A stretch of 34,763 nucleotides of DNA. It comes from Desulfobacterales bacterium. GTDB lineage: Bacteria > Desulfobacterota > Desulfobacteria > Desulfobacterales > UBA11574. The position numbers and the translations under genes are program-made. Within the stretch, counting starts at the first letter, position 1. Each line of letters opens with the position of its first letter. The DNA is taken from assembly GCA_020345745.1 (NCBI GenBank), contig CP070768.1:105905-140667 (forward strand), given 5' to 3'. The notes under the pieces are model-generated. The model had not been told where the DNA came from. It searched no databases and worked only from the letters and a program-made list of their open reading frames with translations. Positions 1-34,763 of this stretch are shown piece by piece.

Positions 1-61
1 AAAGCTTAATTATATCGAGATGTTATAAAAACCTTTTTTATTAGATATCCTTTGGTCTATC

Positions 62-394
62 CTACCTGCAGTTTTCCCTTTGGCACTTATTTGAGCAGCA
101 ATTACTGTTAGAACTGCATGGTGATTTTTTGGGCAAACAAATGCAGGCAGAATTACCATCGCAGTCTGAGTCGTTACCGTCGATCAGTCCATCACAATCA
201 TCGTCAATATTGTTGCTACAATTCGCTTCTGTTGCTGATGATTCTCCACAGTCATAAGCACAATTACATTGATTTTCCCTTTCTTCGCAAACATCGTTGC
301 CGTACTCAGGCGGAGAGCCGCAATCTATCTCGCAGTTGAAACTGTCCTCCGGTCCTTGACATCCATCATAATATAAAGCTGGTTTAGATATTAA
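62..394 (-). pseudogene. Remnant of a Cys/Asp-rich secreted protein (C-terminal piece)
   Basis: The minus strand is open from a TAA at 395-397 to a TAG at 62-64, about 110 codons with no ATG or GTG and no usable TTG near the beginning. The translation is rich in Cys, Asp and Asn. It contains CNCAYDCGES, then NCSNNIDDDCDGLIDGNDSDC in two overlapping parts (NCSNNIDDDCDG and DGLIDGNDSDCDG), and ends CCSNKCQRENCR. The D-N-D-C-D-G-x-x-D pattern is typical of the repeated acidic/Cys motif of MopE-like and other secreted deltaproteobacterial proteins, thought to bind metal ions. With no start codon or signal peptide, I read it as the tail of a truncated or frameshifted gene downstream of the patatin gene. 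That it was coding is well supported by the periodic Cys/Asp pattern; the exact family is inferred. Confidence 0.6.
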
Positions 395-437
395 TTAGCA
401 ACAACGGTAGAGGTAGAGACACAGCATAGCGCTTGAT

Positions 438-1577
438 TTAGGCGTTCAAAAATTTACCTATTTCCTCGGCATGCCGTTCAGCGTCGGTTTCACCGAGTTG
501 AATCAAATGGTTCAAGTATTTTGGATCAAACATGACCATACTTAGCCAGTCCGGACTTTTTGTCTCTTGTGTCCCGAGGCCACGAGTCAGATAACGAAAC
601 ATGTAGGGTAAATCCGGTTCAAAGCCGCCTGCAAGTTTGCCCAGATCCTGGGAAGGGCGTATCATGAAATGGTCGATCAAATACCGGTCCCAATGCTGCC
701 TTTCAGATATCTGTTCCAGTAATTGGTTGGTCCGTTCAAGTGTTCGAATATCCTGATCCAAAGCGTCTAAAAAAAGCGAATTCATTAAAACACCTGCTAT
801 TTGGGCCGGTGGCGGATATCCCATACAGACGGGTTTGTTTGCCTCTTCTAAAGACCGCCCATAACGTGTTGAGATACCGAGAATTCGGTTTGCGCCCAGA
901 TAAATTGCCGGAGAAAGGGGCGTTGACTGCCGGATACCACCATCACCATACCATGCATCGCCAACCCTGACAGCAGGGAATATGAGGGGTAAAGCCGCTG
1001 ATGACATAATATGGTCGATAGTAATTTCGGTGATTTCGCTTCTGCGCCATGGCCTCTCCCAGGTTCTGATATCTTCACCTTGAACCCATGTTACGGTCTG
1101 CCCGGTGCCATAATTGGTACCGGTAATGGCAATGGCCTTCAGTTTGCCCGCACGCAAATTTTTTTGAATACCCGCAAGAACTTTCTCTTCTGGTGCAAGG
1201 GTCCTTTGCAAAAGATGTTGCAGGGGTGTTGAATCCAAAAGGCTGCGCGCTGATGATTCTTTAGGAATTCCACCTGACACCAGGCGAATGCCCCACTTTA
1301 TGATATTACCGACAAGCTTCCAACTATCTACACAGAACACCTGATCAACAGTGAGGCTGAGCCATAAGCTGGATAGCATTTCCACGGCTTCAGAAAAAGA
1401 GCCCTGATGGTTTGCCAGAAAGGCTGCATTAATTGCACCAGCGGAAACTCCGGTCATAATAGGAATATTTAGATCTGGAAAGTTTTTGGCAAGACATCGC
1501 AGAAAACCGACTTGATAGGCGGCTCGGGCTCCCCCGCCACTTAATACAAGCGCCAAATTGTCTTTATCACCACCCAT
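438..1577 (-). CDS. Patatin-like phospholipase family protein
   Basis: 379 residues. Patatin domain: an oxyanion-hole glycine stretch SGGGARAAYQ at about 13-22, the nucleophile elbow GVSAG with Ser45, and the second dyad residue in DGGIRQSTPLSP in the middle of the protein. Family members are Ser/Asp-dyad acyl hydrolases acting on phospholipids or other acyl esters. There is no signal peptide, so it is probably cytosolic or peripherally membrane-bound. The start is fixed by a strong ribosome site (AAAGGAGG, a few bases before the ATG) on the minus strand. The C-terminal 130 residues lie outside the catalytic core and I do not recognise them. It is transcribed alone, with the Cys-rich remnant directly downstream. 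Family assignment is secure; substrate unknown. Confidence 0.92.
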   Translation of the reverse strand: MGGDKDNLALVLSGGGARAAYQVGFLRCLAKNFPDLNIPIMTGVSAGAINAAFLANHQGSFSEAVEMLSSLWLSLTVDQVFCVDSWKLVGNIIKWGIRLVSGGIPKESSARSLLDSTPLQHLLQRTLAPEEKVLAGIQKNLRAGKLKAIAITGTNYGTGQTVTWVQGEDIRTWERPWRRSEITEITIDHIMSSAALPLIFPAVRVGDAWYGDGGIRQSTPLSPAIYLGANRILGISTRYGRSLEEANKPVCMGYPPPAQIAGVLMNSLFLDALDQDIRTLERTNQLLEQISERQHWDRYLIDHFMIRPSQDLGKLAGGFEPDLPYMFRYLTRGLGTQETKSPDWLSMVMFDPKYLNHLIQLGETDAERHAEEIGKFLNA

Positions 1578-1929
1578 GAAATGCCTCCTTTTAAAAAGAT
1601 GGATAATTCTGCTTCGATTTTATCCGGTTTCTCTGCTACAGGTAAAGTATCATTTTGAAATCTTTCACTAAAAAATCAATCACCAATAACAGGTAGTTAA
1701 AAGCAGATAATTGATAGCGCCAAATTGAGTTTAAGCCAATTCGGATAGAAAAAGGTGAATTATATATAGTGTTTACAACGCTATAATTCTGTCAATATCA
1801 TAACCTGAAAAGCGGATCTTTTTAGTCGTCATACTTTTGGGATTAAATTTTTGACTTCAGCCTATGCTATTTAAATTCGATTTTTAATGGTAGGTCGTTT
1901 TGAAATATCAATCCTTTCAAAAATTATAT
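1578..1929. other. Intergenic spacer between divergent patatin and L,D-transpeptidase genes
   Basis: AT-rich, about 350 bases. I see no open frame with a ribosome site and no convincing terminator. It should carry the patatin promoter on the minus strand, but no clear -35/-10 pair stands out. The right end runs into a repeat element at 1930. Confidence 0.4.
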
Positions 1930-2048
1930 TACAAGCCATCTCAAAAATATAGATCGCGTTCAAAGACAAGACGCGAGCGCCGTAGGCGGCATGTGTAACA
2001 TATGAAAAAGCGCAGCACACATGGTAGTATGTGAGCATTTTGTAGAAA
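1930..2048. repeat. Intergenic repeat, TACAAGCC family, copy 1 (one end lost)
   Basis: Begins TACAAGCCATCTCAAAAAT followed by ATAGATC, as does the copy at 32309-32457. Both continue with related blocks (GACAAG-GCGCGAG, AAAAA-CGCAGCA, GTATGTGAG). This copy has an extra block near CGCCGTAGGCGGCATG and lacks the right-hand inverted terminus. It runs up to the start codon of the L,D-transpeptidase gene, so it sits where that gene's promoter and ribosome site should be. Confidence 0.7.
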
Positions 2049-2049
2049 C

Positions 2050-3750
2050 ATGCTGAAACTAAAGATTCATATTTCAATAAAGTCATATTTAGGGATTGTA
2101 TTGCTCATTGTTTTTTCAGCCCTTTTATATAACACCGTCCTTGCGAAGGAAACTGCAACGGAAGTTATAAACGTCTATCTTAAGCAGAGAATCGAAACAG
2201 AATTAATCAAGAATCGATTTAGTTGCAGAAGTGAGTTGATTTGCGGTGTTTCGCTCATTCCGGTGTTTTACCAGCAAAGGGATTTTGCCCCTGCCTGGTA
2301 TAGAAACGGTAAAATTTGACCCCAAACAGCAGCACTGATTTCCGAGATTAAGAATGCTTATGATGAAGGTCTGCGCCCGGATGGCTACCATCTGGCTACC
2401 ATTCTGTCCTTGATACAGACGATAGAAAATAAAAAGACGCTAAAAGAACCGATTGACCCTGCCATGTGGGTGGATCTCGAACTTCTCCTGACGGATGCCT
2501 TTATGCTGTACAGCTCACATCTTCTTGCAGGGCGTGTCAATCCAGAAACCATCCATACCGATTGGATCATCGTAAACCCAACCGCTGATTTAATCGGTAT
2601 TCTCCAATCCGCACTCCGTTCGAATCAAATCAGGCAAGCCTTAAACGACTTTAGGCCGCTCCATTTAGGCTATATAGGCTTAAAAAACAGTTTAGCCGAC
2701 TACCGCAAGAGGGCCGAAAAGAACGTTTGGTCGCCTTTATTACCAGGAAAAAGCATAAAAAAGGGAAAAAGTGGTCTTTTGGTTCGACAATTGTGTGAGC
2801 GGCTGACCCTCCTCGGAGATTTGAAAACGTCGAAACAAATACCGATCGATCTTTTTGATGAATCGGTTGAAGCCGCTGTTCGACGGTTCCAGAAAAGGCA
2901 TGGATTAAGATCGGATGGTATTGTCGGCCCACGTACTCTAGCCATACTAAACATACCGATTCGAAAGCGCGTCCGTCAGATCGAAATCAATATGGAACGG
3001 TGGCGATGGATCCCCCGCAATCTAGGCAACAGGTACATTCTTGTCAACGTTGCTGAATTTAACATGTGGGTGACCGAGAACCGTCAGCGATCGCTTAACA
3101 TGCGTGTCGCTGTGGGACGACCTTTTCGCCGAACGCCGGTCTTTAGTTCTAAGATGACGTATATGGTCATCAATCCATTTTGGAATATACCTACGTCAAT
3201 TGCCGTCAAAGATATTCTTCCTAAAATTCAAAAAAAGAATCAATATTTAGATCAGCAGGGGATTAAAGTATTTGAAAATTGGGAAAAGGATGCACTGGAA
3301 TTAAATCCTCAAACCATCGATTGGAAACAAATAGGACCCCGCAACTTCTTTTACCGATTACGCCAGGATCCGGGGCCGCAAAATGCTCTGGGTCGAATTA
3401 AATTCATGTTTCCCAATAAATTTGCGGTATATCTTCATGACACACCCAAACGTTTTCTTTTTAAAGAAACCGTTCGTGATTTTAGCTCCGGGTGCATTCG
3501 CATTGAAAAGCCGATCGACTTGGCAGTCTATATTACGCGTAACGATCCGCGATGGACAAAAGAAGAATTGCTAAAGGCCATTGCAGCAGGCCAGCGGAAG
3601 GTAATTACACTTAGAGAGCCCATCGCTATTCATTTACAGTACTGGACGGCGTGGGTGGATGACAAAGGTGAGTTACATTTTCGTGATGATATATATGACC
3701 GTGACAATGCACTTGATCGTGCTTTAAAAGAGAGGTTGCCAAGGATGTAA
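2050..3750 (+). pseudogene. L,D-transpeptidase (YcbB/LdtD type), interrupted by in-frame TGA
   Basis: One reading frame runs from ATG 2050 to TAA 3750, broken only by TGA at 2317-2319. It would give about 565 residues, the usual size of YcbB-type enzymes, which form 3-3 cross-links in peptidoglycan. In order: an N-terminal membrane segment at about 13-32, the YcbB N-terminal scaffold (RDFAPAWYRNGKI, then the TGA, then PQTAALISEIKNAYDEGLRP), a peptidoglycan-binding module (FDESVEAAVRRFQKRHG, SDGIVGPRTLA) and a YkuD catalytic domain with the invariant His of YLHD and Cys of SSGCIRIE. The downstream half alone could start only at a TTG (2410) without a ribosome site, so I read this as one gene with a nonsense codon. 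Everything after the TGA is intact, suggesting a recent mutation, a sequencing error or readthrough. Confidence 0.85.
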
Positions 3751-3758
3751 AAGGTGTT

Positions 3759-4304
3759 TTACCAACGCCTTATTCGACCGATATCCACATGCACAAAGTC
3801 GGACTTTGGATAATACCCCACCCCGCCGGATCGAAGTTTCCAGCAAATGTCCCTTAATCGCATGGTATTATAATCAGGGATGCGAATGTCAACGGCCTGG
3901 CCTTTCATGTGCAAGCTAGACCCTGCAACACCACTAGATTTTTTACAAAGCATGGCATTGGTATCGGGCGTGCGATACCCGGAAATGATATGGAACTGGA
4001 CCGGATGATGAAACGTTGTCGAAATGGAATGGAGAAGATCGATCAGTCGTTTGTCTATGGGATTGATTTTGCCGGCTCGATGATCACGGAGGATATAATC
4101 GATTTTTTTTAAGGCGGTGATCTGATACTGACCGTGAGAAAAATAGCACACGTCAAGGCTTTCGTCGGTATGCGTATTATAAAAAGACAATGAACGTTCG
4201 GGCAACAACAGCCGACCTATCGATGCCAAGACTGTAACGGGAATCAGTGAGGCCGCAGTCGCTTGTACCCCAATTTTTAAAAAGTAACGCCGGTGAAAAT
4301 CCAT
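3759..4304 (-). CDS. YcbK/MepK-like (DUF882, peptidase M15-like) peptidoglycan hydrolase
   Basis: 181 residues. The N-terminus HRRYFLKIG followed by a hydrophobic stretch is a good twin-arginine signal, so export by Tat is likely. The DUF882/M15 metallopeptidase core has GYRTPDTNAML, SLHMKGQAVDIR (zinc His and Asp, HxxxxxxD) and FVHVDIG (third zinc ligand). The E. coli relative MepK (YcbK) is a murein endopeptidase that cleaves 3-3 cross-links and is encoded beside LdtD (YcbB). Here the same two functions are convergent, with stop codons 8 bases apart, so maker and cutter of the 3-3 bridge are still neighbours. There is no strong ribosome site before the ATG. Family is secure; cleavage specificity is inferred from MepK. 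Confidence 0.88.
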   Translation of the reverse strand: MDFHRRYFLKIGVQATAASLIPVTVLASIGRLLLPERSLSFYNTHTDESLDVCYFSHGQYQITALKKIDYILRDHRAGKINPIDKRLIDLLHSISTTFHHPVQFHIISGYRTPDTNAMLCKKSSGVAGSSLHMKGQAVDIRIPDYNTMRLRDICWKLRSGGVGYYPKSDFVHVDIGRIRRW

Positions 4305-4695
4305 TTCTACAAATTTATCTGTTTTTATGAAATGCAGTAAAACCGAGCCTAAGCCTAAGCCCTACAGAGCATTTAAAATCCGTATCATCTGTTTTTGTTA
4401 AGCCGATTGTCTTGGTGCTTCGATTATCGTCTACCTAATTGGATATCGACATATTGCCGTCAAATCTTTACACCATGCTAGCTTACTATTATAAATTAGA
4501 TTATAAATCAAGCCTTGCGGTTCAAGCTTTATCGGAAAATAGAAATTTCAAATGAAGCGATAGTAATGCTTGCCATAAAACCATTACCCAAATTTCGCAC
4601 CCATATCCGTAACCAATGTTATAGGCATTCAGCCGCTTTTTGATATAGGTTGCGACCAAAATCTGATCATCGTTCTCGGTTTTGTTAACGGCCAA
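4305..4695. other. Intergenic spacer, 390 bases, no gene seen
   Basis: Lies between two minus-strand genes. AT-rich in the middle (a doubled TTATAAAT-like stretch near 4490-4505), with no open frame carrying a ribosome site and no terminator-like hairpin. The promoter of the YcbK-like gene should lie near its left end. Confidence 0.4.
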
Positions 4696-5916
4696 TTAGG
4701 GTTTCAATCTGGTCTTGATAACGACATCGGATTGTAGTGTTCGATGGACCGGGCACATATCTGCAATTTCCAGCATTCGTTGACGCTGTGCATCATCCAG
4801 CGGGCCGATCAGTTCCACTTCTCGTTCGATGTTATCAACCAGTCTGTTTTTGGTATCACACGTTTCACAGTCTTTGGCATGAATTTTGTTGTGAGACAAG
4901 GTGACGGATATTTCTTCAAGGGGCAGCTTCTTTCGATCAGCATACATGCGTAGCGTCATCGAGGTACAGGCCCCCAGAGCAGCCACAAGATATTCATATG
5001 GAGAAGGACCCATATTGGTTCCCCCTAATGATATGGGTTCGTCAGCAATTAAGGGAAGTCCGTTTGCCATAATCTCTGTACGGTAACCGGTTTTTCCGGT
5101 TCTTGTAACGACACGATTGTCTGTCACCCCTCTTTTTTCAGGTTCGTCACGGGGTGTTTTAATATATTTGCGGGCCCATGCGGCTATCATGGCTCCAACA
5201 TAGAGAGAATCCGCTTCTTTCATGAGCAAGTGATCGGCCTGATCCAAAGAAATAAAACTTTTGGGATGACGTGCGGCTTGGAATATTTTAGCGGCATTAT
5301 CGATACCCACTGTGTTATCGATAGGGGAATGAAAAATAAGCAGCGCTTTTTTTAAATTGCGGATGACTCCTTCCATACGGGTCTGTTCCAAATCGTCGAT
5401 AAATTGTTTTTTGATCTTAAAATTTCTACCTTCCAATGATACTTCGGCTTCTCCTTTCTGTTCGATGTCCTCCATCTGATCTTTGAGCAGATGAGTCACG
5501 TGAACAGGGTCTGCGGGAGCGCCGATGGTTGCAACAGCCTTACAGGAAGGTATATGAGCAGCTGCCTGCAATACTGCTGCCCCGCCAAGAGAATGGCCAA
5601 TCAAAACCCTAGGTGCTGCAAAATTCGAATGGAGAAAATTTGCGGCAGCAACCAGATCTTCGACATTTGAAGAAAAAGTAGTATCGGCAAAGTCTCCCTC
5701 GCTTTCTCCCAGACCGGTAAAGTCGAATCGTAATACCGCAATGTTCTCACGGGCCAAAGCACGGCTAATATGATGAATCGCCTTTAGGTTCTTCGTACAG
5801 GTAAAACAGTGAGCAAACAGTGCATAAGCAACAGGATGTCCATCAACCGGCAATTCGAGAAGGGCCGATAGTTTGATTTTATTTGTGCTTTCAAAATGCA
5901 GTTTTTTTAATGACAT
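4696..5916 (-). CDS. Bifunctional alpha/beta hydrolase-OsmC family protein
   Basis: 406 residues in two fused domains. Residues 1 to about 255 are an alpha/beta hydrolase: nucleophile Ser109 in GHSLGG, acid in HSPIDNTV and base in DQADHLL. Residues about 265-406 are an OsmC/Ohr-like domain with its two redox Cys in GACTSMTLRMYADRK and MCPVHRTLQS. OsmC proteins reduce organic hydroperoxides by a thiol mechanism. The fusion is a known architecture, annotated as bifunctional, but its joint substrate is not established; perhaps esters or lipid peroxides. The start has GAGGAG just upstream. A TIR repeat lies 23 bases upstream of the start, between this gene and the divergent GbsR-type regulator. 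Confidence 0.93.
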   Translation of the reverse strand: MSLKKLHFESTNKIKLSALLELPVDGHPVAYALFAHCFTCTKNLKAIHHISRALARENIAVLRFDFTGLGESEGDFADTTFSSNVEDLVAAANFLHSNFAAPRVLIGHSLGGAAVLQAAAHIPSCKAVATIGAPADPVHVTHLLKDQMEDIEQKGEAEVSLEGRNFKIKKQFIDDLEQTRMEGVIRNLKKALLIFHSPIDNTVGIDNAAKIFQAARHPKSFISLDQADHLLMKEADSLYVGAMIAAWARKYIKTPRDEPEKRGVTDNRVVTRTGKTGYRTEIMANGLPLIADEPISLGGTNMGPSPYEYLVAALGACTSMTLRMYADRKKLPLEEISVTLSHNKIHAKDCETCDTKNRLVDNIEREVELIGPLDDAQRQRMLEIADMCPVHRTLQSDVVIKTRLKP

Positions 5917-5939
5917 GTGTTCTCCTCAATCAAAGCATC

Positions 5940-6198
5940 GAGACCTTTGAAAAACGCCCTCTTTTGTCTCCCGCCAACGGCGGGATGTCAGGTTCAAATT
6001 TTAATCCGACTAAGTTCGGCGGCAGATAAATCCGCGAAATACCCAATGTATGCCTGTGGTTTAAATTTTCGCATTGACTCGGGGCGTCCATGCCCCTCGC
6101 TCTAACGGTCAGCTTGGCAGCTGTCCCATTCCGCTATCCTGCTGAATTGCCCTTGTTCTTGAATCCCGCTTTAGCGGGAAACGTTTTTCAAAGGTCTC
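5940..6198. repeat. TIR element, GAGACCTTTGAAAAACG family, copy 1
   Basis: 259 bases bounded by GAGACCTTTGAAAAACG at the left and its exact inverse CGTTTTTCAAAGGTCTC at the right. Inside are small hairpins (CCCGCC-aac-GGCGGG near 5972; CCCGC-ttta-GCGGG near 6166) and the block AATCCGCGAAATAC-CCAATGTATG, shared with the copies at 16942 and 27399. No open frame; a non-coding, MITE-like element. Confidence 0.8.
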
Positions 6199-6319
6199 TT
6201 TTATCAGGTTTTATCTCGCAAATATCATGTCATGAAAATTTCGACAATCGTAAATTCTTTTAGTTCTTCTCCCTGTTATCTGGGAAAAGGATTCGAGGAT
6301 TCGAGAGGTCATATTTTTG

Positions 6320-6377
6320 TTGACATCGCCCGCCATTATGTATTATTTGTTTAAAACGTTTAGTATATATTAAACAA
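6320..6377 (+). promoter_or_regulatory. Promoter and palindromic operator of the gbsR-like/arsA-like operon
   Basis: TTGACA at 6320-6325 and TATTAT at 6341-6346 (15-base spacing, slightly short) form a candidate housekeeping promoter. Immediately downstream a perfect inverted repeat, TTGTTTAA (6347-6354) and TTAAACAA (6370-6377) with a 15-base centre, covers the expected start site. This is a natural repressor position. Autoregulation by the GbsR-type protein encoded next is my inference. Confidence 0.6.
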
Positions 6378-6400
6378 TCTGAATCCAACAGGAGGCTGAA

Positions 6401-6931
6401 ATGAAAAAGACAATTGAAGATATTCGAAACGACCTCATCCATGTGATAGGGGAAAAGGCGGAGAAATTTGGTTTTTCTCGCATCGCCGGTCAATTGGAAG
6501 GTCTACTGCTGTTTTCAAGAGAGCCCATGTCGTTAGATGAGATGGCAGAAAGACTGGAAGTTTCAAAAGGATCGGTATCAACAAATATTCGACTTCTTGA
6601 AAGATGGAAGGTCGTTAGAAAGGTGTATCACAGAGGCGCGCGGAAAAATTTTTATGAGATACGAGGAAACATATGGGAAATAGAAACCGAGATCATGTCC
6701 ACGATTGTTAAAGATGAAATCGAAAGAATAAAAAGCTTGATGTCAAACAGTGAGAAAGATTTGAAAAAAGTAGAGAGAAAAACAGCAGAAGAAAATGAAG
6801 AAATCGCGTTTTTGGAGCAAAGGTTTTTCGAGATTAATGAATACATTGAATCAGCGGAGCACATTCTCAATCTATTTCTGAGACAAGGAGAGATTTCTCC
6901 TGCTGTTGTGAAGAAAATCACAATTTCCTGA
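6401..6931 (+). CDS. GbsR/MarR-type transcriptional regulator
   Basis: 176 residues. The winged-helix core at about 25-95 has the recognition region MSLDEMAERLEVSKGSVSTNIRLLERWKVV (two parts, about 45-74) and a basic wing (YHRGARKNFYEI), as in GbsR-family repressors. The C-terminal half is a long charged helix (about 95-160), probably for dimerisation. AGGAGG precedes the ATG by a few bases. The stop is 9 bases before the ArsA-like gene, so the two form an operon. A perfect 8+8 palindrome overlapping the start site suggests self-repression. GbsR proteins are best known for osmolyte control, but this context does not show an osmolyte gene, so the ligand is unknown. Confidence 0.88.
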   Translation: MKKTIEDIRNDLIHVIGEKAEKFGFSRIAGQLEGLLLFSREPMSLDEMAERLEVSKGSVSTNIRLLERWKVVRKVYHRGARKNFYEIRGNIWEIETEIMSTIVKDEIERIKSLMSNSEKDLKKVERKTAEENEEIAFLEQRFFEINEYIESAEHILNLFLRQGEISPAVVKKITIS

Positions 6932-6940
6932 GAGGTTGAC

Positions 6941-8116
6941 ATGAGGATCATTTTATTTACCGGTAAAGGTGGTGTGGGAAAATCGACCAATGCTTGTGCA
7001 ACCGCAGCGCTGACATCAAAAATAGGTCAAAAGACGCTGCTCGTCAGCTCTGACCTTGCACACAACCTGTTCGATATTTTTGCTGTGTCCGGCGGCAATG
7101 GTAAAGTGGAAATATCAAATAATTTGACCATACTAGAGGTGAATATCCTAGCGGAAATTAAAGAGAGTTGGGATTCCATTCAACGGTATATGGCTGATTT
7201 TCTCAGTTACCTCGAGATGGACAGGATGGTTGCCGAAGAGGTCACCCTGATCCCAGGTATGGATGCACTGTTTCTTCTGACCAGAATTCTGCGTGAAATA
7301 GAAAGTGGAGAATACGATGTTATCATCATCGATTGTGCACCTACCGCAGGAAGTCTGCGTTTATTGACGCTGACCGATTCATCCAGCACCAAGATGAATC
7401 GAATTATTGAGATTGAGCGAAGCATTTTAAAGCTGATCAGACCGATTGGCAAGCGCATCAAGGGGATTAAAGATTTACTGCCGGAGGATGACCTATATGT
7501 TACTTTCGGCCAAATAATTGAAGATATCGGTCGTTTGGGAGTCATATTGCGAAATCCTGAGATGTCGTCCATTAGGCTTGTTTTGAATCCAGACAAAATT
7601 GCTATTGCCGAATCGAAGCGGACGTATACTTATTTTTCGCTTTTCGGGTTTCCGGTGGACGGCATTTTTGTCAACAAGCTGTTTCCGGCGGAACTTGAAA
7701 CCGGTTATTTTAAAAAATGGTGCAGACTGCAGCAAGACCAGATGACGCTTTTGAAAAAATCTTTTCTGAATACCAGCATTTTTTCAATCAAACACTACAA
7801 CAATGAACCCATCGGCCTAGAGCTTCTTGAAGAGATGGGAAGGGATATATACGGCAAGTTGAATCCGGCACAGGTGCTCTCTCATGTCAATACGGTGGCA
7901 TTTGAAAAACAAAACGAAAAGGTTGTGCTGTCGATCGTACTTCCGAACCTGGACAAATCGAGTCTCGACATTGGTCGGAAAGAGAACGATTTGCTGATTA
8001 ACGCCGAAGGCTATTCAAGGGTGTTCAGCCTGCCCGACACGCTGGTAAATGTCGCTGTAGATTCAGCCAGTTATGAGAATGACCAACTGCAAATATGTTT
8101 TTCGGCGGAAAAATAA
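6941..8116 (+). CDS. ArsA/GET3-family P-loop ATPase with C-terminal HSP20-like domain
   Basis: 391 residues. The deviant Walker A GKGGVGKST is at 8-16, the switch-like DLAHNLFDIF at about 38-47, and DCAPTAGSLRLL resembles the family's DTAPTGHTLRLL. A variable middle follows, then NKLFP. The last 75 residues (VLSIVLPNL to QICFSAEK) match the alpha-crystallin-like module (ArsA_HSP20) found at the end of many bacterial single-domain ArsA proteins. There are no ArsB, ArsR or ArsC neighbours, and I do not see the Cys triad of arsenite-sensing ArsA, so an arsenite pump role is unlikely. A chaperone or client-handling ATPase role is possible. It is co-transcribed with the GbsR-type regulator, start supported by GAGAGG. 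Confidence 0.88.
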   Translation: MRIILFTGKGGVGKSTNACATAALTSKIGQKTLLVSSDLAHNLFDIFAVSGGNGKVEISNNLTILEVNILAEIKESWDSIQRYMADFLSYLEMDRMVAEEVTLIPGMDALFLLTRILREIESGEYDVIIIDCAPTAGSLRLLTLTDSSSTKMNRIIEIERSILKLIRPIGKRIKGIKDLLPEDDLYVTFGQIIEDIGRLGVILRNPEMSSIRLVLNPDKIAIAESKRTYTYFSLFGFPVDGIFVNKLFPAELETGYFKKWCRLQQDQMTLLKKSFLNTSIFSIKHYNNEPIGLELLEEMGRDIYGKLNPAQVLSHVNTVAFEKQNEKVVLSIVLPNLDKSSLDIGRKENDLLINAEGYSRVFSLPDTLVNVAVDSASYENDQLQICFSAEK

Positions 8117-8210
8117 TATCCAATGGTTAACGAATAATTCTTTATCAAGTTTACTTGGCCGGTATGAAGCTAAAATCCCGAGGTAGGTATAACCCTATTT
8201 GAGCGAAAGT

Positions 8211-8299
8211 CGAGGATGCCCCAGATTCAAGGCGTCAAGGGTGAAGCCGTAGTCAGCTACTGCGAACCCTTGACAACACCGAAGATGGGGTATCATCGG
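8211..8299. repeat. Long imperfect hairpin between convergent genes
   Basis: Outer arms CGAGGATGCCCCA and TGGGGTATCATCGG are near-complementary. Inner arms GGCGTCAAGGGT and ACCCTTGACAACACC also pair, around a centre of GAAGCCGTAGTCAGCTACTG. It lies in the 324-base convergent spacer between the ArsA-like gene and the SRAP gene, where it could end transcription from either side, though there is no U-run directly after it. I see no gene in the rest of the spacer. Confidence 0.55.
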
Positions 8300-8440
8300 C
8301 TTTCCTGCAGGGTAAAAAAAATCGAGAAAAAATAACAACATTCATATCTCACTGATGGTTAGGGGGATTAAAATGTATTCGAATCATAAAAATGCTCATT
8401 AAAATAAATATACTAGGACTTTTCTCGATTTTGTTTACGA

Positions 8441-9112
8441 TCAAACAGGGTTAATGTTGTCTGGCGCATTATTTTTAACTGAGTTGACCTGTTTTGATAC
8501 AGGATGGCTTACAAATTCCGTAACAATACCGATTGTTAAAATATGGTTTAATTCCTTGACGTTTTGGTTGGCAGGATCGAGCCAAAATTCATACGTCTCG
8601 GGTTTGAGGACCGTCGGCATACGATAGTGAATTTCGCGGATAGACCCACTGGCTTCAGTTGTGATGATAGCGCATGATTTGTATATGGATTCATCAGCGT
8701 CCTTTGCATGCCAGGTTTCCCACAACCCTGCAAATGCAAACGGATTTTTGTCAGGCAAAGTGATAAATATGGGCCTTTTGCTCCCTTTTTTGCCTCTCCA
8801 TTCGAAGAATCCATCGGCAAGAATTAAACATCTGCGTTTTCTGAAGGCGTTGCGAAAGCTCGGTTTTTCAGCAACTGTTTCAGCCCGGGCGTTGATCATT
8901 CGATTTCCTATAGCGGTGTCATTCGCCCAAAAAGGAACCAGCCCCCAGTGCAGCTTTTCTAAACGATTCACATTGCTTTGTTGAATGATGGCTAAAACTT
9001 TTTGAGAGGGCGCAACATTATAGTTTTCCGTCACTTCGCAATTGGCATGAGCAATTGGAAAGAATTGTTTAAGCTCTTCTAAACTCCGGAATCCAACAAA
9101 CCGACCACACAT
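8441..9112 (-). CDS. SRAP-domain protein (YedK/HMCES family)
   Basis: 223 residues, the usual size. It starts MCGRF, so Cys2 becomes the N-terminal catalytic residue after Met removal. Other active-site motifs are present: NYNVAPSQ, WGLVPFW, NARAET, the Glu of DGFFEW, and His in IHYRMPTVL. SRAP proteins form a thiazolidine DNA-protein crosslink with abasic sites in single-stranded DNA and so protect them from strand breakage. A GGAAAA site about 8 bases upstream of the ATG is a modest ribosome site. It is transcribed alone; the APH-family kinase gene ends 27 bases upstream and may be co-transcribed with it. Confidence 0.95.
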   Translation of the reverse strand: MCGRFVGFRSLEELKQFFPIAHANCEVTENYNVAPSQKVLAIIQQSNVNRLEKLHWGLVPFWANDTAIGNRMINARAETVAEKPSFRNAFRKRRCLILADGFFEWRGKKGSKRPIFITLPDKNPFAFAGLWETWHAKDADESIYKSCAIITTEASGSIREIHYRMPTVLKPETYEFWLDPANQNVKELNHILTIGIVTEFVSHPVSKQVNSVKNNAPDNINPV

Positions 9113-9139
9113 ATTTACAATTTTCCTATATATTATGGT

Positions 9140-10222
9140 TTACTGAACGTTTTCGAATTTTAAAACACGCGTGTACAGTTGATCCCTATGGCTATCCATC
9201 CATCGCATCATTTGTACACTGTGTCTGAGATAGGTCTTGTATTCTTGAGAATCGCTATCGCTAGAATAATATCCTTCCAATATCCAATCGATTAAAAAAA
9301 GATTGCTCAAATGAATCATTTCAGGAAGATGCTCCAGCTCCATTGTGTCCAAGGGGCCGATGGTGTCGATCTCACCGGCAACTTTCTGATATGCTTCTAG
9401 GAAGCTTTCCGTACGATCGAGCAGGATGTGCCCTTCATCGATTCCATCCCATGAAGAACAAAAATAAAGCAAAGCAAGTGCGACATCAAAACATCGAATA
9501 TCTATTTTTGACCAGTCAAAGTCAAAAACGCCAATGACTTTTTCATTCTCGAATTTTAAGTTTCCGGGATGATAATCGCCATGAATGGCAAGGTGGGGCA
9601 TTTCATTATAGATCTTTTTGAATTGTATTTTATTTAATTCAAGGCAAAGATATTCGAATTGTTCTAAAAAGTATTGATCAAACGAAGATTCGCCTGCATG
9701 TTGTGCATAGTATTGCCATCGTTTAGACATTAAAACAATTCTGTCTATATTTCGCTGGTCAGTCCAGGCATCGATACCTTTCCATTCATATATCGCGCCG
9801 TGATAAGAAGCGAGTACTTTGGCAGCATCTCTTAACTCTGCGTCCGTGCACAAAGGGTTGTTCCAACTGTATTTGTCTTTGCCAGGTAACATAGTGAAAA
9901 TGCTGATATAGCGATCTTCGATACGGTTTTCCATTTTACTAGGGATTTTTACAAAGGTTGCATGGTCTTTTGTGGGGATAATAAGAGGTGAAATGTTAAA
10001 ACCTTGTTTAATAAGTTCAAGCATTAATGCATGCTCGAACGCTATTCTTTTTTTAGGTGTACCTGTTCTGTATCGCCTTAAAACGTAATGGTCTTTTTTA
10101 TTATTTTTTAACAAGTTAAGTTTAAAAGTTTCATTAATATATCCTCGATGGCTTCGCTCGATATGGATTAAACGACCAAGATCATAAAACGTTGATAGAA
10201 TAAAGTTGAAGTATTCTTTCAT
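9140..10222 (-). CDS. Aminoglycoside/choline-phosphotransferase-family kinase
   Basis: 360 residues. The APH fold is shown by the ATP-lobe Lys/Arg region YVLRRYRTG, the catalytic loop AIHGDYHPGNLKFE (Brenner motif HGDxHxxN) and the metal-binding GVFDFDWSKID. The rest fits the homoserine-kinase-II/SrkA-like branch, which includes stress protein kinases as well as small-molecule kinases. No resistance context is visible. There is no strong ribosome site, only AT-rich sequence before the ATG. It diverges from the ABC importer operon across a 435-base spacer. Family is clear; substrate unknown. Confidence 0.85.
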   Translation of the reverse strand: MKEYFNFILSTFYDLGRLIHIERSHRGYINETFKLNLLKNNKKDHYVLRRYRTGTPKKRIAFEHALMLELIKQGFNISPLIIPTKDHATFVKIPSKMENRIEDRYISIFTMLPGKDKYSWNNPLCTDAELRDAAKVLASYHGAIYEWKGIDAWTDQRNIDRIVLMSKRWQYYAQHAGESSFDQYFLEQFEYLCLELNKIQFKKIYNEMPHLAIHGDYHPGNLKFENEKVIGVFDFDWSKIDIRCFDVALALLYFCSSWDGIDEGHILLDRTESFLEAYQKVAGEIDTIGPLDTMELEHLPEMIHLSNLFLIDWILEGYYSSDSDSQEYKTYLRHSVQMMRWMDSHRDQLYTRVLKFENVQ

Positions 10223-10460
10223 TTTTCAATCCGGAATTAAAACTAATAAAAAGCTAACAATTAAATATTTTTTGAATTACAGTCAATCCATTTTTTAATT
10301 TGAATTCCCAAGCGGTTTTTGTGACACAGTGGAAATCAGGCTAAACGGGGAATATGGGAGCGGGAAATTTATCATACCAAGCTATCGGCGGGTATCTTTC
10401 GCCTATCTTGTTCCACAGTCTAGATTGCGCCAGTTTCAAAAATCGTGCAATGATTTTATC

Positions 10461-10495
10461 TTGACATTTATTAGGCCTAAACCTATGTATATACA
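10461..10495 (+). promoter_or_regulatory. Promoter plus HutC-type operator of the ABC importer operon
   Basis: TTGACA at 10461-10466 and TATGTA at 10484-10489 are separated by 17 bases. The palindrome TGTATATACA (10486-10495) overlaps the -10 box, and the extended sequence TGTATATACATCTA is repeated exactly upstream of ald (15775). The core GTATATAC fits the HutC-subfamily consensus GTNTANAC. Repression by the GntR protein encoded at 14972 is therefore likely. The leader to the first gene is about 160 bases. I see no other gene in the 10223-10657 spacer. Confidence 0.72.
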
Positions 10496-10657
10496 TCTAG
10501 TCTGAATGTCTCATGACGAACTTATCTGGCCTATTATGCAATCAAAATAGTACAAATACAAGTAGTTAGTCTTTTTGAAATTGACAGAGGAGCATTGGCA
10601 GTTGTCCATGTAGCTTATCATTTTTTACCCAACATAAATAAATAAGGAGGAGATGCT

Positions 10658-11683
10658 ATGAAAAGGGTTGGATTGCTAATGGTTTGTGTCGCTGTGGCGC
10701 TTTCAATTACATTGGGTGTTGCTGTAGCGAAGGAAACGGTTGTTGTGTACACGTCATTGGAAAATGAAGAAGTTGTCGATTACCTTGAACTGGCAAAAAA
10801 AGATTTGCCTGGTCTTGATATCCAGGCCATTCGTTTGTCAACAGGTGAACTGGGCGCAAGGATGCTGGCAGAGAGAGATAATCCTCAAGCAGACTGTATT
10901 TGGGGATGGGCCGTAACGAACATGTCAGAGTTTATTCCAAAGGGTATGCTGGTGCCGTACAAACCCAAGGGGTGGGACAAAATCCCTGCTCATTTTAAAA
11001 ACCCTGACGGTTATTGGACGGCCATTGATTTATATGCAGCGGCCCTGGTTCCCAACACGAAAGTATTGGCATCGAAAAACCTGCCCATGCCGAATGGTTG
11101 GAATGACCTCCTGAATCCAGTGTATAAGGATATGCTGATCATGCCGAATCCCGCTAGCTCTGGCACGGGTTTTTTGCAGGTTGCCAGCCTTTTGGTAATG
11201 CTGGATCCAGATTACAAAAACAAGCCGGTTGAAAAGAATAAAGCTTGGGATTTTCTGAAAGAATTGGATAAAAACATGGGCCAATATATTAAAAGCGGCT
11301 CCAAGCCAGCCAAACTGACAGCCGCGGGTGAATATGCCATCGGGTGCTCGTTTGCTTTTGTATATTCATCTTTGAAAAAGAAGGGTTTTCCGGTTGCTTT
11401 GGTGCTGCCGGAAGAAGGCGCTGGATACGAGCTTGAGGCGAACGCACTATTGCAAGGTGCTAAACACGAAAACGCCGCAAAAAAGTTTCTAGACTGGGCA
11501 ATAAGCACCAGCGCAATGAAACAATATGCCAAGTTTAAGCTTGGCGTTACGTATCCAAATATCCCCGGGCCGAAGGATTTGCCTGCCTTATCGACAATAA
11601 AACTGGCGCCAATGGATTTCCCGTGGCAATCTGAGAACCGGGCTAAGATTCTTGATGTGTGGCAGAATCTTTTCCTCAGATAG
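10658..11683 (+). CDS. ABC importer substrate-binding protein, putative 2-aminoethylphosphonate (PhnS2-like) type
   Basis: 341 residues with a clear signal peptide (basic start, hydrophobic to about 24, cleavage after AVA). The mature protein begins KETVVVYTSLENEEV, the entry of the periplasmic binding fold shared by Fe3+-, thiamine- and 2-aminoethylphosphonate-binding proteins (extracellular solute-binding family 1/6). I do not see the adjacent Tyr pair that holds iron in FbpA, which argues against iron. A strong site (AAGGAGGAGA) precedes the ATG. It is the first gene of the importer operon, under a HutC-type operator. Exact ligand is unproven: a small zwitterionic amino-phosphonate or related amine fits the neighbours. 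Confidence 0.85.
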   Translation: MKRVGLLMVCVAVALSITLGVAVAKETVVVYTSLENEEVVDYLELAKKDLPGLDIQAIRLSTGELGARMLAERDNPQADCIWGWAVTNMSEFIPKGMLVPYKPKGWDKIPAHFKNPDGYWTAIDLYAAALVPNTKVLASKNLPMPNGWNDLLNPVYKDMLIMPNPASSGTGFLQVASLLVMLDPDYKNKPVEKNKAWDFLKELDKNMGQYIKSGSKPAKLTAAGEYAIGCSFAFVYSSLKKKGFPVALVLPEEGAGYELEANALLQGAKHENAAKKFLDWAISTSAMKQYAKFKLGVTYPNIPGPKDLPALSTIKLAPMDFPWQSENRAKILDVWQNLFLR

Positions 11684-11820
11684 TTTCTATCCATAAACGG
11701 CACTTTTTGTCCGGATCTGCGTTCTCAGCGGGTTTTCGGTTGCGGCCTACAGAGAGTACGCCGCACCGGAAACTCTTGAGCGGCCTTAATCCAGACAACA
11801 ATTGCTCATTTATGAATAGG
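11681..11820. repeat. Imperfect-palindrome repeat, copy A, directly after the binding-protein stop
   Basis: 140 bases starting at the TAG stop codon and matching copy B (13017-13156) without gaps, about 88% identical by hand count. The termini CTATCCATAAACG and CATTTATGAATAG are inverted. Internal arms GTCCGGAT/ATCCAGAC and GTTGCGGC/GCCGCAC allow a long stem. About 110 bases with no obvious ribosome site separate it from the ATPase gene. Confidence 0.8.
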
Positions 11821-11930
11821 CATCACCTCGTCTCGAATTTGCAAATTAATCCATGTGAGGTAATGTTTCGTCATGGGGTGATGGAGCATTGTTTAAACCT
11901 TACACCTAATATCTGCAAGAAAATTATACC

Positions 11931-13019
11931 ATGTCCAAAAAGCTGGTCTTAGAAAATGTCAGTAAACATTTCGGTTCGCTCATCGCAGTCAATAATGTCA
12001 GCCTTGATATTATGCCCGGTGAATTTCTTTGCTTTTTAGGCCCCAGCGGGTGCGGAAAAACAACCATCCTTAGAATGATCACCGGATTTGAGCAGGTCAC
12101 AGCAGGCAATATTATTTACGATGGGAAGATCATTAATGATGTTATCCCGCAAAAAAGAGAGTTTGGGATTGTTTTCCAATCTTATGCACTTTTCCCCAAC
12201 ATGACCGTAAACCAAAACATCGCATTTGGCTTAAAAATGCGGAAAATGCCGCAAAAGCTGATCGATGAGAGAGTCAATGAAATGCTGGGTCTTTTGGGCT
12301 TGGCCGGATGGGATACCCATTATCCTTCACAACTAAGTGGTGGACAGCAGCAACGGGTTGCCCTTGGAAGAGCGCTTGCCATAAAACCGAGTGTTCTTCT
12401 CCTTGACGAGCCGTTAAGTGCGCTGGACGCTAAAATTCGGGTGCGGCTCAGAACGGTGATTAAAAGATTGCAGGAAGAACTTGGCATCACCATGATCTAT
12501 GTAACCCATGACCAGGAAGAAGCCCTCGCCCTTGCGGATCGGGTTGTCATTATGAGAGATGGTGAATTCAGACAAATCGGCTCTCCTTTTGATATCTATA
12601 AAGAACCGAAAACGAGTTTCATTGCGGAGTTTGTAGGAACGTCTAATTTTCTCACCTGCACAAAAAAGAATGGAAAGATACAGTTCGGCCGGCTGGAATT
12701 TGTGGCTGCTAACAGCTCGGATGTTGCGGAAGAAACGGTTTATCTTGCGATCCGGCCTGAAAATATCGAGATTGTGGATGTCACCGTTCCTGCCGACAAT
12801 TGTGTGCCCTCAAATATCGTTGAAGTTGAAGTGGAGGTGATTAACTTCCTTGGTGCCGTTGTGAGGATTACCTTTTTTCTCGAAGGCGAAGAGATGTTTG
12901 TCGATTTACCTGAAAAAGAGTTTGAGAAAATAAGCTTGAAAAGAAAGGACAAAGTAAAGCTTTATTTTCCACCGGATGCTTTTCATATTTATACTGAGCT
13001 TTTCAGAAAACTTATTTAG
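11931..13019 (+). CDS. ABC importer ATPase (PhnT/FbpC/PotA-like)
   Basis: 362 residues. Walker A GPSGCGKTT at 37-45, Q-loop Gln83 in VFQSYALFPNM, signature LSGGQQQR at 135-142, Walker B VLLLDE at 155-160 with D-loop SALD, and switch His193. Residues about 240-362 form a TOBE-type regulatory domain (YLAIRPENIEI). This is the MOI/CUT1-type ATPase used by importers for spermidine, iron, molybdate and 2-aminoethylphosphonate. The ribosome site is weak (AAGA), and the gene lies between two copies of a long hairpin repeat, so its expression relative to its neighbours may be tuned at RNA level. It energises the fused permease encoded next. Confidence 0.92.
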   Translation: MSKKLVLENVSKHFGSLIAVNNVSLDIMPGEFLCFLGPSGCGKTTILRMITGFEQVTAGNIIYDGKIINDVIPQKREFGIVFQSYALFPNMTVNQNIAFGLKMRKMPQKLIDERVNEMLGLLGLAGWDTHYPSQLSGGQQQRVALGRALAIKPSVLLLDEPLSALDAKIRVRLRTVIKRLQEELGITMIYVTHDQEEALALADRVVIMRDGEFRQIGSPFDIYKEPKTSFIAEFVGTSNFLTCTKKNGKIQFGRLEFVAANSSDVAEETVYLAIRPENIEIVDVTVPADNCVPSNIVEVEVEVINFLGAVVRITFFLEGEEMFVDLPEKEFEKISLKRKDKVKLYFPPDAFHIYTELFRKLI

Positions 13020-13156
13020 TTTCCATCCATAAATGGTCCTTTTTGCCCGGATCTGCGTTCTCCGCGGGTTTTCGGTTGCGGTGTACAGGGAGTACGCCTC
13101 ACCGGAAACCCTTGTGCGGCCTTAATCTGGACAAAAATTACTCATTTGTGAATAGG
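13017..13156. repeat. Imperfect-palindrome repeat, copy B, directly after the ATPase stop
   Basis: The second copy of the 140-base element. It again begins at the TAG stop codon (TAGTTTCCATCCATAAATGG) and ends CATTTGTGAATAGG. The central GCGGGTTTTCGGTTGCGG block is identical in both copies. The two copies exactly bracket the ATPase gene. Confidence 0.8.
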
Positions 13157-13182
13157 AAACACACCGCGTCCATTTTTCAACT

Positions 13183-14919
13183 ATGGATGGACACTATTTA
13201 GGAGCAATGAATACCACTGCTGAAGAATATGTCGTGCCAGTTGAATATGGAATCTCATCGACACGAATGGAGATTGATAGATTCATTGTTCCGACGGTGA
13301 CCATTTTCATCGCATTGCTTCTTTTCTTCTTCATGCTCTTTCCGCTCTGGTCCATTCTTCAATTGAGTTTTTTTGAAGGCGGCCAATTTGGTATTGCCAA
13401 CTTTACCCTTGCCAACTTTAAAAAATATTTTACGACATCTTATACGTTAAATGCCCTCTGGCATAGTCTCTATGTCTCTGTAGCCACAACAATTATTGTT
13501 ACGATCTTGGTGTTCTTTTTTGCTTATGCCATGACCCGGACGACGATTTCCGGGAAAACATTTTTCAGAAATGTCATCATGATGCCCCTGGTTGCGCCGT
13601 CCATTATTCAGGCGCTGGCGCTTATATACCTTTTCGGAAGGAATGGTTTGATAACGGCACATTTTCTTAAAATCGATTGGAATATTTACGGTGCAACCGG
13701 TATTATTGTTTCAGAAGTTCTATACTGCCTGCCCCATGCATTTGTTATTTTATATACGACGCTTTCAGCGGTTGATATACGGTTGGATGAGGCTGCTGAA
13801 AGTCTTGGGGCTACACCGCTCAAAGTGTTTACCAGGATTACGCTGCCTTCTGCAAAATACGGGATTTTCAGTGCTGCCGCTCTTACCTTTAATCTGACCA
13901 TAACAGATTTTGGTAACCCGGTTGTCATCGGTGCAGATTACAATGTCCTTGCTACAGAAATTTATGCTCAAGTGACGAATCTTTACAGGTTTGACCTGGG
14001 GGCCACCATCAGTATCATCCTATTGGTTCCGTCTCTTATGGCCTTTATTTTAAACTATTATATATCCCGCAAAACATTTGCAATGATCAGCGGTGCTGCG
14101 AAACCTGTCATTCCACCGTCACGGCCATTGAAAAAGATATCCTTCACTATTTACTGTTGCCTGGTGTCCTTTTCGATCATTATCATATTTGCGACGGTAG
14201 TTATTGGGTCTTTTGTTAAAATATGGCCCTATGACTGGTCCCTGACACTTTCGCATTACAAGTTCCCATCCATTGGCGGATATTCAGCCATATGGACAAG
14301 TGTATGGGTATCTATATTTGTCGGCATAGGGGGATCGTTCATCACGCTGGTTGCCGGATATGTCATGGAGACACGCAAACCTTTTTTCAAGCAATTTATA
14401 TACCTTTTATCGGTGATGCCCGCAGCCATTCCGGGTTTAGTCATGGGCTTGGGATATATTCTTGCCTTTAATAAACCTTATTATTTTTTCTATGGAACAC
14501 CATGGATCATTGTTATCAACGTTATCATATGTAATTTTACCTTGGGCATATTATCGAGTATTTCCAATTTAAGGAACATTGACCCATCAATAGAAGAGGC
14601 ATCCATAAGTTTAGGGGGAGATACCATTAAAACCTTTTTCAAAATCATTTTTCCGCTATCCCGAGTCGCATTTTTTCAGAACTTTGTCTATTTTTTCATG
14701 AGATCCATGACAACTATCAGCGCGGTTATTTTTCTGGTTTCCGCAACCGTACATCTGGCGGCAATTGAAATCATTATGCTCGACAATGACGGGTGGACAG
14801 CGAGCGCCAACGCCATGTGCACCTGTATCATTGTCATTGTTTTAATCATGCTGGGTATTTTACAAATCGTTTCAAAAAAGACAGGTACACACCAAGAAGG
14901 ACTCGTTTCAGCACTTTAA
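13183..14919 (+). CDS. ABC importer permease, two fused transmembrane domains (PhnU2/FbpB-like)
   Basis: 578 residues with about 12 membrane segments. It is two MetI-like permease modules in tandem: the first about 45-300, the second about 325-565. Each carries an EAA-type coupling loop (DEAAESLGATPLKVFTRITLP at about 201-221; EEASISLGGDTIKTFFKIIFP in the second half). One chain thus replaces the usual permease pair, as in FbpB and in the putative 2-aminoethylphosphonate permease PhnU2. The start is uncertain: ATG 13183 has no ribosome site, while ATG 13207 follows AGGAG by only two bases. It ends 52 bases before the regulator gene and probably shares the transcript. Confidence 0.9.
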   Translation: MDGHYLGAMNTTAEEYVVPVEYGISSTRMEIDRFIVPTVTIFIALLLFFFMLFPLWSILQLSFFEGGQFGIANFTLANFKKYFTTSYTLNALWHSLYVSVATTIIVTILVFFFAYAMTRTTISGKTFFRNVIMMPLVAPSIIQALALIYLFGRNGLITAHFLKIDWNIYGATGIIVSEVLYCLPHAFVILYTTLSAVDIRLDEAAESLGATPLKVFTRITLPSAKYGIFSAAALTFNLTITDFGNPVVIGADYNVLATEIYAQVTNLYRFDLGATISIILLVPSLMAFILNYYISRKTFAMISGAAKPVIPPSRPLKKISFTIYCCLVSFSIIIIFATVVIGSFVKIWPYDWSLTLSHYKFPSIGGYSAIWTSVWVSIFVGIGGSFITLVAGYVMETRKPFFKQFIYLLSVMPAAIPGLVMGLGYILAFNKPYYFFYGTPWIIVINVIICNFTLGILSSISNLRNIDPSIEEASISLGGDTIKTFFKIIFPLSRVAFFQNFVYFFMRSMTTISAVIFLVSATVHLAAIEIIMLDNDGWTASANAMCTCIIVIVLIMLGILQIVSKKTGTHQEGLVSAL

Positions 14920-14971
14920 ACCTGAAAATTGATGCAAGTTTTAGGCTAAATAAAAATACGGAGATGGTCCA

Positions 14972-15751
14972 TTGAAAGTAATCGATCCATCAAATCCCAT
15001 TCCTAAGTACCTCCAAATAAGCACTTGGCTAAAAAATCTCATACAGACAGGCCGGTATAAGGAAGGGGAGAAGCTTCCATCAGAAATAGAACTGTCGAAA
15101 ATGTGTGAAGTCAACAGAAATACACTTAGGCAGGCGATTTCAAGATTAACGACGGAAGGCATGTTAAGAAAAGAAAAGGGAATGGGGACATTTGTATTAT
15201 CATCTAAGCCTATTGCCCTCAAGCATAAGCTTAATCGGATATCCAGCTTCACAGACGACCTCAGTGAGAGTGGACTTAAGGAAAAGACCGTCCTTTTGAA
15301 AAAGGGAATTGGCGATGCACCGGATCATGTGGCCAAGGCACTCATTCTAGGAGCGAATAGCAAAGTTGTTCTCATACACCGTTTGCGAACAGGAGATGAT
15401 ATGCCGCTAATATATGAAGAGAGCTATCTCCCGAGTGAAATGTTTAGCCATATTTTAGATTTGGATCTTACCGGTTCCATGTATAAGATTCTTTCCGAAC
15501 AGTTTGATACTGTGCTCGCCCGCTGCGAACAAATCATAAAAGCTGTAAATTTGAATCCACAAATATCAAGGCTTTTCAATCTTCCCAAAGGTTCAGCCGG
15601 CCTATACATGGAAAGTGTCACCTATAACGAAAGTAATATACCTATAGAGCTGCTGTGTTCATACTACAGAGGAGATAAATATATATTCGAAGTCGAACTT
15701 GGGCGCTATCATATAAAAAATGATAAGATCATTTCTTTTGATGTTAAATAA
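14972..15751 (+). CDS. GntR-family regulator, HutC subfamily (UTRA domain)
   Basis: 259 residues from a TTG start, chosen because CGGAG lies about 8 bases upstream and the protein begins right at the family's N-terminus (IDPSNPIPKYLQI). Winged helix at about 10-78: YKEGEKLPSEIELSKMCEVN, then RNTLRQAISRLTTEGML. The UTRA effector domain follows, about 95-250 (VVLIHRLRTGDDMPLIYEESYLP in part, then SAGLYMESVTYNESNIPIEL in part). HutC-type regulators are usually repressors released by a pathway substrate or intermediate; PhnF is one. Two identical TGTATATACATCTA sites flank this gene's regulon, at the importer promoter and before ald. Confidence 0.92.
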   Translation: MKVIDPSNPIPKYLQISTWLKNLIQTGRYKEGEKLPSEIELSKMCEVNRNTLRQAISRLTTEGMLRKEKGMGTFVLSSKPIALKHKLNRISSFTDDLSESGLKEKTVLLKKGIGDAPDHVAKALILGANSKVVLIHRLRTGDDMPLIYEESYLPSEMFSHILDLDLTGSMYKILSEQFDTVLARCEQIIKAVNLNPQISRLFNLPKGSAGLYMESVTYNESNIPIELLCSYYRGDKYIFEVELGRYHIKNDKIISFDVK

Positions 15752-15774
15752 AGAGATATTTTTTTAAGATCTGT

Positions 15775-15792
15775 TGTATATACATCTATAAT
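15775..15792 (+). promoter_or_regulatory. HutC-type operator and -10 box before ald
   Basis: TGTATATACA at 15775-15784, followed by ATCTA, is identical over 14 bases to the site at the importer promoter. TATAAT at 15787-15792 is a perfect -10 box directly beside it. The -35 region (TTTAAG about 17 bases upstream) is weak. This gives the catabolic genes their own promoter under the same regulator. Confidence 0.7.
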
Positions 15793-15824
15793 TCATAACG
15801 AACGGTTACCATAAGGAGGAAAAG

Positions 15825-16937
15825 ATGCGAGTTGGCGTATTGAAAGAGATTAAAACAAAAGAACACAGGGTTTCTATGACGCCCGGCGGGGTTGAGCAGA
15901 TGGTGGCGCACGGACACGAAGTGATGGTGGAGACAGAGGCCGGGGGAGGATCGGCTTATTCCAACGATGATTATATAAATGCCGGAGCCGTTATTGGTGA
16001 TTCGGCTGAAGAGATTTACCAGAAAGCAGATATGGTGATGAAGGTAAAAGAACCGCTTCCCGTTGAATATCCAATGATTCGAAAAGGGCAGGTATTATTT
16101 ACTTATTTTCATTTTGCCGCATCCTTAGAGCTTACTCAGGCCATGATCGATTCAGGGTCGGTTTCGGTGGCATATGAGACCGTGGAGCAGGCAGACGGTT
16201 CTTTGCCGCTCCTGACACCCATGAGTGAGGTGGCCGGTAAAATGGCTATCCAGGAGGGAGCAAAATACCTGGAAAAAACATATGGTGGCAGTGGTGTTCT
16301 CTTGAGTGGTGTGCCCGGAGTAGATCCAGGGACCGTCCTGGTTATCGGTGGCGGGGTCGTTGGAACCGCCGCTGCTAAAGTGGCTTGCGGTATGGGAGCA
16401 AAGGTGTATTTGCTCGATACCGATATAAATCGCCTGCGATATCTTAGCGATGTAATGCCTAAAAACTGCTTTTTACTCATGTCGAGTCCGACCACCATTC
16501 GAAGGCTTTTGCAAGAGGCGGATCTTGTGGTGGGTGCCGTTCTCATAACCGGGGCAGTGGCACCCAAATTGATTACCCGCGACATGTTAACGCTCATGAA
16601 GAAAGGGTCTGTCATTGCCGATGTGGCCATTGACCAGGGAGGATGTGTGGAAACGGCGAAACCCACGACCCACGATGACCCCATTTATGAGGTTGATGGT
16701 ATTATACACTATTGTGTTGCAAATATGCCGGGAGCGGTTTCGTATACCTCGACAAAAGCACTGACCAATGCAACGCTTCCGTATGCGTTGGAACTTGCGG
16801 ATAAAGGATACAGAAACGCGGCAAAAGAAAATCCGGAGATTGCCAAAGGTATCAATGTGCTTGAAGGAAAGGTAACCCACAAAGGTGTGGCCGACGCCTT
16901 CGGCTTAGAATATGTGTCTTTAGATTCGTTATTATAA
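15825..16937 (+). CDS. ald: Alanine dehydrogenase
   Basis: 370 residues, the family length. It converts L-alanine and NAD+ to pyruvate, ammonia and NADH. Catalytic and substrate residues sit at the expected positions: Arg15 (KEHRVSMTP), Lys75 (VKEPLP), His96 (YFHFAAS) and the Asp of DVAIDQGGC. The NAD-binding GGGVVGTAAAKVA is at about 175-187. The start has AAGGAGG upstream. In this cluster it most likely regenerates pyruvate as amino acceptor for the aminotransferase encoded next and releases the nitrogen as ammonia. It has its own HutC-type operator. A TIR repeat separates it from the aminotransferase gene. Confidence 0.96.
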   Translation: MRVGVLKEIKTKEHRVSMTPGGVEQMVAHGHEVMVETEAGGGSAYSNDDYINAGAVIGDSAEEIYQKADMVMKVKEPLPVEYPMIRKGQVLFTYFHFAASLELTQAMIDSGSVSVAYETVEQADGSLPLLTPMSEVAGKMAIQEGAKYLEKTYGGSGVLLSGVPGVDPGTVLVIGGGVVGTAAAKVACGMGAKVYLLDTDINRLRYLSDVMPKNCFLLMSSPTTIRRLLQEADLVVGAVLITGAVAPKLITRDMLTLMKKGSVIADVAIDQGGCVETAKPTTHDDPIYEVDGIIHYCVANMPGAVSYTSTKALTNATLPYALELADKGYRNAAKENPEIAKGINVLEGKVTHKGVADAFGLEYVSLDSLL

Positions 16938-16941
16938 ATTC

Positions 16942-17083
16942 GATACCTTTGAAAAACGCCCTCTTTTGCTCAATTCCGGTGTCAGGCTTGGATTTTAATC
17001 CGCGAAATACTCAATGTATGCCTGTGGTTAAAATTCTCGCCTTCCTTGATCTTGAGCAAAACTGAACATTTTTTAAAGGTATC
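16942..17083. repeat. TIR element, GAGACCTTTGAAAAACG family, copy 2
   Basis: 142 bases bounded by GATACCTTTGAAAAACG and CATTTTTTAAAGGTATC, imperfect inverted repeats. The interior (CTTTTGCTCAATTCCGGTG, AATCCGCGAAATACTCAATG, CTTGATCTTGAGCAAAA) is nearly the same as the copy at 27399-27541. It starts 4 bases after the ald stop. Its left part also contains a CTTTTGCTCAA/TTGAGCAAAA inverted pair. Confidence 0.82.
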
Positions 17084-17139
17084 AGTTTGGAAGAAGTATT
17101 TAAGTATTAAAATTGTTGCTCTATGCAAGGAGAATAAAC

Positions 17140-18228
17140 ATGAAACAATTAAAAGACTGGTTTGTACCGTGGCTGATGACTGCTAGAGAATACAATGTGA
17201 GTATTCTCGACAAAGCTTGGGCAAATCCGGAATATGCCAGATTAATGTTGAATGAAAACCCGATCCCTCCCTCGGAAAAAGTGGTTAACGCGGTGGCAGA
17301 AGCTGTGAAAAGCGGACATCGATATCCGGACAGCATGAAACGGTTGAGAATCAAGATCGGCAACATGTATGGTCTGGGGCCGGATAATGTTGCCCTTTGC
17401 AATGGATCTTCGGAGATTATTGACGCCATGATGCGCATTTTTTTGCAGCCGGGTGATGAGATTATCATGTCGACACCCACATTTGAATTGTTCCCACCCC
17501 GTGCCGAGCTTTGCGGTGGAAAAGCCGTTCAGATTCCTTTACGTGAAGGTGACCTGCAGTATGATGTGGATGGAATGCTGAATGCAATCAATGAAAAAAC
17601 CAAATTGATTTTGATTATTAACCCCAATAATCCGACCGGTGTTTTTATCGATGACGCTGATCTTGAGCGGTTTTGTGAGACAGGCATTCCACTATGTATT
17701 GATGAAGCTTACCGTGACTATCATCCAGATCATCCGTCAAAGGCCCCCTTGATAGAAAAATACCCTCAAGTGTTCTTGTCGGTAACCTTATCGAAGGCGC
17801 ACGGTTTTGCTGGAATCAGATTTGGGTATTTGCTGGGCACTGAGGAGATGGTCGATGCATTCAACACCATGTTTTTGCCATGGAACGTCAACCTCATGTC
17901 GATGGCTGCTGCAGAAGCGATTCTGGATAACCCGCAAGAGATTGAAGCAAAAGTCCAACACAACAATCGATGGATGGATATTTTTTATGAAGAACTCAAA
18001 AAACTGGGGCTGAAACCCTTTGAGGCGCATGGGAATTACATGCTGGTCGATGCTACCATGACCGGCAAAACAACCGAAGAGATTCTACAGTCCGCCATCG
18101 ACATGGAGAAAGTCTTTCTTAAAAAAATCGGCGAAATTCATGGTAAATCCGGATACTTTAGAGTGACTCCCGGTACCGATGAAGAGAATGAAAGATTTGT
18201 GAAATTTGCCCGAAGGTATTTTGGCTAA
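17140..18228 (+). CDS. HisC-like PLP-dependent aminotransferase (class I/II)
   Basis: 362 residues from ATG 17140, chosen over an upstream TTG because AAGGAG sits 7 bases before it. Fold-type I aminotransferase: LNENPIPPS near the start, NGSSEIID for cofactor phosphate, NPNNPTG at 161-167, Asp188 in CIDEAY, Schiff-base Lys219 in TLSKAHGFAGIRFGY, and a C-terminal Arg in YFRVTPG. It resembles histidinol-phosphate aminotransferase, but there is no histidine operon here. Its gene is tightly coupled to the flavoprotein gene downstream (4-19 bases apart) and follows ald. A catabolic aminotransferase passing the amino group to pyruvate fits best; decarboxylation of a phospho-amino acid (CobD-like) is an alternative. 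Confidence 0.88.
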   Translation: MKQLKDWFVPWLMTAREYNVSILDKAWANPEYARLMLNENPIPPSEKVVNAVAEAVKSGHRYPDSMKRLRIKIGNMYGLGPDNVALCNGSSEIIDAMMRIFLQPGDEIIMSTPTFELFPPRAELCGGKAVQIPLREGDLQYDVDGMLNAINEKTKLILIINPNNPTGVFIDDADLERFCETGIPLCIDEAYRDYHPDHPSKAPLIEKYPQVFLSVTLSKAHGFAGIRFGYLLGTEEMVDAFNTMFLPWNVNLMSMAAAEAILDNPQEIEAKVQHNNRWMDIFYEELKKLGLKPFEAHGNYMLVDATMTGKTTEEILQSAIDMEKVFLKKIGEIHGKSGYFRVTPGTDEENERFVKFARRYFG

Positions 18229-18247
18229 ACGTATGAAAAGAGGGTCG

Positions 18248-20671
18248 ATGCCAGACAGCGCCCGGGTGGTCATTATTGGAGGAGGCATCATCGGGTGTAG
18301 TGTTGCGTACCATCTGACCAAAATGGGTTGGAAGGATGTTGTATTGTTGGATAAAGGTGAGTTGACCAGCGGATCTACGTGGCATGCAGCGGGTCTTGTG
18401 GGGCAGTTGCGATCAGATAGAAATCTTACGAGAATGCTTCAATACAGTGTCTTTCTTTATGAACAGCTCGAAGCAGAGACCGGCTTGAACACCGGCTGGA
18501 ATCCGTGTGGTTGCCTGCACTTAGCGAGTACGAAGGAGCGGATGTATGAATTGAAAAAGGGAGTTACAACGGCTCGCAGCTTCGGACTGGAGATGCATAT
18601 CGTTTCACCGAAGGAGGCCTATGATCTTTGTCCGATACTATCTTTGGAGGGTATCATCGGAGCGGCGTTTATGCCCACGGACGGTCAGGCCGACCCTGCA
18701 GGACTTACACAAGCTATGGCAAAAGGCGCGAAAGACCGCGGCGCCAAGGTTTTTCAAAACACGCTTGTCACCGGATTTGAGTTTGCTAAAAAGCGCGTCG
18801 ACGTTATCAAGACCAACAAAGGTGATATTCAGTGCGAAATCCTTGTCAACTGCACGGGCATGTGGGGGTATCAGATTGGTGAAATGATGGGGGTTAATAT
18901 CCCGGTAGTTCCTTTCCAACACCAGTTTCTCGTTACGGATGCGATTAAAGGACTACCGCAACACTTGCCCACCGTACGAGATAAAGACAGCCTGATTTAT
19001 TACAAAAAAGAAGTCGATGGTCTGGTTATGGGGGGGTACGAAAGAGATGGAATACCCTGGTCCATTGGCGGCGTTTCCAATGATTTTACGTCCCAGTTAC
19101 TTGAACCTGATTTTGATCATTTTCAGACCCTTTCGGTACCGGCTATGAAACGGACACCGTGCCTGGAAGACGCAGGAATTGTTAAACTGTTTAACGGACC
19201 AGAGGCTTTCACACCGGACGGGAACGCCATTATGGGACCAGCCCCGGAGATTGACAATTGTTATGTTGCCGTGGGTTTTAATGCATTTGGTATTGCTGCC
19301 GGTGGCGGTGCCGGCCGCATGATGGCAGAATGGATTGTTGAAGGAGAGCCGAGCCTTGATATATGGCCCTTGGATATCCGAAGGTTTGGACCACATCATA
19401 AAAGCCGGAGCTACAATGTGGAAAGAACCAGAGAGATCTATGGTAAGCATTATACGATTCACTGGCCATACGAGGAACACGATTCGGTCCGTGGAGTAAG
19501 ACTAAGCCCCTTGTATACTATTTTAAAAGAGAAAGGAGCGGTTTTTGGTGCCAAATATGGCTGGGAACGAGCCAACTGGTTTGCTCCAGAAGGTGTTGAT
19601 CCTAAAGACAAGTTGACTTTTGAGATTCCCCATTGGTTTGAACATGTAGGAAACGAACATCATGCGGCACGAGAAAGCGTGGTACTCATCGACCAGTCAT
19701 CCTTTGCCAAGTTTGAAATTAGTGGTTCCAAAGCACTCAAGTATTTAAACTGGCTGGCAGCTAATGATATAAAGAAACCTGTAGGTAGTGTTACATATTC
19801 CCAGTTGTGTAACGCGCGAGGGACAGTTGAAGCGGATGTGACAATCACCCGTTTAAAAGACGATACTTTCTTTATCGTCACCGGTACCGCTTTCGGACTT
19901 CGTGATGCTGAATGGATCAAAAGGCATATGCCAAAGGACGGTTCGGTAATGTTTCGTGATGTGACTTCAGCCTTTGCTGTCATTAATGTGATTGGCCCCA
20001 ACTCCCGAAGGCTGTTAAAAAAAGTTGCCCAAGATGATGTAAGTCATGAGAATTTTAACTTTGGAGAATGTAAGATGCTAACCGTCGGATATACACCTGT
20101 GACTGCCCTTCGCATCACATATGTTGGCGAATTGGGCTATGAACTTTATATTCCTAATGAATTTGCGTGTCACGTCTATGAAGCCCTCTGGGAGGCGGGT
20201 CAGGATTTAGGTGTTAGAAATGCGGGTTATCGATGTGTTAATTCCCTTCATTTTGAAAAAGGATACTGCTACTGGGGAGCTGAATTGACTCCAGAATATA
20301 CACCTTATGATGCGGGTTTAGTATTTGGTGTTGCGTTGAACAAGGCCGATTTTCTCGGTCGAGACGCTCTAATTAAGGTAAAGGAAAAAGGACCAAAGTG
20401 GAAACTATGCTCATTTACTATTGATGCAGATGACCCGGTTATGGTCAGGGGGAGTGAGCCGATTATACATAACGGCAAAGTTATTGGGATTACGACCAGC
20501 GGCGGTTTTGGTTACACAATCGGAAAGACCATCGTATATAGCTATATTCCAATAGCGCATGCAAACCACACCAGCGGTTATGAGATAGAGGTTTATATGG
20601 AGAAATTCCCAATTACTCGCCATGACAATCGTTCCCTCTATGACCCGGAACGCAAAAAAATTCTTGTATAG
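18248..20671 (+). CDS. Dimethylglycine/sarcosine dehydrogenase-like flavoprotein with GcvT domain
   Basis: About 807 residues from ATG 18248. ATG 18233 is an alternative start, and a TTG at 18206 would overlap the previous gene. The N-terminal DAO-type FAD domain (about 5-370) has VVIIGGGIIGCSVAYHL and TSGSTWHAAGL, whose His46 aligns with the covalent-FAD His of dimethylglycine dehydrogenase. A linker (FAO_M type) follows, then a GcvT folate-binding fold (about 435-700) and a GcvT C-terminal barrel (about 715-800). Such enzymes oxidise an N-methyl group and pass the one-carbon unit to tetrahydrofolate. The motif GTVEADVTITRL replaces the DD pair of glycine-cleavage T protein, as in the dehydrogenase branch. 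Tight linkage to an aminotransferase suggests demethylation, then transamination. Substrate unproven. Confidence 0.9.
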   Translation: MPDSARVVIIGGGIIGCSVAYHLTKMGWKDVVLLDKGELTSGSTWHAAGLVGQLRSDRNLTRMLQYSVFLYEQLEAETGLNTGWNPCGCLHLASTKERMYELKKGVTTARSFGLEMHIVSPKEAYDLCPILSLEGIIGAAFMPTDGQADPAGLTQAMAKGAKDRGAKVFQNTLVTGFEFAKKRVDVIKTNKGDIQCEILVNCTGMWGYQIGEMMGVNIPVVPFQHQFLVTDAIKGLPQHLPTVRDKDSLIYYKKEVDGLVMGGYERDGIPWSIGGVSNDFTSQLLEPDFDHFQTLSVPAMKRTPCLEDAGIVKLFNGPEAFTPDGNAIMGPAPEIDNCYVAVGFNAFGIAAGGGAGRMMAEWIVEGEPSLDIWPLDIRRFGPHHKSRSYNVERTREIYGKHYTIHWPYEEHDSVRGVRLSPLYTILKEKGAVFGAKYGWERANWFAPEGVDPKDKLTFEIPHWFEHVGNEHHAARESVVLIDQSSFAKFEISGSKALKYLNWLAANDIKKPVGSVTYSQLCNARGTVEADVTITRLKDDTFFIVTGTAFGLRDAEWIKRHMPKDGSVMFRDVTSAFAVINVIGPNSRRLLKKVAQDDVSHENFNFGECKMLTVGYTPVTALRITYVGELGYELYIPNEFACHVYEALWEAGQDLGVRNAGYRCVNSLHFEKGYCYWGAELTPEYTPYDAGLVFGVALNKADFLGRDALIKVKEKGPKWKLCSFTIDADDPVMVRGSEPIIHNGKVIGITTSGGFGYTIGKTIVYSYIPIAHANHTSGYEIEVYMEKFPITRHDNRSLYDPERKKILV

Positions 20672-20736
20672 AATCAGTTTCGCATTTTTTTAAGTGAACC
20701 TTAAATACATACAGACTTATAAAGGTTATTAACAAA

Positions 20737-20848
20737 GAGACTTTTAAAAAATGCTGCCCGTTAAAGGGGGTTTCAAGGCCAAGTCGGAGATCCCGGACGT
20801 TGGGCCGGGGCTGGGATAGGTCAAAAGGGGGCGTTTTTCAAAGGCCTT
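20737..20848. repeat. TIR element, GAGACCTTTGAAAAACG family, copy 4 (divergent interior)
   Basis: 112 bases with GAGACTTTTAAAAAATGC at the left and GCGTTTTTCAAAGGCCTTG at the right, an imperfect inverted pair matching the termini of the other copies. The interior (CGGAGATCCCGGACGTTGGG) is different from theirs. It separates the flavoprotein and aldolase genes. Confidence 0.65.
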
Positions 20849-20864
20849 GTGATAGGAGGAAGAC

Positions 20865-21740
20865 ATGCCCATAGCCAATGCAAAAGATATGCTTTTGAAA
20901 GCAACCGAGGAAAAATATGCTGTCGGTGCTTTTAATGTTACGAATCTTATCCAGCTAAAGGCAGTGGTAGAGGCTGCGATCGCCAAGAGCGCCCCCCTTA
21001 TCATTCAAGCATCTGTAGCACCATCTAAATTTTTAGGACCCAAAGTGATTGCTGCCATTTACAAAACCATAGCCGAGTCTGCACCCATTCCGATTTGTTT
21101 ACATCTGGATCATTGCAATGATGTCGAATTCTGTAAAACGTGTGCTGATGCCGGTTATACCAATATTATGATTGATGCATCAAAACAAGATTTTGCAGAA
21201 AACATCAGGCAAACCAAAGAGATATGTGATTACTGCCATGAAATCGGGACGATTTCAGTGGAAGGTGAACTCGGAACCGTATCCGGAATTGAAGACCAGG
21301 TTAAAGTGGCCGAAGACGAAGCACAGTTATGCGATCCAGAGCAGGCACTGGAATTCGTAGACCAAACAGAGGTTGATATTTTCGCTCCTGCTATTGGAAC
21401 TGCTCACGGTGTTTACAAGACCAAAGATCCGAAACTTGACTTTGATAGACTGAAAAAAATTGCAAATTTGATCAACGGCAGCCAACCAAGAGTTCCTTTG
21501 GTTATTCACGGCGGCACCGGCTTGCAGCCGGATGTCGTAAAAAGACTCATATCTCTTGGTGGATCAAAATTTAATGTATCAACCGATTTGAAACATACGT
21601 TAATCGATACCACTTACGACTATATTTCATCTCATAGAAACGAATATAATCCAGGTAAAATTGATGCAGTTGTAAAAGAGGCGATTAAGGGTAGAATCGA
21701 ATATTGGATCGAGCTATTGGGGTGTGCAGGTAAGGCCTAA
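20865..21740 (+). CDS. Class II fructose-bisphosphate aldolase family (KbaY/GatY/FbaA-like)
   Basis: 291 residues. Metal aldolase core: catalytic Asp82 and zinc His83 in HLDHC, Glu in VEGELG at 132-137, zinc His181 in GTAHGVY, zinc His215 in HGGTGL, and phosphate-binding KFNVSTDLK. The family splits a ketose 1-phosphate or bisphosphate into dihydroxyacetone phosphate and an aldehyde. Glycolysis is possible, but its place in this cluster, between a flavoprotein and a sugar-bisphosphate-type phosphatase, leaves room for a special ketose substrate. Start confirmed by AGGAGGAAG. The TIR element just upstream may separate it from the transcript before it. Confidence 0.9.
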   Translation: MPIANAKDMLLKATEEKYAVGAFNVTNLIQLKAVVEAAIAKSAPLIIQASVAPSKFLGPKVIAAIYKTIAESAPIPICLHLDHCNDVEFCKTCADAGYTNIMIDASKQDFAENIRQTKEICDYCHEIGTISVEGELGTVSGIEDQVKVAEDEAQLCDPEQALEFVDQTEVDIFAPAIGTAHGVYKTKDPKLDFDRLKKIANLINGSQPRVPLVIHGGTGLQPDVVKRLISLGGSKFNVSTDLKHTLIDTTYDYISSHRNEYNPGKIDAVVKEAIKGRIEYWIELLGCAGKA

Positions 21741-21844
21741 CGCAAAGAGCATAGCGCATAGCGCTAAGAATAAGCACAAGAAACGCCATGCACTATTCGC
21801 TATGCACCAAGCGTATTTACAACCGACCTTAGGAGGTATTAGTA
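21741..21844. other. Short spacer with GCATAGCG direct and inverted repeats
   Basis: About 100 bases between the aldolase and HAD genes. GCATAGCGCATAGCGCT near the left is partly complementary to CGCTATGC further right, so a hairpin can form. AGGAGG at the right end is the ribosome site of the HAD gene. Confidence 0.45.
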
Positions 21845-22609
21845 ATGTCAAACATAAAAGCAATCTTTTTTGATCAGGACGGTGTCATCATCGATACAGA
21901 AAAAGATGGCCACCGGGTCGCATTTAATGAAATGTTTAAGGCTTTTGGTTACGATTTTCAGTGGGATGTAGACAAGTATCATCAGCTTCTTCAAATCTCA
22001 GGTGGAAAGGAGCGGATGCGGCACTACTTCCGTGAAGAAGGTATCTTTCCTGATTTTACAGACGAAGAAGAAACAGACCTGTTATTAAAACTCCATAAAC
22101 AAAAAACGGAAATATTTGTCAACCTGATCGAAAGTGGCAAGCTACCGTTGAGAACCGGTGTGAAAAGGTTGATGATCGAAGCCATGGACAAGGGCCTCAC
22201 ATTAGGGGTTTGCACCACAGCCAATGAAAGATCTGCCAACGCCATTGCCAGAGGGATGCTTCATGACATAGCATTCGAATTTGTCCTTGCAGGAGATGTC
22301 GTCAGCAAAAAAAAGCCGGACCCGGAAATTTATCTGCTAGCGCTTAAGAAAACCGGGCTCAATCCAAAGGAGTGTATTGTGATCGAGGATTCGAGAAATG
22401 GGGTTTTGGCAGCCAAAAAAGCCGGTATGCACATTGTTGCAACAACAAATATTTATACGGAAGATGAGGATCTAAGCGAGGCGGATATTGTGGTTACCAG
22501 CTTGGGTGATCCTGAAGGGAAAAAAGGCATCCTTAAAAGAGCGGATAAACAGCTTGAATTTAATGGTGTTCTTACCATTGAACAGTTGTTGAAATATTTT
22601 TCGACTTAA
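21845..22609 (+). CDS. HAD-family phosphatase, CbbY-like
   Basis: 254 residues. HAD motif I FFDQDGVIID (nucleophile Asp10, acid/base Asp12), motif II Thr in VCTTANERS, motif III Lys in SKKKPDPEIY, motif IV IEDSRNGVLAA. The cap region HRVAFNEMFKAFG and QISGGKERMRHYF is the hallmark of CbbY, which dephosphorylates xylulose-1,5-bisphosphate, a RuBisCO by-product. No RuBisCO is visible here, so another sugar bisphosphate is likely. The cap does not look like that of phosphonoacetaldehyde hydrolase, so this is not PhnX. Strong ribosome site AGGAGG. It is the last gene of the plus-strand cluster, convergent with the DUF47 gene. Confidence 0.88.
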   Translation: MSNIKAIFFDQDGVIIDTEKDGHRVAFNEMFKAFGYDFQWDVDKYHQLLQISGGKERMRHYFREEGIFPDFTDEEETDLLLKLHKQKTEIFVNLIESGKLPLRTGVKRLMIEAMDKGLTLGVCTTANERSANAIARGMLHDIAFEFVLAGDVVSKKKPDPEIYLLALKKTGLNPKECIVIEDSRNGVLAAKKAGMHIVATTNIYTEDEDLSEADIVVTSLGDPEGKKGILKRADKQLEFNGVLTIEQLLKYFST

Positions 22610-22672
22610 CCGGGAATGCTTTGGATAACTTGTGTTTATCTAAACCACTGAAATAACGGAACGCTTTACTTG

Positions 22673-22735
22673 GATCCTTTCACTATATAGCGTGACAGCA
22701 TCCGCTCGCTGTCGTAAGGAGTGGATGGAAGGATT
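22673..22735. other. Imperfect hairpin in the convergent spacer
   Basis: GACAGC and GCTGTC (about 22693-22712) form a perfect 6-bp stem. Flanking ATCCTTTC and GGAAGGAT extend it imperfectly. It lies between convergent genes, so a role in ending transcripts is plausible, but there is no U-run. Confidence 0.4.
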
Positions 22736-22785
22736 GTCCCATCAAAACCCCACAAGACCGTATACCATTTAATCGATAAACACGG

Positions 22786-23436
22786 TCAAATCATGGATTT
22801 CAAAGTAACCAGCTCCAGTCGATCGGCAGCGTCTTCAGCCAGATCAGCCACCTCCACGATGGTATCGAGGCAGAGTCTTAAGTGAATCTTGTGGCTGTAA
22901 TCCAAGTCAGATGGGAAAATTTTCTTTGTGATATCCCATTCCATCTTGTCCACACTGGATTCGATAAGACCGATTTCCTTCGAATGTTGACGCGCAACCT
23001 CTATCGGGCATATGCCTTTTAGATAACACAGAACGGCATGTTTAAGCGGTGCACTAACACCCAGTGATTCTTTAATTACCTCAAGATAATCAGTTTTTAA
23101 AAAATCAGGAATAACCGGACGCTGATTTAAAAAGAAATCACAGCATTTTTCAGCAGAGTTGGCAACCATATCGATACTTTCCACGAGCTTGTAGATATCT
23201 TCACGAATCAGAGGCATGTATGCACCGGAGTACAGTTTATCTCGTATGTCGTGCCTGATCAAGTCAGCTTCCAATTCGATTTTATCTGTCTCTCGAGCCA
23301 AAATTTTTGCCTCATCGATATTATTGTCAAGATAGGCCTCAAGCGTTTTAATGGCTTTAGACAGACACTCTTCCATTTTATCTGCATGTTTTTCGATAAG
23401 CTCAATGACTTCCTTTTCTTTTTTAAAAATGATCAT
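22786..23436 (-). CDS. DUF47 family protein (PhoU-like, Pit accessory)
   Basis: 216 residues, almost all helical, matching the DUF47/TIGR00153 family, whose fold resembles PhoU. Features are an acidic helix ending KIELEADLIRHDIRDKLY, then SIDMVANSAEKC and CLDTIVEVADLAEDAADRLEL, the E/DxxxD pairs thought to bind metal ions. These proteins are encoded with PiT phosphate transporters and probably adjust their activity. Here it is 24 bases downstream of the PiT gene on the same strand with a perfect AGGAGG site, so the two are an operon. Confidence 0.92.
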   Translation of the reverse strand: MIIFKKEKEVIELIEKHADKMEECLSKAIKTLEAYLDNNIDEAKILARETDKIELEADLIRHDIRDKLYSGAYMPLIREDIYKLVESIDMVANSAEKCCDFFLNQRPVIPDFLKTDYLEVIKESLGVSAPLKHAVLCYLKGICPIEVARQHSKEIGLIESSVDKMEWDITKKIFPSDLDYSHKIHLRLCLDTIVEVADLAEDAADRLELVTLKSMI

Positions 23437-23460
23437 TAATCCTCCTAAAACATTTGTTTA

Positions 23461-24462
23461 TCAAAATATAATTTTTATCGCCCTATACAGTAAAAAAGAT
23501 GATCCTGCTCCCAGGCAGGGAGTCGATATCCATCCTATAAGGATTGTCACGATGGTTTTGTTGCTAATGGCTTTCATTCCTTTTGTAAGGCCAACTCCCA
23601 CGACAGCACCCACAATAGCTGCAGATGTGGAAACCGGGATCCCAAAAATTGAAAAAAGATGAATTCCAAAAGCTGAAGAAATCTGGGCTACAAAAGCGCC
23701 AGGAATATCAAGAGGGGTTATACCTTTTCCGACCGTATCGGTGACCTTTTTTCCGTATGTAATAGCGCCGACAGCAATCGAAACGCTTCCAATAAAAAGA
23801 AGTATGGTGGGATTGACAATTCCAAGATTGGCAATGGGTCCTACGGCAATTCCAGCGTGATTCGCCCCAAGGGAGTAGGCTACATAACAACCTGACATTA
23901 AGGCCAACCACCCCAGTACGTTTTGAACAAGAATGGTGCTTATTCTAATTCTTCTTATGACAAAGCGCATTAATTGTGATAAAATAAATGATAATGCCAT
24001 GGCAAGCGAGGGGCATATAACCCAACTTCCAGCAATTATAATTAGCTTCGAATAATTAACATCAGCGCCAACAGCAAGGCCGATACCAGTGATACTACCG
24101 ACGATGGCTTGAGATGTTGAAGTGGGAATTCTGAAGAAAGTGGCCATGGTCACAAAAAATCCTGAACAGAAAAGTGCGACGATAATGGCCAGAAAGTCAA
24201 GGTCTGCTTTAACAATCCCTTTTCCAATAGTTTTCATGACTTGGTGCCCCTGGAGTAGCCCTCCTAATACGACAAAGATTGCGACTAGAGTAACAGCTTT
24301 TTTGAATGATAATAGTCCGCACCCTACAGTGGGTCCAATACAGTTTGCCGTATCGTTTGCGCCGATATTCCAGCCGACATAGGCGCCAGCACCCAATATG
24401 AAAAAAAATATTAGCTCGATGATTCCCTCAACTGAAATCCCAATTGAGCGAAAAGCGCTCAA
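23461..24462 (-). CDS. PiT-family inorganic phosphate transporter
   Basis: 333 residues, about 10 membrane segments. The first family signature is GANDTANCIGPTVG near the N-terminus. The second-half counterpart reads GANHAGIAVGPIAN, a departure from the usual GANDxxN. PiT carriers move metal-phosphate with protons or sodium and can run in either direction. The reading frame has no ATG near the family's N-terminus. The only candidate is TTG at 24462, which lies in one arm of a perfect 10-bp inverted repeat (24441-24465) and has no ribosome site. The true start is therefore uncertain. It is co-transcribed with the DUF47 gene. Confidence 0.9.
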   Translation of the reverse strand: MSAFRSIGISVEGIIELIFFFILGAGAYVGWNIGANDTANCIGPTVGCGLLSFKKAVTLVAIFVVLGGLLQGHQVMKTIGKGIVKADLDFLAIIVALFCSGFFVTMATFFRIPTSTSQAIVGSITGIGLAVGADVNYSKLIIIAGSWVICPSLAMALSFILSQLMRFVIRRIRISTILVQNVLGWLALMSGCYVAYSLGANHAGIAVGPIANLGIVNPTILLFIGSVSIAVGAITYGKKVTDTVGKGITPLDIPGAFVAQISSAFGIHLFSIFGIPVSTSAAIVGAVVGVGLTKGMKAISNKTIVTILIGWISTPCLGAGSSFLLYRAIKIIF

Positions 24463-24465
24463 TTG
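24441..24465. repeat. Perfect 10-bp inverted repeat over the PiT start
   Basis: CAATTGAGCG (24441-24450) and CGCTCAATTG (24456-24465) are exact inverses around AAAAG. In the minus-strand mRNA the candidate UUG start of the PiT gene falls in the first arm, so the hairpin could hide it, or the repeat could be an operator. Confidence 0.7.
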
Positions 24466-24640
24466 AAGTTATTGGTTATGTGTTGTTCGAAAAAGAAATA
24501 CTTTCTTGTTTTATATTTCAAACTTTGGCGAGATAAAATTTTTCTTTGCTAGAAAAAACCAATAACCATTAACGGATAACGAATAACGCTTAATAGAGTT
24601 TGAGCTCGATTATGGTGAAATTATGAAGCTGGTACAAAGT

Positions 24641-25540
24641 TTACATGTGATATTTTTCTTTTAAGTGTTGTAGTTTTTTTTGGTACGATTTTCGGTAAAT
24701 GAGATTTTTTTGGTTGCTGATGTCGTTTAGGGAAAGATTGATATGGGGTCGGATATCGATGCCGTTGTCATTCAAAACAGCATCGTTTGCTTTGTCTAAT
24801 ATTCGTATGCAGTAGTAAGTGATTAGACTTCTCACTTTGGAATCTCTGCGCAGAAGATAGCTTCTTCCGGCAATGGTGCTCAGAAAAAATCCAGAATACT
24901 CATACAAAAGTTTTAAAGAAGGGCATCCTTGACGTTTGTCCTTGCAGCAGGTGTCGGATGTATAATATGAATAAAAAGCTGCGATCATCGATTCAAATAT
25001 GTCATTTTCGTTCTTCAAAATATCTTTGATTAACTCGATTCGTTTTTTTCCCAAGACCCTGTAAAAATGAGCCATGTTACGGGTTAAACTGATGATATCT
25101 CTATTTTCACCGACGACGATAGGCAATTTTTCTGACAGCTGCTGTATCATTTGGTTAAACAGACCGGTGGTGCCGTTGCCCAATTGTCGAAGGATAATAT
25201 AATTCTGTTTATCTAGGTAGGCAAAGAACGAAAAGACTTGTCGTTCCAGATCTTGACAGTCAATGTATTCTTTTTCCGGGGTCACTAAAGCGGGTTCATC
25301 TCCAAAAATTTCTGTTAATTTTTCTTGCGGGGCCAGCGTGATTTTATATAATGTGAGTTCGTCTTCCAGCTGGTTAATTTTGTCTTCCAGTTCTCCGGTC
25401 TTTTTCTCAGATTCGTTTCGCTGTTGGCTAATGGCAATATCAAGTTTTTCTTGGTGCCATTTCATGATTTGATGGTATGAGAAATAGCCGATACAGCCAA
25501 TAACGGCAGTAACAGTCAATATTTTAATGGCGCTTTTCAT
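24641..25540 (-). CDS. Membrane-anchored coiled-coil protein of unknown function
   Basis: 299 residues, not recognised. Residues 5-25 are hydrophobic (IKILTVTAVIGCIGYFSYHQ), a single membrane anchor or uncleaved signal. Residues about 30-68 are a charged coiled coil (QQRNESEKKTGELEDKINQL). The remainder is a helical, probably periplasmic domain with a Cys group DTCCKDKRQGC at about 204. The size and shape recall scaffolds or sensors of the envelope, but no motif supports that. The ATG has no clear ribosome site; its leader carries a hairpin and a minus-strand terminator. It lies upstream of the PiT gene on the same strand, separated by about 180 bases. Confidence 0.75.
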   Translation of the reverse strand: MKSAIKILTVTAVIGCIGYFSYHQIMKWHQEKLDIAISQQRNESEKKTGELEDKINQLEDELTLYKITLAPQEKLTEIFGDEPALVTPEKEYIDCQDLERQVFSFFAYLDKQNYIILRQLGNGTTGLFNQMIQQLSEKLPIVVGENRDIISLTRNMAHFYRVLGKKRIELIKDILKNENDIFESMIAAFYSYYTSDTCCKDKRQGCPSLKLLYEYSGFFLSTIAGRSYLLRRDSKVRSLITYYCIRILDKANDAVLNDNGIDIRPHINLSLNDISNQKNLIYRKSYQKKLQHLKEKYHM

Positions 25541-25582
25541 GTCAAATACGCTTTCTTTTTTTAGAGTGGCGAAGCCGCGTTA

Positions 25583-25607
25583 TATAGAATCGCGAAGCGA
25601 TTGTATA
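25583..25607. other. Perfect hairpin in the leader of the coiled-coil protein gene
   Basis: AATCGC-GAA-GCGATT, extended by TATAG and GTATA on either side. It lies 43 bases upstream of the start of the minus-strand gene. Confidence 0.5.
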
Positions 25608-25622
25608 ATTTGAAGTCTATAT

Positions 25623-25650
25623 AAAAAAAGGGTGACCGTCAAGGCCACCC
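25623..25650 (-). terminator. Rho-independent terminator or attenuator, minus strand
   Basis: On the minus strand GGGTGGCC-ttgac-GGTCACCC is followed directly by a run of seven T. The stem has one A/C mismatch. It would stop a transcript entering from the right, within the 410-base spacer between the coiled-coil gene and the divergent efflux operon. The rest of that spacer shows no convincing gene. Confidence 0.6.
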
Positions 25651-25950
25651 ATGGGAAAAGGAGGGTTACGAAAGGTTCAAAATTTACCTAGCATGCTTAT
25701 TTTAAGTGATGGTTAGATTTCGATTAGATTTTGATTATTGACCTTTGAATTACCCATGTTTGCAAAATACGATATAAATTTTTTTAGGATAAACTAGGCT
25801 CATTTGAAAAGAAAACAGGAGCGAGCCTTGCCCTTTGATGAATCAAGCCTTATTTTTGCTCCATTTAAGATGGATTCTATATCCAAATAGCATGGCAAAG
25901 GGTGAAATCTTAAATCAGATTTTTCTTTTGTACTATGCACAGCAAAAAAC

Positions 25951-27399
25951 ATGAAGCGACTGATGGGAACACCAGCAAAATACCACCAGCAATGGGATAT
26001 TAAAAAACATATAAAGATATTTATTGGCCTGATCGCGATTTTTTTCCTGGGTATATCCTGCAGTCCGTTCAAGCCACAAAAACGGCCGTCAGCTGCAGGG
26101 GAAGTGCCGCGCACATTTTCGCTTTACACAGCAACATCAAAACCCTTACAACGATGGTGGCAAGAATTTAATGATCCTGATCTCAATGCGCTGATCACCG
26201 AGGCGCTCTCTGACAACTTTACCCTGAAAGAAGCCTGGTCGCGATTAAACCAAGCCCGAAGTATAGCTGTTCAGGCCGGTGCTCCCCTCTACCCGGACTT
26301 GACAGGTACTGTGGAAGCATCTCATACAAGTCAACGATCAGATAGTGTCTCCCGTAAAACCATCTCGGATGAAGATTATTCCATAGGGGTTATTAGCAGC
26401 TATGAATTGGACCTTTGGGGACGTTTGCGCTCTGACAGATCCTCTGCCATGTTGGAGATGACTGCAACACGGCAAGACCTAAACACAGCCGCAATCACCT
26501 TGGCGGCCGAGGTTGCTAATCGCTGGGTTAATATTATTGCCCAGAGGATGCAAAAAGAGCTGTTGGAACGCCAACTTCAAACCAATCGGACGTACCTGGA
26601 ACTCGTTGACCTGAGGTTCCGAAAGGCGATGGTTTCGGCACTGGATGTTTATCAACAACAACAAGTTGTTGAGGACATCAGGGCAGAAATCCCATTGGTT
26701 GAGGCCCAAGAGCAGCTTCTCATGCATGAACTGGCTGTGTTATTGGGAAAACCACCAAGAACAGCTTTAAAGATCAGCAGGGAAGATTTACCAGAACCGG
26801 TTAAAATACCGGCTGCAGGGCTGCCGGCCGATCTTTTATCGGCGCGTCCGGATTTACAAGCCGCCGGGATGCGTTTGATGGCTGCGGACTGGCAGGTGGC
26901 GGCTGCGCGGGCAAGCCGTCTGCCGGCGATTAACCTGGCGGCGCAAGCCCGCTACGGCGCCGATGATGTGGACGTCCTTTTCGATAATTGGTTGCTCAGT
27001 CTGGCGGGTAATCTGACCGCACCGATATTCGACGCTAAACGACGCGCTGCCGAGGTGGAGCGTAGAATGGCGATTGTTGATGAAAATTTGGCGGCTTACC
27101 GGCGGGCTGTGTTAACGGCCATTAAAGAAGTTGAAGATGCTCTCATCAGCGAATCCAAACAGCGGGAGCACATTAAGAGGCTTGAGATTGTGGCGGAAAC
27201 CGCTCGGAAAGCTTTTGTGGAGGCAGGAAATCGCTATCGGAACGGGCTTACGGATTACTTGCCGGTGCTTACCCAGCTGTTGACGGTTCAGCGACTCGAA
27301 AGGGATTTAATCCAGCAGGAGGCAAACCTGCTGGGTTTCCGCATTGGCCTCTATCGCGCTTTGGGCGGAACATGGACGGAAGCACTGACCTTTGAATAG
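25951..27399 (+). CDS. TolC/NodT-family outer-membrane efflux factor
   Basis: 482 residues. A hydrophobic segment at about 22-36 ends in GISCSP; Cys37 may be lipidated, although the lipobox is imperfect. Two OEP repeats follow, with hallmarks of the NodT branch: RWWQEFNDPDLNALITEAL, the middle DLLSARPDLQAAGMRLMAAD and the C-terminal NRYRNGLTDYLPVLTQLLTV. It forms the outer-membrane channel of a tripartite pump with the adaptor and RND protein downstream. The start has no good ribosome site. Its TAG stop ends on the first base of a TIR element; removing the element would restore TAA. Confidence 0.92.
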   Translation: MKRLMGTPAKYHQQWDIKKHIKIFIGLIAIFFLGISCSPFKPQKRPSAAGEVPRTFSLYTATSKPLQRWWQEFNDPDLNALITEALSDNFTLKEAWSRLNQARSIAVQAGAPLYPDLTGTVEASHTSQRSDSVSRKTISDEDYSIGVISSYELDLWGRLRSDRSSAMLEMTATRQDLNTAAITLAAEVANRWVNIIAQRMQKELLERQLQTNRTYLELVDLRFRKAMVSALDVYQQQQVVEDIRAEIPLVEAQEQLLMHELAVLLGKPPRTALKISREDLPEPVKIPAAGLPADLLSARPDLQAAGMRLMAADWQVAAARASRLPAINLAAQARYGADDVDVLFDNWLLSLAGNLTAPIFDAKRRAAEVERRMAIVDENLAAYRRAVLTAIKEVEDALISESKQREHIKRLEIVAETARKAFVEAGNRYRNGLTDYLPVLTQLLTVQRLERDLIQQEANLLGFRIGLYRALGGTWTEALTFE

Positions 27400-27541
27400 A
27401 GACCCTTGAAAAATCTCTATCTTTTGCTCAATCTCGGTGGCAGGCTTGGATTTTAATCCGCGAAATACTAAATGTATGTCTGTGGTTACAATTCTCGTCT
27501 TCTTTGATCTTGAGCAAAATTGAACACTTTTCAAAAGTCTC
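27399..27541. repeat. TIR element, GAGACCTTTGAAAAACG family, copy 3, with 5-bp target duplication
   Basis: 143 bases bounded by GAGACCCTTGAAAAAT and CTTTTCAAAAGTCTC. The interior is nearly identical to copy 2 (16942-17083). GAATA lies directly on both sides (27394-27398 and 27542-27546), as expected for a target-site duplication. It sits inside the gap between the outer-membrane factor and the adaptor genes. Confidence 0.85.
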
Positions 27542-27582
27542 GAATAAATAACAATTATCAGATTGGCCGGATAGGAATAACA

Positions 27583-28860
27583 ATGGTAGGTTATAAGACA
27601 AACAACATATCAACTGACAAACAACCCACCCTTAAAGGTAAGCCGCGACCCATCATTAGGATTGTTTTATCACTGGTTATACTAAGCATCGGTGTGGGTA
27701 CAGCATCTTATTTAAAAAACAATGCGCCCCAAACCCAGAAGCGGTCACCGGCCAAGTTGCGTCCGACGGTTCAGGTCGAAACCTTACATCCGACCGACTA
27801 TCAGATTGTCGTAACAGCCATGGGCACCGTTGTTCCTAAGCGTGAAGTGGTATTGAAGTCCCGTGTGTCTGGGGAGATCGTTGATATCCATTCCGAATTC
27901 ACGGAAGGCGGCTTTTTGAAAAAAGGCACGAAGGTGCTTCAGGTCGATCCTCTGGATTATGAGATCGCTTTGGAACGTAAAAAGAGTGCGGTAATCGATG
28001 CCGAATATGCCCTTAAATTGGAGCTGGGCCACCAGGAAGTGGCCAAGCGTGAATGGGAGCTGTTAAACGGCTCCCAACCGGAACAAGAGATGGAACTAGA
28101 GCTGGCGCTACGCAAACCTCATTTGGATAAAGCCAGAGCAGACCTGGCAGCAGCCAAAGCCGATCTTAAAACAGCCATGCTGGATCTCGACCGAACCCAT
28201 ATCAAGGTGCCTTTCAATGCCATGGTTCGCTCGAAATCGGTGGATCTCGGCTCTCAGGTGGCACCGCAGGAGCCGCTGGCCGAATTGGTGGGGACTGATG
28301 CGTATAGAATCCAAGCGTCCATACCGATCGATCGTCTTGAATGGATACAAATCCCCGACCAGATCGGCGAATCCGGTTCTATTGCCGGAATTGTTTACGG
28401 CCAGGGCCATGAACGCACGGGGGTGGTCGCCCGGTTGATGGGCGATCTGGCAATCCAAGGGCGCATGGCTCGCGTTTTAATCGATGTAACCGATCCCCTT
28501 GGTTTGAACGCTTCCACTGAAGATCGTGCGCCACTGTTAATCGGTGATTACGTTCGGGTGGAAATCCAAGGGCGCAAACTGGATCGTGTCTTTCAAATCC
28601 CGCGCACCGCCTTGAAGGATAATTCAAAAATATGGATTGTCGGAGACAACCAAACGCTGGAGATTCGAAAGGTGCACCCGGTCTGGCGTGACCCTGAGAT
28701 TGTCCTTTTGCAAGACGGCGTGGAGCAAGGTGAACGACTGATTGTTTCCGCTTTGCCCGCGGCAGTGGAGGGAATGGCTGTGCGGGTGGATGCTTTAAAA
28801 AGCGAGATGAAGAGCGATCGATCAATAAAGGAAAGCACCACACGGGATGGGAGTATCTAA
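27583..28860 (+). CDS. RND efflux periplasmic adaptor (membrane fusion protein)
   Basis: 425 residues from ATG 27583, preceded by TAGGAA. A TTG at 27520 is open in frame but lies inside the TIR element and is rejected. Single membrane anchor at about 24-43, then the beta-barrel/lipoyl region (VVPKREVVLKSRVSGEIVDI and, after the hairpin, DRTHIKVPFNAMVRSKSVDL), an alpha-helical hairpin at about 130-205, and a C-terminal barrel (IPRTALKDNSKIWIV). It links the inner-membrane pump to the outer-membrane channel. Its TAA is followed at once by the pump's ATG, so the two are translationally coupled. Confidence 0.94.
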   Translation: MVGYKTNNISTDKQPTLKGKPRPIIRIVLSLVILSIGVGTASYLKNNAPQTQKRSPAKLRPTVQVETLHPTDYQIVVTAMGTVVPKREVVLKSRVSGEIVDIHSEFTEGGFLKKGTKVLQVDPLDYEIALERKKSAVIDAEYALKLELGHQEVAKREWELLNGSQPEQEMELELALRKPHLDKARADLAAAKADLKTAMLDLDRTHIKVPFNAMVRSKSVDLGSQVAPQEPLAELVGTDAYRIQASIPIDRLEWIQIPDQIGESGSIAGIVYGQGHERTGVVARLMGDLAIQGRMARVLIDVTDPLGLNASTEDRAPLLIGDYVRVEIQGRKLDRVFQIPRTALKDNSKIWIVGDNQTLEIRKVHPVWRDPEIVLLQDGVEQGERLIVSALPAAVEGMAVRVDALKSEMKSDRSIKESTTRDGSI

Positions 28861-31800
28861 ATGAACCCACCATCGGCAAATGATTCCAAAAGAAAAGGCC
28901 CCATTGCCTGGATGGTAGGCCACGGCGTAACGGCCAATCTTGTCATGCTGGTGCTTCTGGTTGGCGGGCTATATTTGGGTATTCGTGTCAAGAAGGAAGT
29001 CTTTCCTCAATTTGAATTGGATCGGATCCGTATTACTGTTCCCTATCCGGGTGCCAGTCCCCAGGAGGTGGAAAGAGGGATCATATTAGCCATAGAAGAA
29101 GCCGTTCAGGGACTGGAAGGAGTCAGCGAGATTCGGGCATCTGCCAGAGAAGGCTCCGGAACGGTTACCGTAGAGATGATCGAAGGTGAAGATCTACAAA
29201 AGTTGGCTCAGGATATTCAGAACGAGGTGGACAGGATTACGTCCTTTCCTGAAGAGGCCGAGGAGCCACAGGTGGTGATCGTTTCTAGAAGACGTTATGT
29301 TGTATCGCTGGCGCTCTACGGGGATCAGAGTGAAGGTGTTCTGCGTGAATATGCGGAATACTTGCGTGATCGGTTGCTACAGGATTCGGACATTACCCAG
29401 GTGGAGCTAACGGGTATACGGGACTATGAGATTAGCGTCGAAATTCGTCAGGACACGCTTCGTGCCTATGACCTTACCCTTGAGGAAGTGGCCCGACGCA
29501 TCGGCAGGACGTCTGTGGAGCTTCCCGGTGGTGCGGTCAAAGCACCAGGAGGTGATGTTCTGGTGCGTGTAAAGGAACGCAAAGATTACGGGCATGAATT
29601 CGGAAAGATTCCGATTATTACGGCCAATGACGGCACTCAGGTTCTGCTTGAAGACATTGCCCACATTAAGGACGATTTTGAAGAAACCGATAATGCCGCT
29701 ACCTATAACGGCAAACCCGCTGTGATGATCGAGGTTTATCGGGTCGCTGACCAAACCCCTATTTCGGTATCCGATGCCGTCAAGCGGGTGGTGGCTGTGG
29801 TAAACCAGGAAATACCTTCCGGATTGTCGGTCGTCCTTCGTCGTGACCGGTCGGAAATCTACCGGCAGCGTATGGGGTTGTTGATAAAGAACGGCTGTAT
29901 TGGCCTGGGTCTAGTGTTCGTATTGCTGGCATTATTTCTGGAAGTCCGACTCGCATTTTGGGTTGCTCTCGGTATTCCTATCTCTTTTCTGGGCAGCCTT
30001 TTGGTTTTACCGGCCGCAGGCGTGAGCATTAATATGGTATCTATGTTTGCTTTTATTGTTACCCTCGGTATCGTGGTGGATGACGCCATAGTGGTCGGTG
30101 AAAACGTATATCATCACCATCAAAACGGTGCCCCTTGGTTTAACGCTGCAATTTCAGGGACCAGAGAAATCTCTGTGCCGGTTACGTTTACCGTCCTGAC
30201 CAATATGGTGGCTTTCGCGCCCATGTTTTTCGTTCCCGGTATTATGGGGAAAATATTTAAGCAAATTCCAGTGGTTGTGATCGCAGTCTTTGCGATGTCG
30301 CTCATCGAATGCTTTTTGATTCTTCCTGCCCATGTCGGCAATCAGAAAATGTTGCAAAAAAGGACTTTTGGTTGGTTGCATAATTGGCAGCAACGTTTCA
30401 GCAATGGTTTTGTCCGCCTGGTTGATGGTAAATTCGGCCCATTTCTGGCATTGGCCTTGCGCTGGCGATATGTGACGGTATCCTTGGGAATTGCTATTTT
30501 GATGATCACAATGGGGTATGTGAAGAGCGGACGCATGGGATTTGAACTTTTCCCAAAGATCGAATCCAATTATGCGTTGGTGACGGCGATGCTGCCTTTT
30601 GGAACCGCTTTTCAAAAAACCGAAAAGGTGCAGCAGGTCTTGATCCGGGCGGCCCAGGAAGTTGTGGAGGAAAATGGCGGAAAAATGCTCATGGAAGGAA
30701 TTTTTGCCAATATCAAAAATAACCAGGTTAAGGTCCGCATTTATCTGACGCCGCCAAAAAAACGCCCGATTACGACGGCCAGGGTCACCGAACTCTGGCG
30801 GGAGCGGGTCGGGGTTATCCCGGGCCTGGAATCGCTTTTATTTGAATCTGATGCTGGCGGACCCGGACGCGGCTCCGCCATTACGGTAGAACTCAGTCAC
30901 AAAGATATCGTGCGACTGGAAAATGCTGCGGATGAAGTGGCCGAGGCCTTGGGATTCTATCCCAATGTCAAAGATATTGATAACGGTTTCGCCCCTGGCA
31001 AACAGCAGATCGATTTCAGAATCAAGCCCGAAGCACAAAGCCTCGGATTAAGGTCCAGGGAGGTGGCGAAACAGGTCCGGCATGCTTATTATGGTGCCGA
31101 GGCGTTACGGCAGCAGCGGGGACGCAATGAAGTAAAGGTCATGGTCAGACTCCCAAAAAACGAGCGAGTTTCCGAGTATCATCTCGAAGAGATGATATTA
31201 CGGACGCCATCCGGCAGTGAGATACCCTTGCGCTCCGCCGTCACCATACTCCGGGGGCGGGCCTATACCGATATCAATCGCAGGGACGGGCGCCGGATCG
31301 TATCGGTAAAGGCCGATGTTCGGCCTCGCAGCAAAGCCGGCCAGGTGTTGCAGTCGCTTAAAGCAGAAACCCTGCCGGCGCTTCAGGAGAAGTATGCCGG
31401 CTTGAGCTATAGTTTTGAAGGGCGTCAGGCCGACCAGCGCGAAAGCATACAAAGCCTGATGAGAGGGCTTATGGTGGCCCTCGTGGTCATTTTTGCCATG
31501 CTGGCGGTCCCCTTGAACAGCTATGTTCAGCCTGTCATCATTATGGCAGCCATCCCCTTTGGTATTGTGGGGGCCGTCATCGGTCATCTCATTATGGGAT
31601 ACAGCCTGAGCGTACTCAGCATGTTCGGTGTGGTAGCGTTGTGCGGGGTAGTGGTCAATGATTCGTTGTTATTGATCGATTTTTCCAATCGCAGGGTACG
31701 GGCCGGAATGAATCGGAGGGATGCCGTTCACCAGGCCGGAATTCATCGTTTTCGACCCATTATTTTAACCACCTTGACCACTTTTGGCGGCCTGTCGCCG

Positions 31801-32010
31801 ATGATCTTTGAAACATCCCGCCAAGCCCGGTTTTTGATTCCTATGGCCATCTCTTTAGGATACGGTATACTGTTTGCGACGGCAATTACCCTAATATTGG
31901 TGCCGTCCCTTTATCTTATCATTGACGATATGTCTCAATTGATCAGGACAAAGGTGGTAATCGATACCGAAATACAGAAGGAGTCCGGATCACCAACCTT
32001 GGATAGATAG
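28861..32010 (+). CDS. RND efflux pump, inner-membrane permease subunit
   Basis: 1049 residues, typical of AcrB-like pumps: 12 membrane segments with large periplasmic loops after segments 1 and 7. The N-terminal motif EVFPQFELDRIRITVPYPGA, in part, and GASPQEVERGI are family signatures. The proton-relay Asp pair is in GIVVDDAIVVGENV (segment 4), and GVVVNDSLLLIDFSNRR marks segment 11. It exports small molecules from periplasm or membrane using the proton gradient. Substrates cannot be read from sequence, and no regulator gene accompanies the operon. By eye this gene and the adaptor are more G+C-rich than the rest of the window. Confidence 0.95.
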   Translation: MNPPSANDSKRKGPIAWMVGHGVTANLVMLVLLVGGLYLGIRVKKEVFPQFELDRIRITVPYPGASPQEVERGIILAIEEAVQGLEGVSEIRASAREGSGTVTVEMIEGEDLQKLAQDIQNEVDRITSFPEEAEEPQVVIVSRRRYVVSLALYGDQSEGVLREYAEYLRDRLLQDSDITQVELTGIRDYEISVEIRQDTLRAYDLTLEEVARRIGRTSVELPGGAVKAPGGDVLVRVKERKDYGHEFGKIPIITANDGTQVLLEDIAHIKDDFEETDNAATYNGKPAVMIEVYRVADQTPISVSDAVKRVVAVVNQEIPSGLSVVLRRDRSEIYRQRMGLLIKNGCIGLGLVFVLLALFLEVRLAFWVALGIPISFLGSLLVLPAAGVSINMVSMFAFIVTLGIVVDDAIVVGENVYHHHQNGAPWFNAAISGTREISVPVTFTVLTNMVAFAPMFFVPGIMGKIFKQIPVVVIAVFAMSLIECFLILPAHVGNQKMLQKRTFGWLHNWQQRFSNGFVRLVDGKFGPFLALALRWRYVTVSLGIAILMITMGYVKSGRMGFELFPKIESNYALVTAMLPFGTAFQKTEKVQQVLIRAAQEVVEENGGKMLMEGIFANIKNNQVKVRIYLTPPKKRPITTARVTELWRERVGVIPGLESLLFESDAGGPGRGSAITVELSHKDIVRLENAADEVAEALGFYPNVKDIDNGFAPGKQQIDFRIKPEAQSLGLRSREVAKQVRHAYYGAEALRQQRGRNEVKVMVRLPKNERVSEYHLEEMILRTPSGSEIPLRSAVTILRGRAYTDINRRDGRRIVSVKADVRPRSKAGQVLQSLKAETLPALQEKYAGLSYSFEGRQADQRESIQSLMRGLMVALVVIFAMLAVPLNSYVQPVIIMAAIPFGIVGAVIGHLIMGYSLSVLSMFGVVALCGVVVNDSLLLIDFSNRRVRAGMNRRDAVHQAGIHRFRPIILTTLTTFGGLSPMIFETSRQARFLIPMAISLGYGILFATAITLILVPSLYLIIDDMSQLIRTKVVIDTEIQKESGSPTLDR

Positions 32011-32308
32011 CATCTATTTATAATGGAGCTCAACGTGATGTTCTGGATTAATCTCGGATTCTTTATCACTGCGGACGACCTGCGACACAGCAGATACAAC
32101 GAAGGCGGTGATCCCGGAGGGTGATAAGTTTTGATTATTTAGACCTGTCGATACACCGCAATAGAGTAATCCGTAACACTCTTTAAATTGGCTCAATCTA
32201 ACTTTAAATATTAAAAATCCTTTCCTTTTCGAAATTTTTTCAACAGTTTTAGGTATAAGGTGTATCAAGCATAAAATGGCAGCCAGAAACATTACTGCCG
32301 AATATGTC
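32011..32308. other. Spacer after the RND operon, no convincing gene
   Basis: A 92-codon minus-strand frame (32014-32292) and a 28-codon plus-strand frame (from 32038) exist, but neither has a good ribosome site or a recognisable family. I do not annotate either. No clear terminator is seen after the pump gene. Confidence 0.4.
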
Positions 32309-32457
32309 TACAAGCCATCTCAAAAATATAGATCACAATCAAGGACAAGGCGCGAGCCGATGAAAAAACGCAGCATACAAGTTGAGTATGTGAGTATTTT
32401 TGAAGAGTCTCGCAACACTGTAATTGGACGTTAGATGCATTTTTGAGATGGGTTGTA
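32309..32457. repeat. TIR element, TACAAGCC family, copy 2 (complete)
   Basis: 149 bases. The left end TACAAGCCATCTCAAAAAT and the right end ATTTTTGAGATGGGTTGTA are inverted with a single mismatch in 19. Both ends carry TA, as expected for elements that duplicate a TA target. It ends at the base next to the stop codon of the ABM gene. The partial copy at 1930-2048 shares the left end and parts of the interior. Confidence 0.8.
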
Positions 32458-32754
32458 TTAAAGCTGTAATCCTAATTGATAGATTTCGTATTCAGTTGGT
32501 TCGTCAAGTAACGGTTCAAACGCAGCCTCATTTTCTTTTCTCAAGTCATCCTTTTCCCATTGGTCCCAATCCTCTTTTCTTTGCCACATGGAAATAACTA
32601 ACACATGATTGGAATCATCACAGCCGCTCAAGGTTTCCGATGAAATATAACCTTGCTGACCCATGGCATTGTACCGGGCTTTAATGAGGAGCTTTGAGGC
32701 ATCATTCAATTTACCGTCTTTTATTTTTCTTTTGATTAAAACTTTAACCGCCAT
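32458..32754 (-). CDS. ABM-domain protein (antibiotic biosynthesis monooxygenase family)
   Basis: 98 residues forming one ferredoxin-like ABM domain: VKVLIKRKIKDGKLNDASKL in part, GYISSETLSGCDDSNHVLVI in part, then MWQRKEDWDQWEKDD. ABM proteins act as small cofactor-free oxygenases, haem-degrading enzymes or quinol-handling proteins; the fold alone does not say which. A perfect AAGGAGG site precedes the ATG. Its stop codon abuts a TIR element. Confidence 0.88.
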   Translation of the reverse strand: MAVKVLIKRKIKDGKLNDASKLLIKARYNAMGQQGYISSETLSGCDDSNHVLVISMWQRKEDWDQWEKDDLRKENEAAFEPLLDEPTEYEIYQLGLQL

Positions 32755-32949
32755 AATGACCTCCTTTCACTACATGAGTAACTAAAAGGAATACGCATTC
32801 TTCAAATTTCAGATTTCGCGATTTTGACAAACGATAGTGATGAATAAGGTCCGCGCAAAAAGACGTTTTTCACAGGGGAAACAGATTTGAGATAGAGGGC
32901 AGATTCAATAGCGTATCTATATTAAATTCAATATTATAAGGAGTTTTGT

Positions 32950-33144
32950 ATGTCAAGTGATAAATGGATTTACATGGCAAATGGTTAGATGCAATGTCGT
33001 GGTGTCGATAAAAGGCTATGTATGTTCAAAGCTAGGGTAAATATGTCAAAAATCACGATTAATGAATACATCAGCGGAGAGAGTTTGATACACATTAAAA
33101 AAGGAGGAATAAAAACAGACTTTAACATGCCTAAATCAATATAA
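32950..33144 (+). pseudogene. Small reading frame with in-frame TAG (12 + 51 codons)
   Basis: ATAAGGAG lies 7 bases before an ATG that opens MSSDKWIYMANG, then TAG (32986-32988), then the same frame continues 51 codons from an adjacent ATG (MQCRGVDKRLCMFKARVNMS and beyond) to TAA 33144. The strong ribosome site shows that the first part is probably translated. I do not recognise the product. Possibilities: a small gene with a nonsense codon, a leader peptide followed by a second ORF, or amber readthrough. Confidence 0.35.
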
Positions 33145-33189
33145 TAAATATTTCCTTCATTTTCCTATTCTGACATTAACCTCAAAATG

Positions 33190-33222
33190 TGTAAAATTTT
33201 TCATAGAATGTATGAAATTTAC
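33190..33222. promoter_or_regulatory. Imperfect inverted repeat upstream of the first sigma-54 promoter
   Basis: GTAAAATTTTTCATA and TATGAAATTTAC are near-inverse arms, centred about 115 bases upstream of the sigma-54 promoter at 33322. That is the usual distance for an enhancer-binding activator. The role is inferred. Confidence 0.4.
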
Positions 33223-33321
33223 TCCATAGATCAACAAGTTTTCATATATTTTAAGTTTAAATTTCACTTAAAGAACTTATAACTATCTGTAATTTAAGAG
33301 TTTGCATCTGAGTATTGCAGT

Positions 33322-33337
33322 CGGCACATTTTTTGCT
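33322..33337 (+). promoter_or_regulatory. Sigma-54 promoter
   Basis: CGGCACATTTTTTGCT matches TGGCAC-N5-TTGCW at all key positions except the first base, with the required GG-to-GC spacing. Downstream are a 15-codon ORF with a G-rich ribosome site (ATG 33406) and, about 290 bases on, the MshEN-like gene. The rest of 32755-33630 is AT-rich with no recognisable gene. Confidence 0.62.
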
Positions 33338-33630
33338 GATGTTTTGAGTTTAAGTTCAAAAATAATATGGACGAATTAATCGATTTAGGGGGAAAAAGGG
33401 TCCGTATGCATAATCAAAGGAAGCAACGCCATACTCTCAAAGTAACTGACTAGACAGCAATCTTTCAATTATCTCAAAGCTGTTGCCTTGCTTGACGATT
33501 GCCGAATTATGGACATTTATTTTTCTGAACGATTTATCAAAATCGAGGAACATCCTAATCCCGCTTCGGAATGATTGGCGGTGGGAGAAATGACAGAAAA
33601 GCAAAGACTTTAGTCTGTATAGGAGGTAAC

Positions 33631-33840
33631 ATGTCTATTGAAATGCTTGACAAACGCTTTGGCACCATCGCTATCGAAAAGGGGTTCATTGCGCTAGGAC
33701 ATCTGATGGCGGCATTAGAGATTCAGGTTACCGAAGATTTGGAAGGTGTTAAACGACGTCACATTGGCCAAATTTTATTGGAAAAAGGTTTTATAACCTA
33801 TGCACAAATAAATGAAGTGCTTAAATCTATGGGTATTTAA
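33631..33840 (+). CDS. Small stand-alone MshEN-like (GspE N-terminal) domain protein
   Basis: 69 residues from ATG 33631, chosen because AGGAGG lies just upstream; an earlier in-frame start at 33571 has none. Two tandem half-motifs are visible. Residues 9-32 read RFGTIAIEKGFI then ALGHLMAALEIQ; residues 44-67 read HIGQILLEKGFI then TYAQINEVLKSM. This is the R/K-h-G-xx-hh-xx-G-hh-xxxx-L-xx-L pattern of the MshEN domain, which binds cyclic di-GMP in MshE and related type II secretion/type IV pilus ATPases. Here the spacer is 11 residues rather than about 5, and no ATPase follows. It may be a small c-di-GMP or adaptor protein; binding is not shown. Confidence 0.75.
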   Translation: MSIEMLDKRFGTIAIEKGFIALGHLMAALEIQVTEDLEGVKRRHIGQILLEKGFITYAQINEVLKSMGI

Positions 33841-34186
33841 AACCATTGTCATCTGATCCAATTGCATAGGCCATGTTCAAATTTAGCGCACTGATTATTT
33901 TTCATAGAATTGTAACCTTGATATAAGATCGTCGGGTTAAATTTTGTAATAATTAGATGAAGCCCGCAATGGAGCTGCATTTTTGATTTTTTGTGGACTG
34001 ACGTGATATACGCGATGAGACTTAATTGAAGTTGGGCTGCGTTTCTTGCAAGCTATCGGTAACAGCAAGATTCAAATAAATTAATACATAGGCATATGCT
34101 GTTTAAATTCCACTTTCTCTTTCCTACAATACCCGCTTCATTTTTCTACATTTAGTAATGTATAGAGAGTATGAGTTTTTTTCAAA

Positions 34187-34206
34187 TTGTGAAATAAAAT
34201 TCACAA
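34187..34206. promoter_or_regulatory. Palindrome upstream of the second sigma-54 promoter
   Basis: TTGTGAA (34187-34193) and TTCACAA (34200-34206) are perfect inverse arms around ATAAAA. They are centred about 107 bases upstream of the sigma-54 promoter at 34303, a normal enhancer position. Confidence 0.5.
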
Positions 34207-34302
34207 AAATTGGTAAGTATTATTCATAATATTTAGTTGTGTTAATATTAATGTGTGAGATAAATATTAAAGATCTTTGCAGATAAATTTATTTGAAGAA
34301 TT

Positions 34303-34318
34303 TGGCACAATTCCTGCT
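34303..34318 (+). promoter_or_regulatory. Sigma-54 promoter
   Basis: TGGCACAATTCCTGCT has the -24 TGGCAC and -12 TGC elements at the correct spacing, with one change (C for T) before TGC. It lies about 140 bases upstream of a small ORF at 34460. I see no gene in 33841-34459. Confidence 0.68.
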
Positions 34319-34459
34319 TAAATTGTGAATAAAGTTTTTATGTTCTTTGCAATCATTATATATATTGGCAAAAATAAATGCCGTCCAACTTCAACACCTA
34401 TATAAAAACCATGTGATGGTAAAGAGCCTCAAATGGTTTAACTTAAAAGGAAGTTTGAA

Positions 34460-34600
34460 ATGGCATTTTTAATTAATGTCTTCTCGGGCGTGCGTGCATC
34501 TTTTTATACGGTCATCTTGAACATAAAACTGGGATATGCACCGGTATTAATAACGGCGTTTCGGGAAGCCAATAAATACAGGAAGAAATTTCTAGGATAA
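34460..34600 (+). CDS. Small hydrophobic protein, unknown
   Basis: 46 residues: MAFLINVFSGVRASFYTVIL, then NIKLGYAPVLITAFREANKY, then RKKFLG. AAAAGGAAG lies about 7 bases upstream of the ATG. It is hydrophobic and basic, perhaps membrane-associated. Expression from the sigma-54 promoter upstream is likely. Not recognised. Confidence 0.5.
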   Translation: MAFLINVFSGVRASFYTVILNIKLGYAPVLITAFREANKYRKKFLG

Positions 34601-34656
34601 TAATCAATTTTTTTGCCATAAAGTTAAATTTATGAATTAATTATAAGGTTTAAGCA

Positions 34657-34763
34657 ATGATTATAAAAAATGATCAATTTGAACTTGAGATATATCCGGG
34701 TTCAACTGTTTATTTAGGTTCTAGAAAAAAAGGACAAACTTTCACAAAATGGGATGAAATTGA
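34657..34763 (+). CDS. Start of an unknown protein, cut by the window end
   Basis: 35 codons are visible: MIIKNDQFELEIYPGSTVYL, then GSRKKGQTFTKWDEI. AAGG lies upstream of the ATG. It follows the small hydrophobic protein by 56 bases and could share its sigma-54 transcript. Not recognised from this fragment. Confidence 0.45.
   Translation, partial: MIIKNDQFELEIYPGSTVYLGSRKKGQTFTKWDEI

Follow-up and report, generated by a model that had tools for sequence, protein, structure and literature searches.

The question raised by this locus is what two sigma-54 promoters in a gene-poor stretch of a Desulfobacterales genome drive. The first-pass annotation had placed behind them only tiny proteins or RNAs (a 15-codon frame at 33406, an MshEN-like gene and a 46-residue protein) and had suggested a small sigma-54 regulon of mini-proteins or a small RNA. 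We analysed the window, i.e. the whole stretch of 34,763 nucleotides, together with its host genome of 3.4 Mb in one contig. The locus is flanked on one side by a probable RND-type efflux operon (an outer-membrane efflux protein by Pfam, and a transporter-like frame of 1049 aa, recognised by eye, that ends at 32010) and on the other by TRAP transporter-like frames past the window end, also recognised by eye. On the reverse strand, 32458-32754 encodes a protein of 98 aa that matches the antibiotic-biosynthesis-monooxygenase (ABM) domain barely above the cut-off. Sigma-54 (RpoN) promoters are defined by GG at -24 and GC at -12 at a fixed spacing, and the two promoters annotated with correct -24/-12 spacing are indeed present:

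33322-33337, forward strand: sigma-54 -24/-12 element of promoter 1, CGGCACATTTTTTGCT, score 25.0 of 26
34303-34318, forward strand: sigma-54 -24/-12 element of promoter 2, TGGCACAATTCCTGCT, score 25.5 of 26, with an identical 16-mer in genome G001

Both carry the GG and GC and are the two highest-scoring sigma-54-like sites of the window, the third-ranked site reaching 24.0 on a consensus score with a maximum of 26. It may be noted that T at the second position of this consensus was credited only after TTGCAT elements had turned up. The sequence TGGCACRNNNNNTGCT occurs 13 times genome-wide as compared to 3 times for its reversed control. A weaker equivalent of the first element, TGGCCTAATTTTTGCT, exists in G001 with a UAS-like site 97 nt upstream, 324 nt before a related MshEN-like gene. 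Judging from the position of the -12 element, transcription from promoter 2 would be expected to start at about 34329.

Upstream of each promoter the palindrome that had been pointed out is real. The putative enhancer sites in these regions were scored with enhancer motif 1, TTRTGAAANNNNTTTCAYAA, a consensus built from the matches, for which the maximum score is 16.2:

33187-33206, forward strand: putative enhancer site, copy 1, promoter 1, ATGTGTAAAATTTTTCATAG, score 13.8 of 16.2, ending 115 nt before the -24 element
33210-33229, forward strand: putative enhancer site, copy 2, promoter 1, GTATGAAATTTACTCCATAG, score 13.1, ending 92 nt before the -24 element
34187-34206, forward strand: putative enhancer site, copy 1, promoter 2, TTGTGAAATAAAATTCACAA, score 15.5 of 16.2, ending 96 nt before the -24 element
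34210-34229, forward strand: putative enhancer site, copy 2, promoter 2, TTGGTAAGTATTATTCATAA, score 12.1, 23 bp downstream of copy 1

The motif-1 sites of the window are in tandem, 23 bp apart, at both promoters. The second palindrome corresponds to TTGTGAAATAAAATTCACAA accompanied by the weaker site at 34210-34229; the first, TTTCATA..TATGAAA, may be understood as the place where two tandem degenerate motif-1 sites meet. At promoter 2 the enhancer-like sites are conserved in relatives, the one at 34187-34206 being found at the same place in 9 relatives of this promoter type (weaker in L090) and a sequence similar to that at 34210-34229 in most aligned relatives, whereas the promoter 1 sites are degenerate with one weak counterpart. 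The distance from the nearest strong motif-1 site to the -24 element is about 92-98 nt in most cases and 113-139 nt in others.

The proposed genome scan for the palindrome near sigma-54 promoters gave a divided answer. Counted alone, the palindrome shows hardly any enrichment (per strand, 15 sites in the genome and 12 for the control, at two mismatches or fewer), but a linkage is seen at the best sites: at all 3 one-mismatch sites elsewhere in the genome, a correctly oriented sigma-54-like element follows 92-139 nt downstream. Among the 11 two-mismatch sites, 4 were looked at, of which one has such an element and the other three have none there. Two of the four elements so found read TTGCAT.. 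instead of TGGCA... A whole-genome scan for TTCAYAA combined with a sigma-54 element gave 6 matches against 1 in the control, and the left arm of the palindrome is absent in 3 of the 6. At the orthologous promoter 2 of another genus, the 16-mer and the spacing are identical and the palindrome is altered on both arms. A CRP/FNR-type palindrome was considered and rejected, as the spacing is unlike that of the consensus TGTGA-N6-TCACA.

Behind promoter 2, it was the small-RNA option that found support, as a structured RNA with covarying pairs overlies the 46-codon frame. Its parts are as follows:

34378-34466, forward strand: RNA 5′ domain, from a 22-sequence alignment
34378-34385/34459-34466, forward strand: outer stem of the 5′ domain
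34387-34392/34450-34455, forward strand: inner stem of the 5′ domain
34407-34410/34435-34438, forward strand: hairpin stem of the 5′ domain
34472-34575, forward strand: RNA core domain, from covariance models R1/R2, covariation and genome searches
34478-34495/34553-34570, forward strand: core stem P1
34508-34516/34533-34544, forward strand: core stem P2
Within the core, forward strand: loop segments GTGCATCTT and AATAACGG

From eight sequences, a shared stem of 17 bp with compensating changes was obtained. On extending the comparison to 59 aligned copies, P1 and P2 together gave 105 cells with two-sided changes as compared to 35.5 in shuffles (0 of 500 shuffles reach 105) and 17-30 in slid controls, and the two-sided changes are spread over 15 of the 25 pairs. 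Unguided RNAalifold on the 59 copies recovered P1 and not P2, which was predicted from the 8-sequence fold and placed by hand for the 59-copy count. A shortened copy, L110, was left out of alignment A6. For the 5′ domain, the cells with two-sided changes number 21 in 22 sequences, as compared to 8.9 in shuffles and a range of 7-15 in slid controls, but the number of pairs with two-sided changes, 8, falls inside the slid-control range of 6-10; in the alignment used (A7), L165 was left out, the inner stem was added by hand and a small predicted hairpin was removed. This domain was seen in 27 of the 65 copies inspected, other families of the phylum included. The conserved loop segments of the RNA are GUGCAUCUU and AAUAACGG. 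In the 32 copies that the model and not the pattern had picked out, GTGCATCTT is intact in 30 and AAYAACGGC in 25; in the 36 pattern loci CGTGCATCTT and TTAATAACGGC were fixed by the search pattern, and their invariance in these loci carries no weight. On the forward strand G-U pairs are common, in agreement with the direction of promoter 2. The folding energy is not better than that of shuffled sequences (z of -0.98 for 34329-34575 and -0.18 for the core), and the case for an RNA therefore rests on conservation and covariation. Rfam 15 gave no match at the gathering score for 33100-34763 of the window, 17 whole loci and L126:280-620; the names that appeared below the threshold (GcvB, suhB, PrfA and others) were taken as chance.

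The covariance model found the RNA in 102 of 389 genomes of the order, in 50 of 150 genera and in 22 of 24 of the family, these counts being lower bounds due to the strict filters of the search. When a second model was run on genomes drawn across the phylum, 14 of 395 had a match at E 1e-4, among them this genome and two more from the order. In named genomes, a pattern scan yielded 41 stretches, 36 of them with a strong model match; the other five were dropped for having no model match (L106, L115, L129, L142) or a weak one (L136), as was a weak reverse-strand match in L099. Judging from their titles, nearly all records with the RNA belong to Desulfobacterales or other Deltaproteobacteria. The present genome carries at least seven copies. 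Elsewhere, paired copies occur on one contig, as in L108 (2846-2948 and 2965-3067) and G039:C49, within about 200 nt, and in G059:C300, 3 kb apart.

We then compared what surrounds the copies. A sigma-54-like element is present 20-200 nt upstream of 28 out of 60 distinct copies, as compared to 193 of 16486 random positions (1.2%) in the same loci and to a mean of 0.38 copies (maximum 2 in 50 rounds) with shuffled upstream stretches; 8 of these 28 elements read TTGC.. and were counted only through the weight added after such sites had appeared. The remaining 32 have none within 200 nt, and among the copies that were not pattern-selected 6 of 23 have one. On restricting the view to this genome, one of seven copies (the window's) has a near element, and a second copy lies 327 nt behind one that stands before a short gene. 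Two enhancer motifs occur among the copies, TTRTGAAANNNNTTTCAYAA (the window type) and TGTCANNNNNTGACA, along with two arrangements. In the first, comprising ten copies including that of the window, the element is at -133 to -174 with a TTRTGAAANNNNTTTCAYAA enhancer (weaker in L090) and the 5′ domain. In the second, comprising 13 copies, it is at -26 to -43, and in 8 of the 13 it is preceded by a perfect TGTCAAAAAATGACA whose first base lies 120-146 nt ahead of it; L104 belongs here and has the first enhancer type. Five of the 28 promoter-bearing copies fit neither arrangement, and the L144 copy of this genome has TTGACA-17-TATAAA directly upstream.

Intrinsic terminators follow 30 of 57 testable copies as compared to 54 of 2188 random places. 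Between the core RNA and the terminator there are repeats of about 35 nt, CTTGTAGGATTGTCAACCTTTCTCCACAACCTTT, one to three per copy (L103, L111, L118, L122, L125, L139). Another element that looks structured, made up of GTTCGGACGACTCC..GATGGCTCAACCGAAC, then CCTTGAAAC..TTTCAAGG and a terminator, is present at L034:1249 (forward strand), L138:1237, L143:3210, L024, L078, L083, L093 and L099. In several cases it lies behind an RNA copy, while in the L034 leader it occurs by itself, with a sigma-54-like element on one side and a gene of the 69-aa type described below on the other; it has no Rfam match above threshold in L024 and L138. Behind the window promoter type no terminator was found in any of the 8 testable relatives, although L127 shows an imperfect one by eye, the window copy itself (193 nt available) being outside the test. 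The window copy may therefore be a leader of the next gene, i.e. an RNA in the 5′ UTR that controls in cis the small open frame beginning at 34658 (34658-34763 in the window) and perhaps the TRAP-transporter-like genes behind it. In two further genera a frame resembling that at 34658 is seen downstream by eye, and a CAAX-protease-like (Rce1-like) gene follows four other copies of this promoter type. This gives the promoter type a partial sign of the consistent downstream family expected of a riboswitch or cis-leader, yet no downstream or neighbouring gene family is common to more than 6 of the 60 copies, and many copies are followed by a terminator of their own or sit a short way behind genes. 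We consider a cis-acting role unlikely on balance.

A reading of about equal standing, and likewise doubtful, is that of a protein-binding or RNA-stability element, a structural tag for an RNA-binding protein or a transcript shield that would act in mRNA 3′ regions and as a free decoy RNA. The conserved internal-loop segments inside a long stem and the many copies close behind genes agree with it. So does the search for Hfq (PF17209), which gave no match in 25 genomes, many of them incomplete, as compared to matches in 5 of 14 control genomes. It offers no candidate protein, however. CsrA was not found in this genome (G000, 91.84% complete); of the 25 genomes searched, 8 gave a match to it and 17 gave none.

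The 46-residue protein that had been listed as a product of promoter 2 did not survive comparison with relatives.

34460-34600, forward strand: 46-codon open frame, read as a chance frame over the RNA, with start codon, frame and length that are not kept in relatives

A ribosome-site-like AAGGAAG precedes an ATG in the window (by eye), and some forward frame is open across the core in 23 of 59 copies, which counts against a non-coding nature. Against this, a protein search with the 46-residue frame gave matches in 8 of 60 genomes, and 6 of the 8 matches besides the query contain internal stops. The nearest relative is 83% identical at the DNA level (261/314) and yet has lost the start codon and lacks 16 nt. 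In 51 of 58 other copies a stop is present in frame from the aligned core start, and in 44 of 58 other aligned copies the length offset from the window copy is not a multiple of 3. The sequence changes track base pairing instead. The frame is thus refuted as a conserved gene and a real small protein is highly improbable; the place of the frame is better read as that of a structured non-coding RNA gene. As a caution, a short open frame that follows a sigma-54 promoter may turn out to be an RNA gene. Equally remote is a mobile repeat or integration site in place of a functional RNA, which the several copies per genome and the integrase-like frames near three of them (L104, L131, L144; by eye) might suggest. 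Against it, the copies of this genome differ much from one another, whereas promoter and enhancer are retained at the orthologous copy of another genus, and no transposase-like cluster was seen by eye among the printed neighbour clusters common to at least 3 loci. RNA genes may serve as integration sites at L104, L131 and L144.

Turning to promoter 1, its probable product is the MshEN-like gene:

33631-33840, forward strand: gene of a 69-aa MshEN-like protein, probable product of promoter 1

The gene belongs to a real protein family, with 10 matches in this genome and matches in 14 of 40 genomes, and to this extent the annotation held; the likeness to MshE and PilF is weak (profile against PDB profiles, PilF E=0.0002 and MshE 5htl E=0.0043), and the protein has no Pfam match above cut-off. 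Some of these genes are neighbours, three at C1:3414515-3415390 and two at C1:1197888-1198355 of G000. For the 15-codon frame at 33406, put forward as another product, no counterpart was found in the single aligned relative, in which the alignment is poor at this place. Among the MshEN-like genes scanned, a sigma-54 element together with an enhancer was seen only upstream of the window's and one G001 gene, so the family as a whole does not appear to be sigma-54 controlled.

Motif 1 with a sigma-54-like element precedes both the 69-aa gene (33631) and the RNA core (34472) in the window, and elsewhere in this genome it precedes genes of a group-1 glycosyltransferase (PF00534), a PilZ protein (PF07238), a 65-aa protein and a 302-aa lipoprotein-like protein (the last by eye). 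A PEP-CTERM protein gene (PF07589) has motif 1 with a weak sigma-54-like element, TCGCACGATTCTTGCA, of score 22.0. In one further case the pair is followed by a 90-aa protein gene, the second RNA copy, a terminator, and then a PilZ protein and another gene of the 69-aa type. Several of these elements are TTGCAT.. rather than TGGCA... The functions behind motif 1 are mostly envelope and c-di-GMP-receptor-like, which suggests a surface/c-di-GMP regulon. Of the original proposal, the sigma-54 regulon and the small RNA find support, and the restriction to mini-proteins does not, in view of the glycosyltransferase, PilZ, PEP-CTERM and lipoprotein-like genes. A PrsR-type regulator was rejected as the activator, its best match in the genome scoring 424.2 bits against the TIGR02915 (NCBIfam) cut-off of 502.6 in a search that scored 43 of the 66 first-look candidates in G000.

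Taken with the above, promoter 2 probably leads to a folded regulatory RNA, most likely a trans-acting small RNA on cell-surface genes. Signals would reach a sigma-54 enhancer-binding protein at the two tandem sites 73-116 nt upstream, and the activated sigma-54 polymerase would start the transcript at about 34329. The transcript may then fold into the 5′ domain and the core hairpin carrying the conserved loop segments. With the same core RNA encoded several times per genome behind different promoters, different signals could feed one RNA pool. The RNA would act in trans through the GUGCAUCUU loop segment or by protein binding, on cell-surface genes, and the same putative activator site also precedes surface and c-di-GMP-receptor-like genes. 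As no Hfq was found in any of the 25 genomes and no CsrA in this one, base pairing without Hfq, or another protein partner, would be needed. A wider proposal, which we put forward tentatively and hold to be less likely than not to be correct in full, is a multi-copy class of structured regulatory RNAs in Desulfobacterales and some other lineages of the phylum, fed by several sigma-54 activators and by sigma-70 promoters and free of Hfq, in which the conserved internal loop receives a protein or a small molecule and so joins two-component signalling to a c-di-GMP/biofilm programme.

Searches of open-access PubMed Central listed few papers on regulatory RNAs of sulfate-reducer-type bacteria, and no description of this RNA was seen among the titles and abstract openings listed, some listings giving part of the matches. 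Many relatives of sulfate reducers carry the RNA, several times per genome, and it may help to control the cell surface. With a covariance model and many copies at hand, along with two enhancer motifs and a candidate regulon, RNA regulation in bacteria for which the search gave no Hfq becomes testable.

Among known systems, Qrr-type sRNAs need Hfq and act by Hfq-dependent base pairing, and a CsrB/RsmZ-type decoy RNA requires CsrA to sequester; with no Hfq found in 25 genomes and no CsrA in G000, the present RNA would fall under neither type. The 69-aa family, whose profile weakly matches the MshEN domain proteins MshE and PilF, differs from them in that its predicted protein is small and stand-alone, with no Pfam match above cut-off. 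The Qrr sRNAs of Vibrionaceae are sigma-54 dependent, with LuxO and SypG as activators in V. fischeri (PMC10162802). They resemble the proposed picture of the present RNA in the sigma-54 promoter, the enhancer-binding proteins, more than one activator per kind of RNA and the link to an aggregation programme; unlike Qrr, this RNA has no Rfam match above threshold, occurs in genomes in which the search found no Hfq, and belongs to a different phylum. A second likeness is to Dv_sRNA2 of the sulfate reducer Desulfovibrio vulgaris, an sRNA described as a target of the two-component response regulator DVU0679 (PMC3333781); it differs in being situated downstream of its own regulator gene, the two being compared here by description. 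The same paper describes DVUA0057, of PrsR type, as a sigma-54 activator of PEP-CTERM and exopolysaccharide genes and notes the lack of a validated motif for it (PMC3333781). Sigma-54 control of such genes is what its regulon would share with the candidate regulon here, whereas all matches in this genome stay below the TIGR02915 cut-off. The RNA family itself, without an Rfam match above threshold or a description found, represents a kind of system that is already known from Qrr, which two sigma-54 activators can drive, and from the reported response-regulator sRNA in D. vulgaris.
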